Source: Gordonia sp. SL306
GTDB taxonomy: Bacteria > Actinomycetota > Actinomycetes > Mycobacteriales > Mycobacteriaceae
DNA: 64,000 bases
Assembly: GCF_026625785.1 (NCBI RefSeq)
Contig: NZ_CP113063.1
Location: 2,852,001 to 2,916,000, forward strand
Reading direction: 5' to 3'
Position 1 is the stretch's first letter. Each line of letters opens with the position of its first letter. A program made the position numbers and the translations under genes. Of the stretch, positions 1 through 64,000 are shown in pieces. The notes under the pieces are model-generated. The model worked only from the letters and a program-made list of their open reading frames with translations, did no database searches and had not been told where the DNA came from.

Positions 1-420
1 CATCCGGCAGTCGTGACGATCGCGAAGATCGTCGGCGGCGGCTATGTCATCGTGCTCGGGCTGATGGCGGCGCGCCGGTGCCTGCGGAGCAGCGAGGCCA
101 TCGTGACCAATGCAGGCGAGGCGAACACGGTGAGCCGGTGGGCGGCGGTTGGGATGACGCTGGCCCTCACGTGGCTCAACCCGCACGTCTATCTGGACAC
201 GGTGCTCACCATGGGCGCCATCGCGAACAGCCATGGAAATGCCAAGTGGGCGTTCGCCATCGGCGCCTGCCTCGCGAGCCTCCTGTGGTTCGCATCGCTC
301 GGCGGAGGTGCGACGAGACTTGCCCGCCACTTCGCGTCACCGAGGTCGTGGCGGATGCTCGACGCGGTCGTCGCGGTCGTGATGCTCGCGATGGGGGCGA
401 TGCTGATCGCGTCGGTGTGA
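1..420 (+). CDS. LysE/ArgO-family amino acid exporter (3' part)
   Basis: The frame is open from the first base, so the gene starts upstream and only about 139 C-terminal residues are seen. The visible part has three hydrophobic stretches. A glycine-rich helix followed by a basic loop (AARRCLR), then TLALTWLNPHVYLDT, is typical of the middle of LysE/ArgO exporters, where the N-P pair lies in a membrane helix. Members export basic amino acids or similar small molecules across the cytoplasmic membrane. Substrate cannot be judged. A GTG at 13 is internal, not a start. The gene ends shortly before a tandem palindromic repeat. Confidence 0.75.
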   Translation, partial: HPAVVTIAKIVGGGYVIVLGLMAARRCLRSSEAIVTNAGEANTVSRWAAVGMTLALTWLNPHVYLDTVLTMGAIANSHGNAKWAFAIGACLASLLWFASLGGGATRLARHFASPRSWRMLDAVVAVVMLAMGAMLIASV

Positions 421-424
421 GGCC

Positions 425-486
425 GCAGGCTCGCTCCTCAGGGATCGGGTGATTCGCTCGCAGGCTCGCTCCTGAGGGATCCGGTG
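425..486. repeat. Tandem pair of CTCGCTCCT-type intergenic repeats (family B)
   Basis: Two 27-bp copies at 425-451 and 460-486 read GCAGGCTCGCTCCT[C/G]AGGGATC[G/C]GGTG and differ at two positions. The same core returns at 8614-8624 and 21906-21920 and, diverged, at 51151-51159. The pair lies between two convergent genes. Confidence 0.7.
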
Positions 487-508
487 GCGTTCGCGGCGAG
501 GCGGGCCG

Positions 509-2749
509 TCACACCTTCGCCGGCTCGGGCTCCCAGAGATCCGGATCCACCTGGGTCTCGATCGGGATCTCGCGGATGGCGGAGCCCTCGACGTCGACGT
601 TGGGCACGATGCGGTCGAGCCAGCGGGGGAGCTTCCACGCGGTGTCGCCGAGCAGCGTGATGACCGCGGGCACCACGGCCATCCGGATGATGAACGCGTC
701 GAAGAACACCGCGGCGGCGAGTGCGAAGCCCATCATCTTCGCGATCGTGTCCGGTGCCAGCATGAACGCCGCGAACACGGAGATCATGATCACCGCCGCG
801 GACGCGACCACCCGGGCACCGTGCTGATAGCCGACGATGACGGACTCCTTGGCCGAGACGCCGTGCACGTATTCCTCACGCATTCGGGTCACCAGGAACA
901 CCTGGTAATCCATCGCCAGGCCGAACACCACGCCCACCAGGAAGATCGGCAGGAACGAGATGATCGGTTTGGTGTGGTCGATCAGGCCGAAGTCGCCCTC
1001 CTGGAAGATCGCCACGGTCGCGCCGAACGTCGCGCACACCGAGAACAGGAAACCGATGGTCGCGATGAGCGGGACCAGCAGCGACCGGAACACGATCGTC
1101 AGGATGATGAAGGCCAACCCGACCACGACGATCAGGAACGGGATCAACGCCGAACTGAGCTTCGACGAGATGTCCGACATGATCGCGGTCTGTCCGCCGA
1201 CGTTGACGGTGGCGCCGTCGGGCGACGTCGCGCCGTAGTCGCGGATCTGTTCCATCAGGTCGTGGGTCTGCGGACCGCTCGGCGACTGCTGCGGGGTGAC
1301 CGAGATGAGTGCGGCGTTCGCGCCCGCCTGCGGGTTCGCCGGGTCGGTGCCGTTGCCGATCCAGGTGATCTGGGCCGGATTGGCGACGTTGTCGAGGGTC
1401 TTGACCTTGTCGACGACGGCGGTCGCCGCTGGTGCCACGTCGCCGCCGTCTGCATCGCTGACCACCACCAGGAGCGGACCGTTCACGCCCTCGCCGAAGC
1501 CGCGATTGAGCAGCTGGGTGGCGGCGTATTCGCTGTCGGTGGTCGACTCCATCCCGAGTTCCATCTTGGTCATCGGGATGGCGGCGACGGCCAGGAGGAT
1601 GAGACCGATGATGGCCACCGGTAGCGGGTAGCGGGTGACGAACCGCGCGAACCGCAATCCGTTCGACGGCTGCGAGTCGGGTTCGTCGCCGTGCCGGATG
1701 CCCGGGATGCGGGGTTTGAACGCGAATCGGCCGAAGGCGCCGAGAAGCGCCGGGATCAGGGTGATCGCGCCCAGCACCGCGACGAGGACGGCCACGGCCG
1801 CGGCGACACCCATCTGGGTGATGAACGGGATCCCGACCACGGCGAGCGCGGCGACCGCGATCATCACCGTCAGGCCCGCGAACACGACGGCCGAACCCGC
1901 GGTCCCGACCGCCCGTCCGACCGCGGCCTCCCGACTGCCGCCGAGATTCAGCTCGGATCGATACCGGGACACGATGAACAGCGCGTAGTCGATCGACACG
2001 GCGATGCCGAGCATCGTGATGATCGTGGTCGCACTCTGCTGGACGTCGATGATCTTGGCGCTCAACGTGACCAACAGGATGGTGATCCCCACGCCCAGGA
2101 TGCCGGTGACGATCGGGATGAAAGCGGCGATCAGCGCGCCGAACGCGACGATCATGATCACGAAGGCGACCGCGAAGCCGAGCAGTTCGGACACACCACC
2201 CTGCTCGAACACCTGCATCAGCGAACCGGTGCCCTCGACTTCGAGGCCGCCGCCGCGGAAATCGGCCAGCAGGTCCTCGAACTGTTGCATGTCCGCACCG
2301 GTCAGGTCCTGAACCGGGATGTCCTGACGGATCTGGATCAGGCCGACCTTGCCGTTGTCGCCGAGGACGGCCGACGCCATTGCGGGGTTCTCCTGCGCCG
2401 CGGTCACCGGATTGACGACGGTCTGCGGCTCCAGGACCTTGGGCAGGGTCCGGGCCTTCTCGACCAGCGCGTCGATCTGCTGGGTGTGGTTGGCGAGCCC
2501 GTCGTCGGCGGCCACCAGGATGCTGGTCGACGCCTTGAGCTGCTGGTCGTTGATCGCCGAGAAGTCGGACTTCATCACCGACATCGCACGGTCCGAGTCG
2601 GTGCCGGGCAGTTCGAAGTCGGTGGAGAACTTGGGTGCGACCGCGCTGACGATCGCGCCGAGGGCGATGATCACGGCGAGCCAGACTCCGACGAACCACC
2701 ACTTGTGCCGGAACGTGAAACGCCCGAGCCGGTACAACCACAACGCCAC
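509..2749 (-). CDS. MMPL/RND-family transporter (746 aa)
   Basis: This is an RND-superfamily exporter of the MMPL family. It has an N-terminal membrane anchor, a large extracytoplasmic loop (about residues 40-190), a helix bundle, a second loop (about 400-520) and a second bundle. The proton-relay type Asp-Tyr pairs are visible in both halves (SIDYALFIVSRYR and AMDYQVFLVTRMREEY). The length of about 750 aa suits the smaller YdfJ/MmpL type rather than the lipid transporters MmpL3 or MmpL4. The start is GTG at 2749 behind GGGAGG with 5 nt spacing. It probably exports a lipid or hydrophobic compound; the substrate is unknown. It is the first of three MMPL genes in the window. Confidence 0.85.
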   Translation of the reverse strand: MALWLYRLGRFTFRHKWWFVGVWLAVIIALGAIVSAVAPKFSTDFELPGTDSDRAMSVMKSDFSAINDQQLKASTSILVAADDGLANHTQQIDALVEKARTLPKVLEPQTVVNPVTAAQENPAMASAVLGDNGKVGLIQIRQDIPVQDLTGADMQQFEDLLADFRGGGLEVEGTGSLMQVFEQGGVSELLGFAVAFVIMIVAFGALIAAFIPIVTGILGVGITILLVTLSAKIIDVQQSATTIITMLGIAVSIDYALFIVSRYRSELNLGGSREAAVGRAVGTAGSAVVFAGLTVMIAVAALAVVGIPFITQMGVAAAVAVLVAVLGAITLIPALLGAFGRFAFKPRIPGIRHGDEPDSQPSNGLRFARFVTRYPLPVAIIGLILLAVAAIPMTKMELGMESTTDSEYAATQLLNRGFGEGVNGPLLVVVSDADGGDVAPAATAVVDKVKTLDNVANPAQITWIGNGTDPANPQAGANAALISVTPQQSPSGPQTHDLMEQIRDYGATSPDGATVNVGGQTAIMSDISSKLSSALIPFLIVVVGLAFIILTIVFRSLLVPLIATIGFLFSVCATFGATVAIFQEGDFGLIDHTKPIISFLPIFLVGVVFGLAMDYQVFLVTRMREEYVHGVSAKESVIVGYQHGARVVASAAVIMISVFAAFMLAPDTIAKMMGFALAAAVFFDAFIIRMAVVPAVITLLGDTAWKLPRWLDRIVPNVDVEGSAIREIPIETQVDPDLWEPEPAKV

Positions 2750-3087
2750 GGCGACCTCCCAATCGATGTGACAGCCAGCGTATCGGGCTCCGCCCCGGAG
2801 ACCTGTGTGACAGCGGCCACTCGGGATGGGCGATCCCGTTCAGGTACCCATCATCGCCCCGATGAGCGTGGAGTGCCGACCGTGATCGGGATGTGTTGCT
2901 GCGGGTGTGCGAGGTCTCGATACGACTCCTCGCTGCGCTCGTCGTCTACTCGACCGGCGAGGGGGAGCCCCTGCTGTGCTCGTCGTCTACTCGACCGCCG
3001 AAAGGGCGGGGTATGCCTTGCTGGTCGAGTAGCTTCCGAGCGGAGCGAGGCAGCGTATCGAGACCCGGGTTCCGCGACCAGGGAAGC
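2750..3087. other. Gene-free stretch holding a family A palindromic repeat
   Basis: These 338 bases lie upstream of the MMPL gene and downstream of the MpaB gene, both on the minus strand. The right half is the repeat described at 2913-3065. In 2761-2912 I see no convincing ORF or clear promoter beyond the Shine-Dalgarno of the MMPL gene. Confidence 0.6.
2913..3065. repeat. Palindromic intergenic repeat, family A
   Basis: The outer arms GGTCTCGATACG (2913-2924) and CGTATCGAGACC (3054-3065) are perfect 12-bp inverted repeats. Inside are the motifs CTCGCTGCGCTCG and CTACTCGACC and, on the other arm, GGTCGAGTAG. The subunit with CTCGTCGTCTACTCGACC occurs twice in the left arm. The same design recurs at 19158-19328 and, as a half copy, at 27271-27350. 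Confidence 0.75.
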
Positions 3088-4005
3088 TCAGACCAGCGGT
3101 CGCTTGGTCCGGATCCGGAAGCGGACATCCCACAGCAACAGGTTGAACGGGAACTCGCGCATGGGTTTCGGAAGCCGGTTACAAATGGCGCGGGCGACCC
3201 TGTTGTGCGTGTCGAACACGACGCGCTGCCAGGGCTTGAACTCGAGGCCCATCTTGTCGCGGAAGTTCTCCGGCAGGAAGCCGATGGTCAGCAGCTCGAA
3301 CCACCAGCCGACCAGCACGCTGAACCAGCGCGGCATGAACTCCGCACGAGTGATGCTCATCAGGTGCTCGCGGATGACCGGATCGATCTCGAAGCTCTCG
3401 ACGGTCTCGTTCCAGTAGGTCTCGAAATCGGCCCGGGTCGCCGGCCACATCTCGCGCGGCACCTGCAGCGTGGTGCCGAGGACCGCGCCGTTCTGATAGG
3501 CCTCTTCGGTGATGTCGGCGGGATCGCCGTAGATCCGCTGCATGTCCTCCCAGCCCTTGTAGAGGCAGGCGGCCACCCACAGCTGCAGCCGGGGGTCGAA
3601 GGCGTTGTACTTCACCGGACTGTCCGCGCTCGACCGCACCTTCGCGTGCGCCTTGCCCACCGCCTTGCGGTAGGCCTTGCGATCGGCCGGACTGCCCATG
3701 ACCGCGACGGCGAGGTAGCTCAGCGTGGTGCGGGTGCGCTTGATCGGGTGCTTGAACAGGTTGCCGCTGTCGACCCGGCTCTCGTACACGCCGTATCCGA
3801 CCGCGGGCATGGCGAGCTGCATGATCACGTTGGCCGGCCCGGCGAGCGCGGAGATGCCCTTCATCTCGTTCATCCGGGTCGGCAGGGCATCGAGTTCGCC
3901 GCGGGTCATCCGGGCCGCCGGAGGCAGGTACTCGGTGTCCGGTGCGGTCGCCGAGTACGCAGCCGGCACCTCGACCTCGACGTCGACGATCGGATCAGTG
4001 CTCAC
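3088..4005 (-). CDS. Oxygenase MpaB family (DUF2236) protein
   Basis: The protein of about 305 aa matches the DUF2236 / MpaB family, heme-associated oxygenase-like proteins related to latex-clearing protein that are abundant in mycolate actinobacteria. It is alpha-helical with no signal peptide. The C-terminal region around FDTHNRVARAICNRLP is typical of the family. I prefer GTG 4005 as start because GGGAG lies 5 nt upstream; ATG at 4017 is the alternative and would add four residues. It is divergent from a TetR gene 108 bp away, so that regulator probably controls it. Its substrate is unknown. Confidence 0.75.
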   Translation of the reverse strand: MSTDPIVDVEVEVPAAYSATAPDTEYLPPAARMTRGELDALPTRMNEMKGISALAGPANVIMQLAMPAVGYGVYESRVDSGNLFKHPIKRTRTTLSYLAVAVMGSPADRKAYRKAVGKAHAKVRSSADSPVKYNAFDPRLQLWVAACLYKGWEDMQRIYGDPADITEEAYQNGAVLGTTLQVPREMWPATRADFETYWNETVESFEIDPVIREHLMSITRAEFMPRWFSVLVGWWFELLTIGFLPENFRDKMGLEFKPWQRVVFDTHNRVARAICNRLPKPMREFPFNLLLWDVRFRIRTKRPLV

Positions 4006-4079
4006 CAGGTCTCCCATGTTTGCTCGGACAGTTCATGACCATCACGCATTCTGACAACGTGCGTATTCTCTTTCATTCA

Positions 4080-4092
4080 ACGATGTCATCGT
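4080..4092. promoter_or_regulatory. Candidate TetR operator
   Basis: ACGATG-T-CATCGT is a perfect 13-bp inverted repeat in the 108-bp gap between the divergent MpaB and TetR genes. A -10-like TATTCT lies at 4063-4068 on the plus strand. Such a site would let the TetR protein repress both genes. Confidence 0.4.
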
Positions 4093-4113
4093 CATCGGTG
4101 TCAAGATGGACGT

Positions 4114-4782
4114 GTGGCGAGCACCTCCGAGGCCAGGTCGACCGGCTCATCGAGTACCGGCGGCAGATTGCGTGCCTACGGCGGTGAGGACGGCGGCAGC
4201 CGCGTCGCCCGCCGTCGGGCCACACTGGTCGACGCCGCACTCGAACTGCTCGGCGCATCGGACGGCGGGTCGGTCACGGTTCGCGGTGTGTGCCGGGAGG
4301 CGGGTCTCACCACGCGCTACTTCTACGAGAGTTTCGACTCGATCGAGGCGCTGGTGAGTGCCACGTTCGACGAGGTGATCGCCGAGATCTCCGAGGATGC
4401 GCTCGCCGCGTTCGGCGCAGGCGACGGGGTCGAGGGCAAGGTGGCCGGTGCGATCGCCACCATCGTGCGCATCATCGACGAGGATCGCCGCAAGGGGCGT
4501 CTGCTGTTCTCCCAGTCATTGCTGAGCCCGACCATCGCGGCCAAGCGGATGGAGTCCACCGCCCTGTTCGCCGGACTGACGTTGCAGTCGGCGTCGGGAG
4601 TGCTGGAGGTCAGGTCGCATCCGAAGGCGCTGGCCGCCGCCCATTTCCAGGTCGGTGGTCTTGCCCACCTGCTGGCCGCGTGGCTCGACGGCCACCTGGA
4701 CCTCGAGCGCGACGGCGTCGTCGAGGTCAGCGTCGGGTTGATGATGGCCATCGCCGACGGCGTGGAACGGTTCGGCGCGTAG
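4114..4782 (+). CDS. TetR/AcrR family transcriptional regulator
   Basis: This 222-aa protein has an N-terminal TetR helix-turn-helix at about residues 30-75, with the recognition helix in GVCREAGLTTRYFYESF. The all-helical ligand-binding half is family-specific and gives no ligand. The start is GTG 4114; the first 25 residues are low-complexity (Ser/Gly/Arg), so a later start is possible. It probably represses the divergent MpaB oxygenase gene and itself. Confidence 0.8.
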   Translation: MASTSEARSTGSSSTGGRLRAYGGEDGGSRVARRRATLVDAALELLGASDGGSVTVRGVCREAGLTTRYFYESFDSIEALVSATFDEVIAEISEDALAAFGAGDGVEGKVAGAIATIVRIIDEDRRKGRLLFSQSLLSPTIAAKRMESTALFAGLTLQSASGVLEVRSHPKALAAAHFQVGGLAHLLAAWLDGHLDLERDGVVEVSVGLMMAIADGVERFGA

Positions 4783-4830
4783 GGATCGATACATGTGTCG
4801 CCGCTGCACCGCCATACCCATGAGGACGCT

Positions 4831-5496
4831 ATGTTGGATGCCATGAGTAGTGGAGCCGGCGAGGCGGAGGTGCGGCCACACTCCATCGGCGAATGGCGAG
4901 ACTACGGTGAGCCGGAGCTCCCGGTGCCGTTGGCCGCGGCGCTGGCCGCGTTCGCCGAGCAGGGTTATCACGGAACGTCGGTGCGAGAGATCGCCTCCCG
5001 CGCGAATCTTTCTGTACCAGGGCTCTATCACCACTATCCGTCGAAACAGTCGTTGCTCCAGGGTTTGCTGGAACGGACCATGACCGACCTGTTGAGTCGG
5101 TCCGAACGTGCCATCTCCGAGGCGGGTGACCGTCCGATCGACCAGTTCGACGCCGTCGTCGAGTCGCTCCTGAGGTTCCACATGTACCGGCGCGAACAGG
5201 CGTTCGTGGGGTCCACCGAGATCCGCAGTCTCGACGACAGCTACCGGCAGACCTACATCGGGCATCGAGACCGGCAACAGCACATGGTCGACGAAGTCGT
5301 GTTCGCCGGGGTGGAGGCCGGGGTGTTCTCCACCCGGTATCCCAAGGACGCGAGTCGGGCCGTCGCCACGATGTGTGTCGGGGTGTCGACATGGTTCAAA
5401 CTCGACGGTGAACTCGGCGCCGACGAACTCATCTCCCGCAACCTGCAGCTCGCGCGGGCTCTTGTCGGCTACCGCACCGACGCCGGTTCGGACTGA
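4831..5496 (+). CDS. TetR family regulator of the downstream acyl-CoA operon
   Basis: The protein is 221 aa from ATG 4831. I chose that start because GAGGA lies 4 nt upstream; in-frame GTG 4795 and ATG 4843 are alternatives. The HTH is at about residues 35-80 (GTSVREIASRANLSVPGLYHHY, an N-terminal arrangement common in regulators of fatty-acid and sterol degradation such as KstR2). It is followed on the same strand, 103 bp later, by acyl-CoA dehydrogenase, kinase and SDR genes with a palindrome in front of them. The natural inference is ligand-relieved repression of that operon, with an acyl-CoA as ligand. Confidence 0.8.
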   Translation: MLDAMSSGAGEAEVRPHSIGEWRDYGEPELPVPLAAALAAFAEQGYHGTSVREIASRANLSVPGLYHHYPSKQSLLQGLLERTMTDLLSRSERAISEAGDRPIDQFDAVVESLLRFHMYRREQAFVGSTEIRSLDDSYRQTYIGHRDRQQHMVDEVVFAGVEAGVFSTRYPKDASRAVATMCVGVSTWFKLDGELGADELISRNLQLARALVGYRTDAGSD

Positions 5497-5560
5497 ATCG
5501 GCCGCTGGTGACCTCGGCCTGACTTGACCGGCGCCGTTCCGGCTGGCATCGTGACGGGCG

Positions 5561-5576
5561 CCGAACGATCGCTCGG
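5561..5576. promoter_or_regulatory. Candidate TetR operator before the ACAD operon
   Basis: CCGAACGATCGCTCGG is a 16-bp palindrome centred on CGATCG with one mismatched pair. It lies 24 bp before the acyl-CoA dehydrogenase start and just after the TetR gene, a fitting place for that regulator. Confidence 0.45.
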
Positions 5577-5599
5577 TCGGCGAACCATGAGGAGATCCG

Positions 5600-6832
5600 A
5601 TGCCCGTTGACCTGAGCTACGCCCCGGACGTCTCGGAGATCGTCGACAAGACGAGCCGATTCGTGCGCGACCACGTCCTGCCGATCGAGAACGCCCACGG
5701 CGGAGACATCACCGCGGCCGGTGGTGACGAACTGCGTCGGGAACTCAACGCCAAGGCGAAGGCGGAGGGCATCTTCGCGCCGCACGCGCCGGTGGAGTTC
5801 GGCGGGCTCGGTCTGAACATGTCCGACCGCGCACCGGTCTTCGCGGCTGCCGGATACTCGACCTTCGGGCCGGTGGCATTGCACATCGGCGCGCCGGACG
5901 AGGGCAATGTCCACATGCTCGCGCACGTGGCGAGCGACGAGCAGAAGCACAAGTACCTCGCCCCGCTCGCGACCGGTGACGTCCGGTCGGCGTTCGCGAT
6001 GACGGAGCCCTCCCCGGGGGCGGGTTCGGATCCCAATGCGTTGCGCACCAGTGCCGTCAAGGTTGACGGCGGCTGGAAGATCAACGGCGAGAAGCGTTTC
6101 ATCACCGGCGCCGAGGGGGCCGGTTTCTTCATCATCATGGCTCGGACCGCAGGTGCACCCGGCGACCGCGGCGGTGCCACGATGTTCCTCGCCCCGGCCG
6201 AGACCGCCGGGATCTCCGTGGACCGCCACATCGTGACGACGGACCGCTCGATGATCGGCGGGCACTGCGAGGTCAGCTTCACCGACGTCTTCGTCCCGGA
6301 CGAGGACATCCTCGGCGAGGTCGACGAGGGCTACCGCTACGCGCAGGTGCGATTGGGCCCGGCGCGGATGACCCACGTGATGCGGTGGTTTGGCTCGGCG
6401 CAGCGTTGTCACGATGTCGCCGTCGACTACGTGTCACGACGAGAAGGGTTCGGCGGCAAGCTCGGCGACCTCGGCATGATCCAGCAGATGGTCGCCGACA
6501 ACGAGATCGATCTGGCTGCGAGTACCGCACTGCTGGTCAAGGCCTGCCACGAACTCGACCTGGGTAACCACGCGTCGAACGAGACGTCGATCGCCAAGAC
6601 CTTTGCCGCGGAGGCATACACGCGGATCGCCGATCGCAGTATCCAGATGTGTGGCGGAATGGGCGTCTCCGACGACCTGCCGCTGGCGCGGCTGCAGCGT
6701 GAACTGCGCCCGTTCCGGATCTACGACGGTCCGTCGGAGGTACACCGTTGGGCGATCGCGCGCCGTACGATCGGCCGGGCACGCAAGGCGGCCCGGTCGG
6801 CAGACACCGCCGCGTCGGAGTCGAGCCGGTGA
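5600..6832 (+). CDS. Acyl-CoA dehydrogenase, ACAD10/11-like
   Basis: This 410-aa flavoprotein has the acyl-CoA dehydrogenase fold: an N-terminal helical domain, the middle beta domain with AFAMTEPSPGAGSDP and KRFITGAEGAG, and a C-terminal helical domain ending in CGGMGVSDDLPLAR and IYDGPSEVHR. The position of the usual catalytic Glu (Y-E-G-T in MCAD) reads Y-D-G-P. That is the form I associate with the ACAD10/11 group and LvaC-like enzymes, which act on 4-phospho-acyl-CoA instead of simply oxidising acyl-CoA. ATG 5600 follows GGAG with 5 nt spacing. The stop overlaps the next start by 4 nt, indicating translational coupling to the kinase gene. The alternative is an ordinary fatty acyl-CoA dehydrogenase. 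Confidence 0.8.
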   Translation: MPVDLSYAPDVSEIVDKTSRFVRDHVLPIENAHGGDITAAGGDELRRELNAKAKAEGIFAPHAPVEFGGLGLNMSDRAPVFAAAGYSTFGPVALHIGAPDEGNVHMLAHVASDEQKHKYLAPLATGDVRSAFAMTEPSPGAGSDPNALRTSAVKVDGGWKINGEKRFITGAEGAGFFIIMARTAGAPGDRGGATMFLAPAETAGISVDRHIVTTDRSMIGGHCEVSFTDVFVPDEDILGEVDEGYRYAQVRLGPARMTHVMRWFGSAQRCHDVAVDYVSRREGFGGKLGDLGMIQQMVADNEIDLAASTALLVKACHELDLGNHASNETSIAKTFAAEAYTRIADRSIQMCGGMGVSDDLPLARLQRELRPFRIYDGPSEVHRWAIARRTIGRARKAARSADTAASESSR

Positions 6833-7857
6833 GCGAACATCCGGCGCTCAATTCGGTTCTGCTGCGTGACTTCCTGGTCGGTCGGGGAGTCGACGTGGTC
6901 GGCGACCTCCGCGTGGATCTCATCAGCGGCGGCAAATCCAATCTGACGTTCAGTGTGCGCGATGACCGGACTCACTGGGTGGTGCGGCGCCCGCCGACGA
7001 GTGGGCTCACCCCGTCGGCGCACGACATGAATCGCGAATGGGCCGTGACGAGCGCCCTCCAGCAGACCGACGTCCCGGTGGCGCGGACCGTGGCGATCGA
7101 CTCCGACGGGGAGGTCTTCGGCGCTCCGTTCACGGTGGTCGAGTTCGTGGACGGGCCGGTCATCCGGACGGCCGATGATCTGAAGGCGTTGTCGGACAGT
7201 GATGTCGAACGCAACCTCGACGGTCTCGTGGAGACGCTGGCCCGGCTGCACGACGTCGACTACCAGGCTGTCGGGCTCGGCGAGTTCGGTCGGCCGGATG
7301 GCTTCGTCGCACGCCAGGTGAAGCTGTGGGCCCGTCAGTGGGGGCACGTGAAGAGCCGCGAGCTCGACGATGTCGACAGGCTCGTCGCCGCTCTGGCCGA
7401 GCGCGTGCCGACCGAGGCGCGCAATACCATCGTGCACGGCGATTACCGGGTGGACAACACCATCACATCGGCCGACGACCCGGGAGTTGTCCGGGCGGTG
7501 GTGGATTGGGAGTTGTCGACGCTCGGCGACCCGCTCACCGACATCGCGCTCATGTGTGTGTACCGCCGTCCCGGTTTCGACCAGGTGGTCGGCTTCGAAG
7601 CGGCCTGGACCAGCGACCGTTATCCGTCGGCCGACGACATCGCGCAGCGCTACGCCACGCGGACCGGACGTGATCTGGGGGACTGGGACTTCTACCTGGC
7701 CCTGGCGAATCTGAAGCTCGGAGTGGTCGCGGAGGGCATTGCGCATCGGGCGCGTGCCGGCGCATCGTCAGACGGCGCCGAGAGCGCGGGCGAGGCGACC
7801 GCGGAATTCGTTGCCGCGGGTCTCGAACAGCTGAGGGGGACACGGAATGTCGGATGA
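6829..7857 (+). CDS. APH-like phosphotransferase (putative 4-hydroxyacyl-CoA kinase)
   Basis: This 342-aa protein of the aminoglycoside-phosphotransferase/choline-kinase fold has the catalytic loop HGDYRVDNT at about residue 203 and the metal-binding D of VVDWELSTLGDP at about 225. GTG 6829 overlaps the dehydrogenase stop (GTGA). Although such proteins are often annotated as antibiotic kinases or, in mycobacteria, as FadE36, the tight coupling to an ACAD gene points to the kinase half of the animal ACAD10/11 fusions and to LvaA. Those enzymes phosphorylate the 4-hydroxyl of hydroxyacyl-CoA. No LvaB-like small partner is seen. Confidence 0.8.
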   Translation: MSEHPALNSVLLRDFLVGRGVDVVGDLRVDLISGGKSNLTFSVRDDRTHWVVRRPPTSGLTPSAHDMNREWAVTSALQQTDVPVARTVAIDSDGEVFGAPFTVVEFVDGPVIRTADDLKALSDSDVERNLDGLVETLARLHDVDYQAVGLGEFGRPDGFVARQVKLWARQWGHVKSRELDDVDRLVAALAERVPTEARNTIVHGDYRVDNTITSADDPGVVRAVVDWELSTLGDPLTDIALMCVYRRPGFDQVVGFEAAWTSDRYPSADDIAQRYATRTGRDLGDWDFYLALANLKLGVVAEGIAHRARAGASSDGAESAGEATAEFVAAGLEQLRGTRNVG

Positions 7858-8584
7858 CAAGGTCGCGTTGGTGACCGGCGCCTCGCGGGGGATCGGTGCG
7901 GCGATCGCCGAGCGGTTCGCCGCGGACGGGTGGGGTCTGACGATCAGTTCGCGTGGTCGAGAAGCGTTGGAGCAGAGGGCCGGTGAGCTCTCGGAGCTCG
8001 GGGCGAGCCGGGTCGAGGTGATCCCGGCGGACATGACCGACGCCGATGCCGTCGCTGCTCTGGCGGCGGGCCATGCCGAGGCATTCGGCAGGTGCGATGC
8101 CCTGGTGATCAACGCCGGGATGGGGCAGAAGGGTGCCATCGCGGAACTGCCGGTTCGTCGATTCGACCGCCTCTATCAGGTGAATGTCCGTGCGCCGTAC
8201 ATTCTCTTGCAGTCACTGCTGCCGACGCTGCGTGCCACAGCGGAGACGAACGGCGTGGCGAAGGTGATCGCCGTCGCGTCGATCACCGGCGTCTACCCCG
8301 AGCCGGAGCTGTCGGCATACGGGTCGACGAAGGCGGCGCTGATCTCGCTGTGCGAGACGTTCAACCTCGAGGAGTCGTTGAACGGGGTGAGTGCGACGGC
8401 CATCGCACCCGGATATGTCGACACGGACATGTCCGACTGGCTGAAGGAGCAGGTCCCGGGCGAGGAGATGATCACCGTCGGTGATGTCGCGACCATCGCA
8501 CACTCGGTCACTGCGCTGTCGCGATATGCCGTGTTGCCCAACGTGATCCTCACCAGGCCGGGGACGAACCTGCATCGGGCGTGA
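7847..8584 (+). CDS. Short-chain dehydrogenase/reductase
   Basis: This 245-aa classical SDR shows the cofactor motif TGASRGIG (residues 9-16), NAG near 90, the active-site Ser in VASITG and YGSTK (Tyr about 158, Lys about 162). Cofactor choice is not clear; the Arg after the second beta strand (SSRGREAL) suggests NADPH. The start at 7847 lies 11 nt inside the kinase gene and follows GGGGACACGGA. In a 4-hydroxyacyl-CoA pathway it could play the LvaD-like role of interconverting keto- and hydroxyacyl-CoA; that assignment is inference from the operon only. Confidence 0.85.
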   Translation: MSDDKVALVTGASRGIGAAIAERFAADGWGLTISSRGREALEQRAGELSELGASRVEVIPADMTDADAVAALAAGHAEAFGRCDALVINAGMGQKGAIAELPVRRFDRLYQVNVRAPYILLQSLLPTLRATAETNGVAKVIAVASITGVYPEPELSAYGSTKAALISLCETFNLEESLNGVSATAIAPGYVDTDMSDWLKEQVPGEEMITVGDVATIAHSVTALSRYAVLPNVILTRPGTNLHRA

Positions 8585-8590
8585 CAGTGG

Positions 8591-8655
8591 CCCTTCGAGA
8601 CGCTTGCAAGCTCGCTCCTCAGGGGACGGGATGATTTCACTGCTCCCTGAGGAGC
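8591..8655. terminator. Bidirectional terminator built from family B repeat
   Basis: GCTCCTCAGGG (8614-8624) and CCCTGAGGAGC (8645-8655) form perfect 11-bp arms around a 20-nt loop between two convergent stops (8584 and 8666). The left flank CCCTTCGAGACGCTT (8591-8605) recurs inside a gene at 51137-51151. Confidence 0.65.
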
Positions 8656-8665
8656 GTCGCGACCG

Positions 8666-9358
8666 TCAGCGGAACGTCGCGACCCCACCGTCCCGATCCG
8701 CGAGATGGGCGTGTTCGTTGAAGGACACGACCGAGACGCCGCTGCGTCCGACGATCAACTTCGACACCGAGGCATTCACCATCGTGCGGGACAGCAGCGG
8801 CCAGGTCTGTGCGGGGATGTCCCACAGTTGGCCGAGCCATCGGGTGATGGAGCCGGCGGAGGAGACCACCACAACGGTCTGCCCTGATCCGGCCAGGGCC
8901 ACGGCTCGGTCGGCGGCGGCGGATATCCGAGCGTCGAAGTCCCGGTAGGTCTCGCCGCCGGCCTCGTGGTGTTCGGCAGTATCGGCGATCCATTCGGCCA
9001 GACCGGCGTCGAGACGTTGCTGGTAGCTGCGGCCGTCGCGATACTCCTCGGCGCTGGCCGAGCCGACCAAAGCGGGCAACGCATATTCGTTCCAGTCCGG
9101 ATCGACCTCAGGTGTCGGCGCCGCGTCGAAGGCCGTGAGTACCCCGGCCAGGGTCTGCGACTGCCGGGGGAGATCGCCGCTCACCGCAGCGGTGACCTTG
9201 TCGGTCAGACTGGCGAGCAGTGCCCCGGTCAGTCGGGCCTGCATCACGCCCGTGTCGGTGAGTCCCCCCGGCCCGTTGGGCGCCGGATCGTCGGTGCCGT
9301 GGATGCCGTACGCATTCGGGTCGGCCTGTCCATGCCGGACCAGATAGATCACGCCCAT
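8666..9358 (-). CDS. Histidine phosphatase family protein with altered second histidine
   Basis: This 230-aa cytosolic protein begins with VIYLVRHGQA, the phosphoryl-accepting RHG motif of the histidine phosphatase (phosphoglycerate-mutase-like) superfamily. The block that normally carries the second catalytic histidine (VSHGG) reads VVVVSSAGSITRW, so that His is replaced by Ser. A number of actinobacterial relatives share an SSG-type motif, so this is likely a distinct subgroup whose catalysis is uncertain. ATG 9358 is 7 nt after a TAAGGT -10, pointing to a leaderless message. It converges on the SDR operon. Its substrate is unknown. Confidence 0.8.
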   Translation of the reverse strand: MGVIYLVRHGQADPNAYGIHGTDDPAPNGPGGLTDTGVMQARLTGALLASLTDKVTAAVSGDLPRQSQTLAGVLTAFDAAPTPEVDPDWNEYALPALVGSASAEEYRDGRSYQQRLDAGLAEWIADTAEHHEAGGETYRDFDARISAAADRAVALAGSGQTVVVVSSAGSITRWLGQLWDIPAQTWPLLSRTMVNASVSKLIVGRSGVSVVSFNEHAHLADRDGGVATFR

Positions 9359-9365
9359 GCGTCAC

Positions 9366-9371
9366 ACCTTA
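9366..9371 (-). promoter_or_regulatory. -10 element, leaderless start of histidine phosphatase
   Basis: On the minus strand TAAGGT is followed by 7 nt and ATG 9358, so the transcript would begin at the start codon. No Shine-Dalgarno is visible. Confidence 0.55.
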
Positions 9372-9457
9372 TGGCCTCGGGTCGGCGTGCGATGAGTTCG
9401 GGCTGCCCGGCCGGTCAATACATCGTGGGATCACCACGCGATCGAGGAGTGTCCGAA

Positions 9458-9877
9458 TTGTCGACGATGTTGTTCGTCAACCTTCCCGTGGCCGATGTGG
9501 CGCGTTCGCGGGAGTTCTTCACGTGCCTGGGCTTCCGGTTCGACGCGATGTTCTGCGATCAGGGCACCGTCTGCATGGAGATCAACGACAGCAGCAGGGT
9601 GGTGCTCCACGCGGAGCAGCGGTTCGCGGGATATGCAGCCGGTGCGGTGGCCGACCCGCACGTCGGACGTGAGTCGTTGGTGGCGCTGTCGGCCGGCTCG
9701 CGGGCAGAGGTCGATCGGTGCGCGGATGCGGCGCTGACGCATGGCGGATCCGCACTGCGTGACCCCGAGGACCTCGGGTTCATGTACTGCCGCAGCTTCT
9801 GCGATCTCGACGGCCACGCATGGGAGGTCGTCTGGATGGACCCCTCGCAGATCCCGGCGGACGACTCCTCGACATAG
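9458..9877 (+). CDS. VOC family (glyoxalase/dioxygenase-like) protein
   Basis: This protein of about 139 aa has the vicinal-oxygen-chelate fold: FVNLPVADVARSREFF at the N-terminus, a beta-rich middle and the final CDLDGHAWEVVWMD, which fits the second half-module. It resembles the Gordonia/mycobacterial glyoxalase/bleomycin-resistance-like group. TTG 9458 is preferred, with GAGGAG 8 nt upstream; GTG 9449 and ATG 9467 are alternatives. The substrate is unknown and enzymatic activity cannot be assumed. It converges on sigG, leaving 66 bp between the stops. Confidence 0.7.
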   Translation: MSTMLFVNLPVADVARSREFFTCLGFRFDAMFCDQGTVCMEINDSSRVVLHAEQRFAGYAAGAVADPHVGRESLVALSAGSRAEVDRCADAALTHGGSALRDPEDLGFMYCRSFCDLDGHAWEVVWMDPSQIPADDSST

Positions 9878-9943
9878 CCGCCCGGGCCCGGAACACACGG
9901 CTCGGCAGCGGAAAGGCTCGTGATCCGCCTCAGTAGAACGGAC

Positions 9944-10993
9944 TCAGTGGAAAGGGCTGGGCGCGGTGCGCTGTGGTGCCTCGTACGGTGTGGCGGGCAG
10001 CCCGAACCGTGCGAAATCCTCTTCCAGGGTGTCACTGAAGAAGGCCACGACATAGGAGACCTTGCCGTCGGCGTCGAGGTCGAGCACTTGGAGCTGGAAC
10101 GGCCGGTGGACGCCGTCTGGCTCGCGCATGTACAGGCCGAACGCCGGCTGCCCGTTCGCGGTGGTCGGCAGGAGGATCTGATCGCCGTCTTTCTCGGCGG
10201 GACAGTTGTGGCGGATGAGCGTACCGATGGCGCCGGCGCCCTGATACCAGCCGGTGAACGGCGGCGGCATCTCCCAGATGGCCTTGTCGGTGAACAGGTC
10301 GACGATCGCATCGACGTCGTACCGTTCGAAGGCCGACACGTACTTGGCGAGCAGTTCACGTTTCGCGGCATCGTCGAGCGTGCTCGGCGAATCCTTCTCG
10401 GGCGCAGTGTTTTTCAACTGCTCTCGGGCCCGTTGTAGGAGACTGTTCACGGTTGCGGTGGTGACCCCGATGGTGTCGGCGACCTCTGCGGCCCGCCACT
10501 GCAGGACGTCACGGAGGATCAGGACTGCGCGCTGACGTTCCGGCAGATGCTGTAGGGCGGCGATGAAGGCGAGGCGGATCGACTCCCGGGCACCCACCAC
10601 ATAGGCGGGATCGGCGTCGTCGCCCGGCGCGATCTCGTCGACGGTGCCGGCGAACGGCTCGAGCCAGGGGACCTCGTGGTCTTGCAGGAGGTCGTCGGTC
10701 GGGTCGAAGGCGTCACCCCCGAGTCCGGACGGCAGCGGCCGCCGCTGTCGGCTCCCCAGTGCGGTGAGGCAGGTGTTGGTGGCGATCTTGTGCAACCACG
10801 TGCGCACCGACGCGCGCCGATCGAATCCCCCGTAGCCACGCCATGCGCGCAGATAGGTCTCCTGCGTGAGGTCCTCGGCGTCGTGATGAGACCCCATCAT
10901 CCGATAGCAATGTGCCAGGATCTCGCGCCGGAACGGTTCGGTGACCTCGAGAAACTCGGCGTCGGACGCGTTGGGCGCAGTCGTGGTGGACAT
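9944..10993 (-). CDS. sigG: ECF sigma factor of the SigG type with C-terminal SnoaL domain
   Basis: This 349-aa protein has sigma region 2 (AEDLTQETYLRAWRGY, then RTWLHKIATNTCL), region 4 (LPERQRAVLILRDVLQW and TATVNSLLQRAR) and a C-terminal SnoaL-like NTF2-fold domain (YVSAFERYDVDAIVDLF through FFSDTLEEDFARFGLP). It resembles M. tuberculosis SigG throughout as I remember it. ECF factors of this type usually lack a classical anti-sigma factor, and the SnoaL domain modulates activity; no anti-sigma gene is adjacent here. I place the start at ATG 10993, 7 nt after a TAATCT -10, rather than TTG 11023. Confidence 0.85.
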   Translation of the reverse strand: MSTTTAPNASDAEFLEVTEPFRREILAHCYRMMGSHHDAEDLTQETYLRAWRGYGGFDRRASVRTWLHKIATNTCLTALGSRQRRPLPSGLGGDAFDPTDDLLQDHEVPWLEPFAGTVDEIAPGDDADPAYVVGARESIRLAFIAALQHLPERQRAVLILRDVLQWRAAEVADTIGVTTATVNSLLQRAREQLKNTAPEKDSPSTLDDAAKRELLAKYVSAFERYDVDAIVDLFTDKAIWEMPPPFTGWYQGAGAIGTLIRHNCPAEKDGDQILLPTTANGQPAFGLYMREPDGVHRPFQLQVLDLDADGKVSYVVAFFSDTLEEDFARFGLPATPYEAPQRTAPSPFH

Positions 10994-11000
10994 GTGTCCC

Positions 11001-11006
11001 AGATTA
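11001..11006 (-). promoter_or_regulatory. -10 element, leaderless start of sigG
   Basis: Minus-strand TAATCT, then GGGACAC (7 nt), then ATG 10993. This spacing supports the shorter sigG start. It is a housekeeping-type -10, not an ECF motif. Confidence 0.55.
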
Positions 11007-11340
11007 CGGGAAGGGTCCGACAAGATCAGCCCCTCGAGTCGAGCGTTCGACGGAACCGAAACCGGGCCCGCTGCGTCAGATGTAGATCCGGTGCGCAGGC
11101 GCCGGATGAGCCGTGCCGGCCCGGCGGTCGTGAGGGGGATCGCCGGGCCTGCCGGGGTCGATCGGGAGCGCTCGGGTGCGTCCGGAGCGGGTTTGAATCA
11201 GGCTGCGCGCAACCGACGCCAGGACGTCGTCGCAGTCCTATCATCGCCGGTGAACGCCTATATTTGCGTGCCGCCGACGAACGGGGTGGCGGGCCGTCCG
11301 AGGTTGCCAGCAGCCCTCGCGCGTTGCTAGCTTGATGCAC
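11007..11340. other. Gene-free stretch between sigG and the poly-Cys leader
   Basis: I find no credible gene here. There is a strong hairpin, GGCCCGGCG (11118-11126) with CGCCGGGCC (11141-11149), of unknown role. The right end carries the promoter of the leader ORF. Confidence 0.5.
11328..11333 (+). promoter_or_regulatory. -10 element of the poly-Cys leader transcript
   Basis: TAGCTT is followed by GATGCAC (7 nt) and then ATG 11341. The transcript would begin exactly at the AUG of the leader ORF. Confidence 0.6.
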
Positions 11341-11445
11341 ATGACGAGCCGCCAGCCCTACGTCCCAGAGGTCACCTATGTGACAACCGCTCTGGGCTGT
11401 CGGCTGCCGTTTGCTCGTGTTCTGTGTTGTTGCCGAATGCGCTGA
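11341..11445 (+). CDS. Leaderless poly-cysteine leader peptide (34 aa), putative attenuator
   Basis: The 34-codon ORF begins at ATG 11341 and ends at TGA 11443-11445. The peptide carries Cys20 and a run of three cysteines (Cys29-31; codons TGT TGT TGC at 11425-11433), then RMR and stop. It has no Shine-Dalgarno but a TAGCTT -10 placed for a leaderless mRNA. A strong RNA stem, CCCAGAGGTCAC (11364-11375) with GTGAC (11380-11384) and CTCTGGG (11390-11396), precedes the Cys run. Poly-Cys leaderless short ORFs are known in mycobacteria as cysteine-responsive attenuators in which a stalled ribosome frees the downstream ribosome-binding site. By that precedent it would control the ROK gene 117 nt downstream. 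It is too short for ordinary gene finders. Confidence 0.75.
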   Translation: MTSRQPYVPEVTYVTTALGCRLPFARVLCCCRMR

Positions 11446-11562
11446 TCTCAGCATTCACCCCGGGCCAAAGGCGGCCCACTCACTTTCCGCTCATCCGAGT
11501 GACTCGGTCGCGCCACGGCGCCGACCCGGCTCGGATGTGGCACATTCGATGAGGACACACAG
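11446..11562 (+). promoter_or_regulatory. Attenuator-type RNA region between leader ORF and ROK gene
   Basis: Several alternative stems are possible. GGGCC (11462-11466) pairs with GGCCC (11473-11477). CCGAG (11495-11499) can pair with CTCGG (11503-11507) or, as part of CATCCGAG (11492-11499), with CTCGGATG (11530-11537); the two pairings exclude each other. The ROK Shine-Dalgarno GAGGA is at 11551-11555, 7 nt before ATG 11563, and TCATC (11491-11495) could pair with GATGA overlapping it. The switch itself is inference. Confidence 0.45.
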
Positions 11563-12873
11563 ATGACCGCAACGCTCGACCGCCGCAGCACCGCCACCAC
11601 CAACCCGGAACCCGCCCGACCGCAGGCGCCCCGACCCCAGGGACACCGGCCCGCCGCCCGCGTTCCCCGCCCACTTGCCTACGGGTCACCGCGGAAGGGA
11701 GCGTCCGCCATTCACATCGCCACGCCGCAGCTGCAGCTGTCGTCGAAGCCTGCCGCACTGGTACTGCGCACCGCGCGTCTGTCCGGGCCGGTGTTCCGCG
11801 ACGACGCCGCCGAGCACACCGGGCTGAGCATCTCGACCGTGAACCGGCAGGTGGGTGCCCTGCTCAAGGCCGGTCTGATCCGCGAACGCGCCGATCTCGC
11901 CCCCGCAGGCGCCATCGGACGCCCGCGACTGCCCTTCGAACTCAACGTCGCCGACTTCCTCACGCTGGGTATCCACATCGGCTACAAGGTCACCTCGATC
12001 ACCACCCACGACCTCCTGCATCGGGTGGTCGGTGCCATCCAGATCCCCACGCCGGCCGCGGACAGCCCGGAGGAGACCCTCGAGGCGATCGGGGTCAGTG
12101 CTCGGCGTTTCGTCGGCCGCTGGGCAGGTCGTCGCGTGCTGTGGGCCGGTGTGGCCCTCGGCGGGCGGGTCGCTTCGGGCGGATTGGTGGATCACCCACG
12201 CCTCGGCTGGTCGGCTGCGCCGGTCGGCCGGATCATCGCCGAGACCGTCGGTCTGCCGGTTTCGGTCGCCTCGCATGTCGAGGCGATGGCCGCCGCAGAA
12301 CTCGTCGTCAACCCCGATCAGAAGAAGTCCAGCTTCCTGTACTTCTATGCCCGCGAGATGGTGGGTACCGCCTTCTGCGTCGACGGCACCGTGCACACTC
12401 CGACCGCGGGCCCGCCGGTCATCGGACATTTCCCCACCGGACCCACCACACTTCTCGATCCGGAGAAGACCGGGCGCCTCGAGCCGACCGCCAGCGACAC
12501 CGGCGTGGTGGATGCCGCGCAGGCGCTCGGACTCTCGGTCGACGACATCGAGGGCGTGCACGACCTCGCCCGTGGCGGCGACGCCACCGCACGCGCCCTG
12601 CTCGAGGAGCGGGCCGAGGTCCTCGGCCGGACAGTCGCGCTGATCGCCGACATCTTCAACCCCGATCACATCGTGCTCGGTGGTCAGGCGTTCACCGATT
12701 TCCCGGCCACGCTGCCGACCGTCGCGAAGGCCGTCAAGACGACGTCTGTGGTGGCCAACCGCGATGTGCGCGTGTCACATTCGGGAACCACCGTGCAGCA
12801 GCAGGCGGCCGGTGCGGTCTCCCTCGACGCGATCTACACCGATCCGCTGGAAGCCCTCGCCGCCACCGCCTGA
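11563..12873 (+). CDS. ROK-family transcriptional regulator, Rv0485-like
   Basis: This 436-aa protein has a disordered Pro/Arg-rich N-terminus (about 1-50), a winged HTH at about 70-125 (TGLSISTVNRQVGALLKAGLI) and a ROK-type sugar-kinase-fold domain (from about 130). I do not see the zinc motif CxCGxxGC usual in ROK proteins, so ligand sensing may differ. Length and layout match M. tuberculosis Rv0485, which lies next to the mycothiol gene mshA; mshA is not adjacent here, where an unrelated ABC operon converges. Expression is probably controlled in cis by the poly-Cys leader, tying this regulator to cysteine or mycothiol supply. Start ATG 11563 has GAGGA 7 nt upstream. Confidence 0.8.
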   Translation: MTATLDRRSTATTNPEPARPQAPRPQGHRPAARVPRPLAYGSPRKGASAIHIATPQLQLSSKPAALVLRTARLSGPVFRDDAAEHTGLSISTVNRQVGALLKAGLIRERADLAPAGAIGRPRLPFELNVADFLTLGIHIGYKVTSITTHDLLHRVVGAIQIPTPAADSPEETLEAIGVSARRFVGRWAGRRVLWAGVALGGRVASGGLVDHPRLGWSAAPVGRIIAETVGLPVSVASHVEAMAAAELVVNPDQKKSSFLYFYAREMVGTAFCVDGTVHTPTAGPPVIGHFPTGPTTLLDPEKTGRLEPTASDTGVVDAAQALGLSVDDIEGVHDLARGGDATARALLEERAEVLGRTVALIADIFNPDHIVLGGQAFTDFPATLPTVAKAVKTTSVVANRDVRVSHSGTTVQQQAAGAVSLDAIYTDPLEALAATA

Positions 12874-12913
12874 ACCCTCCCGCACCCCCACCCTCCCCGG
12901 GTACCCCTACCCC

Positions 12914-12980
12914 AGCCGCGACGGTTCCCGTCAACCGCGCCCCCGAAAAGGCGTCGCGGATGACGGGAACCGTCGCGGCT
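12914..12980. terminator. Bidirectional terminator with perfect 20-bp arms
   Basis: The arms at 12914-12933 and 12961-12980 are perfect 20-bp inverted repeats (core CGACGGTTCCCGTCA). The 27-nt loop carries further complementarity (CCGCG at 12935 with CGCGG at 12955). It lies between the convergent ROK and ABC permease genes. Confidence 0.7.
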
Positions 12981-13015
12981 GCGGAGGAGGGTCAGGGGGA
13001 GGGGAGAGTGGGGGG

Positions 13016-13864
13016 TCAGTCGGAGGTGCGCTTGTTGTAGGCGCGCAATGCGAACGGAGCGAACACCAACGTCAGCACGACCGCCCAGATCAGGGTCGCG
13101 ACCACCGGGTGCTGCAGCGGCCACGGGGAATCCGGCCCGGCGGCCGGCCCGTTGCCCCACAGCACGCGCATCGCCTGGACGAGCGCCGAGATGGGATTCC
13201 ACTCCGCGATGGTCCGCAGCCACGTCGGCATCGGTGCGGTCGGGACGAATGCGTTGGACAGGAACGTGAGCGGGAACAGCGTGGTGAACATGAAACCGTT
13301 CACGGCCTCCACCGAACTCAGCCATGACCCGATGAGGATGCCGAACCAGATCATCCCGAAGCCGAACAGCAGGACGAGGGCGAAGGCGAGGACCGCCTCG
13401 CCGAACGTGCCGTGGATGCGCCAGCCGATCGCGAGGCCGGTGATGGCCATGACCACGATGCCGATCGACGAGTGCAGCAGGCTCGCGATGCTCCGGCCGA
13501 CCAGCACCGACGATCGGCGGATCGGCAGCGAGCGGAATCGGTCGATGATCCCCTTCTCCAGGTCGGCGGTGATGCCGGTGGCCACGATGAATGCGGTGAA
13601 CACGATGGTCTGGCCCATGATGCCCGGGAGCAGGAACTCCTTGTAGGACACGCCACCCGTGTTGGTGATCGACGCGCCGAAGACGTACGCGAACAGCAGC
13701 ACGAACATGATCGGCTGGATGGTCACGTCGGAGAGCATCTCCGGCATCCGTTTGGTGTGGATCATGTTGCGTTTCACCATGATCCATGACTGCTGCCAGA
13801 TGGTTGTCTGATGGATCTCGGGTCGCTGGGCGACCAGCGGATCGGAGGTGACGGTGGTGGTCAT
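13016..13864 (-). CDS. ABC-2 type exporter permease, DrrB-like
   Basis: This 282-aa integral membrane protein has about six hydrophobic helices and the ABC-2 permease pattern (LLPGIMGQTIVFTAF, then DRFRSLPIRRSSVLVGR, the coupling-helix region). Together with the upstream ATPase it forms a daunorubicin-resistance DrrAB-type exporter of the kind used for hydrophobic drugs or lipids. ATG 13864 overlaps the ATPase stop (ATGA), so the two are translationally coupled. The substrate is unknown. The gene ends at the strong palindromic terminator. Confidence 0.85.
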   Translation of the reverse strand: MTTTVTSDPLVAQRPEIHQTTIWQQSWIMVKRNMIHTKRMPEMLSDVTIQPIMFVLLFAYVFGASITNTGGVSYKEFLLPGIMGQTIVFTAFIVATGITADLEKGIIDRFRSLPIRRSSVLVGRSIASLLHSSIGIVVMAITGLAIGWRIHGTFGEAVLAFALVLLFGFGMIWFGILIGSWLSSVEAVNGFMFTTLFPLTFLSNAFVPTAPMPTWLRTIAEWNPISALVQAMRVLWGNGPAAGPDSPWPLQHPVVATLIWAVVLTLVFAPFALRAYNKRTSD

Positions 13865-14880
13865 GCGGTCTGCTCCTCCTCGGAGGCCGAGTCGTCCTCG
13901 GCGCGGTGGCCGGTGAGCGACAGGAAGACGTCATCGAGGCTGGGTCGGGCCAGCCCCAGGTCATCGACGGCGATGCCGCTCTCGTCGAACCATGCGACGA
14001 CGCGGGTGAGATCGCCGAGTCCGTCGGCGGGGGCGGTCAGTCGTCGGGCGCCGTGATCGATGAAGACCTCGGTGCCGGTCTTGCGCAACAGCGCCTCCGC
14101 CTCGGGGATGTCGTCGGGGTCGGAGACGGTGAGAACCAGGCTCGCCGCCCCGGCCTGCTGCTTGAGCTGCAACGAAGTGCCGTGCGCGATGATCTTGCCC
14201 TTGTCGATCACGACGATGTCATCGGCGAGCTGGTCGGCCTCCTCGAGGTACTGCGTGGTCAGCAACAGCGTCGTGCCGTCGGCGACGAGGTTGCGCAGCA
14301 CGTCCCAGAGTTCCTGTCGGCTCCGGGGATCGAGGCCGGTGGTCGGCTCGTCGAGGAACAGCACCGGCGGCGCGGCCAACAGGCTGACCGCGAGGTCGAG
14401 ACGCCGTCGCATGCCGCCCGAGTAGGACTTGACCTGTTTGTTGCCGGCCTCGGACAGCGAGAACTGCTCGAGGAGCCGATCGGCTCGACGGTTCAGTTCC
14501 TTGCGACCGATGCCGTACAGGCCCCCGATCATTCGGATGTTCTCGCGTCCGGTGAGGATCTCGTCGACCGTGGCGGCCTGACCCGTCAATCCCATACTGC
14601 GGCGGACCATCTCGGGTTGGGTGGCAACGTCGTAACCGGCGATGGTGGCCGAGCCGCTCGTCGGCGGCGACAACGTGGTCATCATGCGGACGATGGTGGT
14701 CTTGCCTGCTCCGTTGGGGCCGAGCAGGCCGAGTACCGAGCCTTGCGGCACGGTGAAGCTGACGCCGTCGACTGCGGTGAAATCACCGAATCTCTTGACC
14801 AGGTCGACGGCCTCGATGGCGACATCCTGCGTCGCCTCTCGATCTCGTGACGCTACGGCGGGGGCGGTGGGTGAGCTCAT
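13861..14880 (-). CDS. ABC transporter ATP-binding protein, DrrA-like
   Basis: This 339-aa protein has Walker A GPNGAGKTT, the signature YSGGMRRRLDLA, Walker B VLFLDEPTTGLD, and the C-terminal extension of about 90 aa typical of DrrA-type exporters. It energises the permease encoded immediately downstream. The start is ATG 14880, with GGAGA 3-4 nt upstream and also a TAGTGT -10 only 8 nt upstream; GTG 14892 would place the -10 inside the gene. It is divergent from the molybdate operon, with 240 bp between starts. Confidence 0.88.
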   Translation of the reverse strand: MSSPTAPAVASRDREATQDVAIEAVDLVKRFGDFTAVDGVSFTVPQGSVLGLLGPNGAGKTTIVRMMTTLSPPTSGSATIAGYDVATQPEMVRRSMGLTGQAATVDEILTGRENIRMIGGLYGIGRKELNRRADRLLEQFSLSEAGNKQVKSYSGGMRRRLDLAVSLLAAPPVLFLDEPTTGLDPRSRQELWDVLRNLVADGTTLLLTTQYLEEADQLADDIVVIDKGKIIAHGTSLQLKQQAGAASLVLTVSDPDDIPEAEALLRKTGTEVFIDHGARRLTAPADGLGDLTRVVAWFDESGIAVDDLGLARPSLDDVFLSLTGHRAEDDSASEEEQTA

Positions 14881-14888
14881 GTTTCTCC

Positions 14889-14894
14889 ACACTA
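14889..14894 (-). promoter_or_regulatory. -10 element of the DrrAB-type operon
   Basis: Minus-strand TAGTGT lies 8 nt before ATG 14880. The spacer GGAGAAAC could also serve as a Shine-Dalgarno, so the leaderless reading is less certain here. Confidence 0.4.
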
Positions 14895-15108
14895 CGGTGC
14901 AATTCGGACATCCAGCGACCTAATTTTTCGGCCCTCGGGACGTTGCCGGGGAGGGCATCAGTGCAGACCAGGGAGACGTCCAGAACTCATCGGTACGTCG
15001 TCGATGGCCACTGCTAACGCTAGGAGTTCATGTGGACATGAAGTCAATGGTCCGGCAGCCGTCACCGCGTATGCGGATATCGGTGGCAATCTCGGGCGCA
15101 ATTGCGGA

Positions 15109-15114
15109 TAAAGT
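15109..15114 (+). promoter_or_regulatory. -10 element, leaderless start of the mod operon
   Basis: TAAAGT, then GAGCTA (6 nt), then ATG 15121. No Shine-Dalgarno precedes this first gene. Confidence 0.55.
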
Positions 15115-15120
15115 GAGCTA

Positions 15121-15525
15121 ATGGCTGTCATTCGAGTACGTGACGCGGCTCGTCTGCTCGGCGTCAGCGATGACACCGTGCGCCGCTGGATCGCCGCAGG
15201 TGAGCTGACCGTGTCCACCGGTGACGGGGAGGTCACCGCGGTCGACGGCGCGGAGTTGGCGGCACTCGCCCGTCAGCGTGCCGCGGCGCCGCCGGACGAC
15301 GACGGGGTGCTGAGGTCGGCGCGCAACCGATTCGCCGGTCTCGTCACTGCGGTGTCGATCGACGGGGTGATGGCACAGGTGACGATGCAGTGCGGTCCGT
15401 TCGAGGTGACCTCGTTGATGAGTGCCGACGCGGCACGCGAGTTGCATCTGGCGCCGGGGTCGGTCGCCACCGCGGTGGTGAAGGCCACCACCGTGATCGT
15501 CGAGACGAAACGGGATGGACAGTGA
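15121..15525 (+). CDS. HTH-TOBE molybdate-responsive regulator
   Basis: This 134-aa protein has a MerR/excisionase-type DNA-binding helix pair at residues 5-35 (DAARLLGVSDDTVRRW) followed by a single TOBE/Mop domain at about 65-131 (SARNRFAGLVTAVSIDGVMAQVTM). Mop domains bind molybdate or tungstate, so this is a compact ModE-like regulator or molybdenum store. It opens the modABC operon, and modA starts inside its stop codon. It probably senses molybdate and regulates its own operon, but no operator could be defined. Confidence 0.85.
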   Translation: MAVIRVRDAARLLGVSDDTVRRWIAAGELTVSTGDGEVTAVDGAELAALARQRAAAPPDDDGVLRSARNRFAGLVTAVSIDGVMAQVTMQCGPFEVTSLMSADAARELHLAPGSVATAVVKATTVIVETKRDGQ

Positions 15526-16295
15526 AGAAGGTTCTGGCAGTCGGCGCAGTTGTTGCGTCGGTGGTGCTGACCGCATCGGGGTGCTCGTCATCGGAGGACA
15601 CCTCGTCCCCGTCGTCGTCCACGACAACACCGACGACACTCAACGTGTCCGCTGCTGCGTCACTGAAGAAGACGTTCACCGCGATCGCGGACGAGTTCCA
15701 GAAGCAGCACCCGGGAACAATGGTGTCGCTGTCGTTCGACGGCTCGTCGACCCTCGTGAACCAGATCAAGCAGGGCGCCCCCGCCGACGTCTTCGCCAGT
15801 GCGGACGAGAAGAACATGGCCAAGCTCGGCGAGTCGGCCGTCGACCCGAAGATCTTCGCGACCAACACCCTGGTGATCGTCACCGCACCGGGTAATCCGA
15901 AGGGCATCAAGTCCTTTGCCGACCTGAACAAGCCCGACGTGACCACCGTCGTGTGCCAGTCGGCACAGCCGTGTGGCAACGCGACCGACACCGTGGAACG
16001 CAACACCGGGATCACCGTCGATGCGGCGTCGGAGGAACAGTCGGTCACCGCGGTGCTCACCAAGGTGACGTCGGGGCAGGCCGACGCCGGTCTGGTGTAC
16101 GTGACCGATGCCAAGGGAGCGGGAGACAAGGTCGCGACGGTGGTGGACCCGGCTTTCGCGGCAGTGGTCAACTCCTATCCGATCACCACGGTTCGCGACG
16201 CCGCGAACGAGGCGGTGGGCAAGGAGTTCATCGACGCGGTGCTGAGCCCGTCCGGTCAGCAGATCCTGCAGGACGCGGGCTTCGGAAAGCCTTGA
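15522..16295 (+). CDS. modA: Molybdate ABC transporter substrate-binding lipoprotein
   Basis: This 257-aa protein starts at GTG 15522 (GTGA overlap with the previous stop; GGGATGG upstream). The N-terminus VKKVLAVGAVVASVVLTASGC is a lipoprotein signal with the lipidated Cys near residue 21, followed by a Ser/Thr linker. The mature protein follows the ModA pattern: LNVSAAASLKKTFTAIADEF, SFDGSSTLVNQIKQGAPADVF and ADAGLVYVTDA, which line the oxyanion pocket. It is anchored outside the cell membrane and delivers molybdate to ModB. Confidence 0.92.
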   Translation: MKKVLAVGAVVASVVLTASGCSSSEDTSSPSSSTTTPTTLNVSAAASLKKTFTAIADEFQKQHPGTMVSLSFDGSSTLVNQIKQGAPADVFASADEKNMAKLGESAVDPKIFATNTLVIVTAPGNPKGIKSFADLNKPDVTTVVCQSAQPCGNATDTVERNTGITVDAASEEQSVTAVLTKVTSGQADAGLVYVTDAKGAGDKVATVVDPAFAAVVNSYPITTVRDAANEAVGKEFIDAVLSPSGQQILQDAGFGKP

Positions 16296-17113
16296 TCCGC
16301 CGACCGTCGATCCCCGCCGGGCTGCCCGTCTGGCTCTATCTCCCGGCAGCGCTGGGCATCACGTTGATCGTGCTGCCGCCCATCGCGCTGCTCGCACAGA
16401 CGCCGTGGGGAACCTTCATCGACCAGGTCGGCTCCGAATCGTCGCGGCAGGCACTGGCGCTGTCGCTGCAGACGGCGGCGATCAGCACGGTGCTGTGCGT
16501 CCTGCTCGGGGTGCCGATGGCGGTGGTCTTCGCCCGGCACGACGGCGTCGTCACCCGGGTCCTGAGGTCGCTGGTCCTCTTGCCGCTCGTGTTGCCGCCG
16601 GTGGTGGGCGGTATCGCCCTTCTGTACACGTTCGGCAGGTTCGGGCTGGTCGGCGAACATCTGCGCGCCGTCGGCATCGACATCGCATTCACGTCGACCG
16701 CCGTGGTCCTGGCGCAGACCTTTGTGGCGCTGCCGTTCCTGGTCATCAGTGTCGAGGGTGCGCTGCGTGTCGCCGGGACGCGATACGAGGAGGTGGCCGC
16801 GACCCTCGGGGCCGGCCCCTCGCGAACGCTCTGGCGGGTCACCCTGCCGCTGATCGTCCCGTCGCTCCTGGCCGGCGTCGTGCTCGCATTCGCCAGGGCC
16901 ATGGGCGAATTCGGGGCGACGATCACCTTCGCCGGCAACGCGCCGGGCATCACACAGACCGCACCTCTCGCGATCTACGTCGCGGAGATCGACGACCCGC
17001 AGGCGGCCATCCCGTTGTCGCTGGTGCTGGTGGTCGTATCGCTGATCGTCGTCGTCGCGGTCCACGCGCGGCGCGGTGTCGGGGGTCGTGTCGTCGGGCG
17101 GGGTGCGCTGTGA
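16292..17113 (+). CDS. modB: Molybdate ABC transporter permease
   Basis: This 273-aa protein starts at TTG 16292, which overlaps the modA stop (TTGA). It has five or six transmembrane helices and the permease EAA loop EVAATLGAGPSRTLWRVTLPL, followed by EFGATITFAGN, characteristic of ModB/CysT-type permeases. It forms the membrane channel with ModC. The upstream in-frame extension to 15953 overlaps modA and is not real. Confidence 0.9.
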   Translation: MIRRPSIPAGLPVWLYLPAALGITLIVLPPIALLAQTPWGTFIDQVGSESSRQALALSLQTAAISTVLCVLLGVPMAVVFARHDGVVTRVLRSLVLLPLVLPPVVGGIALLYTFGRFGLVGEHLRAVGIDIAFTSTAVVLAQTFVALPFLVISVEGALRVAGTRYEEVAATLGAGPSRTLWRVTLPLIVPSLLAGVVLAFARAMGEFGATITFAGNAPGITQTAPLAIYVAEIDDPQAAIPLSLVLVVVSLIVVVAVHARRGVGGRVVGRGAL

Positions 17114-18180
17114 CCGGCGCGGCGTCCGGCTCCGGGTTGCACACGGACATCGACAATGTCCTCCCGCCCTTGCAGGTCACCCATGATTTCGCCTCGGGCA
17201 GCACCACGGCCGTCGTCGGCCCCAATGGTGCGGGTAAGACCACTCTGCTGCGGGTGATCGCCGGGTTGGTCACCGGTGGCCGTTCGACGATATCCCTGGA
17301 TGGCGAAATACTGTGCGACGAACATACATCCGTACCGGCCCATCGCCGTGGAGTCGCGCTGCTGTCTCAGGATGCGCGGCTGTTCCCGCACCTCACCGTG
17401 CGGTCGAATGTCGCCTTCGCGCCATCCGCGCAACGGCTTTCACGTGCCGAGGTCGCCGCCCGGGTGGATCGATGGATGGCAGCTGCCGAAGTGGCCGAAC
17501 TCGCCGACCGCAAGCCCGACGAGCTGTCGGGTGGGCAGGCGCAACGGGTCGCGATCGCACGTGCGCTCGCCGCGCAGCCCCGAATACTTCTGTTGGACGA
17601 GCCGTTTCGTGCTCTTGATGTCGACGTGGCCGGACGGCTCCGGGCCCTGCTGCGAGATCTGCTCGACGACCGTTCGCGTACGACGATCATGGTCACCCAC
17701 GACGTGGTCGACGTGGTGACGCTGGCCGAGGAGATGGTGGTCGTCGATGACGGGCATGCAGTGGACAGCGGGCCTTCGGCCGCGGTTCTCGCCAACCCGG
17801 TCAACTCCTTCGTCGCGCGGCTGGCCGGTCTCAACCTCGTGTCCGGCCAGTGGGACGGGATCTGTGTGGTCACCGACGGGATCGCCATCGCCGGCACGGT
17901 CGCCGAGCCCGTCCACACCGGTCGTCATGCGACGGCGGTCTTCTCGCCCGATGCCGTCGCGGTGTTCACCTCACCCCCGTCGGATGCGAGCTTCCGCAAC
18001 GTATTCGCCGCGTCGGTCGCCCAGGTGATCCCGCACGGTGATCGTATGGTGGTGCGGGGTGATGTCGGTGGACATGTGATCGGTGCGGAGGTCACCGGCG
18101 CCGCGGTGGCAGCGTTGTCGCTGGTGGTGGGTGCTAGCGTCTACTTCGCGGTCAAGGCGAGTGCGGTGCGGGTGTACTGA
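17110..18180 (+). CDS. modC: Molybdate ABC transporter ATP-binding protein
   Basis: This 356-aa protein starts at GTG 17110 (GTGA overlap with the modB stop). It has Walker A GPNGAGKTT, signature LSGGQAQRVAIARAL, Walker B ILLLDEPFRALD, and a C-terminal TOBE region (about residues 290-356) that can sense intracellular molybdate. It completes a four-gene operon in which every junction is a 4-nt overlap and modA, modB and modC use GTG, TTG and GTG starts. The gene converges on a cyclase gene. Confidence 0.92.
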   Translation: MTGAASGSGLHTDIDNVLPPLQVTHDFASGSTTAVVGPNGAGKTTLLRVIAGLVTGGRSTISLDGEILCDEHTSVPAHRRGVALLSQDARLFPHLTVRSNVAFAPSAQRLSRAEVAARVDRWMAAAEVAELADRKPDELSGGQAQRVAIARALAAQPRILLLDEPFRALDVDVAGRLRALLRDLLDDRSRTTIMVTHDVVDVVTLAEEMVVVDDGHAVDSGPSAAVLANPVNSFVARLAGLNLVSGQWDGICVVTDGIAIAGTVAEPVHTGRHATAVFSPDAVAVFTSPPSDASFRNVFAASVAQVIPHGDRMVVRGDVGGHVIGAEVTGAAVAALSLVVGASVYFAVKASAVRVY

Positions 18181-18207
18181 GGGCGCCCACGCGTTGCGTC
18201 GAGAGGC

Positions 18208-19125
18208 TCACGATTCGTCGAAATGCTTGTTCAACTCGAGGGCACGCGCCCTCAGTCGCTTGTAGCCGCGAACGCTCAAGGTGGGCACCGACTTCAGATA
18301 GAACCGGTCGTCGTCGGTGAGACTGTCGCCCAGCGCCTCGTCGACGAGGGTCGTGCCGGGGCGAGCGGATCCGGCGAGCCGTGCCGCGATGTTGACGGGC
18401 TCACCGAACACGTCGCCGAGGCGACTCAGCACGCGGCCTCGCGCCATACCGGCGCGCAGCGGTGGAATCCGTTCTCCCGTGGACAGTTCGTGCAACGCGA
18501 TCGCAATGGCTGCGGCGGATGCCGGGTCATGGCAGGTGAACATGACCGCATCACCAAGGGTTTTCACGACATGCCCGCCGTTGGCCGCGACGATCTCGAA
18601 GGTGTCCTCTTCGAAGGATTCGAGGAGTTCCTCGAGTTCCTCGAGGGCGATGCGGCGCGACAGACTGGTGTAGCCGACGATGTCGGCGAATCCCACCACC
18701 AGATCGAGACGTTCGTCGGTATCGCGTTCGACGTCGCGTTCGAGGGCGAGGGCGAGATGTCGTCGCCAGATCAGTTGCTGGATCTGCCCGAGCGCCGCGG
18801 TCATCTGGCTGATCGACCACGGGACTTCGGGGTTGCGGTCGAGTTCACGCAGCTGATCGGCCTGCCAGTCCGCGAGGCGCGACATGGTCTGACCGATCGC
18901 GCGGGCGGTGGCGACCTGCGCTTCCTGCGGCATGGTCGACTCGGAGTCGGCGAAGAGGCGCAGCGCGGCGACGTCGGCGTCGCTGAAGATCTTGTCCGGC
19001 GTCGATCGTCGTGCGAAACCGAAAGCGTTCCAGACCTTTTCCGCATACTCGGGGGAGAGGCCCAGCTCGGCGATCAGTTCGTCGCGGGTGTAGCGGGCAG
19101 GTGTCTCGCCGTCGGGTCCGGTCAC
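18208..19125 (-). CDS. Class III adenylate/guanylate cyclase domain protein
   Basis: This 305-aa soluble protein has an N-terminal helical regulatory domain (about 1-145) of the type seen in mycobacterial Rv1264/Rv2212-like cyclases, and a catalytic domain from about 150. The catalytic domain shows GFADIVGYTSLSRR (first metal Asp), VKTLGDAVMF (Lys plus second metal Asp) and NIAARL (Asn and Arg of the transition-state set). These residues are all present, so activity is likely, probably making cAMP. GTG 19125 is chosen because a TATGCT -10 lies 7 nt upstream; ATG 19137 would put the -10 inside the gene. No operon partner. Confidence 0.85.
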   Translation of the reverse strand: MTGPDGETPARYTRDELIAELGLSPEYAEKVWNAFGFARRSTPDKIFSDADVAALRLFADSESTMPQEAQVATARAIGQTMSRLADWQADQLRELDRNPEVPWSISQMTAALGQIQQLIWRRHLALALERDVERDTDERLDLVVGFADIVGYTSLSRRIALEELEELLESFEEDTFEIVAANGGHVVKTLGDAVMFTCHDPASAAAIAIALHELSTGERIPPLRAGMARGRVLSRLGDVFGEPVNIAARLAGSARPGTTLVDEALGDSLTDDDRFYLKSVPTLSVRGYKRLRARALELNKHFDES

Positions 19126-19132
19126 GGGATTC

Positions 19133-19138
19133 AGCATA
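19133..19138 (-). promoter_or_regulatory. -10 element, leaderless start of the cyclase gene
   Basis: Minus-strand TATGCT, then GAATCCC (7 nt), then GTG 19125. It overlaps the alternative ATG at 19137. Confidence 0.5.
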
Positions 19139-19157
19139 GAGAACGGTGGAGGCGTGT

Positions 19158-19328
19158 GGTCTCGATACGGCGCCTCGCTGCGCTCGGTGCCTACTCGACC
19201 GGCGGAGGGTGGGCCGGCTGCGCTCGGTGCCTACCCGACCGGCGGAGGGCGCTGAGGGCTCCGGCGTGGGAAGCGTGGAACCGCTGGTCGAGTAGCCGGT
19301 GAGCGTAGCGAGGCGGCGTATCGAGACC
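19158..19328. repeat. Palindromic intergenic repeat, family A
   Basis: Outer arms GGTCTCGATACG (19158-19169) and CGTATCGAGACC (19317-19328) are identical to those at 2913-3065. The left arm contains a duplicated unit (CTGCGCTCGGTGCCTAC[T/C]CGACCGGCGGAGG at about 19189 and 19218). It fills the gap between the cyclase start and the TetR stop. Confidence 0.75.
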
Positions 19329-19333
19329 GCGCC

Positions 19334-20509
19334 TCAGATCGACAGCACGCCCTTCATCAGATACGCCATCTGCGCACCGAATTCGGACCGTCGCGTGCCG
19401 CGGCGCATCCGGATCGCGTCGTTGACGATGCTCAGCGCTGCGTGGACGTCGACAGCGGCGCGCTCGCGCGTCAGGTCGGGATGGATCTGCAGCAGCAGAT
19501 CCGTCCAGCGCGCGACGTATCGGCGCTGCACGTCGACGAGATCGGATGCCGTCGGCTGCCCCGACAGAGCGAACGAGTTGTTGAACGCCACGGAGAGATC
19601 CGGAGTGGAGGTGATCACGTTGACGTACGAATCCACCAGCAACGCAAGTAACTTCGCCGGGTCGGCGGTGGTCGCCCAGGCGGCCATCACGCCGGCCTCC
19701 AAGCGGGTGGCGCTGCGCTGGCCGATGCCGAGCAGGATCGACAACTTGGAACTGAAGTGCTTGTACACACTCGGTCCGGTGATCCCGACCGCCGCACCGA
19801 TGTCGTCGACCCCGACACCGGCGTATCCGCGCACCGCGAACAGTGCGGCGGCGGCGTCCAGGATCTCGTCGCGCCGGGTGGGTGGTCCCGCGCCGGGCGG
19901 CGGCATCGTCGGCAGCGGCGGGGCCCCGGCCGGGTGCAAGGCGATCGCCCTGCGGACCAGGGCGTCGAGCTCGTCGAGAGCCCGGCCGGCCGGCATCCGG
20001 ATGTTGTGCACCGAGAGACTCCCGGCGACGCTGAGGACCGCCCACGCGAGGGTGACTGCCTCGCGATCGGTGAGGTCGGTGCCCTCGGACAGCGCGGCCG
20101 CCCACCGGTGCAGGATCTCGCGGGTGCGCAGGACGACCTCTCGGTTCTGGTCGTCGGTCAGGTGCTGGCTGGCCCACCGCCACAGCGACGTCGCCTCCGG
20201 ACGCCGGACGCCCAGGGTGCACACCGCGGCGATGAGCCGGTCCACTCCCGGCGTCGGCGTGGCACTCAAGGCGCGGTCGGTGCAGGCCTCGAGATCGTCC
20301 ACGCCGGCCAGTACGGCGGCAGCGAGGAGCGACTGTTTGTCGGCGAAATGCCGGTACACCGACGGCGCGGTAACGCCTGCGGCACGCGCGATGTCGGCGA
20401 CCGACACCTGCGGGTAGCCGCGCTCGAGGAACAGCGTCGCCGCGTGGTCGACGAGCTGTCCTTTGCGGTCGGCCGGCCGCGTGCGCCTGCCGGGTTTCGG
20501 GGTAGACAT
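19334..20509 (-). CDS. Tandem double-domain TetR regulator
   Basis: This 391-aa protein is about twice the normal TetR length and contains two complete TetR modules. The first HTH is SVADIARAAGVTAPSVYRHF (about residues 37-56). The second is GVDDIGAAVGITGPSVYKHF (about 229-248), each followed by its own helical ligand domain. The halves are joined by a Pro/Gly-rich linker near residue 205. ATG 20509 is the supported start; TATGGT lies 9 nt upstream. It is divergent from fadA-fadB and is probably their repressor, with an acyl-CoA as likely ligand. A single chain carrying two HTHs could bind one palindrome as a pseudo-dimer. Confidence 0.85.
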   Translation of the reverse strand: MSTPKPGRRTRPADRKGQLVDHAATLFLERGYPQVSVADIARAAGVTAPSVYRHFADKQSLLAAAVLAGVDDLEACTDRALSATPTPGVDRLIAAVCTLGVRRPEATSLWRWASQHLTDDQNREVVLRTREILHRWAAALSEGTDLTDREAVTLAWAVLSVAGSLSVHNIRMPAGRALDELDALVRRAIALHPAGAPPLPTMPPPGAGPPTRRDEILDAAAALFAVRGYAGVGVDDIGAAVGITGPSVYKHFSSKLSILLGIGQRSATRLEAGVMAAWATTADPAKLLALLVDSYVNVITSTPDLSVAFNNSFALSGQPTASDLVDVQRRYVARWTDLLLQIHPDLTRERAAVDVHAALSIVNDAIRMRRGTRRSEFGAQMAYLMKGVLSI

Positions 20510-20589
20510 GGTGAATCGACCATAGCGCATGTTTCGCTCGGTGAGTGGGCACCTGACCACCCGGTATGGCCAAACAAGTTATTCCGCGT

Positions 20590-20608
20590 TAGCCTGGTTG
20601 AGTAACCA
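20590..20608 (+). promoter_or_regulatory. fadA promoter -10 with candidate operator
   Basis: TAGCCT (20590-20595) is a plausible -10 for fadA. It overlaps the inverted repeat TGGTT-GAGT-AACCA (20595-20608), positioned over the expected transcription start. It is a candidate site for the divergent double TetR protein. Confidence 0.4.
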
Positions 20609-20638
20609 CACATGGTTCATGCGAAAGGAACACTCAAC

Positions 20639-21850
20639 GTGGCTGATCAAGCATTCATCTACGAGGCGATCCGTACGCCCCGTGGCAAGCAGCGCGGCGG
20701 CTCGCTGCACAGCATCAAGCCGGTCGATCTGGTCTCCGGGCTGATCAACGAGGTCCTGTCCCGTCACGGCGGCCTCGATCCCGCCCAGGTCAACGACGTC
20801 GTTCTCGGCGTCGTCTCACCGGTCGGAGAGCAGGGCGCGGTCATCTCTCGTACCGCGGCACTGAACAGCGGTCTGCCCGAGAGTGTCCCCGGCACCCAGA
20901 TCAACCGCTTCTGCGCCTCGGGCCTGGAAGCCACCAACCTGGCCGCGGCCAAGGTCGCATCGGGCTTCGACGACCTGGTGCTCGCCGGCGGTGTCGAGTC
21001 GATGTCGCGCGTCCCGATGGGATCCGACGGTGGCGCACTGTTCACCGACCCGGCCACCGCGTACGACAACTACATCGTCCCGCAGGGCATCGGCGCCGAC
21101 CTCATCGCCACCATCGAGGGATTCAGCCGCGAGGACGTCGACGCGTTCGCCGCCGAGTCGCAGGCGCGTGCCGAGAAGGCCTGGACCTCCGGCTATTTCG
21201 CGAAGTCCGTGGTCCCGGTGCGTGACATCAATGGTGTCATCGTGCTCGATCAGGACGAGCACCGTCGTCCCGGCAGCACCGTCGAGAGCCTCGGCAAGCT
21301 CAAGCCCGCCTTCCAGGCGCTCGCGGACATGGCCGGCTTCGACGACGTAGCGCTGCAGAAGTACCACTCGGTCGAGAAGATCAACCACGTCCACACCGGT
21401 GGCAACAGCTCCGGCATCGTCGACGGTTCCGGTCTGGTGCTCCTCGGCAGCGAAGAAGCGGGCAAGCGCAACGGGCTCACCCCGCGCGGCCGCATCGTCA
21501 CCTTCGCCGAGATCGGCAGCGAGCCGACCATCATGCTCACCGGCCCGACCCCGGCCACCGAGCTGGCACTGAAGAAGGCCGGACTGACCGTCGACGACAT
21601 CGACGTCTTCGAGCTCAACGAGGCGTTCGCGTCGGTCGTCATGAAGTGGATGAAGGATCTGAAGATCCCGCACGAGAAGGTCAACGTCAACGGTGGCGCG
21701 ATTGCCATGGGTCACCCGCTCGGCGCGACCGGCGCGATGATCTTCGGCACCTGCCTCGACGAGCTCGAGCGCACCGGCGGCCGCTACGGCCTCGTCACCC
21801 TGTGCATCGGCGGCGGCATGGGCGTCGCGACCATCATCGAGCGTCTCTGA
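20639..21850 (+). CDS. fadA: Acetyl-CoA C-acyltransferase (thiolase, beta subunit type)
   Basis: This 403-aa thiolase carries the nucleophilic Cys in [10 protein letters not shown] (about residue 92), the His of [16 protein letters not shown] and the second Cys of TLCIGGGMG. It performs the last step of beta-oxidation and, with the following fadB product, should form the trifunctional-enzyme-type complex known for Mycobacterium FadA/FadB. GTG 20639 follows AAAGGAA with 8 nt spacing; the upstream in-frame codon at 20612 is not supported. It is followed after 111 bp by fadB. Confidence 0.92.
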
Positions 21851-21905
21851 TCCTGCGGGACAGTCACCTTCGACCCTGCGTGACGCATCGCTCGTTCCTC
21901 GTGAT

Positions 21906-21920
21906 GCTCCTCAGGGATCG
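21906..21920. repeat. Family B repeat core in the fadA-fadB gap
   Basis: GCTCCTCAGGGATCG here is identical to the core at 8614 for 11 bases and to that at 434-448 for all 15. It lies between two co-directional genes and may act as an intercistronic RNA structure. Confidence 0.5.
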
Positions 21921-21961
21921 AGGGATTGGCCTCACATTCACAGAAAGAATCTTCGAAACAC

Positions 21962-24133
21962 ATGAGTGACAACATGTTCAACTGGGAGAAGGACGCCGAT
22001 GGCGTCGTCATCCTGACCATGGACGACCCCAACCAGGGCGCCAACACCATGAACGAACTGTTCATGACCTCCCTGCCCGGGATCGTCGATCGGCTCGAGG
22101 CAGAGAAGGACGACATCACCGGTGTCGTGCTCACCTCGGCGAAGAAGACCTTCTTCGCCGGTGGCGACCTCAAGGACATGACCGCTGAGCGGACCCAGTC
22201 CAAGGAGGAGATCGCCACCGCGATCACCGAGCGCACGAACAAGATGAAGAAGGTGATGCGCCGCCTGGAGACCCTCGGCAAGCCGGTCGTCGCCGCGATC
22301 AACGGCGCCGCTCTCGGCGGTGGCCTCGAGATCGCCCTGCACACCCACTACCGCGTTGCTGCTGACGTCAAGGGTGTCCAGATCGGTCTGCCCGAGGCGA
22401 CTCTCGGTCTGCTGCCCGGTGGTGGCGGCGTGGTCCGCACCGTCCGTCTGCTCGGCATCCAGAACGCCCTGATGGGTGTCCTGTTGCAGGGCACGCGTTT
22501 CAACCCGACCAAGGCCAAGGAGACCGGCCTGGTCGACGAGGTCGTCGGTTCGATCGAGGAGCTGGTCCCGGCCGCCAAGGCGTGGATCGCCGCGAATCCC
22601 GAGGCGCAGCAGCCGTGGGACAAGAAGGGCTACAAGATCCCGGGTGGTGCTCCCACCAACCCGGCCTTCGCCGCCAACCTGCCTGCTCTGCCGGCATTGC
22701 TGCGCAAGCAGATCAAGGGCGCCAACATGCCTGCGCCGCGGGCCATCCTGGCCGCCGCGGTCGAGGGTGCCTACGTCGACGTCGACACCGCCGACATCAT
22801 CGAGACCCGCTACTTCGTCTCGCTGGTCACCGGCCAGGTCGCGCAGAACATGATCAAGGCGTTCTTCTTCGACCTGCAGCACATCAACAACGGTGGGTCG
22901 CGTCCCGAGGGCTACCCGAAGTACCAGGCCCGCAAGGTCGGTGTGATCGGTGCCGGCATGATGGGCGCGGCCATCGCGTACGTCTCGGCCAAGGCCGGTA
23001 TCGAGGTGGTACTCAAGGACATCGACCTCGACGCCGCCAAGAAGGGCAAGGCGTACTCCGAGAAGCTCGAGGAGAAGGCGCTCGCCAAGGGCAAGACCAC
23101 GCAAGAGAAGAGCGACGCTCTGCTCGCGCGGATCACGCCCACCGTCGACGCCGCCGACTTCAAGGGTGTCGACCTCGTCATCGAGGCTGCGTTCGAGTCG
23201 GTCGAGGTGAAGCACAAGGTCTTCCAGGAGATCGAGGACATCGTCGAGCCGAACGCGATCCTGGGTTCGAACACCTCGACCCTGCCGATCACCAGCCTTG
23301 CGCAGGGTGTGAAGCGCCAGGAAGACTTCATCGGCATCCACTTCTTCTCCCCCGTCGACAAGATGCCGCTCGTGGAGATCATCCGCGGTGAGAAGACCTC
23401 GGATGAGGTGCTGGCCAAGGTCATCGACTACACGATGGCGATCCGCAAGACCCCGATCGTGGTCAACGACAGCCGCGGCTTCTTCACCAGCCGTGTGATC
23501 GGCACCTTCATCAACGAGGCCGTCGCGGCCGTCGGCGAAGGTGTGGAGCCGGCGTTCATCGAGCATGCGGGCACCCAGGCCGGTTACCCGGCCGCGCCGC
23601 TGCAGCTGATGGACGAGCTGACCCTGACGCTGCCGCAGAAGATCCGCAAGGAGACCGAGGCGGCGCTCAAGGCCGAGGGCAAGTCGATCCCGGAGCACGG
23701 CAGCAACGCCGTCGTCGACTGGATGGTCGAGAACGGCCGGACCGCCAAGAAGGACGGCAAGGGCTTCTACGACTACGACGAGAACGGCAAGCGCACCGGT
23801 CTGTGGACCGGTGGGCGCGACCACTTCAAGTCGGGCACCACGGAGATCCCGTTCGAGGACATGCAGGAGCGCATGCTCTTCGCCGAGGCTCTCGAGACCG
23901 TCAAGTGCTTCGACGAGGGTGTGCTCACCTCCGTCGAGGACGCAAACATCGGCTCGATCTTCGGCATCGGCTTCCCGGCGTGGACCGGCGGTGTCATCCA
24001 GTACATCAACCAGTACGAGGGTGGTCTGCAGGGCTTCGTCGACCGGTCGCGCGACCTGGCGAGCAAGTACGGCAAGCACTTCGAGCCGCCGCAGTCGCTG
24101 GTCGACAAGGCAGCCAAGGGCGAGAAGTTCTGA
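21962..24133 (+). CDS. fadB: Fatty acid oxidation multifunctional enzyme (enoyl-CoA hydratase / 3-hydroxyacyl-CoA dehydrogenase)
   Basis: This 723-aa fusion has an N-terminal crotonase domain (about 1-190, with NGAALGGGLEIAL forming the oxyanion hole) and a hydroxyacyl-CoA dehydrogenase with the NAD-binding motif GVIGAGMMGAAIAY near residue 325. The catalytic His lies in GIHFFSPVDKMPLVE, and C-terminal 3HCDH domains follow. It performs hydration and NAD-dependent oxidation in beta-oxidation and channels to FadA. ATG 21962 opens the conserved MSDNMFNWEKD start; TTG 21926 is less likely. Codon use is strongly biased to C/G third positions, consistent with high expression. A strong terminator follows. 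Confidence 0.92.
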   Translation: MSDNMFNWEKDADGVVILTMDDPNQGANTMNELFMTSLPGIVDRLEAEKDDITGVVLTSAKKTFFAGGDLKDMTAERTQSKEEIATAITERTNKMKKVMRRLETLGKPVVAAINGAALGGGLEIALHTHYRVAADVKGVQIGLPEATLGLLPGGGGVVRTVRLLGIQNALMGVLLQGTRFNPTKAKETGLVDEVVGSIEELVPAAKAWIAANPEAQQPWDKKGYKIPGGAPTNPAFAANLPALPALLRKQIKGANMPAPRAILAAAVEGAYVDVDTADIIETRYFVSLVTGQVAQNMIKAFFFDLQHINNGGSRPEGYPKYQARKVGVIGAGMMGAAIAYVSAKAGIEVVLKDIDLDAAKKGKAYSEKLEEKALAKGKTTQEKSDALLARITPTVDAADFKGVDLVIEAAFESVEVKHKVFQEIEDIVEPNAILGSNTSTLPITSLAQGVKRQEDFIGIHFFSPVDKMPLVEIIRGEKTSDEVLAKVIDYTMAIRKTPIVVNDSRGFFTSRVIGTFINEAVAAVGEGVEPAFIEHAGTQAGYPAAPLQLMDELTLTLPQKIRKETEAALKAEGKSIPEHGSNAVVDWMVENGRTAKKDGKGFYDYDENGKRTGLWTGGRDHFKSGTTEIPFEDMQERMLFAEALETVKCFDEGVLTSVEDANIGSIFGIGFPAWTGGVIQYINQYEGGLQGFVDRSRDLASKYGKHFEPPQSLVDKAAKGEKF

Positions 24134-24153
24134 GCTGAGCTGAGTTGAACCGA

Positions 24154-24181
24154 GGGGCCCCGGCCGAAAGGTCGGGGCCCC
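24154..24181 (+). terminator. Terminator of the fadAB operon
   Basis: GGGGCCCCGGCC, a GAAA tetraloop and GGTCGGGGCCCC form a near-perfect 12-bp stem with one mismatch, followed by TTCGTCGTT. It lies 20 bp after the fadB stop. Confidence 0.8.
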
Positions 24182-24187
24182 TTCGTC

Positions 24188-24250
24188 GTTCCCGCTCACC
24201 CATCTCGTTCCCGCGCATCTTGCATGGTGAGCGGGAACGGATTGGGTGAG
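24188..24250. repeat. Palindromic element, family C, copy 1
   Basis: GTTCCCGCTCACC (24188-24200) and GGTGAGCGGGAAC (24226-24238) are perfect 13-bp arms. A second unit, GGGTGAGCG, continues the element to the right. Copies 2 and 3 lie at 25258-25325 and 26280-26336. Confidence 0.7.
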
Positions 24251-24297
24251 CGAAATCCGACCGGGAACCGACCCGGCCCGCGTTGCGTCTGAGTTTC

Positions 24298-25257
24298 ATG
24301 ACCGCATACCCCAAAGACCGATTCGGGATCATCCGACGCGAGGCCGCGCTGGCCCGCGACATCGGTGACGATCACCTGGCCGCTGCCGTCCGGAAGAACG
24401 ACCTCCGCCGGCTGACCCGGGGAGCGTTCGTCGAGAACAGCGACTCCTTCACCGGGCCGGCCGGCGCCGCCGAGTTGTACCGCCTACGCTCGATCGCCAC
24501 TGCCACGTCCGGTCTCGTCGGCGAGATTCCACATCCACTCAGCCACGAATCATCTGCGGCGGTACACGAACTCCCGTTGCTCAAACCCGATCGCGAACGC
24601 GTTCACGTCACCAACGGAAAGCGCTCGGGTGGGTCGATGCGAGCGCAACGACACATCCACGCCGCACTACTTCGTCCCGACGAGGTCACCGAGGTCGACG
24701 GCATCCGCGTCACCAGTCTCGAGCGGACCGCGGTCGACATCGCCTGTGGAGGGGATTTCGCGCAGGCGCTCACCGTGTTCGACGGCGCGAAACGGCTTGG
24801 CGCGGACGACGAACTGATGACGAACATTCTCGGTACCCGGCGTCGTCGAGGGATCAATGCGGCTCGTCGCGCGCTTCCGCTGTCGGACGCGCTGTCGGAG
24901 AGTGTCGGCGAGTCCTGGAGTCGCGCACAGATGATCGACGCCGGCCTGCCCACTCCGCGGCTGCAACACACCTTCCAGTGTGGGCGTAAGGAGCATCGGG
25001 CCGACTTCGACTGGGAGGCAAGCGCGGACGGTTCGCAGGGTGTCATCGGCGAGTTCGACGGCCTGGAGAAGTACAGCCGGTTTCGGCGTCCCGGCGAGAC
25101 CGTGGCGGATGCCGTCGTTCGCGAGAAGATCCGGGAAGACGAGCTGCGGGCTCTGGGTTTCGTCGTGGTCCGATGGATCTGGGCGGTGCTCGAACAGCAT
25201 GGTGTTGCCACCCTGCTGCGGCCGTGGCTCGTGCGTGGCGGCTTGATCGCTGCATGA
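24298..25257 (+). CDS. AbiEi-type HTH protein with Vsr/DUF559-like nuclease domain
   Basis: This 319-aa protein belongs to a large actinobacterial family often labelled 'type IV TA AbiEi family antitoxin domain'. The N-terminus (about 20-60, DDHLAAAVRKNDLRRLTRGAF) resembles the AbiEi wing-helix region. The C-terminus carries a putative PD-(D/E)XK-type nuclease core: ADFDWE, then GEFDGLEKY, then REDELRALGFVVVRW, as in DUF559/Vsr proteins. No AbiEii-like toxin gene is adjacent, so it is probably not an antitoxin in the usual sense. ATG 24298 is used; TTG 24283 is an alternative. Family C palindromes lie directly on both sides. Confidence 0.65.
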   Translation: MTAYPKDRFGIIRREAALARDIGDDHLAAAVRKNDLRRLTRGAFVENSDSFTGPAGAAELYRLRSIATATSGLVGEIPHPLSHESSAAVHELPLLKPDRERVHVTNGKRSGGSMRAQRHIHAALLRPDEVTEVDGIRVTSLERTAVDIACGGDFAQALTVFDGAKRLGADDELMTNILGTRRRRGINAARRALPLSDALSESVGESWSRAQMIDAGLPTPRLQHTFQCGRKEHRADFDWEASADGSQGVIGEFDGLEKYSRFRRPGETVADAVVREKIREDELRALGFVVVRWIWAVLEQHGVATLLRPWLVRGGLIAA

Positions 25258-25325
25258 TTCCCGCTCACCCAATCTGTTCCCGCTCACCCGGCAGGATGAG
25301 CGGGAACGATGTGGGTGAGCGGGAA
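25258..25325. repeat. Palindromic element, family C, copy 2
   Basis: Outer arms TTCCCGCTCACCC (25258-25270) and GGGTGAGCGGGAA (25313-25325) enclose inner arms GTTCCCGCTCA (25276-25286) and TGAGCGGGAAC (25297-25307). Each arm thus holds two direct copies. It begins at the last base of the AbiEi-like gene's stop region. Confidence 0.75.
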
Positions 25326-25588
25326 CCTTCGAGACATAATCCGCAGTCGAGTTCTGCGCGTTGAATTCTCGTCCCACTCCTAGGTAACGGATCTGGCATC
25401 CAACGAGGTTCGACTCCTCGACAGTGGACGCCGTCCCCGAGATCGCGGAGGTGATCGGTCCAGCGGTCGTCGTCGAACGATGGCGGATGGCCCCACCGGA
25501 CTCCTCCGCTCGCGGGCGGCGTCCCGCCGCCGACAACCGAATACCGAACCAGTGACATGTCGTGCGACGCAACGAAAGGAGGCCCGTC
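25326..25588. other. Upstream region of the SPFH gene
   Basis: Apart from family C copy 2 just before it, this 263-base stretch shows no convincing gene. The right end has the strong Shine-Dalgarno AAAGGAGG (25575-25582). A defined promoter is not evident. Confidence 0.5.
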
Positions 25589-26269
25589 ATGTCGATCTTC
25601 CAGAAGGTGACGGTCGAACCCGGCCGAGCCGTACTCGAGTACCGCGACGGGAAGCTCGCGCGGGTGCTCCGCCCCGGTGTGTACACGGCACGGTCCGACG
25701 CCGGCTATGTCGTCGTCGACCTGCGTGAGCGTCTGATTCCCGTTGCGCTGCAGGAGGTCCTGACGTCCGACGCGATGGCGATCCGCGCCTCGATGAGCAT
25801 GCGTCTGTCCGTCGTCGACCCGGTGGCGTTCACCGAGCGGGCCGCTGACCCGATTGCCATGATCTACCTGACGGCGCAGATCGCGCTCCGCCGGGTGTGT
25901 GCGTCGCTCGGCTCCGACGAGCTGATCCGTCGCGGCGACGCCGTCGACACCGCGACGATCCGGACGGCGACGGCCGATGCCGCGACCGATCTGGGCGTCG
26001 AGGTGCGTGAGGTCGTGGTGAAGGACGTGATCGTGCCGGCCGAGGTGCGGGCGGCGGCGCTCGAACTGGTCACCGCGAAGTCGCGCGGTCTGGCGAAGCT
26101 GGAGGCGGCGCGTGCGGAGACCGCGGCACTGCGGGCGCTCGCGAACGCCGGCCGGCTGCTCGACGCGCACCCGGCGCTGGCTCACCTGCGGCTGGTCCAG
26201 GAGGCGCCGCCCGGTGCGCGGGTGGTGCTGGCGGTCGGCGGCTCAGACGTACGGGCCCCCGACGCCTGA
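25589..26269 (+). CDS. SPFH-domain (slipin-like) protein without membrane anchor
   Basis: This 226-aa protein has the SPFH/Band 7 pattern: GRAVLEYRDGKLARVLRPGVY, VVVDLRERLIPVALQEVLTSD and VREVVVKDVIVPAEVRAA, followed by a helical Ala-rich segment (about 160-205). Slipins normally start with a transmembrane hairpin; here the N-terminus (MSIFQKVTVEPG) is soluble, so the protein is a short cytosolic form. SPFH proteins make ring-like assemblies and membrane microdomains; the role here is unknown. ATG 25589 has AGGAGG with 6 nt spacing. Palindromes of family C bracket it. Confidence 0.75.
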   Translation: MSIFQKVTVEPGRAVLEYRDGKLARVLRPGVYTARSDAGYVVVDLRERLIPVALQEVLTSDAMAIRASMSMRLSVVDPVAFTERAADPIAMIYLTAQIALRRVCASLGSDELIRRGDAVDTATIRTATADAATDLGVEVREVVVKDVIVPAEVRAAALELVTAKSRGLAKLEAARAETAALRALANAGRLLDAHPALAHLRLVQEAPPGARVVLAVGGSDVRAPDA

Positions 26270-26279
26270 GCATGCTCCC

Positions 26280-26336
26280 GCTTCACCATTTCGTTCCCGC
26301 TCACTCGACCGAGTGAGCGGGAACGAAATGGGTGAG
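26280..26336. terminator. Family C palindrome copy 3, bidirectional terminator
   Basis: Perfect 21-bp arms at 26287-26307 and 26310-26330 (core TCGTTCCCGCTCACTCG) are separated by only two bases, so the DNA could extrude as a cruciform. It lies between the convergent SPFH and hydrolase genes. Confidence 0.7.
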
Positions 26337-26346
26337 CGACGACGGC

Positions 26347-27204
26347 TCAGCGCAGCAGGAACGCGCGCACGGCCGACTCGAAGGCCTCCTTGGCCTCGAT
26401 CATCACCCAGTGGCCGCACTTCGGGAAGATGTGCAATTCGGCGTCGGGGATCAGGCGCATCGGCACCATCGACATGTCCGGCGGGCTCACCCGGTCGTCG
26501 CGGCCCCAGGTGAGCAGCGTCGGGCAGCCGACCTTGTGCATCATCGCCCAGTAGGGCGGGGTGTCGGAGGCGGCCATGAACTGCTGCTGCATCTCGAACG
26601 CCGCCGAGCCGTACATCATCTGCGCGGTCTTCTGGGCGTCGGGATGGATCGCCGCTTCCCAGCGCTCCTCGATGAGTTCCTCGGTGACGAGTTTCCGGTC
26701 GTAGACCATCGCGGTCAGCCAGCGGACGAGCTTGTCCTTGTCGGGGTTGTCGGTGAACTCCTGCAGCAACCGCAGGCCCTCGCTCGGGCTGGAACTGAAC
26801 ACGTTGGGCCCGACGCCGCCGATGGTCACCAGCTTCTCGACGCGGTCGGGCTTCTTGATCGCCAGGTTCACGCCGACGACGCCGCCCATCGAATTGCCGA
26901 TCATCGGAGCCGACGGGATGTCGAGGGCGTCCATGAAGCGGATCACCGACGACCCGGCCGTGAGCACCGGATGGCCCTCCACGGCATCGCTCACGCCGAA
27001 GCCCGGGAACTCGACCACGTAGCAGTGGTGGGTCTGGGCGAAGAAGTCCAGGTTGCCCCGGTAGTTGCGCCAGCCGGTGACGCCGGGGCCGGAACCGTGC
27101 AGCAGGATCAACGGGGGCGCGGAGGCGTCGCCTGCCTCGTGATAGCGCAGTACGCCCTGGTCGGTGGTCAGTTCGCGTTTGGTCGCGTCGAAGGAGACAT
27201 CCAC
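26347..27204 (-). CDS. Alpha/beta hydrolase, HsaD/BphD-like C-C hydrolase, KstR-controlled
   Basis: This 285-aa protein has the meta-cleavage-product hydrolase layout: oxyanion region LLHGSGPGVTGW, nucleophile elbow GNSMGGVVG, acid residue in WGRDDRV and catalytic His in KCGHWVMIE. The family (MhpC, BphD, HsaD) hydrolyses C-C bonds after ring cleavage; HsaD acts on ring-cleaved steroid. A KstR-type operator overlaps the promoter, which places the gene in sterol catabolism, though whether it is HsaD itself is uncertain because no other hsa genes are nearby. GTG 27204 fits a TACTCT -10 with 7 nt spacing; GTG 27210 is the alternative. Confidence 0.8.
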   Translation of the reverse strand: MDVSFDATKRELTTDQGVLRYHEAGDASAPPLILLHGSGPGVTGWRNYRGNLDFFAQTHHCYVVEFPGFGVSDAVEGHPVLTAGSSVIRFMDALDIPSAPMIGNSMGGVVGVNLAIKKPDRVEKLVTIGGVGPNVFSSSPSEGLRLLQEFTDNPDKDKLVRWLTAMVYDRKLVTEELIEERWEAAIHPDAQKTAQMMYGSAAFEMQQQFMAASDTPPYWAMMHKVGCPTLLTWGRDDRVSPPDMSMVPMRLIPDAELHIFPKCGHWVMIEAKEAFESAVRAFLLR

Positions 27205-27211
27205 GCCCACC

Positions 27212-27229
27212 AGAGTAGAACGTGTTCTA
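27212..27229 (-). promoter_or_regulatory. KstR-type operator overlapping a leaderless promoter
   Basis: TAGAACGTGTTCTA (27216-27229) matches the KstR consensus TnnAACnnGTTnnA at every fixed base. It overlaps the minus-strand -10 TACTCT (27217-27212), which is 7 nt before GTG 27204. A repressor bound here would block the promoter directly. Confidence 0.75.
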
Positions 27230-27270
27230 GTTTGTTGTCACGGGTGGTTGCGGGGTTCGGGGGCGCGGGG

Positions 27271-27350
27271 GGTTTCGATACGCCGACTCGCTGCCGCTCG
27301 CCGGCTACTCAACCAGCGGTAGGAGGGGCGCCGGCTACTCAACCAGCTGG
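27271..27350. repeat. Degenerate half copy of repeat family A
   Basis: GGTTTCGATACG (27271-27282) and two CGCCGGCTACTCAACCAGC units (about 27298 and 27330) correspond to one arm of the family A element. The opposite arm is missing. Confidence 0.55.
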
Positions 27351-27363
27351 ACGGGAGGGCAGC

Positions 27364-28320
27364 TCACCGGCCGAGGGAGCTCAGGTCCTCTTCGCCGAAC
27401 TGTTCCTCCAGGGTCTCCGGTGAGTAGTCGAGATCGATCTCGGCCACCGGCCGACCGCGGGCCGACTCGATCGCGCTCAGTCGGCGCTGTCCGCGATCGG
27501 CGGCATAGGCGATGAACTCGCTGTTGTCGAGGCCGAACGGCTGTACCTCGAACTGTTCGTTGACCCAGTTGATCATCCCGAGGGCCAGGGGCATCAGCTC
27601 CTCCATCCGCGCGGTGACCACATCCCAGAGCGAGTCGTCGGCGGCCACGTGGCGTCGGCAGGTGAAGGTGCCCCACGCCATGTGCCGTCGCTCGTCGTTG
27701 CCGATGAACCGGATGAGCTTCTGCATTCCGGGGAAGATGTCATGCCGCGTGCACACCGTCTGCCAGGCGTGATAGCCCGTCAGGGCGAGGCTGCCCTCGA
27801 TAACGTGGTTGTAGGTGACACTGGCCCGGACCTGATTGCGCGGCGACGGGTCGTTGTCGAGGAGTTGCAGCGACGACGGGAGCTCTTCGTAGAACAGCTG
27901 CCGGTAAAACGGATTGTCGGCGACGAACGACTGCAGGTCGCCGGTCAGCCCGACGGCATCCATCCACATCCGGAAGACCTGGGTGTGCTTGGCCTCCTCG
28001 AAGCAGAATTGCGACAGATACATCTCGTCGCCGAACCGGCCCTCCGCCGCCATCGCGTTCATGAACGGCTGGATGTCCTGGGTGACCGCTTCCTCGCCGG
28101 CGATGAACTGACTCACGAGGAAGGTGGTGCTGCGTCGTTGCTCGTCGGTGATCTCGGTCCAGTCCTGGCTGTCGCGGCGGAAGTCGATCGCGACGGGATC
28201 CCAGAACCGGGCATTGCCTTTGATGAAGAGCCGCAACGGAAACGAGTCCCAGTTGAGGCCGCCGCTGCGGAGCGACGCGAAGTCTTCGCGCCCGCGCGAC
28301 TTGTGTTCGGCCAGAGTCAT
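27364..28320 (-). CDS. R2-like ligand-binding oxidase (R2lox)
   Basis: This 318-aa protein closely resembles M. tuberculosis Rv0233 as remembered. Metal-ligand motifs are visible: [30 protein letters not shown] and [11 protein letters not shown], which hold a heterodinuclear Mn/Fe site. The Val in EEAV and the Tyr in LALTGYHAW, which form the characteristic Tyr-Val crosslink, are both present. R2lox lacks ribonucleotide reductase function and carries a bound fatty acid; its physiological reaction is unknown. ATG 28320 has a weak GCGGG upstream; GTG 28329 is an alternative. Confidence 0.9.
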
Positions 28321-28473
28321 GGTGATCACCCGCTAACGATCATTTGGGAGAGATAAACCGACGCTAGTCCGCGCGGCGCCCAAACGTGTTTATTTCACCG
28401 AACTCTCAGGATCGCGATTTGGTGTCGATCATGCAGACGGTTCGGAATCGATAGTCGCTGATACTCGAAAAGA

Positions 28474-30528
28474 TCAGCGGGACAGCCGACTTGGCCACCA
28501 CACCCGTTTGCCGATGTCGAGGGTCAGGGCGGGCACGAGCAGCGACCGGACGATCAGCGTGTCGATGAGGACGCCGAAGGCGACGAGGAAGGCGATCTGC
28601 ACGAGGAACAGCAGCGGAATCACGGCAAGTGCGGCAAATGTGGCGGCGAGGACCACGCCCGCGGACGTGATGACACCGCCGGTGGCGGTGAGCCCGCGGA
28701 TCATGCCCGACCGGGTGCCGTGGGTGCGCGACTCCTCTCGTACCCGCGTCATCAGGAAGATGTTGTAGTCGATGCCGAGGGCGACGAGGAAGACGAATGC
28801 GAACAGGGGTACCACCGGGTCGGCGCCTGCGAAGCCGAACGGTCCGTTGAACAGGAGTGCCGCCACGCCGAGAGTGGTGGCGAACGAGAGCACCGTCGTC
28901 GCCAGCAGCAGCACTGGCGCGACGACGCTCCGCAACAGCAACATCAGGATCACCAGAACCACCAGCAGCACGATGGGGATGATCAGGTTGCGGTCGTGGA
29001 TGGCCGTGGTCCGGGTGTCGAGGTCGGTGGCGGTACTACCGCCCACCAGCGCATTCGCGTCGTCGACGGCATGGACGCTATCGCGGATGTGGGTGACGGT
29101 GTCCTGCGCGGCCAGGGACTCGGCATTGTCGGTCAGCGTCGCCTGCACGGCGACACGGCCGTCGACGACCAGCGAAGAGCCGGACCGTTCGACCAGTTCT
29201 GCCGTCGCGACGCCGTCCACGTCGCGGACCGCGCCGAGCACGTCGTCTGCGGCGGCCTCGTCGGCGATCACCCAGGTCGGTGAGCCGCTCCCGGCGTCGA
29301 AGTGTCGGGCCTGGATGTCGGCGCCCTCGACGGACTCCACCGAACCGATGAAGAAGTCCGTCTGCGCGATGCCGTCCGCCTTGAAGGTGGGTGCGAAGGC
29401 GGCGCCGACGAGGAGGACCACGAGCGTGACGATCCAGATCGTGCGGGGGCGTGCGGCGACGCGGTCGGCGATCCGCGCCCAGAGGCGATGGGCGCTGCCG
29501 GGTTCGGAGTCGTCGGTGTGTGCGGGCCGTAACGGCCAGAAGGCCGTGCGTCCGAGGAGGGCGAGTGCCGCGGGCAGGAACGTCATCGACGCGAGGAACG
29601 ACGCCGCGATGCCGAGCGCGGCCACCGGGCCCAGGCTGCGATTCGAGTTGAGATCGGAGAAGAGCAGGCAGAGCACGCCCAGGACGACGGTGCCCGCAGA
29701 CGCGGCCACGGGCTCGATGGTGGCCCGCCAGGCGCCGCGCACCGCGGCGTATTTGTCATCGGTGCGGGTGAGTTCCTCGCGGAACCGGGACACCAGGAGC
29801 AGCGCGTAGTCGGTCGCGGCGCCGAACACGAGGATGAACAGGATGCCCTGACTCTGCCCGTTGAGTTCGAGCACGTTCGACTTGGCGAGCAGGTAGACCA
29901 GCCCGGAGGCCAGGCCGAGGGCGAACACCGCGGAGACGATGACCACGAACGGCAGGATCGGACTGCGGTAGACGACGATCAGGATTCCGATCACGACGGA
30001 CCCGGCCACCAGTAGCAGGATGCCGTCGATGCCGCTGAACGCGTCGCTGAGGTCGGCGGCTTGGCCGGCCGGGCCGGTCACCTTCACGACGAGCCCGTCC
30101 GGTGCCCCGTCCAGGGCGTCTCGCAACTGTTCGACGGCGTCCTCGGGTTCGCCGTCGGTCGCGACCGGGACGAACATCTGGGCGGCCTGGCGGTCGGCCG
30201 ACGGGATCGGCGGCGAGAACTCCGGACCGAATCCCGCCGTCCCCTGCAGCGGCCGGGTCGCGGTGGCGAGGAACTCCAGATCCTGCGGGGTGATGCCGGA
30301 GGTGCGTTCGGCGATCACGATGGCAGGCAGGGTGTCGGTGTCCGAGAAATCGCCGAGGAGGCTGTTCACCTCGGTCGATTCCGCCGATGCAGGCAGGAAC
30401 GTGGTGTTGTCGTTGCTGGAGACCGACGCCAGCTTGCCCGCGTAGGGGCCGGTGACGCCACCGATGACGATCCAGAGGAGCAACAGGAGCGCGGGGATCA
30501 GCCAGCGAAGCCGGGGCCTTGTCGCCAT
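28474..30528 (-). CDS. MMPL/RND-family transporter (684 aa)
   Basis: This second MMPL exporter has N-terminal anchor RWLIPALLLLLWIVIGG, an extracytoplasmic loop from about 35-170, helix bundles at 175-340 and 500-680, and the Asp-Tyr pairs ATDYALLLVSRFREEL and GIDYNIFLMTRVREES. The short size fits the SCO/YdfJ-like group often linked to small lipids or peptides. ATG 30528 has only weak signals (AGGAT 6 nt upstream). It precedes R2lox on the same strand, 153 bp away, and is divergent from the alcohol dehydrogenase. Confidence 0.85.
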   Translation of the reverse strand: MATRPRLRWLIPALLLLLWIVIGGVTGPYAGKLASVSSNDNTTFLPASAESTEVNSLLGDFSDTDTLPAIVIAERTSGITPQDLEFLATATRPLQGTAGFGPEFSPPIPSADRQAAQMFVPVATDGEPEDAVEQLRDALDGAPDGLVVKVTGPAGQAADLSDAFSGIDGILLLVAGSVVIGILIVVYRSPILPFVVIVSAVFALGLASGLVYLLAKSNVLELNGQSQGILFILVFGAATDYALLLVSRFREELTRTDDKYAAVRGAWRATIEPVAASAGTVVLGVLCLLFSDLNSNRSLGPVAALGIAASFLASMTFLPAALALLGRTAFWPLRPAHTDDSEPGSAHRLWARIADRVAARPRTIWIVTLVVLLVGAAFAPTFKADGIAQTDFFIGSVESVEGADIQARHFDAGSGSPTWVIADEAAADDVLGAVRDVDGVATAELVERSGSSLVVDGRVAVQATLTDNAESLAAQDTVTHIRDSVHAVDDANALVGGSTATDLDTRTTAIHDRNLIIPIVLLVVLVILMLLLRSVVAPVLLLATTVLSFATTLGVAALLFNGPFGFAGADPVVPLFAFVFLVALGIDYNIFLMTRVREESRTHGTRSGMIRGLTATGGVITSAGVVLAATFAALAVIPLLFLVQIAFLVAFGVLIDTLIVRSLLVPALTLDIGKRVWWPSRLSR

Positions 30529-30689
30529 GGCGCCATCCTGTCATGACCGGTGACACACACCATGAACCCGGTGCCGGAAATGTCGCGAACGCGGCACGAG
30601 ACGCCGCCGGTGCCGTCGCGTCCACGGAAGCTCCCGAACGTGCGATCGGTCTGCTCAAAACCTCACCGCCGCAACGTGACCAGCCATTT

Positions 30690-30711
30690 CGTATGCGCGT
30701 CGGTGCATACG
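30690..30711. promoter_or_regulatory. Candidate operator upstream of the alcohol dehydrogenase
   Basis: CGTATGC (30690-30696) and GCATACG (30705-30711) are perfect 7-bp arms 8 bp apart, 57 bp before the ADH start and 160 bp from the divergent MMPL start. The geometry fits a dimeric repressor such as a TetR-family protein. Confidence 0.5.
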
Positions 30712-30767
30712 GGACAACGATGTGGACAAGGTCTCATATCGCTGTCCGAGAGAAAGGTGCGTACGAG

Positions 30768-31895
30768 ATGAAAACCAAGGGGGCAATCCTCCGGAACCCG
30801 GGCGAGAAGTGGCAGATCGAAGAGTTCGAGCTCGATGATCCGGTGGCCGGTGAAGTACAGGTCAAACTGGTCAGCTCGGGTCTGTGCCACTCCGATCACC
30901 ATCTGCGCACCGGGGACAGTCCGGCTCCGATGCCGGTCCTCGGCGGGCATGAAGGTGCCGGTGTGATCACGAAGGTCGGGCCGGGCGTGACGAGGCTGAA
31001 GGAGGGCGACCACGTGGTCACCGCCTTCATCCCGGCCTGTGGTGTGTGCGAGCCCTGTTCGCGGGGGGATCAGAACTTCTGCGACGAAGGTGCGCGTCTG
31101 CTCAGCGGGCTCGCGATCTCCGACGACACGCACCGCGCCCATACCAGCGACGGTGCCGGGCTCACCCAGATGTGCCTGCTCGGCACCTTCGCGCCGTACA
31201 TCACGGTGAACGAGGCGTCACTGGTGAAGATCGAGGACGACATCCCCTTGAAGGAGGCTGCGCTGCTGGGCTGCGGTGTGGCGACCGGCTGGGGTTCGGC
31301 GGTCGAGATCGGTGCGACACACGCCGGCGACGTGGTCGTGGTGGTCGGCATCGGCGGCGTCGGGATCAATGCGATCCAGGGTGCGGCATCGGCCGGTGCG
31401 CGGATCGTGGCCGCAGTCGACCCGGTGCCATTCAAGCTGCAGATGGCCGAGAAGCTGGGGGCGACCCACACGTTCTCCTCGATGGAGGAGGCGCTCCCGG
31501 TGATCGGTGAGATCTCCTGGGGAAAGATGGCCAACACCACCATCCTGACCGTCGGCGAGATCGACGGCTCGATGATCCAGCCTGCGCTGAGCCTCACCGG
31601 CAAGGGTGGGCAGGTGATCGTGACCGGTATGGGCAACTTCGCCGACAGCGATGCCCAGATGAACCTCTTCGAGCTGACCCTGCTCCAGAAGCGGGTGCAG
31701 GGCGCCATCTTCGGCGGGGCGAGCCCGCGTACCCAGGTTCCGACCTTGCTCCACGAGTACCGCGCCGGAAAGCTCAACCTGAGTGACCTGGTCACCCAGA
31801 CCTATCGTCTGGATCAGATCAACGAGGCCTACGACGACATGCTGGCGGGCAACAACATCCGCGGGATGATCGTCTACGGCGACGACGACTACTGA
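30768..31895 (+). CDS. NDMA-dependent (mycofactocin-class) zinc alcohol dehydrogenase
   Basis: This 375-aa medium-chain dehydrogenase has catalytic Zn ligands in SGLCHSDHH and GGHEGAG, four structural Zn cysteines in PACGVCEPCSRGDQNFC, and the cofactor motif VVGIGGVGINAIQGA. The layout matches the NDMA-dependent family in which NAD stays bound and the mycofactocin redox cofactor recycles it. No mft genes are in the window. ATG 30768 follows GAAAGG; the N-terminus MKTKGAILRNPGEKW is the conserved one. The stop overlaps the convergent ctaG-like gene by 7 bp. Confidence 0.85.
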   Translation: MKTKGAILRNPGEKWQIEEFELDDPVAGEVQVKLVSSGLCHSDHHLRTGDSPAPMPVLGGHEGAGVITKVGPGVTRLKEGDHVVTAFIPACGVCEPCSRGDQNFCDEGARLLSGLAISDDTHRAHTSDGAGLTQMCLLGTFAPYITVNEASLVKIEDDIPLKEAALLGCGVATGWGSAVEIGATHAGDVVVVVGIGGVGINAIQGAASAGARIVAAVDPVPFKLQMAEKLGATHTFSSMEEALPVIGEISWGKMANTTILTVGEIDGSMIQPALSLTGKGGQVIVTGMGNFADSDAQMNLFELTLLQKRVQGAIFGGASPRTQVPTLLHEYRAGKLNLSDLVTQTYRLDQINEAYDDMLAGNNIRGMIVYGDDDY

Positions 31896-32941
31896 TCGCG
31901 GTGCGGTTCGGCGTGCGGGTATTGCCCCGCGCGCCGGCCGCGCTCGGTCCCGGCGGGCTGCTGTCCGTGCATGGCGGCCAGCCGGGCGTTGTACGCAGCC
32001 AGCACAGCATCGTCGTCGTCCACGTCCGCGGAGTCGGTGCCCAGCGCATCGCGTCGGGCCGACTCGAGGAACGACGGCCGGACCTTGCCCAGATGCCGGG
32101 ACGCCGAGTCCTGTCGCCCGCGGCCGAGGCCCTCGGCCCGGATCCACTCCCAGGCGAGGAACACCAGCAGGCACATCATGAGTCCGTCGCCCGCCCACCA
32201 CATGATGGCTCCGGCGGCACTCTGGTCGGTCATCGCCGATGGGTTGAGGATGGATTCCGCGCCCCAGCCGGCCCGTGAGGCCGAGAAATCGGGTGCGATC
32301 TCGTAGCTGGTCAGCATCAGGATCACCCCGACGAAGGTGTCGGCGCCCATCGCCACCAGCAACGTCACGAACCGCGCGGCGTAGCTGTAGTCATGGCCGG
32401 TCAGCTCGTCGCCGATCAGCGGCAACAGCAAGAGGTAGCCGCTCACCAGGTAGAGCACGAGCTCGCTGTGGTGGATCCACATGTGCTCGGCCATCTGCTG
32501 CTGGAAACCGGTCAGGTGGGTCAGCACCAGCACGGCCGTGTACAGCGGCACAGTGAACATCGGCGCGGTGATGAAGCGGATCGCGGTGCTGGTCATGATG
32601 CGTTCGACCGTCTCGCCGCCGCGGGGGCCGAGCGCCAGCGCTGACAACCGGATGGGCTGGGCGAGCACGAGGAACAGCGGGATCACGGTGATCATCAGCA
32701 GGTGCAGGACCATGTGCATCCAGAACAGGTGGTGAGCGAACATCGCCACGCCCGAATTGAGCGAGACGACGAGCAACACCATGCTCAGCAGCCAGGACGC
32801 GGTCCGTGACACCGGCCAGTGACCGACGCGGATCGCCCCGACGACGTAGGCCAGGGATGCGACGGCCATGAGCGCCCAGACGATCGGTGTCGCGGTCCAG
32901 GAAGCCCAGAAATCGGGCACCATTCCGTCGTTCATCGTCAC
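31889..32941 (-). CDS. Cytochrome c oxidase assembly protein, CtaG/caa3 type
   Basis: This 350-aa protein has about seven transmembrane helices and His-rich signatures MFAHHLFWMHMVLHLL and EHMWIHHSELVLYLVSGY of the CtaG (caa3 oxidase factor) family, which helps deliver copper to cytochrome oxidase. The C-terminal 70 residues are charged and cytosolic. GTG 32941 is 7 nt after TAGTCT; ATG 32935 is an alternative two codons in. It follows the potassium channel gene on the same strand but appears to have its own promoter. Confidence 0.85.
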   Translation of the reverse strand: MTMNDGMVPDFWASWTATPIVWALMAVASLAYVVGAIRVGHWPVSRTASWLLSMVLLVVSLNSGVAMFAHHLFWMHMVLHLLMITVIPLFLVLAQPIRLSALALGPRGGETVERIMTSTAIRFITAPMFTVPLYTAVLVLTHLTGFQQQMAEHMWIHHSELVLYLVSGYLLLLPLIGDELTGHDYSYAARFVTLLVAMGADTFVGVILMLTSYEIAPDFSASRAGWGAESILNPSAMTDQSAAGAIMWWAGDGLMMCLLVFLAWEWIRAEGLGRGRQDSASRHLGKVRPSFLESARRDALGTDSADVDDDDAVLAAYNARLAAMHGQQPAGTERGRRAGQYPHAEPHRDQ

Positions 32942-32948
32942 GGTGCCC

Positions 32949-32954
32949 AGACTA
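32949..32954 (-). promoter_or_regulatory. -10 element, leaderless start of the CtaG gene
   Basis: Minus-strand TAGTCT, then GGGCACC (7 nt), then GTG 32941, in the 45-bp gap after the channel gene. Confidence 0.5.
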
Positions 32955-32986
32955 GGCCTGTGCCCGGCGGGGCAACCAGACGGCCG

Positions 32987-33571
32987 TCAGCGCCGGACGC
33001 GTGCCGTCACCAGCACGTTGAGGAACCGCAGGCCCAACCCGAGCAGGATCAGGGTGCTGGCCATCTGGATGGACACCGCGACTCGAGCCGCCTGGGAGTC
33101 CGCGGCGATGTCGCCGAACCCGGTCGTGGTGAACACGGTGAGGCAGAAGTAGAGCGCGTCGATCCGCGTCAGGTGGGTGTTGAAGCTGCCGGCCGAGTAC
33201 TCGGAGAACAGGAAGTAGGTCGTCGCGAACGCCACGATGTACAGCGCGGCGATCGCGACGAGCATCTCGACCGCCGTGGCGACCGGATATTCCGAATGTA
33301 CGAAATGCCGGATCTCCCACGCGCAGAAGGCGATGAGCAGCACTGCACCGAACGCGAGCCCGAAGAAATTCGCCGAGCTCTCCTTCGCGATCGGCAGCAG
33401 GAAGTAGCCCGTCAGCAGGACGGTCGCGGCGACGATCGGGCGGACGATCGCCAGGGTGACCTGTCTCCGCCCGATCCGCTGCGTCAGTGCTCGGCGCTCA
33501 CCCGCACTGCTCGCACCCGGGCCGTTCTCGCCCACACCGTTCTCACCCGCACCGATCGGATTGTCGCTCAA
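32987..33571 (-). CDS. Two-TM potassium channel-like protein
   Basis: This 194-aa protein has an N-terminal Gly/Glu/Asn repeat (GENGVGENG, from a 15-bp duplication in the DNA), four hydrophobic segments, and a pore loop with the selectivity filter TTTGFGD (canonical TVGYGD) between the last two helices (about 145-190). This is the Ion_trans_2 arrangement. It lacks an RCK domain. TTG 33571 starts 6 nt after the zmp1 stop and has no good Shine-Dalgarno, so it is probably translated by coupling to zmp1. Confidence 0.75.
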   Translation of the reverse strand: MSDNPIGAGENGVGENGPGASSAGERRALTQRIGRRQVTLAIVRPIVAATVLLTGYFLLPIAKESSANFFGLAFGAVLLIAFCAWEIRHFVHSEYPVATAVEMLVAIAALYIVAFATTYFLFSEYSAGSFNTHLTRIDALYFCLTVFTTTGFGDIAADSQAARVAVSIQMASTLILLGLGLRFLNVLVTARVRR

Positions 33572-33577
33572 CGGGGT

Positions 33578-35566
33578 TCACCAGATCCGTACGCGCTCCG
33601 ACTCGTCGAGGTAGAGCTTGTCCCCCGACGAGACGTCGAAGGCTTCGTAGAAGGCGTCGATGTTGCGGATCACGCCGTTGCACCGGAACTCGGGCGGGGA
33701 ATGCGGGTCGATGGACAGACGCCTGATCGCCTCGGCGTCGCGGGTCTTGGTGCGCCAGATCTGGGCCCAGCTGTAGAAGACCCGCTGCACTCCGGAGAGT
33801 CCGTCGATCTCCGGGGGAGTGATGCCCGCCGTCGCGAGTCGGTACGCGACGAGTGCGATTGACAGGCCTCCGAGGTCGCCGATGTTCTCGCCGATGGTGA
33901 ACTCGCCGTTGACCTTGTACTCCTCGTCGAGGCCGTCCGGTGTGAACTCGCTGTACTGCTCGATGAGTTTGCGTGTGCGCGCGGAGAATTCGGTCCGGTC
34001 GTCGTCGGTCCACCAATCGACGAGATTGCCGTCACCGTCGTATTTCGCACCCTGGTCGTCGAATCCGTGCCCGATCTCGTGGCCGATGACGGCCCCGATC
34101 CCGCCGTAGTTGGCTGCGGCGTCGGCATCGGGGTCGAAGAACGGCGGCTGGAGGATCGCGGCCGGGAACACGATCTCGTTCATCCCCGGGTTGTAGTACG
34201 CGTTCACGGTCTGCGGCGTCATGAACCACTCGTCGTGATCCACCGGTTGGCCGATCTTGGCGAACTCGCGATCCTGCTCGAATGAGGAAGCGCGGGCGAT
34301 ATTTCCGATCAGGTCGCCGCGGTCGACAGCGAGTGCGCCGTAGTCGCGCCAGTGGGCGGGGAAGCCGATCTTGGGGGTGAACTTGCCCAGCTTGGCGAGC
34401 GCCTTCTCCCGGGTCGCGGGCGTCATCCACTCCAGATCGGAGATGTTGCGGCGGTAGGCCGCCACCAGATTGTCGATGAGCTCGTCCATCTGGGCCTTGG
34501 CTTCGGGGCCGAAGTGCTTGTCGACGTACAGCTTTCCGACGGCGAAGCCCATCGCGTCCTCGACGAAGCCGACTCCGCGCTTCCACCGGTCGCGGATCGA
34601 CTCGGCGCCGGTGAGGGTGCGGCCGTAGAAGTCGAAGTTCTCGTCGACGAACTCCGAGGACAGGTAGCCCGCGGCGGACCTCAGCAGGCGCCACGTCAAC
34701 CAGGTCTTCCAGTCTTCGAGCGGCCGCGACGCGATCAACTCCGCTGCGCCGGTGATGAAGGACGGCTGCCCGACGACGACCTCGCCGAACGTTGCGTCGC
34801 CGGTCGTGCCCAGCCCGCCGAGCCACGAGTCGACATCGAATGCACCTGCGGCGCCGGTGAAATCGGCCAGGGTCATCAGGTTGTAGGTGAGGTCGGCGTC
34901 GCGGCGACGGACCACGTCCCAGTGCTCGGCCGCCACGGCGGTCTCGAGGTCGAGAATGGTCTGCGCTCGGGCGTCGGCATCGTCGTAACCGGCGAGCGCG
35001 AACATCCGGCCGACGTGCGCCACGTAGGCGTCCCGGGTCTCGGCGTGCTTGTCCTCGCGGTAATAGGACTCGTCGGGCAGTCCGAGACCGGACTGGACGA
35101 TGTGCACGAGGTAGCGGTCGGATTGTTTGGCGTCGGTGTCGACGTAGAAGCCGAAGAGTCCGCCGACGCCATGCCGCTGGAGACGGCCGATACGGGTGCT
35201 CAACTCGTCGGTCGAACTGATCGCGGCGATCTTCTCGAGCTCGCCGCGGATCGGACCGATCCCGAGGGCGTCGATGTGGTCGGTGTCCATGAACGACGCG
35301 TAGAGATCACCGATCTTCTGGGCGTCGGTGCCGCTCTCGGGGTCGGAACCGGCACAAGCGGTGATGATGTCGCGCACGTTCTCCTCGGCGCGATCGCGCA
35401 GGACGTGGAAGGCGCCGTCCACCGAGCGGTCGTCGGGGATCACGTGGCTCTGCAGCCATTGGCCGTTGACGTGGGTGAACAGGTCGTCCTGCACGCGGAC
35501 GTCGGTGTCGACCCAGCTGAGATCGATACCGGAAACGGGCGTGGTGTCTGTCTGTGAAGCGGTCAC
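33578..35566 (-). CDS. zmp1: M13-family zinc metallopeptidase, Zmp1-like
   Basis: This 662-aa neprilysin-type peptidase is essentially the length of M. tuberculosis Zmp1 (663 aa). It contains VNAYYNPGMNEIVFPA (substrate-binding NAYY), the zinc motif IGHEIGHGFDDQG (HExxH near residue 493), the third ligand in GENIGDLGG, and a C-terminal tail ending in CxW-like VRIW. No signal peptide is visible, as in Zmp1. GTG 35566 follows AGGATGG; a much longer in-frame extension to 36700 overlaps the divergent gene and is spurious. In pathogens Zmp1 influences phagosome biology; here a peptide-processing role is all that can be said. Confidence 0.88.
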   Translation of the reverse strand: MTASQTDTTPVSGIDLSWVDTDVRVQDDLFTHVNGQWLQSHVIPDDRSVDGAFHVLRDRAEENVRDIITACAGSDPESGTDAQKIGDLYASFMDTDHIDALGIGPIRGELEKIAAISSTDELSTRIGRLQRHGVGGLFGFYVDTDAKQSDRYLVHIVQSGLGLPDESYYREDKHAETRDAYVAHVGRMFALAGYDDADARAQTILDLETAVAAEHWDVVRRRDADLTYNLMTLADFTGAAGAFDVDSWLGGLGTTGDATFGEVVVGQPSFITGAAELIASRPLEDWKTWLTWRLLRSAAGYLSSEFVDENFDFYGRTLTGAESIRDRWKRGVGFVEDAMGFAVGKLYVDKHFGPEAKAQMDELIDNLVAAYRRNISDLEWMTPATREKALAKLGKFTPKIGFPAHWRDYGALAVDRGDLIGNIARASSFEQDREFAKIGQPVDHDEWFMTPQTVNAYYNPGMNEIVFPAAILQPPFFDPDADAAANYGGIGAVIGHEIGHGFDDQGAKYDGDGNLVDWWTDDDRTEFSARTRKLIEQYSEFTPDGLDEEYKVNGEFTIGENIGDLGGLSIALVAYRLATAGITPPEIDGLSGVQRVFYSWAQIWRTKTRDAEAIRRLSIDPHSPPEFRCNGVIRNIDAFYEAFDVSSGDKLYLDESERVRIW

Positions 35567-35628
35567 CCGTCCATCCTGGCATTGCATCCGCGATTCGTCA
35601 GCCGGCTCTGCTCGTGGCGCAATCGCTC

Positions 35629-35634
35629 TACCGT
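35629..35634 (+). promoter_or_regulatory. -10 element, leaderless start of the flavoprotein gene
   Basis: TACCGT, then GGGTGTC (7 nt), then ATG 35642. Confidence 0.55.
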
Positions 35635-35641
35635 GGGTGTC

Positions 35642-37150
35642 ATGACCGGAACAGCGGACGTGAGCACATATGACGTCGTCGTGATCGGCGGCGGACCGGT
35701 GGGCGAGAATGCCGCCGAGTATGCGATCAAGGGCAGCTCCCGAACGGCGGCGATCATCGAGCACGAGCTCGTCGGCGGTGAGTGTTCGTATTGGGCGTGC
35801 ATGCCGAGCAAGGGGCTGCTGGGTCCGGGCGCCGCGTTGGCCGCAGCGTCCGGGCTGCCGGGTGCGCGCGAGCAGTTGACCCAACCCGCTCCCGACGTGG
35901 ATGCCGTTCTGCGCTGGCGCGACACCATCACTCATCAGCGCGACGACAGCTCGCAGGTCGACTGGGCATCCGGCGCGGGCATCGACGTGATCCGCGGGCA
36001 CGGTCGGATCGTCGGCGAGCGGGAGGTCGCTGTGGGTAACCGGGGCGAGCGAAGCGACGGGGAACGTAACCTGCGGGTCGTCGCACGGGAGGCGGTGGTC
36101 ATCGCGACGGGGAGCACGGCGTCGGTGCCGCCGATCCCGGGATTGCGTGAGGCGCGGCCGTGGACGTCGCGGGACGCGACCAATCTGGTCGACGTCCCGC
36201 AACGGATGGTGGTACTCGGTGGCGGGGTGGTCGCGTGCGAGGCCGTCACCTGGCTGCTCGACCTCGGGGTCCGGGACCTGACGATGGTGATCCGCGGCGA
36301 CCGTGTGCTGCCCAAGGCGGAACCGTTCGTCGGTGAGCAGGTGGCGGCGGGACTCGTTCGGCGCGGCGTCGACGTCCGGTTCGGTGCACAGATCTCGGCC
36401 GTCGAACGGCCCGACGTCGCGGACACCGGTTACGGGCACATCCACGGCGGCCCGGCGCGGGTGACGGTGGACGAGGGCGGCGGCAGCTCGGTGCTCGAGG
36501 TCGACGAGATCCTGGTGGCCGCCGGAAGGGCCCCGGCGACAGGCGATCTGGGTCTCGATGTGCTGGGCCTCCAGGATTCCGCGCAAGCGAAGCGACCGGA
36601 GTTCAGCGGCCCGCTGCGGGTCGACGACCACATGACCGTTCCCGGCCACCTGTGGCTCTACGCGGTCGGCGACGTCAACGGGCGGGTCGCGTTGACGCAC
36701 ATGGGCAAATACCAGGGCCGGGTGGCCGGCGACGTGATCGTCGCGCGGGCGCAGGGACGGCCGCTCGACGGCTCACGGTTCTCCGCCTCGGCCGACCGCG
36801 ACGCCATCCCGCAGGTGGTGTTCACCCGGCCCGAGATGGCATCGGTCGGCAGGACCGAGGCACAGGCCCGTGAGGACGGCGTCGACGTGGCGATCGCGGA
36901 GGCGGACATCGCGGTCGCCGGTTCCTACCTCGTCTCGCCCGACTATGCCGGTCACGCGAAGTTCGTCATCGATCGGTCGCGCGACGTCCTGGTCGGTGCC
37001 ACGTTCGTCGGCGCGGACACCGCCGAACTCGTCCATTCGGCGACCGTCGCGGTGGTCGGCGAGGTGACCATCGACCGGCTGTGGCATGCGGTGCCGTCGT
37101 ATCCGACCGTCAGCGAGGTGTGGCTCCGCCTGCTCGAACAACTGCACTGA
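35642..37150 (+). CDS. FAD/NAD(P)-dependent pyridine nucleotide-disulfide oxidoreductase
   Basis: This 502-aa protein has the class I disulfide reductase order: FAD motif DVVVIGGGPVGENAA, redox-active cysteines in GGECSYWACMPSK (CxxxxC), NAD(P) motif VVLGGGVVACEA, FAD motif YAVGDVN, and a dimerisation domain with the His/Glu pair in HAVPSYPTVSEVW. It belongs with lipoamide dehydrogenase- and mercuric reductase-like enzymes; the substrate is unknown. Two low-conservation loops contain near-identical GC[A/G]AGCGAAGCGAC DNA (36044-36058 and 36583-36597). It is divergent from zmp1 with only 75 bp between starts. Confidence 0.85.
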   Translation: MTGTADVSTYDVVVIGGGPVGENAAEYAIKGSSRTAAIIEHELVGGECSYWACMPSKGLLGPGAALAAASGLPGAREQLTQPAPDVDAVLRWRDTITHQRDDSSQVDWASGAGIDVIRGHGRIVGEREVAVGNRGERSDGERNLRVVAREAVVIATGSTASVPPIPGLREARPWTSRDATNLVDVPQRMVVLGGGVVACEAVTWLLDLGVRDLTMVIRGDRVLPKAEPFVGEQVAAGLVRRGVDVRFGAQISAVERPDVADTGYGHIHGGPARVTVDEGGGSSVLEVDEILVAAGRAPATGDLGLDVLGLQDSAQAKRPEFSGPLRVDDHMTVPGHLWLYAVGDVNGRVALTHMGKYQGRVAGDVIVARAQGRPLDGSRFSASADRDAIPQVVFTRPEMASVGRTEAQAREDGVDVAIAEADIAVAGSYLVSPDYAGHAKFVIDRSRDVLVGATFVGADTAELVHSATVAVVGEVTIDRLWHAVPSYPTVSEVWLRLLEQLH

Positions 37151-37204
37151 TCACCCAGGACAGGGCGACTGGTCTGACCACTTGACCACTTGACCGCAGG
37201 CTCG

Positions 37205-37210
37205 TACCGT
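37205..37210 (+). promoter_or_regulatory. -10 element, leaderless start of the FadR-type gene
   Basis: TACCGT, then GAGGCGC (7 nt), then ATG 37218. It uses the same hexamer as the gene before it. Confidence 0.55.
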
Positions 37211-37217
37211 GAGGCGC

Positions 37218-37961
37218 ATGCCGTTCGAGCCGATCGCACCGCGCAGCGTGCCCGAGGATGTGTACGAGCAGATCGTCGAGGGCGTGCTGTCGGGAGACCT
37301 CCGGGCAGGCGAGACGCTGCCCAGTGAACGAGAACTCGCCAAGGTGCTCGGGGTGTCGAGGCCCGCGGTCCGGGAAGCACTGCGCCGGGTCGCGGGCGCC
37401 GGACTCGTGTCGATCAGGCAGGGGCAGGGCACCCGTGTGCTCGATCCGGTTGCGGCCGGCGGACTCGATCTGCTGCCGCGACTTCTGGTGCGGAACGGGC
37501 AGTTGGTCCCCGGGGTGGTGCGGTCGATCGTCGAGGCTCGGGCCCTGATCGGGCCGAAGGTGGCCGAACTCGCCGCGCAGCGGGCCGGCGACGACGAGGT
37601 CGAGGCCCTCCGGGCCTGCGTCGAGGAGCTCGCGGCCGAGTCCGACCCGGTGGCCCAACAGGTTGTCGCGCTGGAGTTCTGGAGCCGCGTCATCGACGCG
37701 TCGGATTCGATCACGTTCCGCCTGATGTACAACTCGCTACGAGCCGCCTACGAGCCGGCGCTGCCCGCACTCGCGGCGGTGCTCGAACCCGAGGTCGGCA
37801 ACGTCACGGGCTATCGAGCCGTGGTCGACGCGATCGCCGGGCGCCGGTCGTCGGACGCCGACGTCGCGGCCCGCGCGTTGCTCGCGCCGGCGACCGCGGC
37901 GCTCCTCGAACTGTGCGAGGCGCTTGTCGAGTCGTCGGGCACCTCGGACACGCAGCCATGA
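37218..37961 (+). CDS. GntR-family (FadR/FCD) transcriptional regulator
   Basis: This 247-aa protein has an N-terminal winged HTH (LPSERELAKVLGVSRPAVREALRRV, about residues 35-60) and a C-terminal all-helical FCD-like ligand domain (about 95-235). FCD regulators respond to carboxylates or acyl-CoA. The stop overlaps the next start (ATGA), so regulator and hydroxylase are co-transcribed and coupled. The shared operon suggests autoregulation of a fatty-acid or lipid modification function. Confidence 0.85.
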   Translation: MPFEPIAPRSVPEDVYEQIVEGVLSGDLRAGETLPSERELAKVLGVSRPAVREALRRVAGAGLVSIRQGQGTRVLDPVAAGGLDLLPRLLVRNGQLVPGVVRSIVEARALIGPKVAELAAQRAGDDEVEALRACVEELAAESDPVAQQVVALEFWSRVIDASDSITFRLMYNSLRAAYEPALPALAAVLEPEVGNVTGYRAVVDAIAGRRSSDADVAARALLAPATAALLELCEALVESSGTSDTQP

Positions 37962-38725
37962 ATCCATCGGGAAGTACAGGGAAACCGCAGATGTCGGATT
38001 CGGTCGAGGAGACCGCTGCCGTCGGGGTGCGGGCGCGTCGCCGCGTCGATGCCGACGAGAAACGGTTACGGACGAGTCGCCGGAACGTCACATTACGGTC
38101 GGCCTTCGGTGAATTCGTGCGGCATCCGTCGCCGTGGATGATCGCCGGACTACTCGTCGGCGCGGTGGTCGCCCGGGTGTGGGTCGGCGGGTGGGGGCCG
38201 GCGGACCTGCTGGTGCCGGTCGTGATGCTCGCGGTGTTCCCGGTGGCCGAGTGGCTGATCCACGTCTTCATCCTGCACTGGCGTCCCAGACGGCTCGGGC
38301 CCGTGACGCTCGACACCCTGCTGGCGCGCAAACACCGTGAGCACCACAATGATCCGCGCGACATCCCGCTGATCTTCATTCCCTGGCGGGCCCTGATCCC
38401 GGTGCTGATCGCGGCGCTCGCGGTCGCGTTCCTCGGATTCCGTGGCGTCGAGCGGGGACTGACCTTCCTCGTCGTCCTCGGGGCGCTCGGCATCGTCTAC
38501 GAATGGACGCATTATCTGATCCACACGGACTACCGGCCGCGCTCGCGTCTGTACCGGGCCACGTGGCGCAATCACCGCTTCCATCACTACCGCAACGAGC
38601 ACTACTGGTTCACCGTCACGACCTCCGGTACGGCCGATCGCCTGCTGCGCACCTATCCGGACCCGGAGTCGGTGCCGAAATCGCCGACCGCAAAGAATCT
38701 GCACGGACGTGACACCGTGCCGTAG
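37958..38725 (+). CDS. Sterol desaturase / fatty acid hydroxylase family protein
   Basis: This protein of about 255 aa has four hydrophobic helices and the diiron histidine clusters of the fatty acid hydroxylase superfamily: HVFILHW, RKHREHHNDP, HYLIH, and NHRFHHYRNEHYW. Such membrane enzymes hydroxylate or desaturate fatty acids, sterols or carotenoids. ATG 37958 overlaps the FadR-type stop; ATG 37991 with AGGGA 9 nt upstream is a credible alternative. The substrate is unknown. Confidence 0.85.
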   Translation: MNPSGSTGKPQMSDSVEETAAVGVRARRRVDADEKRLRTSRRNVTLRSAFGEFVRHPSPWMIAGLLVGAVVARVWVGGWGPADLLVPVVMLAVFPVAEWLIHVFILHWRPRRLGPVTLDTLLARKHREHHNDPRDIPLIFIPWRALIPVLIAALAVAFLGFRGVERGLTFLVVLGALGIVYEWTHYLIHTDYRPRSRLYRATWRNHRFHHYRNEHYWFTVTTSGTADRLLRTYPDPESVPKSPTAKNLHGRDTVP

Positions 38726-38792
38726 GGCAGGCTCGGTTGCTCTCGACGGAAATGCTGTTGCCGTCGGTGGGAATTCGGTTGCTGTCGGCGGG

Positions 38793-39539
38793 TCAGGACA
38801 TCAGGTCGCGCAGGTCGCGATCCATCGACCAGATGAGGACTTCGGCGTCGGTGCGCGCTGTCAGCGGCTCACCACCGAGGTCGCCTGCGCGGACCGCGTC
38901 GCCTTCATCGAGGCGGGTGCCTGCGAGGTCGAGGGTGCCGCGGGTGACGAAGAGGTGGGTGTGCCGTGCTGCGGGCAGGTCGACCGACGACCCGGCCGCG
39001 AAACGGGCGGCGTAGAGGGTGGCCGACCGGTTGGCGATCCGGATGGCCGAATCGCGGGCGGGGTCGCCCGATGCGATCGCCACCAGACGGCCCGGCGTGA
39101 GCTCGTCGTCGACGTCACGCTGGTCGTAGGAGGGAGCGAGACCCGGCTCGTCGGGCATCACCCACATCTGCACGTAACGGACGGGCGCCACACCGGCCTG
39201 CGCGCGGTGTGCCCAACGGTCGTTGCGTTCGGAGTGCTCGATCCCGGTTCCGGCGCTCATCCGTTGTGCCAGTCCGGGATAGACGATTCCGGAGTGGCCC
39301 TGCGAGTCCTGGTGAACCAGTGAACCGGACGTGACCCACGTGACGATTTCAGACTCGCGGTGCGGGTGTGTAACGAAGCCTTCACCCGGGGCGACGATTT
39401 CATCGTTATTCACCAACAGGACACCGAAATGGGTGTTGGATGGGTCGTAGTGATCGCCGAAGGAGAAAGCATGGCGGGACGTGAGCCACTCGGTCGTCGT
39501 TACCGCACGGTCTCCGGCCGGAATCACTCGAAAGTCCAT
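38793..39539 (-). CDS. Pirin family protein (bicupin, YhhW-like)
   Basis: This 248-aa protein starts with the pirin N-cupin pattern HAFSFGDHYDPSNTHFG, then VTHPHRESEIVTWVTSG and AGTGIEHSERND, which hold the metal-binding His/His/Glu/His set. The C-terminal cupin is typical of YhhW-like quercetin-dioxygenase-type pirins. The ATG at 39539 has a TAATGT 3 nt upstream, too close for a leaderless start there, so initiation is not settled. It is divergent from the PBP-like gene. Confidence 0.85.
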   Translation of the reverse strand: MDFRVIPAGDRAVTTTEWLTSRHAFSFGDHYDPSNTHFGVLLVNNDEIVAPGEGFVTHPHRESEIVTWVTSGSLVHQDSQGHSGIVYPGLAQRMSAGTGIEHSERNDRWAHRAQAGVAPVRYVQMWVMPDEPGLAPSYDQRDVDDELTPGRLVAIASGDPARDSAIRIANRSATLYAARFAAGSSVDLPAARHTHLFVTRGTLDLAGTRLDEGDAVRAGDLGGEPLTARTDAEVLIWSMDRDLRDLMS

Positions 39540-39692
39540 GCCACATTATGGGCCGACTCCGCTCCGGCGACGCCGTCGTCTATGGCCCCCGTCACGTCGT
39601 CAGAACTCCGAGACCCGATCGTGACCGCTCGGATCCCCGAATGGAAGCTGGCGGCATCGAAATCCAGTGTGACAAGAGTGAAAATTGAGACT

Positions 39693-41339
39693 ATGAAGAT
39701 CTGGGCGAAGCGTGCGCCGAAGATGGCCTGCGCAGCGGCAACCTGCAGCGTCGCCGTCGTCGTGCTCAGCGCATGTGGCATCGGCGGCGGGGACGACGAC
39801 GGTGTGGCCGGTGCGGCCAGACAGTTCGCGGCCGCGATGGAACGGCAGGACGCCGGTGGCGCTGCCGGGTTCACCACTGCGCCGGGACAGGCAGGGGAGG
39901 CGCTGACACAGACGCTGCAGGCGATGAACGCCGAGCACGTCGACGTGAACGTGGTGAAACCCGTGGAGTACAGCGACGGGACCGCGTCCTTCTCCTTGAA
40001 GACGACGTGGCGATGGGCCAAGGACCGCACCTTCGTGACGACCAGCTCGGGCACTGCGCGGCACCTGTCCACCGGGTGGAAACTCACCTGGGAACCGTCG
40101 ATCATCTATCCCGGGCTGCCCTATGGCGGTCAGCTGCGCGAGATCCGCACCGATGCGACTCCGGCCCCGACGGTCCGCAGCCAGTCGGGCAAGACCTTCA
40201 TGTACCTCCAGCCGGTCAACGAGATCATTCTCGATCCGAACCGGACCAAGGACGTCAACCAGTCCGCGCGTGCGTTGGCCCGGACCCTCGCGCCCATCGC
40301 GCCGCTGGTGACGACCCAGGTGATCTCGGAGAAGCTCGCCCAGTCCCAGGGCAAACCGGTCACCGCGGTCACGCTGCGTGACCCCGACATGCAGGTCATG
40401 ACCTCCGACCCCGCCAACGTTGCGGGCGTGACCGTCCGCAAGGCCGGCAAACTGGTGATGGCCGACCGTCGGCTGTCGTCGCCGCTGGAGCCCGGTCTCG
40501 CCAATTACTGGCAGGCGATCCGCGACGCCACCGCCGGGTGGCAGGTCCAGATGGTCGGTCCGGGCATCAAGCCCCGCAAGCTGGCAGGCGAACAGGGCCC
40601 GGCGGGACCGAGCGTGGACACCACCATCGACCAGAACCTGCAGCTCACCCTGGGTGATGCGGCCGTAGAGGTCGGGCAGCCCGCCACCATCATGGCCCTC
40701 GACGCCGGCAGCGGGGCGATCCTCGGTATGGCCCAGAACAGCTACGCCGTCGAACGGGGCATCAACGCCGATTCGGTCCATCCGGTGGGGAGCACGCTGA
40801 ATCCCGTGCTTGGCGAGGTCGATCGGACGGCAACGGCCAACCAGGAATCCAACGACGCCATCATGGATCGGCTGGGTCTCGGTGTGCAGTTCACCGTCCC
40901 CGGTGCCAGCGCGCCGACGGCCGATCAGCCGGGTGTGACCACGGTGGACTTCCGCCCGGGTGACCTGAACGCCTCGATCATGAACATGGGCGCACTGGGC
41001 GTCGCGCTGGCGCGCAGCTCGATGGGCCAGATGAGCTCGGTGCCGCCGTTTGTGATCAAGGGTGCACCGACCAACATCGTCGGCGGCAAACTCGGCGAAC
41101 TCGACGCCGCGACGACGGCACCGATCCTGCAGGCGATGGCGACCACCGCCAAGACCGGCGACGCCAGCGACCTGACCGGGGCGCCCGGTCTGCGGGCACT
41201 CGTGGGCACCAATGGCCCGCAGGGGCCGGGCTGGTTCCTCGGACTGCAGGGCGGCAAGGTTCTCGTGATCTACTGCGAGGGCGACAAGTCGGGTACGGCT
41301 GCGCTGCAGGTCGCGCAGAAGTACTTCCGGATCAGGTAG
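39693..41339 (+). CDS. PBP-like lipoprotein with degenerate transpeptidase active site
   Basis: This 548-aa protein has a lipoprotein signal (AVVVLSAC, lipidated Cys near residue 28), a MecR1-type NTF2 domain (about 38-150) and a class B penicillin-binding-protein-like domain (about 290-548). The architecture matches Rv2864c-type PBPs, but the catalytic SxxK block reads HPVGSTLNP (Lys replaced by Asn), the SxN region reads QESND, and the KTG region aligns with VGTNGPQ. All three active-site motifs are therefore altered. It is probably an extracytoplasmic scaffold or binding protein. ATG 39693 is chosen; GTG 39678 is an alternative. The stop overlaps a convergent gene by 8 bp. Confidence 0.8.
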   Translation: MKIWAKRAPKMACAAATCSVAVVVLSACGIGGGDDDGVAGAARQFAAAMERQDAGGAAGFTTAPGQAGEALTQTLQAMNAEHVDVNVVKPVEYSDGTASFSLKTTWRWAKDRTFVTTSSGTARHLSTGWKLTWEPSIIYPGLPYGGQLREIRTDATPAPTVRSQSGKTFMYLQPVNEIILDPNRTKDVNQSARALARTLAPIAPLVTTQVISEKLAQSQGKPVTAVTLRDPDMQVMTSDPANVAGVTVRKAGKLVMADRRLSSPLEPGLANYWQAIRDATAGWQVQMVGPGIKPRKLAGEQGPAGPSVDTTIDQNLQLTLGDAAVEVGQPATIMALDAGSGAILGMAQNSYAVERGINADSVHPVGSTLNPVLGEVDRTATANQESNDAIMDRLGLGVQFTVPGASAPTADQPGVTTVDFRPGDLNASIMNMGALGVALARSSMGQMSSVPPFVIKGAPTNIVGGKLGELDAATTAPILQAMATTAKTGDASDLTGAPGLRALVGTNGPQGPGWFLGLQGGKVLVIYCEGDKSGTAALQVAQKYFRIR

Positions 41340-41790
41340 TCCGGCGCCGGGCGACGAACCCGGCGGCCGCACGCCATCCGATGAGGAAGACGCCGAGCGA
41401 GATGGTGGCGACGATGATGAAGCTGACCGCGACTCCCTGGTGGAGCAGGTAGCGCAGGATCATGCCGACCACGACGGTGCAGAACCAGATGACCACGCCC
41501 GCGGGGACGATCTGCTCGGGTCGGAAGTCGTGGCCGAACCAGTCGCTCGACCGGACGTGGGAGAACACGTAGGCGATCGACCAGCCGGCGGCCGCGCCGA
41601 CCGCGAACGGCCACAGCGTCTGGAGAATCCCGACGACCGCGAGACCTTCCTCGTGGCTGGACCGCCCGATGAGAACGAACACGGTCACCGCGACGAGGTC
41701 GATCACTGCGGTCGCCGGCATGGGCAGCGACCGGTGCGACGTCGGGGCGGTGTCCGCGGCGACAGGCGTGGACCTCGACATGGTTGTCAC
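41332..41790 (-). CDS. DUF3054 family membrane protein
   Basis: This 152-aa protein has four transmembrane helices (about 26-45, 55-75, 93-112, 118-138) with ...LVAVTVFVLIGRSSHEE at the first and RPEQIVPAGVVIW before the third, the DUF3054 pattern. Function is unknown. GTG 41790 overlaps the stop of the upstream flippase-like gene (GTGA), so the two are coupled; ATG 41781 is an alternative start. Confidence 0.75.
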   Translation of the reverse strand: MTTMSRSTPVAADTAPTSHRSLPMPATAVIDLVAVTVFVLIGRSSHEEGLAVVGILQTLWPFAVGAAAGWSIAYVFSHVRSSDWFGHDFRPEQIVPAGVVIWFCTVVVGMILRYLLHQGVAVSFIIVATISLGVFLIGWRAAAGFVARRRTT

Positions 41791-42929
41791 GGTAGCGGGT
41801 CGTCGGGTCTGCGGGAACTCTCCCCGCCCGCGTCGGGCTCTGTCGTCTGATCCGGCATACCGTCGTCGATGTCGCGTTCCAGCTCCTCCTCGAGCGTCTC
41901 GCCCTTGCGGAAGCTGTTGCGGAACATCACCAGCACCACGACCCAGCCGATCGCCGCGACCAGTACGTAGCTGATCAGCCGGTAGACCAGGACCGCGGTG
42001 ATGGCGTCGGCGGCCGGCATCCCCGCGCTGGTCAGGGCAGGCACCAGGACGGCGTCGACCACGCCGATCCCGCCGGGCAGGAGTGGTATCGCGGTGCCCA
42101 CAGCCTTACCGGCCGCGTAGGCGACCATCAGTCCTGCGATGCCCGGATGGGCACCGACCGCCCAACAGGCGAACGCCAGACAGGCGACGTCGGCGACCCA
42201 GTTGAACATGCTCCAGGCAAACGAGATCGTCAGATCGCGCCGGGACAGCTGGACGGCGCGCAGCTGCTCGAGGACTTCGACGACCCGCTCGTGTCCGTGG
42301 TGCTTCGGCTTGTTGCGGATCTGGTTCAGCCAGTCGAGGATGCGCAGGAGCGTGCTCTGCAGCGACTCGGGGTGGCTGGCGAGGTACTGGAACACCACGA
42401 CCACCGCGATGAACCCGACGACGGAGAAGAACACGGAGAACGGACTGGTCTTGGCACCGGCGAGGAGTGCACCGCCGAAGCCGAGCACCGCGAGCCCGAC
42501 ACCGGCCAGCAGACCCGACATCACGACCTGCCAGGACGCGACCACGGGGGAGGCACCCCATTTGCGGGTCTCCCGGTACACGAACGCGGGTGACAGCACG
42601 GGCCCGCCCGGCATGGTCTGGCTCACCGAATTGGAGGCCAGGACCACCGACAGAGACTGCCACTGGGTGACCCGGACACCCGCGGATCGCAGCAGCGCGC
42701 GCTGTACCTGGGCGAAGCTGTCCATCGAGAGGAGCGCGGCGACGATACTCGCCAGGATCCACACCCAGTCGAGGTCGCCGATCCGGTGCCACGCCTCTTC
42801 CAGGCTGGGCGAGATCAGTACCACCTCGACGGCCAGGACAGCCACCACGACGGCCAGCAACACCCACCGCAGCCACCAGAAACGCCGACGGGGCGCGACG
42901 CGCCCCGCTTCTGGTCTGTCGGTCGACAT
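41787..42929 (-). CDS. Flippase-like / LPG-synthase TM-type membrane protein (Rv0204c-like)
   Basis: This 380-aa protein has about eight transmembrane helices and the UPF0104/AglD-like signatures LASNSVSQTMPGGPVLSPAF and AIPLLPGGIGVVDAVL. It resembles the flippase-like half of lysyl-phosphatidylglycerol synthase without the synthetase domain. Its place beside an AI-2E-type gene near mmpL3 matches Rv0204c in M. tuberculosis, suggesting envelope lipid handling. ATG 42929 is set by a TATGGT -10 exactly 7 nt upstream; the longer frame to 42980 would overlap the divergent gene. Confidence 0.8.
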   Translation of the reverse strand: MSTDRPEAGRVAPRRRFWWLRWVLLAVVVAVLAVEVVLISPSLEEAWHRIGDLDWVWILASIVAALLSMDSFAQVQRALLRSAGVRVTQWQSLSVVLASNSVSQTMPGGPVLSPAFVYRETRKWGASPVVASWQVVMSGLLAGVGLAVLGFGGALLAGAKTSPFSVFFSVVGFIAVVVVFQYLASHPESLQSTLLRILDWLNQIRNKPKHHGHERVVEVLEQLRAVQLSRRDLTISFAWSMFNWVADVACLAFACWAVGAHPGIAGLMVAYAAGKAVGTAIPLLPGGIGVVDAVLVPALTSAGMPAADAITAVLVYRLISYVLVAAIGWVVVLVMFRNSFRKGETLEEELERDIDDGMPDQTTEPDAGGESSRRPDDPLP

Positions 42930-42936
42930 AGCCCAC

Positions 42937-42956
42937 ACCATATCCACAGCTAGGCT
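42937..42956. promoter_or_regulatory. Overlapping divergent leaderless promoters
   Basis: Minus strand: TATGGT (42942-42937), then GTGGGCT (7 nt), then ATG 42929. Plus strand: TAGGCT (42951-42956), then GGCAGCT (7 nt), then GTG 42964. Only 34 bp separate the two start codons, so each -35 region must fall at or beyond the first codon of the other gene. Confidence 0.6.
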
Positions 42957-42963
42957 GGCAGCT

Positions 42964-44319
42964 GTGAGCGATGCCGACACCGCCGGCCGCGCGCGGGATG
43001 ATGATGCCCGCGACCGAGGCGCCCAGGTCCGTGCCGACGGTGATGGTGAAAGCCGCCCCGGGAGCCCCCTGAACGTGGCCCTCGTCGATCGCGAGAAGGT
43101 CCATCCGCTGGTTCGGGCCGGTGCCGAATGGGGCTGGCGACTGCTGGTGATCGCGGCCGTGGTCTACGTGCTGCTGATGGCCTTCCAGGAGTTCGAGGAA
43201 GTGCTGGTGCCGGTGGCCCTGGCGATTCTCGGCGCGGCCATGCTGGTGCCGGTGGTGGACTGGCTCGATCGTCACCGCGTGCCCCGGTCACTCGCGGTGC
43301 TGATCACGATCGTCGTGGCGCTGGGTCTGCTCAGCCTGGTGATGACATTCGTGGTGCAGGAGTTCATCCGCGGCTTTCCCGAACTGACCAAGCAGATCAC
43401 CGTCACCATCGACCGCTCGCGCGACTGGCTGGTCGACGGCCCGCTGAAGGTCGACGACGACCAGGTCAGCAACATCGGCAACGACATCACCGATTTCCTG
43501 CAGCACAACCAGGACAAGGTCACCAGCGGTGCCCTCGCGACCGCCACCACGGCCACCGAGATCGTCACCGGCGCGTTGCTCACGGTGTTCCTGCTGATCT
43601 TCTTCCTCTACGGCGGCGGACAGATCTGGACGTTCGTCACCAAGCTCGTGCCGCACGGGACCCGTGGTCGGGTGCGCGCCGCGGGCACCGCCGGGTTCGG
43701 CACGCTCGTCGGTTATGTGCGCGCGACGGTGGCGGTGGCGTTCGTCGACGCCCTGGGCATCGGCGTCGGCCTGGCGATTCTCGGTGTCCCGCTGGCGCTT
43801 CCGCTGGCGTCGCTGGTCTTCCTCGGGGCCTTCATCCCGATCGTCGGCGCGCTGGTGACCGGCACTCTGGCGGTGGTGGTCGCCCTGGTCACCCAGGGCT
43901 GGATCGCGGCGGTCATCTCCCTGGCCATCGTGGTCGGGGTGATGCAGGTGGAGAGTCATGTGCTGCAGCCGTTCCTGCTCGGCCGGTCGGTGCGGCTTCA
44001 TCCGGTTGCCGTGGTGCTCGCCATCGCGGCCGGGATCGTCTCCGCGGGCATCGTGGGAGGTCTGCTCGCGGTGCCGCTGATCGCGTTCGGCAACACCGCG
44101 GTCCGGCATCTGGCCGGCAGCGCGGCGCGGGCACGCGAGCACGACGATGGCGCCACCGGCCGGCTCTACACCGCCGAGCCCGACGAGCCGAAGTGGGATC
44201 GCCGGGCCGCCGTCGACGAGGCGGAGTCGGGGGAGGATGACCGGCAGGATCCGTCAGGGCGGTCGGACACGACCGACGAGGTGCCGTCCACGGAGCAGAC
44301 GCCCCGCGACGACGAGTGA
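42964..44319 (+). CDS. AI-2E family transporter (Rv0205-like)
   Basis: This 451-aa membrane protein has an acidic disordered N-terminus, about seven helices and the AI-2E/PerM family block FLGAFIPIVGALVTG followed by QVESHVLQPFLLGRSVRLHPVAVVLAI. The C-terminal 70 residues are charged. Despite the family name, most members are uncharacterised and may act as Na+/H+-coupled exporters. GTG 42964 follows the divergent leaderless promoter; an in-frame extension to 42139 runs through the opposite gene and is spurious. The histidine kinase gene begins 7 nt after its stop. Confidence 0.85.
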   Translation: MSDADTAGRARDDDARDRGAQVRADGDGESRPGSPLNVALVDREKVHPLVRAGAEWGWRLLVIAAVVYVLLMAFQEFEEVLVPVALAILGAAMLVPVVDWLDRHRVPRSLAVLITIVVALGLLSLVMTFVVQEFIRGFPELTKQITVTIDRSRDWLVDGPLKVDDDQVSNIGNDITDFLQHNQDKVTSGALATATTATEIVTGALLTVFLLIFFLYGGGQIWTFVTKLVPHGTRGRVRAAGTAGFGTLVGYVRATVAVAFVDALGIGVGLAILGVPLALPLASLVFLGAFIPIVGALVTGTLAVVVALVTQGWIAAVISLAIVVGVMQVESHVLQPFLLGRSVRLHPVAVVLAIAAGIVSAGIVGGLLAVPLIAFGNTAVRHLAGSAARAREHDDGATGRLYTAEPDEPKWDRRAAVDEAESGEDDRQDPSGRSDTTDEVPSTEQTPRDDE

Positions 44320-44326
44320 GACGCAG

Positions 44327-45547
44327 GTGATCTCCCGTCGCGTGACCGAACCGCGTGACCCCGGCCGGGCGCGCCGGCTCGCCATGGAGGCCGACACCGA
44401 CCCGGTTGGCCCGTTGTGGCGCGCCGCGCAGCTGTTCCGGTTCCTCTCTTACCTCTACGCCCTCGGATTCCAGATCGCCGTCAACGACGACCTCCTCCAC
44501 GACGATGTGGCATGGGCGCTGTTCGGTGTGCTCTCGGCCTGGACGCTCGTCGTCGGCATCGCCTATTACGCGGGCTTCGGCCGCACTCCGTACTGGGTGG
44601 GGGCCGAGGTCGCGGTGGCCTGCGGTCTGATGCTCACCACGTCGTACGTGGCCGAGACGTCGTGGGCGCTGAACAATCAGACCTGGCCGACCACGCTGTG
44701 GGCGGTCAACGCGGTCATCTCGGTTGCGCTGCTCGCCGGGCCGATCTGGGGCATGGTGTCGGGTCTGCTGGTCGGCGGCACCAGTGCATTCGTGAAGGGC
44801 GCATTCGACCTGAACCTCGGTCGCAACGCGACGATCATCATCATCGTGGCCACCGGTATGGCGGTCGGGCTCGCAGCCGTGATCGCGCGGCGCGCCCACG
44901 CCGTCCTGGTCCGGGCGGCCGGGATCGCCGCGGCCACCGAAGAGCGCGAGCGGCTGTCGCGCGAAGTGCACGACGGGGTGCTGCAGGTACTCGCGCTGAT
45001 CGCGAAACGCGGCCGGGAGATCGGCGGTCCCACCACCGAACTCGCCGAGCTGGCGGGTGAGCAGGAGCGGGCGTTGCGGACATTGGTCTCCGACGCCGGA
45101 CGGATCGGCATCTCAGACACCGGTGTCTCACGCACCGGCACCGACCGCGCGGTGGCCGACCTCGGGGTGATCCTGCGTGGGTTGGCTGCCGAGCGGGTGT
45201 CGGTCAGCGCGCCCGCGACACCGGTGGTGATCGATACCGTTGTCGCCGAGGAGATCCGGGCTGCGGTACGGAACATGCTCGACAATGTCAGCCATCATGC
45301 CGGCGCGGGCGCGCAGGCCTTCGTGCTGCTCGAGGATCTCGGTGATCGCGTGGTGGTGAGTGTGCGCGACGACGGGGTCGGGATTCCGGCCGGCCGCGTC
45401 GAGGAGGCGAAAAGTCAGGGTCGCATGGGTATCTCGACGTCGATCATCGGCCGCGTGGAGGCGCTCGGCGGGACGGCGATACTCGATTCCGGACCCGGCG
45501 CCGGCACAGAATGGGAACTGACGATTCCGGTCGAGCGGGAGGCCTGA
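44327..45547 (+). CDS. Membrane histidine kinase, MacS-like
   Basis: This protein of about 406 aa has five or six N-terminal transmembrane helices (about 40-190) forming the sensor. A HisKA_3 dimerisation box ERERLSREVHDGVLQVLALI (phospho-acceptor His near 217) and an ATPase domain with NMLDNVSHHA and DDGVGI follow. This is the NarL/LuxR-type partner architecture, close to the MacS group. GTG 44327 is taken as start; GTG 44342 and ATG 44384 are alternatives. The response regulator start overlaps its stop (TGATG). Confidence 0.85.
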   Translation: MISRRVTEPRDPGRARRLAMEADTDPVGPLWRAAQLFRFLSYLYALGFQIAVNDDLLHDDVAWALFGVLSAWTLVVGIAYYAGFGRTPYWVGAEVAVACGLMLTTSYVAETSWALNNQTWPTTLWAVNAVISVALLAGPIWGMVSGLLVGGTSAFVKGAFDLNLGRNATIIIIVATGMAVGLAAVIARRAHAVLVRAAGIAAATEERERLSREVHDGVLQVLALIAKRGREIGGPTTELAELAGEQERALRTLVSDAGRIGISDTGVSRTGTDRAVADLGVILRGLAAERVSVSAPATPVVIDTVVAEEIRAAVRNMLDNVSHHAGAGAQAFVLLEDLGDRVVVSVRDDGVGIPAGRVEEAKSQGRMGISTSIIGRVEALGGTAILDSGPGAGTEWELTIPVEREA

Positions 45548-46254
45548 TGGCGAGCACGGACAGTACGGCCGACGACGCACGGACCGTTGCGTCGGACGCA
45601 GGGGCCGCCCGCACGGTCCGGGTGATGGTGGTCGACGACCATCCGATCTGGCGCGACGGCGTGGCCCGGGACCTCGCCGACGAGGGCTTCGAGGTGGTCG
45701 CGACCGCCGACGGCGTCGGCAGCGCCCGGCGTCGGGCCGGCGCCGTGACGCCCGACGTCGTACTGATGGACATGCAGTTGCCGGACGGGACCGGCGCGGA
45801 TGCGACGACGGCCGTGCTCGAGGTGTCGCCGTCGTCACGGGTGCTGGTGCTGTCGGCCTCCGATGAGCGCGACGACGTCCTGGAGGCCGTCAAGGCCGGG
45901 GCGAGTGGATATCTCGTGAAGTCGTCGTCGAAGGCGGAGTTGGTCGCCGCGGTGCGCGCGATCGCCGACGGTCAGGCGGTGTTCACGCCGGGACTCGCGG
46001 GCCTGATCCTGGGTGAGTACCGGAGGATGTCGGCCGAACCGGATCCCGGTCACCTCCGGCCGTCACTCACCGATCGGGAGACCGAGGTGCTGCGTCATGT
46101 CGCAAAAGGATTGAGCGCCAAGCAGATCGCCACGAGGCTGTCGCTGAGCCACCGCACCGTCGAGAACCACGTGCAGGCCACGCTGCGCAAGCTGCAACTC
46201 GGCAACCGGGTGGAGCTCACGAGGTACGCGATCGAGCACGGGTTGGACGAGTGA
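45547..46254 (+). CDS. NarL/LuxR-family response regulator
   Basis: This 235-aa protein has a receiver domain with MVVDDHPIWRDG (acidic pocket), phospho-acceptor Asp in VVLMDMQLPDG (about residue 77) and conserved Lys in GYLVKSSS, and a C-terminal LuxR HTH (LTDRETEVLRHVAKGL, KQIATRLSLSHRTVENH). It is coupled to the kinase gene upstream. The pair sits between the AI-2E-type gene and mmpL3, so envelope state is a reasonable guess for the signal, but no target is identifiable. Confidence 0.9.
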   Translation: MASTDSTADDARTVASDAGAARTVRVMVVDDHPIWRDGVARDLADEGFEVVATADGVGSARRRAGAVTPDVVLMDMQLPDGTGADATTAVLEVSPSSRVLVLSASDERDDVLEAVKAGASGYLVKSSSKAELVAAVRAIADGQAVFTPGLAGLILGEYRRMSAEPDPGHLRPSLTDRETEVLRHVAKGLSAKQIATRLSLSHRTVENHVQATLRKLQLGNRVELTRYAIEHGLDE

Positions 46255-46276
46255 GGGGTCGGCTGCGCCCCGACGG

Positions 46277-47155
46277 TCAGGTCTCCGGGTGACTCCGGAC
46301 GATCATCACCGGGCAGGGCGCGACGTGTAGGACGGCTCGGCTGGTGGAGCCCAGCAGCAACCCGCGGAACCCGCCGCGGCCACGGCTGCCGAGCACCACG
46401 AGTTGTGCGTCACCAGCGGCCTCGAGGATGCGCTGTGCGGCCGGCTCGGCGGCGACGACGGTTTCGACCTCGACGTCGGGATGGTCTTCGCGATGGCCGG
46501 CCAACTGTTCGCCCACCAACTCGGTGGCTTCCTCGTGCAGTTGCCGCAGCAGTTGTTCGGCCTGGCCGTAGAACATCTGGCTGGTGAACCCGGGGTAGCT
46601 GTGTACGGCGACGACGGAGGTGTTCAACAACGACGCCTGCTCGAGCGCGTGCACGATCGCTGCCTTCGACACCGGCGAACCGTCGACGCCGACCACCACC
46701 GGTCCGGTGGCCGGTGAATCTCCGCTGATCACCACGACCGGGCAGTCGGCATGGGCGGTCACGTTGGTGCTGACCGAGCCGAGCAGCAGGCCCCGCACCC
46801 CACCGAGGCCGCGGCTGCCCATCGCGAGAAGGTGTGCGTGGCCCGAGACCTCCCGCAGCACGAGTGCGGGTTTGCCGTCGACGACGCGGCCCGTGGTGAT
46901 GACGTCCGGTGCCAGTTCCTCGGCGAGGGTGGTGGCGTCCTGGACGACTTTCTCCGCGTCGGCGCGCAGAGCGTCGACGACACCCTGTTTGAACACCACG
47001 CCGCGGGCGATCTCGGCGGTGGGTTTCTCGAGTGCCTGCACGATGTTCAGCGGCCGCTTCTCCCGGTTGGCCGCCGCGGCCGCCCAGCGCAGCGCTCCGA
47101 GTGACGTTTCCGAACCGTCCACCGCTGCGACGATCGGTACATCCAACGCGGACAT
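46277..47155 (-). CDS. Tandem-domain universal stress protein
   Basis: This 292-aa protein has two UspA domains (about 8-145 and 155-288). Each carries the ATP-binding signature, GSRGLGGVRGLLLGS and GSRGRGGFRGLLLGS, so both should bind ATP. Two-domain Usp proteins in mycobacteria often belong to hypoxia or stationary-phase regulons. ATG 47155 is preceded by AGGAGG with 7 nt spacing. It converges on the response regulator gene. Confidence 0.9.
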   Translation of the reverse strand: MSALDVPIVAAVDGSETSLGALRWAAAAANREKRPLNIVQALEKPTAEIARGVVFKQGVVDALRADAEKVVQDATTLAEELAPDVITTGRVVDGKPALVLREVSGHAHLLAMGSRGLGGVRGLLLGSVSTNVTAHADCPVVVISGDSPATGPVVVGVDGSPVSKAAIVHALEQASLLNTSVVAVHSYPGFTSQMFYGQAEQLLRQLHEEATELVGEQLAGHREDHPDVEVETVVAAEPAAQRILEAAGDAQLVVLGSRGRGGFRGLLLGSTSRAVLHVAPCPVMIVRSHPET

Positions 47156-47330
47156 GTGAGTGCCTCCTCGCTTGCAGGTCGGGCCGTCAGGTCCCCCCGC
47201 TCCGTCGTCGACTTCTGACGACGGTCATGCGATTCGTGCGGGGGCCGCGACCCACCCGGTGTACGACCCCTCGAGCCAAACGTAACCCGATCGGCGGTCG
47301 CGCCGCGCGTGATTGACGACTCCGGGGAGC

Positions 47331-50300
47331 TCAGCTGTCCGAACGACTGCGCCGCAACAGGTCCTGCACGCTGATCTGCGAACCGTCCCCGTCGGCGTCC
47401 GACCGGGCGTGCCGGTCCGTTCCTCGGCGCCGACCGTCCTGGGACGGACGTTCGTCGCCGTCGGCGGACGGATGCGAGTCGCTCAGGCCGCGTTCCATCG
47501 GCGACCCGCCGGAGCGCGTCGTCGGCGACGGCGAAGCGGAGCGGTGCCCCTCGGGCGACAACGACGCGGCCAGCGGACGCTTGCCGGTGGTGTCGAGCGC
47601 GGGACGCCGACCGAGCGGTGAATCGTCGCGGCCCGGGTTCGCCTGCGGCGGTACCGGTCCGGGACCGGGACGCGATGTCGGGACGCCGGGTGGCGTCCGC
47701 GGCTGCTGCGGTGGCTGCGGCGGCGGTCCGGACGGACGGACGGTGGCCGGCTGCGACGCCGACGGGCGGGCCGGCTCGTCGGAGGCCAGGCGGATACCGC
47801 CGGCGCCGAGACGCCAGCTACCGGTGTCCGGTCCCGACGAACGATCGCGCGCGGTCCGCCCGAGGCGCGGGGCAGGCGGCGCTGCCGGGGCCGGGGGTGC
47901 GGTGGCGGGCCGTCCCTGCGGGCCCGAGGGCGGCGCGGACGGGCCGACGCGCGCCCCGCTCGCTGCGGCTGCGGGTGCGCTCGGTTGTGGTTCGGCAGCC
48001 ATGTCGGGGCGGGGTGCAGGCGGGCGGCCGGGAGCGGGGGCCCCGCGATCCGGTGCCCGACGGTTCGACCTCGCCTGAGCCGGTTGAGCTGATTGAGCAG
48101 GCTGGGCAACGGTCCGGGCGGGCTGTGCCGCCGCCCGGTTCGGTTCCGGGCGCGTCGTCGCACGTGCGGCGGTCTCCGGACGCGCAACCGCTCGGGGTGC
48201 GGCCGACATCGCCGAGGTGGGGGCCTCGGCAGCCAACGTGCCAACCGACCGCGAACGGGCGGAAGCGACACCGTCACGGAGTTCGTCGGGCTCGTCGTCG
48301 AGGACGGTCTCGCCCAGGCCGATCTTCTGCTGGAGCACACGCATCCAGCGGGGCGCCCACCAGCAGTCGTCGCCGAGGAGTTTCATCACCGACGGCACCA
48401 GGAGCATGCGGATGATCGTGGCGTCGAGGATGAGCGCTGCGATCATGCCGTACGCGATGTACTTCATCATCACGATCTCGGAGAGGCCGAACGCCCCGGT
48501 GACCACCACGAGGATCGCCGCGGCGGCCGTGATGATGCGACCGGTGTGTGCGGTACCGACGCGTACCGCCTCGGTGGTGGACGCGCCCTTCTGTCTGGCC
48601 TCCACCATTCGGGACAACAGGAATATCTCGTAGTCGGTGGACAGGCCGAACACGATCGCGATGATCAGCACCAGGACCGCGGCGAACAGCGGGCCGGGCG
48701 TGAAGTTCGCGATCCCGGCACCGTGCCCGTCGACGAAGATCCAGGTGAGGATGCCCAGCGTGGCACCGAGGCCGAGCGCGGACATCAGCGCCGCCTTGAT
48801 CGGGAGCACCACCGACCCGAATGCCAGGAACATGAGGAATCCGGTGACCAGCACCAACAACACGGCCATCAGCGGTAGCCGCGACATCAGCGCGTCGATC
48901 GAGTCCTGGGTGAGTGCCGGGGTACCGGCCACCCACATCTTCAGGCCGTGCGTGTCGATGCCGCGCAGTTCCTTGATGGCCTCGGCCGCGGTGTCACGGT
49001 TCACCAGACCGGCCGACATCTGGATGACCGGCGGCCCGTTGTCGCCGTACTGGCCGGTCAGCGCGCCGCTGTCGGCGGACGGACTGAACTGTTTGGTGAA
49101 GCCCGGGATCTTGTTGGCCTCGTCGGCGATGTCGTTGATCTTGTCGCCGCTGTCGTTGTCGTTCGGGTCATACGCGACGACCAGCTTGATCTCTTCGGTG
49201 CGTTCGGTTGGGAAGTACTTGTCGAAGTTCTCCTGGGCGACCCGGTTCGGGTTGTCGGGCGGCAGGTAGGCCTCGCTGATGCCGCCGAATTTGATGCCGC
49301 CGAACGGGATGGTCAGCACGAGCAGGATCAGCACTGTCGGGACCGCGGTGGCGATCGGGTGGCGCATCACCCAGCCGGACAGGCGGCCCCAGAAGCCGTC
49401 CTCGACCTCCTGGCGGGTCTTGGTGCGGCGCAAGAAGGGCAGACCCAGCGCGTCGATCCGCTTGCCCAGGATGCTCAGGATCGCGGGCAACACCGTGAGG
49501 GACAGGATGGCGGCGAGCGAGACCGAGGCGATCGCGCCGTAGGCGACCGACTTCAGGAAGCCCTGCGGCATGATCAGCAGACACGCCAGCGCGGCGACGA
49601 TGATGGTCGCCGAGAACACCACGGTCTGTCCCGCGGTCATCACGGTTCTTCGTACCGCGGCCTTGGTGGAGTATCCCTCCGCGAGTTCCTCTCGGAAACG
49701 ACTGACGATGAACAGGCCGTAGTCGATCGCGATGCCCAGCCCGATCAGGGTGACCACCGACTGGGCGAAGATGTTGAGCTCAGTGATCTGGGCGAGCACC
49801 TTCATGATGCCCAGCGAGCCCGCGATGGTGAGACCGCCGATGAGGACGGGGAGACACGCGGCGACCACACCGCCGAAGATGAAGAAGAGCATGATCGCCA
49901 CCAAGGGCAGCGCGATCACCTCGGCTCGGTGGATGTCCTTGTCCATGCCGTCGGCCATGCTGCCTGCCACCGGCTGTAGGCCCGCGAGCTCGAAATTCGT
50001 CCCCTCGAGGTTGAATCTCTCCGGGATGTTGTCGAAGGACGGCTGAATCGTCTTGTAGTTCTGCAGGACCGTCGTGTCGTCGTCGCCCTTGACGCCGATA
50101 CTGATGAACGCATGTGTCTTGTCCGGACTGAATGTCCGGTCTCGGATGGTGTCCTGGGCCGCCTTCGACGTTGCGCTCTGGTCACGCAGGTAGAACGGGT
50201 CGATGAGGCCCGGATCCTCGCGATTGACCACGTCGCCGTGCTGGGAGATCAGGTCGTCGACGAAGTTCTCCACCTTCGCGCCGAACTCCGGATCGTCGAC

Positions 50301-50540
50301 CGTGGTGCCCGCGGGCGGGGTGATGAGCAGGATGACGTCCGAGCGGTGATCTCGGCCGAGCGCGGTGTCGGCGACGACCGAACCCTGCGACGACTCCGAC
50401 GTCGGATCGAACCAGCCGCTCTGGCTGAGATGCTTCGACAGGTCGAGGCCGTAGAGTCCGAGCCCCGCCATGAGGGCGATGAGTACGCCGATGACGGCAA
50501 AGCGCATTCGATAGACGAAAGTGCCGATGGCTCCGAACAC
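47331..50540 (-). CDS. mmpL3: MmpL3-type trehalose monomycolate transporter
   Basis: This 1069-aa RND transporter occupies the conserved mmpL3 site (downstream of trmB and the NYN gene). The two proton-relay Asp-Tyr pairs are GLGIAIDYGLFIVSRF (about 255) and GLSTDYEIFLLSRM (about 645), with two porter domains and two helix bundles. From about residue 760 a cytosolic tail of about 300 residues rich in Pro, Ala, Arg and Ser follows, ending in ISVQDLLRR, like the short conserved end of mycobacterial MmpL3. MmpL3 flips trehalose monomycolate for mycolic acid export and is normally essential. GTG 50540 follows GGAAGGAA. Its presence indicates a mycolate-containing envelope. Confidence 0.92.
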   Translation of the reverse strand: MFGAIGTFVYRMRFAVIGVLIALMAGLGLYGLDLSKHLSQSGWFDPTSESSQGSVVADTALGRDHRSDVILLITPPAGTTVDDPEFGAKVENFVDDLISQHGDVVNREDPGLIDPFYLRDQSATSKAAQDTIRDRTFSPDKTHAFISIGVKGDDDTTVLQNYKTIQPSFDNIPERFNLEGTNFELAGLQPVAGSMADGMDKDIHRAEVIALPLVAIMLFFIFGGVVAACLPVLIGGLTIAGSLGIMKVLAQITELNIFAQSVVTLIGLGIAIDYGLFIVSRFREELAEGYSTKAAVRRTVMTAGQTVVFSATIIVAALACLLIMPQGFLKSVAYGAIASVSLAAILSLTVLPAILSILGKRIDALGLPFLRRTKTRQEVEDGFWGRLSGWVMRHPIATAVPTVLILLVLTIPFGGIKFGGISEAYLPPDNPNRVAQENFDKYFPTERTEEIKLVVAYDPNDNDSGDKINDIADEANKIPGFTKQFSPSADSGALTGQYGDNGPPVIQMSAGLVNRDTAAEAIKELRGIDTHGLKMWVAGTPALTQDSIDALMSRLPLMAVLLVLVTGFLMFLAFGSVVLPIKAALMSALGLGATLGILTWIFVDGHGAGIANFTPGPLFAAVLVLIIAIVFGLSTDYEIFLLSRMVEARQKGASTTEAVRVGTAHTGRIITAAAAILVVVTGAFGLSEIVMMKYIAYGMIAALILDATIIRMLLVPSVMKLLGDDCWWAPRWMRVLQQKIGLGETVLDDEPDELRDGVASARSRSVGTLAAEAPTSAMSAAPRAVARPETAARATTRPEPNRAAAQPARTVAQPAQSAQPAQARSNRRAPDRGAPAPGRPPAPRPDMAAEPQPSAPAAAASGARVGPSAPPSGPQGRPATAPPAPAAPPAPRLGRTARDRSSGPDTGSWRLGAGGIRLASDEPARPSASQPATVRPSGPPPQPPQQPRTPPGVPTSRPGPGPVPPQANPGRDDSPLGRRPALDTTGKRPLAASLSPEGHRSASPSPTTRSGGSPMERGLSDSHPSADGDERPSQDGRRRGTDRHARSDADGDGSQISVQDLLRRSRSDS

Positions 50541-50687
50541 GCCGTGGTTCCTTCCTCGTCGCGGGATCTGGTTCGTCGGGTCGGGGTCGTTGGTACGGGT
50601 TCGTCGATCGTTGTCGCATCGACGGATGACCGTTGATTCTGTCAGGCCGTCCTGAGTTGTCCCTGAGTCGACACGTCGTGTCGGTGA

Positions 50688-51446
50688 TCAGTGCAGGAGT
50701 GCCTGCAGCGGTCGGAACGGTGTGAGCCACGCCCCGTCGTCGGGCAGGGAGTCGAGCCCGATGCGCGGGAGCGGCTCACGGAACACGGCCGGGATGTCCT
50801 CGAGGTCGACGAACTCCAACTCTTCGGTGGTCAATGCCCAGCTGGCGTGTTCGCGGAACCCGATCACGGTGACCGGTATGCCGTCCGACACGACGTCGAG
50901 CAGGGGCTCCCGGAATGCTTGTCCGTCGGCCGAGGCGACGATCAGGCCAGCTAGTCCCACAGTGTGCCTGCGAAGTTCGATGTGGTCGAGCATGTCGGCG
51001 TCCACATCGCTGTCGTCGGACAGCTTCGGCTTCGCGAAAACCGCATATCCGACATTACGCAGTGCGTCGACCCAGGGCCGCACCACGTCGGCGCTGCCCG
51101 GCACGATGTTCGTGAACACCGTCGCCTCGGGCTCCACCCTTCGAGACGCTTCGCTCCTCGGGGGGCCGGGAGGCGCTTGGCTGCTCGAGGGGGCGGCGGT
51201 GTGTTGGGAGATCTCCGCGGTTCGTTGCAACAGCCAGCGGCCGAGAGCGTCGAAGCGCGGACGATAGGCCGCGGTCGGGCGTCCGCCGAGGATGGCCCCG
51301 AGTCCCATGTCCATGTTGGGGGCGTCCCAGACGAGGAGGACTCGCGACGCGGCGCTCTGGCCGGCGATGGTCTCCGAGAATCCCTTTCCGGTGGCCGGAA
51401 CCGGTGGGGGAGTGATGATCTCCGGTGTCATAGAGTCGTCGCTCAT
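50688..51446 (-). CDS. NYN (PIN-like) domain protein, Rv0207c-like
   Basis: This 252-aa protein has the NYN nuclease-like acidic residues in LLVWDAPNMDMGL, SDDSDVDADMLDHI and GLIVASADGQAF, suggesting a metal-dependent RNase fold. It is coupled to trmB by an ATGA overlap and precedes mmpL3 by 147 bp, as in M. tuberculosis. Residues about 85-104 (SSSQAPPGPPRSEASRR) are an unusual Pro/Ser/Arg loop encoded by a family B repeat sequence (51137-51159), so the repeat appears to have been absorbed into the reading frame. Confidence 0.8.
   Translation of the reverse strand: MSDDSMTPEIITPPPVPATGKGFSETIAGQSAASRVLLVWDAPNMDMGLGAILGGRPTAAYRPRFDALGRWLLQRTAEISQHTAAPSSSQAPPGPPRSEASRRVEPEATVFTNIVPGSADVVRPWVDALRNVGYAVFAKPKLSDDSDVDADMLDHIELRRHTVGLAGLIVASADGQAFREPLLDVVSDGIPVTVIGFREHASWALTTEELEFVDLEDIPAVFREPLPRIGLDSLPDDGAWLTPFRPLQALLH
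51137..51159. repeat. Family B repeat embedded in a coding sequence
   Basis: CCCTTCGAGACGCTT (51137-51151) is identical to 8591-8605, and TCGCTCCTC (51151-51159) matches the next block at 8612-8620, with GCAAGC missing between them. It lies in frame within the NYN gene. Confidence 0.6.
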
Positions 51447-52222
51447 GCGTCGCCGCCTTCGGTGGCTGGAGGTGTGGGGAGATCCGGACGGACGTAGACG
51501 AACTCGTTGACCCCGCGTCCCTCGCGTTCGGCGCGGCCCTCGAACTTGGTGGTCGGCCGGTCCAGCAGGATCGGTGCGTCCCGGGTCAGCTGGATCACGT
51601 GTGGCCGATCGGGGCGCTGGGTGGCGAGATGCTCGGCGATCCACTCCGCATAGCCGGCGTGGTCGGTGGCGATGTGGAGCACGCCGCCCGGCTTGAGGCG
51701 GTCGGCCATCAGCTCCAGGGTGCCGCTCTGCACCAGCCTGCGCTTGTGGTGCCGTGATTTCGGCCACGGATCCGGGAAGAACACCCGGATCCCGGTCAGA
51801 CTCTGCGGCCGCAACAGTTCGGTGAGCACCACGACGGCGTCGCCGCGGACCATCCGGATGTTGGTCAGTCCGCCACGGTCGACGAGTCCGAGCAGCTGGG
51901 CGAGTCCGGGTTTGTAGACCTCAACCGCCAGCACGTCGACGTCGGGTTCGGCCTCGGCCATCGCGGCGGTCGAGACGCCGGTACCGCTGCCGATCTCCAG
52001 GACGACGGGGGCGTCGCGGCCGAACAACTCGGGAAGGTCGACGGCGTCTTCCGGAACCCGGTCGACCCCGATGGCCAGGTCGCGGCCCAATCGGGGCCAG
52101 AGGGTTTCCCAATTCCGCTGCTGACCCGACGTCAAAGAGCCGCGACGGAACCGGAAACTGGTGACCCGCGGATAGCGACGTGACTGATCGAGACTCTCGC
52201 TCACCGGTCCATCGTTGCGCAT
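51443..52222 (-). CDS. trmB: tRNA (guanine-N7-)-methyltransferase
   Basis: This protein of about 259 aa has the SAM-binding motif VVLEIGSGTG, the TrmB hallmark FFPDPWPKSRHHKRRL and the downstream ATDHAGYAEWI, defining the enzyme that methylates G46 of tRNA. It is the first gene of the trmB-NYN-mmpL3 cluster on this strand. The start is uncertain: ATG 52222 or GTG 52204 (18 bp in). It is divergent from an Rv0209-like gene with 82 bp between starts. Confidence 0.9.
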   Translation of the reverse strand: MRNDGPVSESLDQSRRYPRVTSFRFRRGSLTSGQQRNWETLWPRLGRDLAIGVDRVPEDAVDLPELFGRDAPVVLEIGSGTGVSTAAMAEAEPDVDVLAVEVYKPGLAQLLGLVDRGGLTNIRMVRGDAVVVLTELLRPQSLTGIRVFFPDPWPKSRHHKRRLVQSGTLELMADRLKPGGVLHIATDHAGYAEWIAEHLATQRPDRPHVIQLTRDAPILLDRPTTKFEGRAEREGRGVNEFVYVRPDLPTPPATEGGDA

Positions 52223-52291
52223 CGGTGCCCGCCGAGAACAGCCGACACGGATTCTGCGCCGGTCAGCGGCACGGCGCGAGCGCCAGGACGC

Positions 52292-52297
52292 TAGATT
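52292..52297 (+). promoter_or_regulatory. -10 element, leaderless start of the Rv0209-like gene
   Basis: TAGATT, then GCGAGGC (7 nt), then ATG 52305. It sets the start well after the open-frame start at 52215. Confidence 0.55.
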
Positions 52298-52304
52298 GCG
52301 AGGC

Positions 52305-53210
52305 ATGTCGCACGCCCCGATGACCCCATCGACGAACGCGTTGGAGCGGGTCGTCGAGTCGGGTCGTCTGGTGGCGCTCGTCGACCCGTCGTCGCCGGCT
52401 CGTGCCGAGCTCGACGTGGCGGTTCGTCGCTACGGCCGGCCCCTGCAGGTCCAGGTCGGCGGCCGGCCCGGGACCGGGCGCGACATGTTCGCCCGTGTGC
52501 TGCGGGAGCGGTTGTCGGTGACGGCGATCGGCCCGGGCGAGGCCGATGGGGATGCCCACTCCGCCGATCCGTGGACCGCCGATCTGTGGATGTACGTGTT
52601 GTCGGGACCGCCGCGAGCTGCGGATCGGACGGCGCTCGCGCAGATGCCTGCGGATCGCACGGTGGTGGTGCTCGGCAAGGCGGACACCCACGGATCCCCG
52701 GAGGCCGCCGCCGACGTCGCCGCCGAGTGCGCCGAACACCTCGGCGTGCCCGTGCTCGTGGTGTCGCAGTTGCTGGCCTGCGCGGATCTGACCGACGACG
52801 AGTTCGACCTCCTGCGCCGCCTGGTCGCTGCCGGTGAGACGATGCCGTCGATGTCGGGGCAGTTCCTCACCCCGACCCTGACCGGGCAACCGGCGCCGGA
52901 TGGCGCCGGCCCGTTCCACGGCGACGAGCGGGTCCTGCGCGCCGGTCTGCTGCGCCGCGTCGATCGGCGTGGCATCGAGGTCGCGCTGGACCTTCTGGCC
53001 GCCGACGACCAGGCCGACGTCGCGGCGCTCAACACGGCCCTGCAGGGACAGAGCGGTATCGACCGGCTCGTCACATCGATCCGGGAGCGGGTCGACCTGG
53101 TCCGGTATTGGCGGCTGACGGAGTTGCGGTCTCGACTGGAGATCGTCGCCGCCCGCGGATGGGACCGTGACGTGATCGAACAGCTGCTGCGGGACGGGGA
53201 GGTGGCGTGA
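52305..53210 (+). CDS. Degenerate P-loop GTPase-like protein (Rv0209 position)
   Basis: This 301-aa protein of unknown function takes the place of Rv0209. It has a Walker-A-like loop that lacks the usual Lys (VGGRPGTGRDMF instead of GxxxxGKS) and an NKxD-like VVVLGKADTHG. Hydrophobic beta strands lie between them (LWMYVLSGPP), together suggesting a decayed G domain. The C-terminal 100 residues are helical. Its stop overlaps the next start (GTGA), so it is coupled to a larger protein with the same features. I infer a paired dynamin/Ini-like system; confidence in the fold is moderate. Confidence 0.6.
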   Translation: MSHAPMTPSTNALERVVESGRLVALVDPSSPARAELDVAVRRYGRPLQVQVGGRPGTGRDMFARVLRERLSVTAIGPGEADGDAHSADPWTADLWMYVLSGPPRAADRTALAQMPADRTVVVLGKADTHGSPEAAADVAAECAEHLGVPVLVVSQLLACADLTDDEFDLLRRLVAAGETMPSMSGQFLTPTLTGQPAPDGAGPFHGDERVLRAGLLRRVDRRGIEVALDLLAADDQADVAALNTALQGQSGIDRLVTSIRERVDLVRYWRLTELRSRLEIVAARGWDRDVIEQLLRDGEVA

Positions 53211-54691
53211 GCACCGCGCCGTCCGTGCCGGACGCCGTCTCCCATGTCCACGGCCTGACCGGATTCGATGCCGCGGCCCTGGCAGGCAACGGAACCGGAG
53301 TCGCGGTGTACGGGATCGGTGGGACCGGGGTGACCAGCCTGATCGAGGCGTGCCGGGTGGTGGATCCGATGTCGCCCGCGGTCGAGGGACGCTGGGGCCG
53401 CCGCGTCGACGACGTGTCGGTCGGCATCGCGTTGATGGTGGTCGACCCGTCGTCGTCGGTCGGTGACGAGGAGAAGCAGGCGGTCGACGAACTGCGGTCG
53501 CGGTTCGGGATCGTCGCGCTGGTCGGGTCCAAGATCGACGCCTTCTGGGACTGGCCCCGCATCCTGCGCGCGCACCGCGCCCTGCTCGACCCGTTCGAGC
53601 AGCTCCCGGTGTTCGCGGTCTCGTCGGCGGCCGCGTTGTCGGGGGCGGCGGACGAGTCCGGGGTGCCTGCCCTGATGGAGTGGATCACCGAGTGTCTCGC
53701 GGCGCCGTCGGACGCCCGGCGCGAACGGGTGCGGGTCGCCGCGGCGCTCGGGGCCGTCGAACGAACTCTGGACGGACTCACGCGGGCCATCGATCCCGAT
53801 GTGGCGTCGGAGACGCTCGATCGGCTGGCCGATCGTCGGCGGGCTTTGCTGGAATCCCGAGACCGGGGTCGCGCGGACCGGCTCGCCGCGGCGCGCGCCG
53901 GGCTCGCGAGGGCACGCAGCGAGTCGCTCGCGGACGTCGCCGCGGGCACCCGCGGTCTCGCCGCCGCGGCGACGGCGCGGTCGGCGACCCTCAAGCGCGC
54001 CGCCGTCGACGGTTATGTCCGCTGGCTCACCGACGAGGTGGCAGCGTTGCGTGACCGGGTGGATCACGCGACCGACGAGCGCATCGACGAGGTGCGGGCG
54101 GCGACGCTCGTCGGCATCGAGGCCCAGGTCGACGCCGAACCCCGCACCGATCCGGATGATCGGGCGCCCGATCCACCGTTCGGGCGGGCGGTGCCGTCCG
54201 GCCGGCGGGGCGGCGAGGACGCCCTCCTGGTCCTGATCGGCGCGTCGACCGGGCTCGGCGTGGGACGCCTGATCGTCGCGCCGATGGCGTCGGTGCAGAC
54301 TCTGCAGTGGGTCAGCATGCCGCTCACACTGTTGCTCGGGGTCGTTGTCGCCGCACTGGTGATCCGGGTGCGCCGGACCACGGCATTGCGCGCCGACCTG
54401 CGTGGCTGGAGCAGCGACGCGCTGAACGAGACGCGCGGGCGGCTCGAACACCGGGTGGGGCTGCGGCTGGCCGCGGCCGAACCTCATCTGGCCAGCCAGG
54501 TGACCCGTTTCCACGAACGACGCTCGCGACAGGTGTCCGCGGAGGTCGCGGAGATCGACGTGAGACTGCGCGACCTGCGGTCGGGATCGGCGACGCGGGA
54601 TCGGCGCGACCAGCTCGGCCGGCTGCGCGGCACGCATCGCGAACTCGTGTCCCTCGCACAGGCGCTGGGCGGCGACGACGCGGACGTCTGA
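53207..54691 (+). CDS. Membrane-associated degenerate GTPase/dynamin-like protein (Rv0210-like)
   Basis: This 494-aa protein is close in length to Rv0210 (about 492 aa). The N-terminal domain has YGIGGTGVTSLIEAC, a P-loop without Lys, then a beta strand IALMVVDPSSS and ALVGSKIDAFWDW resembling the G4 NKxD motif. Long charged helices (about 165-310 and 395-490) flank two adjacent hydrophobic helices (about 340-385, LLVLIGASTGLGVGRLIV and PLTLLLGVVVAALVI). That layout of G domain, coiled coil, membrane paddle and coiled coil is reminiscent of bacterial dynamins and IniA/IniC. GTP hydrolysis is doubtful. Confidence 0.6.
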   Translation: MSTAPSVPDAVSHVHGLTGFDAAALAGNGTGVAVYGIGGTGVTSLIEACRVVDPMSPAVEGRWGRRVDDVSVGIALMVVDPSSSVGDEEKQAVDELRSRFGIVALVGSKIDAFWDWPRILRAHRALLDPFEQLPVFAVSSAAALSGAADESGVPALMEWITECLAAPSDARRERVRVAAALGAVERTLDGLTRAIDPDVASETLDRLADRRRALLESRDRGRADRLAAARAGLARARSESLADVAAGTRGLAAAATARSATLKRAAVDGYVRWLTDEVAALRDRVDHATDERIDEVRAATLVGIEAQVDAEPRTDPDDRAPDPPFGRAVPSGRRGGEDALLVLIGASTGLGVGRLIVAPMASVQTLQWVSMPLTLLLGVVVAALVIRVRRTTALRADLRGWSSDALNETRGRLEHRVGLRLAAAEPHLASQVTRFHERRSRQVSAEVAEIDVRLRDLRSGSATRDRRDQLGRLRGTHRELVSLAQALGGDDADV

Positions 54692-54755
54692 GCACGATCG
54701 GAACCGATCGGGTGCGCGCTGCGTCCTACCATCACGGTGGTGTGCGGCGGGGCGG

Positions 54756-54825
54756 ACCGAATGACTCAGGACCGAATGACTCAGGATCGAATGACTCAGG
54801 ATCGAAACCAGCAGGACCGAACGAG
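54756..54825 (+). repeat. 15-bp tandem repeat (about 4.7 units)
   Basis: Units of ACCGAATGACTCAGG start at 54756, 54771, 54786, 54801 and 54816. The first two are identical, the third differs at one base, the fourth and the partial fifth are diverged. The array lies just before the DUF6802-like gene, ending about 20 bp from its start. Confidence 0.8.
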
Positions 54826-54845
54826 ACCGGATCGAGGCAGCGCAG

Positions 54846-55280
54846 ATGGACATGTCATTTCTCGGTGGCGACCCGTTCGGTGGGGACGGGTTCGGCGGCA
54901 ATGAATCGGGCGATCCCGATCGCGTGACGGTCGACCACGACGGTTCGTTCGCGGCGCGGCACGTCGTGTACCTCACGCCCACCGACCTCACGCCCACCGA
55001 CGACCTCGGCGACACCACGTCACCCGAGGACCATCTGTGGATGCATTCCGACGGGCGGGTCTGGGATCTCGGACCGGCCGATGTCGACACCGACGACGAC
55101 GGCGTGCGGGACTCACTCACCCGCAGCGGTGCCGGTGGGATGACCGTCTACACCGACTCCGACCACGACGGACAGGTCGACAAGATCACCGAGATCGACG
55201 CGCAGGGCATGTTCTCCTCGCGCACTCTGGACCCCCAGAGCGGCGCCTGGGTGCCGACCGACACCGGGCGACTGGGCTGA
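54846..55280 (+). CDS. DUF6802-like protein with Asp-rich Ca-binding-type repeats
   Basis: This 144-aa acidic protein of unknown function contains two DxDxDG-type loops: DVDTDDDGVRDSLTR and YTDSDHDGQVDKITEID. They resemble dockerin or thrombospondin type-3 calcium loops. A Gly/Phe-rich start (FLGGDPFGGDGFGG) and a small internal duplication (LTPTDLTPTD) are visible. No signal peptide is seen. Mycobacterial genomes carry a similar small protein near Rv0210. ATG 54846 has GAGGCAG upstream. Confidence 0.6.
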   Translation: MDMSFLGGDPFGGDGFGGNESGDPDRVTVDHDGSFAARHVVYLTPTDLTPTDDLGDTTSPEDHLWMHSDGRVWDLGPADVDTDDDGVRDSLTRSGAGGMTVYTDSDHDGQVDKITEIDAQGMFSSRTLDPQSGAWVPTDTGRLG

Positions 55281-55456
55281 GGCTCCCTCACGTTCGAGGA
55301 ATCGGCGGCTGCGAGCTCTTGCGATACATGCGACTGTGGGATATCACCCATCTGTCGGCCCCGGTACCTAGCGCCCGCTCGGTGAACGTATCCTGAGTTG
55401 ACGACGACATCGCCGACGGCTATGCATCGGGCCGTCACCTCGGAGGAGACCCAATC
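55281..55456 (+). promoter_or_regulatory. pckG upstream region
   Basis: A 176-base gap before pckG ends in the strong Shine-Dalgarno GGAGGAG (55441-55447), 9 nt before ATG 55457. A clear operator is not evident. Confidence 0.4.
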
Positions 55457-57286
55457 ATGACCTCAGCCACAATTCCCGGACTGGACCCGAAAACCGCCCC
55501 GACGAAACACGCCGGACTGCTGGCGTGGGTCGCCGAGGTCGCCGAGCTGACACAGCCCGACCGGGTGGTCTGGTCCGACGGCAGCGACGAGGAATGGGAC
55601 CGGCTCACCACCCATCTCGTCGACGCAGGCACGCTGGTCAAGCTCAACGAGGACAAGAAGCCCAATTCGTTCCTGGCCCAGTCCGACCCCGCCGATGTCG
55701 CCCGCGTGGAGTCGCGCACATTCATCTGTGCGAAGACCCAGGAGGATGCCGGCCCCACCAACAACTGGGTCGATCCGGCGGAGATGCGCGCCACGATGAA
55801 CGACCTCTACCGCGGATGCATGCGCGGTCGCACGATGTTCGTCATCCCGTTCTGCATGGGGCCCCTCGGCTCCGACGACCCGAAGCTGGGCGTCGAGATC
55901 ACCGACTCCGAATATGTCGTGCTGTCCATGAAGATCATGACCCGCGTCGGCCCGAAGGTGCTCGAACTGCTCGGCGACGACGGCTTCTTCGTCAAGGCCC
56001 TGCACTCCGTCGGCGCACCGCTCGAGCCCGGTCAGGCCGATGTCCCCTGGCCGTGCAACTCCGAGAAGTACATCTCCCACTTCCCCGAGGACCGGGAGAT
56101 CTGGTCGTTCGGTTCCGGATACGGCGGCAACGCCCTGCTCGGCAAGAAGTGCTACGCGCTGCGCATCGCCTCGGTGCTGGCCCACGACGAGGGCTGGCTG
56201 GCCGAGCACATGCTGATCCTCAAGCTCACCAGCCCGCAGAAGAAGGTCTACTACGTCGCCGCCGCGTTCCCGAGTGCGTGCGGCAAGACCAACCTCGCCA
56301 TGATCCAGCCCACCATCCCGGGCTGGACCGCCGAGACCGTCGGCGACGACATCGCCTGGATGCGCTTCGGCGACGACGGCCGCCTGTACGCGACCAACCC
56401 GGAGTTCGGGTTCTTCGGTGTCGCACCGGGCACGAGCAACGACTCCAACCCGAACGCCATGAAGACCGTCGAGGCAGGCAACACGCTCTACACCAACGTC
56501 GCCCTCACCGACGACGGCGACATCTGGTGGGAGGGCATCGGCGGCGAGAAGCCTGCGCACCTCACCGACTGGCTGGGCAACGACTGGACGCCGGATTCCG
56601 AGGGGAAGGCCGCGCACCCGAACTCCCGTTACTGCACCCCGTTGGACCAGTGCCCGTCGCTGGCCGACGAGTGGGACGACCCGAAGGGTGTGCCGCTGTC
56701 GGCGATCCTGTTCGGCGGCCGCCGCAAGACCACCGTCCCGCTGGTCACCGAGGCCCGCGACTGGCAGCACGGTGTGTTCATGGGTGCCACCGTGGGCTCG
56801 GAGCAGACCGCCGCGGCCGAGGGCAAGGTCGGTACCGTCCGTCGCGACCCGATGGCCATGCTGCCGTTCCTCGGCTACCACATCGGTGACTACTTCGCGC
56901 ACTGGATCGACCTCGGCAAGAACGCCGATGCCGCCAAACTGCCGAAGATCTTCTACGTCAACTGGTTCCGTCGCGGCGACGACGGCCGCTTCCTGTGGCC
57001 GGGATTCGGCGAGAACAGCCGCGTGCTCGAGTGGATCGTCGGCCGGATCGAGGGCGAGAACGAGGGCATCTCCACGCCGATCGGCATCGTCGCGAAGCCC
57101 GAGGAGATCGACGTCGACGGTCTGGGTGACCTCCCGGCCGAGGACATCGAGGCGGCGCTCGCGGTGAACGCCGACGAGTGGCGCCAGGAGATCCCGCTGA
57201 TCGAGGAGCTCTTCGAGTTCGTCGGCGACAAGCTGCCGACCCCGCTGCGCGACGAGCTGGATCAGCTCAAGCAGCGACTGGGCTGA
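55457..57286 (+). CDS. pckG: Phosphoenolpyruvate carboxykinase (GTP)
   Basis: This 609-aa enzyme interconverts oxaloacetate and PEP with GTP, the gluconeogenic gateway in mycobacteria when growing on fatty acids or sterols. Its features are substrate residues near [15 protein letters not shown], the kinase-1 loop with active Cys [13 protein letters not shown] (about residue 275), the metal-binding [16 protein letters not shown] and [16 protein letters not shown]. Length matches GTP-type PEPCK (about 606 aa). It closes the segment collinear with M. tuberculosis up to Rv0211. It complements the fadAB and KstR-linked genes: carbon from acetyl-CoA must pass through it. Confidence 0.95.
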
Positions 57287-57333
57287 GCCAGATCGACGTT
57301 CTCTCGTCGTTCTCTCGACGCCGCGGCATCGGG

Positions 57334-57339
57334 TAAGGT
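57334..57339 (+). promoter_or_regulatory. -10 element of the phytase-like gene
   Basis: TAAGGT, then CTCCCCCT (8 nt), then ATG 57348, 47 bp after the pckG stop. A leaderless start is likely; no Shine-Dalgarno is present. Confidence 0.5.
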
Positions 57340-57347
57340 CTCCCCCT

Positions 57348-58367
57348 ATGAGGTTTCGCTTGTGGGGGGCGGCACTCGTGTCCGCTTGTGCTGTAGGACT
57401 TTCCGTTGTGTCGGTCGGTGGGGTCAGCGCGGCCCCGGCGAGCCCTTCGTCGGGCGTGACGTCGTTCTATCGGGATTCGACGACGATCTCCGGGCTGCCG
57501 ACCTTCGGCGGGATCTCGGGCATCGACCGCACCGGTAACGGCACCTTTGCGCTGATCTCCACCGATGTCGGCCGGTTTGGCCCGGCGCGGTACTACAACG
57601 CGACGATCCCGTTCAGCTCGACGACCGGTGTGGCGAGCGAGGGCCGGATCACCGGCGGCGGCACCGTCCTCGGCCCCGGCAATCTGCCGATCCTGCCCGG
57701 GGGCGCGCAGTTCGAGGGCCTCCGTCGCCTCGGTGGCGGTTACGTGGTCGTCGGCGGCGGCAACCAGCAATTCGTCCGGGTGGTCGGCGGGCTGGGTAAT
57801 CACCTGCGTGATCTCCCGCTCCCGGCCGCCTACCGCAGCACCGCCAAGAGCGGTCTGAACGGGCAGCGCGGACTGACCGGTGTCGCGGTGGCGCCCGGTG
57901 ATCGGGTCAGCGCCATCACCGCGGGCGGGCTGAAACAGGATCCGCGGACTTCTGCCCGCCTGCTCACCTGGGCCGGCCGCGGCACGTCCGAGCACGTCTA
58001 CCGCACCGACGGCGACAAGGTCGCGGCAGATGTGCTGGCGGTCAACAACACCGACTATCTGGTGCTCGAACGGGGCAAGGGTCGCACGTCCCGCATCTAC
58101 TGGACCACCACCCGCGGTGCGCAGTCGGTGACCGGGAAGCAGAAGCTCTCCGGCCGCGAGGCGGCGATGCCGAAGAAGTCCATCTTCTCGACCGAGCCGC
58201 TCACCGGTCTGGTCGCCGGGAACATGTCCGGACTGGCCTGGGGCAACTGGTTCCCCGACCATCCGTGGATGACCTATCGGGCGCGGGCGCTCTACATCGT
58301 GACCAACGACGCCTTCTCGGGCCCGACGCGCGTACACGTCCTCGAGGTCCGGCTGCCCAAACGCTGA
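57348..58367 (+). CDS. Secreted esterase-like/phytase-like beta-propeller protein
   Basis: This 339-aa protein has a Sec signal peptide (MRFRLWGAALVSACAVG..., cleavage after VSA near residue 29) and a beta-rich mature domain with GGISGIDRTGNGTFALISTD, FEGLRRLGGGYVVVGGGN and ending TRVHVLEVRLPKR. This fits the 'esterase-like activity of phytase family' domain. Those proteins are exported propellers whose true substrate is generally unknown. No catalytic residues can be assigned. Confidence 0.7.
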   Translation: MRFRLWGAALVSACAVGLSVVSVGGVSAAPASPSSGVTSFYRDSTTISGLPTFGGISGIDRTGNGTFALISTDVGRFGPARYYNATIPFSSTTGVASEGRITGGGTVLGPGNLPILPGGAQFEGLRRLGGGYVVVGGGNQQFVRVVGGLGNHLRDLPLPAAYRSTAKSGLNGQRGLTGVAVAPGDRVSAITAGGLKQDPRTSARLLTWAGRGTSEHVYRTDGDKVAADVLAVNNTDYLVLERGKGRTSRIYWTTTRGAQSVTGKQKLSGREAAMPKKSIFSTEPLTGLVAGNMSGLAWGNWFPDHPWMTYRARALYIVTNDAFSGPTRVHVLEVRLPKR

Positions 58368-58462
58368 TCCGTCGGGTGTTCGACCGACCCTGGGACATCG
58401 GGGTGGTCACTCAGGGATATTCCCGATAGCCAACGGACCGGAGATTTGGCACCGTTGAGGCC

Positions 58463-59302
58463 ATGACATCGGCCCGTACGGACAGCCCACACGTCGCAGC
58501 ACACCCGATCGCCGCCGGCGCGGCCGATCTGACCAAGGTCTACGGCACGGGTGACACCGTCGTCGAGGCCCTGCGGGGGGTCACCATCGAGTTCGCCGCC
58601 GGCCAGTTCACCGCGATCATGGGTCCATCGGGGTCCGGCAAGTCCACCCTGATGCACTGCCTCGCCGGCCTCGACGTGGCCACCGACGGCAAGGTGCACA
58701 TCGGTGACGTCGATCTCACCGGACTCTCCGACAAGGCGATGACCATGTTGCGGCGCGACCGGATCGGGTTCGTCTTCCAGTCCTTCAACCTGGTCCCCAC
58801 CCTGACCGCGGCCGAGAACATCACGCTGCCCGTGGACATCGCGGGCCGGGAGGTGGACAAGGACTGGTTCGATGCCGTGGTCGATCGCCTCGGCATCACC
58901 GACCGGCTGACCCATCTGCCCAGCGAGCTGTCGGGCGGTCAGCAGCAGCGCGTGGCCTGTGCGCGTGCGCTGGTCGGCAAGCCGGACATCATCTTCGGCG
59001 ACGAGCCGACCGGCAACCTCGACTCGCGCTCGTCGGGTGAGGTCCTCGCCATCCTGCGAGCGGCGACCGACGAGTTCGGCCAGACCGTGGTGATCGTGAC
59101 GCACGATCCGCGCGCCGCCTCCTACGCCGACCGGGTGGTGTTCCTCGCCGACGGGCTGATCGTGCGCGAGTTGGCGCGCCCGTCGGCCGACGACGTCTTC
59201 GAGGTCATGAAGAACCTCGACGAGCCGGCGGCGTCTGAGCCGCATGAGCCCAAGCATGCCGCCGATGCGGCGGCCGACGAGAACACCTCCGAGGTGCGCT
59301 GA
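58463..59302 (+). CDS. MacB/LolD-type ABC transporter ATP-binding protein
   Basis: This 279-aa ATPase has Walker A GPSGSGKST, signature LSGGQQQRVACARAL and Walker B IIFGDEPTGNLD, the exact pattern of the MacB/LolD/FtsE class that drives mechanotransmission rather than substrate translocation. It pairs with the FtsX-type permease 4 bp downstream. ATG 58463 has GAGG 2 nt upstream and a near -10 (CACCGT, one mismatch) 7 nt away, so the initiation mode is uncertain. The C-terminal 40 residues are charged. Confidence 0.9.
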   Translation: MTSARTDSPHVAAHPIAAGAADLTKVYGTGDTVVEALRGVTIEFAAGQFTAIMGPSGSGKSTLMHCLAGLDVATDGKVHIGDVDLTGLSDKAMTMLRRDRIGFVFQSFNLVPTLTAAENITLPVDIAGREVDKDWFDAVVDRLGITDRLTHLPSELSGGQQQRVACARALVGKPDIIFGDEPTGNLDSRSSGEVLAILRAATDEFGQTVVIVTHDPRAASYADRVVFLADGLIVRELARPSADDVFEVMKNLDEPAASEPHEPKHAADAAADENTSEVR

Positions 59303-59306
59303 CACC

Positions 59307-61865
59307 ATGGCATCGTCATCGGTGATGCGCCGGGTCTCGTTGCGAAACCTGCGCGCACACAAGCTCCGTCTGTTCCTGACGGTCTTCTCCATCGTGCTCG
59401 GCACCTCGTTCGTGGCCGGGTCCATCGTGTTCACCTCGACCGTCTCCAAGGCGTTCAACGACATCTTCGATTCCGTCGCCCCCGGGGTCTCGGTGCAGAT
59501 CACCCCGGAGAACAATCAGTCGCCGGGCGTTCCGCAAACGGCCATCGACGATCTCGACGCCCGGAAATCGGAGCTCGGGATCGACCGTATCGTCGCCAAC
59601 TATTCGGGTCTGGTGACGATCGCCAATTCCGAGGGCAAGGCCCTGCAGACCGGCGGTGCCCCGAGCGTGGGTACCGCGTACCTGCCGCCCGACCTCGCGC
59701 TCTCGCCGGACACCAGCAAACTCGAGCCCGGCGGTCGTGGACCCACCGACCCGAGTGAAGTCGCGCTGAACGCCTCGGCGGCGGAGAAAGCAGGTCTGAA
59801 GGTCGGTTCGAAGACCAAGGTCGTCCTGGGACAGGGCTCCGCCCAGCCCCGCGAGGTGACCGTGGTGGGACTGCTCGACCTGCCCGGTTCCACCGGCGGT
59901 TTCGTCAACGTCCAGTTCGATCAGGCCACCGCGAAGACGCTGTTCTCCGACGGGCAGCACGTGGCCCAGGTGGACATGTCCGCGGTCGCCGGGGTGACAC
60001 CAGCCCAGTTGCAGGAGCGGGTCGAGAAGGCCCTGCCCCCGGATCTGTACAAGGTGCGGACCGGAGATCAGGTCCGGCAGGACGAGAAGGACAACGTCAA
60101 TCAGTTCCTGAGCATCTTCACCGGAATCCTGTTGGCATTCGCGGCGATCGGGCTCATCGTCGGAACCTTCATCATCTACAACACCTTCTCGATGATCGTG
60201 GCGCAGCGCAACCGTGAGCTGGCGTTGCTGCGCGCGGTCGGCGCGAGCCAGAAGCAGGTGTCGCGCTCGGTCCTGTTCGAGGCGTTCATCGTCGGCGTGA
60301 TCGGTGGTGTCGTCGGCCTGGGGATCGGTATCGGGCTCGCCGCCCTGCTGAAGGCGTTGACGAGTTCGGCGTCCGGATTGCCCCAGGCGCCCTTGCAGAT
60401 CAGCGCGGGGGCGGTGCTGGCCGCACTCTTCGTCGGCGTGGTCGTGACCATGGTCAGTGCGTGGGTGCCCGCGCTGCGCGCGTCGAAGGTGCCGCCGGTG
60501 GAGGCGATGCGATCCGGCATGGCCGAGGGCTCGGCGCCGTTGCGCACCCGCACCATCGCGGGGGCCGTCCTGGGCATCGCAGGCCTCGCGGCCATCATCA
60601 TCGGTGCCATGGGCGTGGGTCTCGGACCGGCGATCGCGGTCGGATGCGGCTCGGCGGCGGCCATCGCCGCGGTCGTCCTGGCCGGGCCCGCGCTGTCGCG
60701 CCCGATCGTCGGGGGACTGGGCACGGTCATCGGCGCACCCTTCGGCAAGATCGGCAGGCTCGCCCGGACGAACGCGGTGCGCAACCCGCGCCGCACCGCG
60801 GCGACGGCCTTCGCGCTCACCCTGGGACTGATGCTGGTCGCGGTGATCGGCACCCTCGGCACCTCGTTCAAGGGCACTATCGACACCGCCGTCGACACGG
60901 GTCTGCGCGCCGAGTTCATCGTCGCGGGCGCCAATCAGCTGCCGATCCCGGGCTCGGTCGCCACCGCCGTCGAGGGCGTGGACGGCGTCGGGTCGTCGGT
61001 CAGCTTCGGCGTCGTCCGCGCCGAGGTGGACGACAAGACGGTGGCCGGATACGGGGCGCTCGGCGGCCAACCGGACGACGTCGCCATCATGGACATGAAA
61101 GACGGTGCCTCCCCGAACCTTCCGGCCGACGGCATGTTGGTCAGCGAACGCACCCGGAACACGCAGGGCTGGGATCGCGGAGACGTCGTCACCTTCACCG
61201 GTCCCACCGGGGAGCGGATCCCGGTGACAGTGTCCGGCGTGTACGCCGACAACGAGGCGCTGCAACCGTGGATGGTGGGACCGACGGTCTACGACAAACT
61301 CGTGCCGCCGTCGGCACGGGTGAGCGCCACCATCTTCGTCGCGCCCGCACCCGGCGTGCAGGCCGACGTGCTGCGCAAGAATCTGGAGAACGCCACCGAC
61401 TCGTATCTGACCGTCCAGGTCCAGGACCGTGACGAGTTCAAGAGCTCGGTCTCCAGTCAGATCGACCAGATGCTGGCGACGCTCTACGCGATGCTCGGCC
61501 TGGCGTTGCTGATCGCCGTGCTCGGCATCGTGAACACCCTGGCGCTGTCGGTGGTGGAGCGGACGCGGGAGATCGGCATGCTTCGGGCTGTCGGCATGCT
61601 GCGATCCCAGGTGCGGCGCTCCATCTACCTGGAGTCGGTCCTCATCGCGATCTTCGGCGCGATCCTGGGGGTGATCCTCGGCAGCGTCATCGGCTGGGCC
61701 CTGGTGCGAACCCTGGCGAAGTGGGGGTTGGGGACCCCGGTGCTGCCGTGGGGTCTCATCGTGATCACCCTGATCGCATCGGCGGTGGTCGGCGTCCTCG
61801 CCGCGCTGTGGCCCGCGGTTCGTGCGGCACGCACTCGACCGCTGGAGGCGATCGCCGAGGCCTGA
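59307..61865 (+). CDS. MacB-type ABC transporter permease (two FtsX domains)
   Basis: This 852-aa protein has an N-terminal TM helix, an extracytoplasmic MacB core-like domain (about 45-250), an FtsX domain with three helices (about 270-400, NTFSMIVAQRNRELALLRAVGAS), further helices at 425-480, a second extracellular domain (about 520-720) and a second FtsX domain (NTLALSVVERTREIGMLRAVGM). This double-FtsX form is the common actinobacterial exporter paired with a MacB ATPase. The substrate is unknown. ATG 59307 is used; ATG 59322 is an alternative. Confidence 0.88.
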   Translation: MASSSVMRRVSLRNLRAHKLRLFLTVFSIVLGTSFVAGSIVFTSTVSKAFNDIFDSVAPGVSVQITPENNQSPGVPQTAIDDLDARKSELGIDRIVANYSGLVTIANSEGKALQTGGAPSVGTAYLPPDLALSPDTSKLEPGGRGPTDPSEVALNASAAEKAGLKVGSKTKVVLGQGSAQPREVTVVGLLDLPGSTGGFVNVQFDQATAKTLFSDGQHVAQVDMSAVAGVTPAQLQERVEKALPPDLYKVRTGDQVRQDEKDNVNQFLSIFTGILLAFAAIGLIVGTFIIYNTFSMIVAQRNRELALLRAVGASQKQVSRSVLFEAFIVGVIGGVVGLGIGIGLAALLKALTSSASGLPQAPLQISAGAVLAALFVGVVVTMVSAWVPALRASKVPPVEAMRSGMAEGSAPLRTRTIAGAVLGIAGLAAIIIGAMGVGLGPAIAVGCGSAAAIAAVVLAGPALSRPIVGGLGTVIGAPFGKIGRLARTNAVRNPRRTAATAFALTLGLMLVAVIGTLGTSFKGTIDTAVDTGLRAEFIVAGANQLPIPGSVATAVEGVDGVGSSVSFGVVRAEVDDKTVAGYGALGGQPDDVAIMDMKDGASPNLPADGMLVSERTRNTQGWDRGDVVTFTGPTGERIPVTVSGVYADNEALQPWMVGPTVYDKLVPPSARVSATIFVAPAPGVQADVLRKNLENATDSYLTVQVQDRDEFKSSVSSQIDQMLATLYAMLGLALLIAVLGIVNTLALSVVERTREIGMLRAVGMLRSQVRRSIYLESVLIAIFGAILGVILGSVIGWALVRTLAKWGLGTPVLPWGLIVITLIASAVVGVLAALWPAVRAARTRPLEAIAEA

Positions 61866-61900
61866 TCGTGCCAGCCTGATCGTGCCAGCCTGATCGTGCC
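61861..61900. repeat. 14-bp tandem repeat across the permease stop codon
   Basis: CCTGATCGTGCCAG is repeated at 61861, 61875 and, cut to 12 bases, 61889. The first unit contains the TGA stop of the permease; later units repeat the stop in the other frames. Confidence 0.8.
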
Positions 61901-61910
61901 CCGAGCCGGG

Positions 61911-63539
61911 TCAGCGCGCGGCCGGCTCGCGCTCGGGTTCGGTGGCAGGCTCGTCGGCGGCCGGCGTCATCGCGTCGGGACTCAAGAATGCCAGGATGGC
62001 GGCGCCGACGAGGATCACGACGCCCATCACGATGCAGGCGGTGTTCAGCGGCGCGACGAAGGCGTGCCGTGCCTGCTCGGCCACCTGCCCCAGTGCGCCT
62101 GCCTGCGCGGGGTACTGGGTGACCAGGGCGTCGAGGGCGTGTAGTGCCTCGGCGAGGGAGCGCGAGATGTGGTCGCCGAGTTCGGTCGACCCGGTGGTCG
62201 CGGTCACCTTGTCGGCGATCGGGGCGATGTTGCGGGTGTACCCGGCGGCCACGATGCTCCCCGCCAGGGCGATGCCGATGGCGGCGCCGACCTCGCGGAA
62301 GGTGTCGTTCACGGCCGATCCGACGCCCTGGTTCGCCGACGGCGTGTTGGCCATGATGGCCGTGGTGGGCGGTGCCGTGGCGAAGCCCTGCCCGGCCGAC
62401 CCGAGGAGCAGCAACGGGAGCAAGCTGAGGTAGCTCGAGTAGTCGAGTACGCCCATCAGGATCAGCGCGACGCCGGTGAGCCCGACCCCCAGGACGAGGA
62501 TGGTGCGCAGCGAGTAGCGGACCGCGAGCCAGCCGCCGATCGGGGACAGGACCATGATGACCGCGATCAGGGGCAGCATCGCGGTGGCGGCCATCAGCGG
62601 TGACATCCCGAAGTCGAGCTGCAGGCGTTGCAGCACCACGAAGAAGAGCCCCAGCGACGCAAAGAACTGCACCAGGATGGTGAACGCGCCTGCGGAGAAC
62701 GCCCGGTTCGAGAACAGGCGAACATCGAGAAGTGGTGCATCACGCCGATATTCGACGAATGCGAACACCACCGCCAGTGCCAGGCCCGCCGCCAGCGCCC
62801 CGATGACGAGAGCGTCGTCCCATCCGCGGCTCGGTGATTCGAGCAGCCCGAGGACGAACAGGAACACGGCCGAGGTGGACAGCAGGGCGCCGGGGAAGTC
62901 GAAGCGTCTGGGCTCGTCGTCGCGGGAGGTCGCGATCGTGCACGACGCCACGGCCAGCAGCGCCGTGACGGCGGCGAACGTGACGAAGATCGACCGCCAG
63001 GTGAACCACTCGAGGAGGAATCCGCTCACGAAGAAGCCGCCGATACTGCCTGCTCCGGCGACCCCGGCCCAGATGGCGACGGCCAGGGGACGTCGGGACT
63101 CGGGGAGTTCGGAGGTCAGCAACGACAACGTCGCCGGCATGATCATCGCGGCGGCGACCCCGGCCAGTGCTCGGCTGGCGATGACGATCAGGGGATCGTC
63201 GATCCACAGCGGCGGCAGCGACGCGATGGCGAACACCGCCAGTCCGACGACGAGCAGTCCGCGCCTGCCGTATCGGTCGCCGAGTGCCCCGCACGGCAGG
63301 AGCAAGGCGGCCAAGGCGACGGTATAGGCGTCGACGAGCCAGGTCATCTGCGTCGAGCTCGCGCCGATGGACGGGCCGATCTCGGGCAGCGCGACGTTGA
63401 GAGCCGTCATCGCACCCGCCACCACCGAGAGGGCTCCGCAGGCGACGCACATCAGCCAGATGCCGCGCGCCCCGATCCGGTCCGTCGTCGTTTCCGTGTC
63501 CTCGCTCTGCCGATCCGCTCGTTGCTGATCCGAGATCAT
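61911..63539 (-). CDS. MFS multidrug transporter, DHA2 (14-TMS) family
   Basis: This 542-aa proton-coupled exporter has about 14 helices, motif A GALGDRYGRRGLL after the second helix and motif C-like GVAGAGSIGGFFVSGF in the fifth, placing it with EmrB/QacA drug transporters. A hydrophilic loop of about 50 residues precedes the last helix. ATG 63539 is fixed by a TATGGT -10 6 nt upstream. It is divergent from a TetR gene, 58 bp away, the standard efflux pump-repressor pair. Confidence 0.88.
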   Translation of the reverse strand: MISDQQRADRQSEDTETTTDRIGARGIWLMCVACGALSVVAGAMTALNVALPEIGPSIGASSTQMTWLVDAYTVALAALLLPCGALGDRYGRRGLLVVGLAVFAIASLPPLWIDDPLIVIASRALAGVAAAMIMPATLSLLTSELPESRRPLAVAIWAGVAGAGSIGGFFVSGFLLEWFTWRSIFVTFAAVTALLAVASCTIATSRDDEPRRFDFPGALLSTSAVFLFVLGLLESPSRGWDDALVIGALAAGLALAVVFAFVEYRRDAPLLDVRLFSNRAFSAGAFTILVQFFASLGLFFVVLQRLQLDFGMSPLMAATAMLPLIAVIMVLSPIGGWLAVRYSLRTILVLGVGLTGVALILMGVLDYSSYLSLLPLLLLGSAGQGFATAPPTTAIMANTPSANQGVGSAVNDTFREVGAAIGIALAGSIVAAGYTRNIAPIADKVTATTGSTELGDHISRSLAEALHALDALVTQYPAQAGALGQVAEQARHAFVAPLNTACIVMGVVILVGAAILAFLSPDAMTPAADEPATEPEREPAAR

Positions 63540-63545
63540 CGTCTG

Positions 63546-63591
63546 ACCATACATGTGTACGTCGGTGTATGTTCAGTGCTGCGATTAGGGT
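63546..63591. promoter_or_regulatory. Divergent MFS/TetR promoter and candidate operator
   Basis: Minus strand: TATGGT (63551-63546), 6 nt, ATG 63539. Plus strand: TAGGGT (63586-63591), 6 nt, ATG 63598. Between them ATACA (63549-63553) and TGTAT (63566-63570) form an inverted repeat with 12-bp spacing that overlaps the MFS -10 element. Confidence 0.5.
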
Positions 63592-63597
63592 TACGGC

Positions 63598-64000
63598 ATG
63601 GCACGACGCACGGGTTGGGGTGGCGAACTCCCGATCGACGACGCGGAGGCCGTCGCGCGCATCCGGTCGGCGACGCGGCGGGTGATCGAATCCGAGGGCG
63701 CCGCGGTCAGCGTCACCCTGGTGGCGCAGGAACTCCAGGTGACGCGGCAGACCGTCTACCGGTATTTCGGCAGTGTGCAGGAGCTGCTGCAGGCGGTGGC
63801 CCTCGACTCGGGACGGACGGCCGCGCCGACCATCATCGATCGCGTCCGGGCGATCACCGATCCGGCCGCGGTCGTCGTGGAACTCGTGGCGTCGGCGATC
63901 GAGATCCTCACCACCGACCGGGTGCTGGTCTTCCTGCTCGGACCGGGGGCCAGTACCGGCCTGCTCGGCGGATCGATGACGGGGCCCGCCGCGCGAGAGC
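63598..64000 (+). CDS. TetR family regulator (3' end cut by window)
   Basis: The frame is open from ATG 63598 to the window end (134 codons). The HTH is at about residues 35-65 (SVTLVAQELQVTRQTVYRYF), followed by the start of the helical ligand domain. The N-terminus RRTGWGGELPIDDAEAVARI is typical of mycobacterial TetR proteins that control transporters. Being divergent from the MFS pump, it is likely its repressor. The gene continues past the window. Confidence 0.85.
   Translation, partial: MARRTGWGGELPIDDAEAVARIRSATRRVIESEGAAVSVTLVAQELQVTRQTVYRYFGSVQELLQAVALDSGRTAAPTIIDRVRAITDPAAVVVELVASAIEILTTDRVLVFLLGPGASTGLLGGSMTGPAARE

What the first reader, a model, noticed from the sequence alone, without database searches (positions are those of the whole stretch)
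11328..11562. Unannotated poly-cysteine leaderless leader peptide ahead of an Rv0485-like ROK regulator
A 34-codon ORF has a TAGCTT -10 exactly 7 nt before its ATG, no Shine-Dalgarno, three consecutive Cys codons near its end (11425-11433), a strong stem before the Cys run and mutually exclusive stems between it and the ROK Shine-Dalgarno. Seen: all sequence elements. Known: poly-Cys leaderless short ORFs act as cysteine-responsive attenuators in mycobacteria. Inference: here translation or transcription of the ROK regulator rises when Cys-tRNA is scarce, linking it to thiol or sulfur status.
Basis: partly seen in the sequence, partly recalled or inferred. Interest (0 to 1): 0.85.

Follow-up and report, generated by a model that had tools for sequence, protein, structure and literature searches.

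The report
Cysteine-sensing leader of ROK regulator
A tiny gene that ends in cysteine codons sits in front of a regulator gene in this Gordonia genome and, in varying form, in most related genera examined; it very probably raises the regulator when the cell runs short of cysteine, which would tie a regulator of unknown signal to sulfur starvation.

Summary
A 34-codon leaderless uORF (11341-11445) with CysCysCys near its end lies 117 nt before a ROK regulator (11563-12873). It is not chance: the peptide precedes ROK in 44 of 44 named Gordonia/Williamsia loci, and a leaderless uORF with clustered Cys or the same motif was found in 56 of 60 loci fetched from 27 other genus groups. (1) The conserved feature is not the triple Cys (22 of 44) but a peptide core, VTYVTxALGxRLPxxRxLC, under amino-acid-level selection (pN/pS 0.15; five other frames 0.43-5.5). 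(2) Two unnamed Rhodococcus-like loci with uORF-ROK, a divergent TauD-sulfatase pair and mshA downstream match the gene order of a ROK protein reported 18- to 33-fold more abundant under sulfate starvation (PMC8557817): the predicted direction. (3) The expression platform is unsettled: pairing of the uORF tail with the ROK Shine-Dalgarno has mixed support (for; against: 44, 64, 65), there is no intrinsic terminator, and the spacer is C-rich. The mycobacterial counterpart (Rv0485/Msmeg_0932) is in print (PMC4633059). New member of a known kind.

The parts
11238..11257 (+). Conserved element CTATCATCGCCGGTGAACGC of unknown role about 100 nt before the uORF
   Evidence: 12-14 of 14 core positions at -95 to -119 in 22 of 108 loci, all of Gordonia/Williamsia type; 3 of 500 random window stretches reach 12. 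Only match below 3 mismatches in the own genome.
11304..11309 (+). -35-like TTGCCA, 18 nt before the -10
   Evidence: TTG peak at this position over 108 promoters.
11325..11333 (+). Extended -10, TGC-TAGCTT
   Evidence: TGN before the hexamer in 101 of 108 loci; TAGCTT in 35 of 108.
11341..11445 (+). Leaderless uORF, 34 aa, leader peptide
   Evidence: homologues; coding selection.
11371..11427 (+). Conserved peptide core VTYVTTALGCRLPFARVLC
   Evidence: pN 0.066, pS 0.442 in 44 loci; pN/pS 0.19 in 40 further loci picked by the motif.
11425..11433 (+). Cys codons TGT TGT TGC; the first is TGT in 44 of 44 Gordonia/Williamsia loci
11421..11427 (+). Possible arm UCUGUGU that masks the ROK start region
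   Evidence: MFE fold of the window; comparative support mixed.
11446..11562 (+). Spacer, 117 nt, C-rich, no intrinsic terminator
11543..11562 (+). CATTCG, GAGGA (Shine-Dalgarno) and ACACAG that can pair with the uORF tail
11563..12873 (+). ROK-family regulator, 436 aa (winged HTH plus ROK domain)
   Evidence: Pfam PF00480 and PF13412; match in 59 of 59 Gordonia genomes.

Best explanation
The 34-codon leaderless uORF is a cis-acting leader peptide that reports cysteine supply to the ROK gene. Transcription starts on its ATG (inferred) and ribosomes read it at once. When Cys-tRNA is charged they run through Leu-Cys-Cys-Cys and end at the stop codon, and ROK is kept low, either because the uORF tail pairs with the ROK Shine-Dalgarno or because the untranslated C-rich spacer lets Rho end transcription. 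When cysteine is scarce the ribosome halts at the first tract Cys codon (a UGU), with the conserved 18-residue stretch VTYVTxALGxRLPxxRxL in the exit tunnel; this keeps the RNA open and ROK rises. Shown here: the uORF, its conservation as a peptide, its promoter geometry and its position before ROK. Supported by published data on a Rhodococcus relative identified by gene order: ROK protein rises under sulfate starvation. Inferred: Cys-tRNA as signal, nascent-chain help in stalling, and which expression platform is used.
For: Peptide in 44 of 44 named Gordonia/Williamsia loci; leaderless uORF with clustered Cys or the motif in 56 of 60 fetched loci, 24 of 27 genus groups (at least g80, g89 and g91 hold genomes that NCBI names Gordonia or Williamsia, and three of the 60 repeat named loci). 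Amino-acid selection in the core (pN/pS 0.15), none in the N-terminus (1.1), ROK itself 0.36. First tract position at residue 29 in 79 of 94 motif loci although the N-terminus drifts. UGU at the first tract Cys in 44 of 44, 38 of 40 and 9 of 9 loci, against 5 TGT to 16 TGC in seven window genes. In 298 genomes of the order the 17 motif hits at E below 0.02 lie before ROK in 16 cases, the 17th running out of contig. Sulfate starvation (growth on dibenzothiophene) raises a ROK protein 18- to 33-fold in R. qingshengii IGTS8 (PMC8557817, passages); its gene order sulfatase-TauD-ROK-...-mshA is that of L236 and L237, both of which have the uORF. In M. marinum and M. bovis the Rv0485 orthologue has a high 5'UTR-to-CDS read ratio (PMC4128351, section read), as attenuation would give. 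A plain leaderless poly-Cys uORF resembling the known Ms5788A type sits before the rhodanese gene of the same genome.
Against: No expression data for Gordonia were found; a Gordonia sulfur-source transcriptome paper does not mention ROK in its main text (PMC7661421, passages). The triple Cys is absent in 22 of 44 loci. RNAalifold finds no conserved long-range helix. Modelled Shine-Dalgarno accessibility does not separate stalled from free RNA: mean 0.299 against 0.264, ribosome at stop 0.305, decoy position 0.277; Cys-stalled above free in 64 of 108 loci, decoy above free in 66; rise over 0.1 in 24 (decoy 10), fall over 0.1 in 10; genus means p 0.62. In the window it goes the wrong way (0.335 against 0.375), though with another region and block it rises (0.53 against 0.36). 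With the Cys codons held fixed the synonymous-choice signal shrinks to 14 of 108 loci and is not significant over genus groups (14 of 24 negative, p 0.13). In 11 close pairs with a change at the best covarying position one changed both sides and kept the pair, one changed both and lost it, nine changed one side. Four of 60 loci (g78 two, g97, g86) had no such uORF; the g86 locus has a leaderless ORF with scattered Cys. The IGTS8 protein is matched by gene order, not sequence, and its rise need not come from the leader.
Confidence: 0.77

Rival explanations
1. Plain codon-counting attenuator: only Cys codons matter; ribosomes paused on them stop the uORF tail from masking the ROK ribosome-binding site, as described for poly-Cys sORFs of M. 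smegmatis (recalled). The peptide sequence has no role.
For: In the window fold the tract pairs with the ROK start region. Natural tails pair with ROK -16..+3 better than synonymous variants in 37 of 108 loci at p<=0.05 (17 of 108 with uORF codon usage), against 4 of 106 and 3 of 108 at two decoy sites. The ten g2 (Mycobacterium-like) loci have CCC but not the peptide core.
Against: Core pN/pS of 0.15 and 0.19 asks for a peptide-level reason; loci with a single tract Cys exist (five LCR-type Williamsia loci; L090 and L091). Structure tests are weak.
Confidence: 0.3
2. Arrest peptide for another signal (antibiotic, redox state, a sulfur metabolite): the conserved nascent chain senses it, and the Cys codons are the stall site, not the sensor.
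For: A conserved block of 18 residues ends exactly at the first tract Cys. R15 is invariant in 84 loci and G8, R10, L11, P12 too, though for the 40 loci the last four were asked for by the picking rule; in the 44 Gordonia/Williamsia loci that rule excluded none. Constant length to the Cys.
Against: A Cys cluster is kept where the core is absent (g2, g77, g79, g93, g95). The sulfate-starvation response fits cysteine directly.
Confidence: 0.15
3. A small protein acting in trans, co-transcribed with ROK.
For: Coding selection.
Against: The variable N-terminus keeps its length but not its sequence; 16 of the 17 strong order-wide hits lie before ROK, the 17th being cut; no match in NCBIfam.
Confidence: 0.05
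4. Chance ORF or pure RNA element.
For: The first six codons of the core can form a hairpin and most of them have lower pS in the per-codon list.
Against: Conservation in 25 of 28 genus groups examined, Gordonia included, reading-frame-specific selection, no Rfam match.
Confidence: 0.01

Closest known systems
uORF before Rv0485 / Msmeg_0932 (Shell et al. 2015, PMC4633059; section 12 with the Fig. 7 legend read)
   Same: Leaderless, described as enriched in cysteine, before the ROK gene; the legend speaks of M. smegmatis ribosome profiles for these loci.
   Different: The ten g2 (Mycobacterium-like) loci fetched here carry CCC but lack the VTYVTxALGxRLPxxRxLC core; in this Gordonia ROK is not next to mshA. 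The published peptide sequences are in a figure I could not see.
Poly-Cys leaderless sORF attenuators of M. smegmatis (Canestrari et al. 2020; paper not held; seen as cited; details recalled)
   Same: Leaderless start, Cys codons near the stop, downstream gene in sense.
   Different: Output is a regulator; three consecutive Cys not needed by conservation; masking of the ribosome-binding site not established here.
Ms5788A family Cys-rich leader peptide (NCBIfam NF042933) and cis_reg_atten (NF042934)
   Same: A uORF close to these models, below their cut-offs, lies before the two-rhodanese gene of this genome and has the same layout, TGT as first codon of its Cys triplet in 29 of 30 loci and peptide-level conservation (pN/pS 0.08 in the 30 best of 52 genomes with hits, so biased low).
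   Different: Four ROK uORF peptides match none of these models even at E 10.
cys-operon leader peptides of Mycobacterium (BMC Microbiol. 2005, PMC1262725, passages)
   Same: Cys runs near the stop, no terminator, Rho suggested as a weak prediction.
   Different: Other genes.
uORFC-8-2 motif before cysS (PMC8632094, passage)
   Same: Tandem Cys codons in a uORF.
   Different: Alphaproteobacteria, intrinsic terminator.

Membership tests
Leaderless Cys-rich uORF attenuators of Mycobacteriaceae | Start codon at or next to the transcription start, no Shine-Dalgarno | tested here: met
   By sequence only: -10 hexamer 7 nt before the start in the window, 6-7 nt in 104 of 108 loci picked with a 5-8 nt rule. 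The transcription start was not mapped.
Leaderless Cys-rich uORF attenuators of Mycobacteriaceae | Cys codons clustered near the uORF end | tested here: met
   CCC in the window; 56 of 60 loci with clustered Cys or the motif; third tract Cys in 22 of 44, second in 39, first in 44.
Leaderless Cys-rich uORF attenuators of Mycobacteriaceae | RNA structure masks the downstream ribosome-binding site unless a ribosome stalls | tested here: inconclusive
   For. Against.
Leaderless Cys-rich uORF attenuators of Mycobacteriaceae | Downstream expression rises when cysteine is limiting | not testable with these tools
   Indirect: ROK of matching gene order up 18- to 33-fold under sulfate starvation in Rhodococcus (PMC8557817, passages).
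Orthologue of the Rv0485/Msmeg_0932 uORF | Lies before the orthologous ROK gene | tested here: met
   A g2 ROK next to mshA has such a uORF.
NCBIfam Ms5788A, Ms4527A, cis_reg_atten leader peptides | Score over the curated cut-off | tested here: not met
   0 families up to E 10 for four ROK uORF peptides and three more.
Intrinsic-terminator attenuators (trp, ilvB, whiB7 type) | Terminator hairpin with T run between uORF and gene | tested here: not met
   0 found in window 11150-11750.
Known structured RNA families | Rfam match | tested here: not met
   0 matches up to E 1 in window 11200-11700.
Ribosome arrest peptides | Stalling set by nascent-chain sequence | not testable with these tools
   Only the conservation pattern fits.

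The most novel reading that the evidence does not exclude
The leader is a nascent-chain-assisted cysteine sensor: the core ALGxRLPxxRxL in the tunnel makes the ribosome halt at one UGU Cys codon when Cys-tRNA falls, so that a codon sensor and an arrest peptide are fused. It is the input of a sulfur-starvation regulator: Rv0485-type ROK proteins across most of the family would be cysteine-starvation regulators that switch on sulfonate and sulfate-ester scavenging (TauD, sulfatase).
Probability: 0.35. Interest if true: 0.82.

Novelty: new member of a known kind. Interest (0 to 1): 0.6.

Why it matters
If true, it tells what the Rv0485-type ROK regulators respond to. Rv0485 is reported to control a pe/ppe pair (PMC4128351, PMC12209268, passages) and to be essential for virulence (PMC4128351); neither passage names its signal. 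It also gives a test case of whether a nascent peptide sharpens a codon-based amino-acid sensor, since natural members keep much the same core with one (L032) to five (L159) consecutive tract Cys codons.

Tried and rejected
RNAalifold on 42 of the 49 Gordonia/Williamsia-type loci gave 4 trivial pairs and no covariation; the spacer varies in length and MAFFT misplaces the Shine-Dalgarno in several rows. A hand-anchored count over 49 loci gave 307 of 392 paired cells in register 0 against at most 199 in 12 slid registers, and one synonymous site (third base of the R15 codon with the base after AGGAC) paired in 34 of 49 loci with 0 of 2000 shuffles reaching that; but over 22 disjoint nearest pairs only 1 of 11 changed pairs had both sides changed with the pair kept, so most of that signal may be shared ancestry. 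Matched against mismatched duplex energies (2 of 2000, 0 of 2000 and 913 of 2000 permutations for Gordonia/Williamsia, other groups and g2) are likewise not corrected for ancestry.

The motif in other genes: the 13 weaker hits given loci (E 0.069 and above, L104-L116) have no ROK gene alongside; 12 of them were looked at and read as noise; hits further down without loci were not looked at. A Cys uORF before the ROK paralogue (four loci, L005) or before mshA of this genome: none found. Outgroup ROK loci L050-L055 (Prauserella, Saccharomonospora): the scan printed no leaderless short ORF. Literature searches listed nothing on this leader in Gordonia, Rhodococcus or Nocardia; the library lacks most subscription papers.

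Rows dropped before counts: one search parsed 116 of 122 loci (five without a uORF by its rule, L103 without ROK). Eight of the 116 were dropped as duplicates or for a mis-called ROK start, leaving 108. L038 has the peptide but failed the promoter rule and is not in the 108. L088 and L140 have a mis-chosen start.

Full report
1. What is there. The window lies in a Gordonia genome (named relatives, same-genus search). Reading it confirms every sequence element of the finding: TAGCTT 11328-11333, 7 nt, ATG 11341, 34 codons, TGT TGT TGC 11425-11433, TGA 11443-11445, 117 nt of spacer, GAGGA 11551-11555 and the ROK ATG at 11563. An in-frame ATG at 11335, too close to the -10 for a usual start, is present here and in L006, L007 and L016 in the shown part (that output was cut).

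2. More than chance. brought 51 loci with a relative of the ROK protein; 44 of them are named Gordonia or Williamsia, and all 44 have the peptide before ROK (43, L038). In 60 loci from 27 other genus groups, fetched at the ROK match, 56 have a leaderless uORF with clustered Cys or the motif; the four without are L119 and L120 (g78), L158 (g97) and L175 (g86, a leaderless ORF with scattered Cys). With Gordonia that is 25 of 28 groups. The groups are the tool's; g80, g89 and g91 at least hold genomes that NCBI names Gordonia or Williamsia, and L126, L139 and L142 repeat named loci. Of 161 genomes of the family, 136 had a ROK match at E 1e-30; the other 25 were not examined. The motif [AGM][LM]GxRLP is in 94 of 108 uORFs parsed. 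Groups g2, g77, g79, g93 and g95 have Cys clusters without it.

3. What is conserved. In 44 Gordonia/Williamsia loci (the window and 43 named; the motif rule excluded none of them) the 19-codon core has pN 0.066 and pS 0.442 (ratio 0.15), while the other five frames give 0.43 to 5.5; the N-terminus gives 1.1 and the ROK genes of the same loci 0.36 with pS 0.515. In 40 further loci picked by the motif, so biased low, the core ratio is 0.19, the N-terminus 0.90 and the part after the Cys pair 0.98. So the stretch that would lie in the exit tunnel up to the first tract Cys is kept as a peptide and the rest drifts. Codons 0-5 (VTYVTT) can form a hairpin, so RNA may share in that part; codons 6-17 mostly vary freely at synonymous sites. 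The first tract position is residue 29 in 79 of 94 motif loci although the N-terminus drifts, which points to a length constraint. It is coded TGT in 44 of 44, 38 of 40 (one TGC, one not Cys) and 9 of 9 g2 loci. The second and third Cys are optional: 39 and 22 of 44.

4. Same layout in a known family. The two-rhodanese gene of this genome (matches at G000:C1:3522688-3523458) has a leaderless uORF MQLRREFMLTRRRAIDFCRVADCCCR that scores 36.5 bits (cut-off 45) on NCBIfam Ms5788A and 25.2 (cut-off 27) on cis_reg_atten. Its core is found in 52 of 59 Gordonia genomes at E up to 0.5 (the weakest, E 0.097, is doubtful); in the 30 best, chosen by similarity and so biased low, pN/pS is 0.08 and the first Cys of the triplet is TGT in 29 of 30. 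Peptide-level conservation is therefore not unique to the ROK leader. The ROK leader matches none of these models.

5. RNA. In the window fold, UCUGUGU (11421-11427) pairs with ACACAGA (11557-11563) and CGAAUG (11434-11439) with CAUUCG (11543-11548). Natural uORF tails pair with ROK -16..+3 better than synonymous recodings: 37 of 108 loci at p<=0.05 with ROK codon usage, 17 of 108 with uORF usage, decoys 4 of 106 and 3 of 108. With Cys codons held fixed this falls to 14 of 108, mean z -0.62, and 14 of 24 genus groups negative (p 0.13); much of the signal is thus the choice of TGT, which may have another reason. Covariation beyond ancestry is weak, RNAalifold sees nothing, and blocking the RNA at the Cys codons opens the Shine-Dalgarno little more than other positions do (means 0.264 free, 0.299 Cys, 0.305 stop, 0.277 decoy). 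I count masking as possible, better supported in Gordonia (mean z -1.02 over 37 loci with Cys codons fixed), and not shown. No terminator is seen. The spacer has C over G in 104 of 108 loci, against 31 of 108 in the 100 nt before the promoter; but the ROK genes are C-rich too (C/G 1.27 against 1.44), so this only allows Rho. High 5'UTR-to-CDS read ratios for the Rv0485 orthologues of M. marinum and M. bovis (PMC4128351, section read) speak for early termination or a stable leader there.

6. Function of the output. The ROK protein has a winged HTH and a ROK domain and is a distant relative of Mlc/NagC. In one g2 genome, Mycobacterium by my inference, it lies 10 nt before mshA and has a CCC uORF (L182; TIGR03449, 663 bits); in this Gordonia mshA is 1.47 Mb away. 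In five Rhodococcus-like loci (L183, L185, L187, L236, L237), all with the uORF, a TauD dioxygenase gene is divergent from ROK; in L236 and L237 a sulfatase gene follows TauD (Pfam) and mshA lies 5.6 kb downstream of ROK. PMC8557817 (passages) lists in R. qingshengii IGTS8 choline sulfatase peg5938, TauD peg5939, ROK peg5940 and MshA peg5948; ROK was 18- to 33-fold more abundant in the dibenzothiophene than in the sulfate culture and found only there in stationary phase, and the sulfatase and TauD proteins were found only there. I take peg5940 as the orthologue by gene order; I did not see its sequence or its leader. This is the direction the leader predicts, but it does not show that the leader causes it. 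A Gordonia sulfur-source transcriptome paper does not mention ROK in the main text (PMC7661421, passages).

7. Prior art. The uORF before Rv0485/Msmeg_0932 is in Fig. 7B of Shell et al. 2015 (PMC4633059; section and legend read). Canestrari et al. 2020 is not held; that six poly-Cys loci respond to cysteine and that stalled ribosomes free a masked ribosome-binding site is recalled from its abstract and agrees with how it is cited. Not found in print: the family-wide spread, the peptide core, the dispensable triple Cys, and the tie to the sulfate-starvation ROK of Rhodococcus. The library is partial, so this is no proof of novelty.

8. Verdict. Real, conserved, very probably a cysteine- or sulfur-responsive leader of a sulfur-starvation regulator; a new member of a known kind with an unexplained peptide-level constraint that is worth testing.

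Noticed in passing
11238-11257: CTATNNTCGCCGGTGAACGC at a near-constant distance (-95 to -119) before the uORF in 22 of 108 loci, all of Gordonia/Williamsia type; in the own genome the other 10 matches all have 3 mismatches, with 6 in the control. It may be a regulator site or a second promoter with a leaderless GTG.
   Followed up: partly
G000:C1:3523682-3523747 (-), L210: Leaderless poly-Cys uORF close to the Ms5788A type before the two-rhodanese gene, a comparison case in the same genome.
   Followed up: partly
11446-11562 and homologues: CGAAT in the uORF tail (46 of 49 loci) has complementary ATTC-type copies both near the ROK Shine-Dalgarno (18 of 49) and in the middle of the spacer (28 of 49), by my count; a possible three-way choice of pairing.
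   Followed up: partly
11026-11454 (-): A 142-codon antisense ORF covers the uORF; pN/pS of the three antisense frames over the core is 0.43, 1.39 and 5.46, which gives it no clear support.
   Followed up: partly
G000:C1:3144614-3145702: Second ROK paralogue (about 40% identity); such a match is listed in 58 of 59 Gordonia genomes by my count. No Cys uORF was found before the four paralogue loci scanned.
   Followed up: partly
9944-11023 (-): Sigma-70 region 2 and 4 protein with a C-terminal SnoaL-like domain, divergent from the uORF.
   Followed up: no
L135: uORF with a longer N-terminus (MPSQPRIPSATQVADECVTVSYMTVALGCRLPLARILCCRMS), an exception to the length rule.
   Followed up: no
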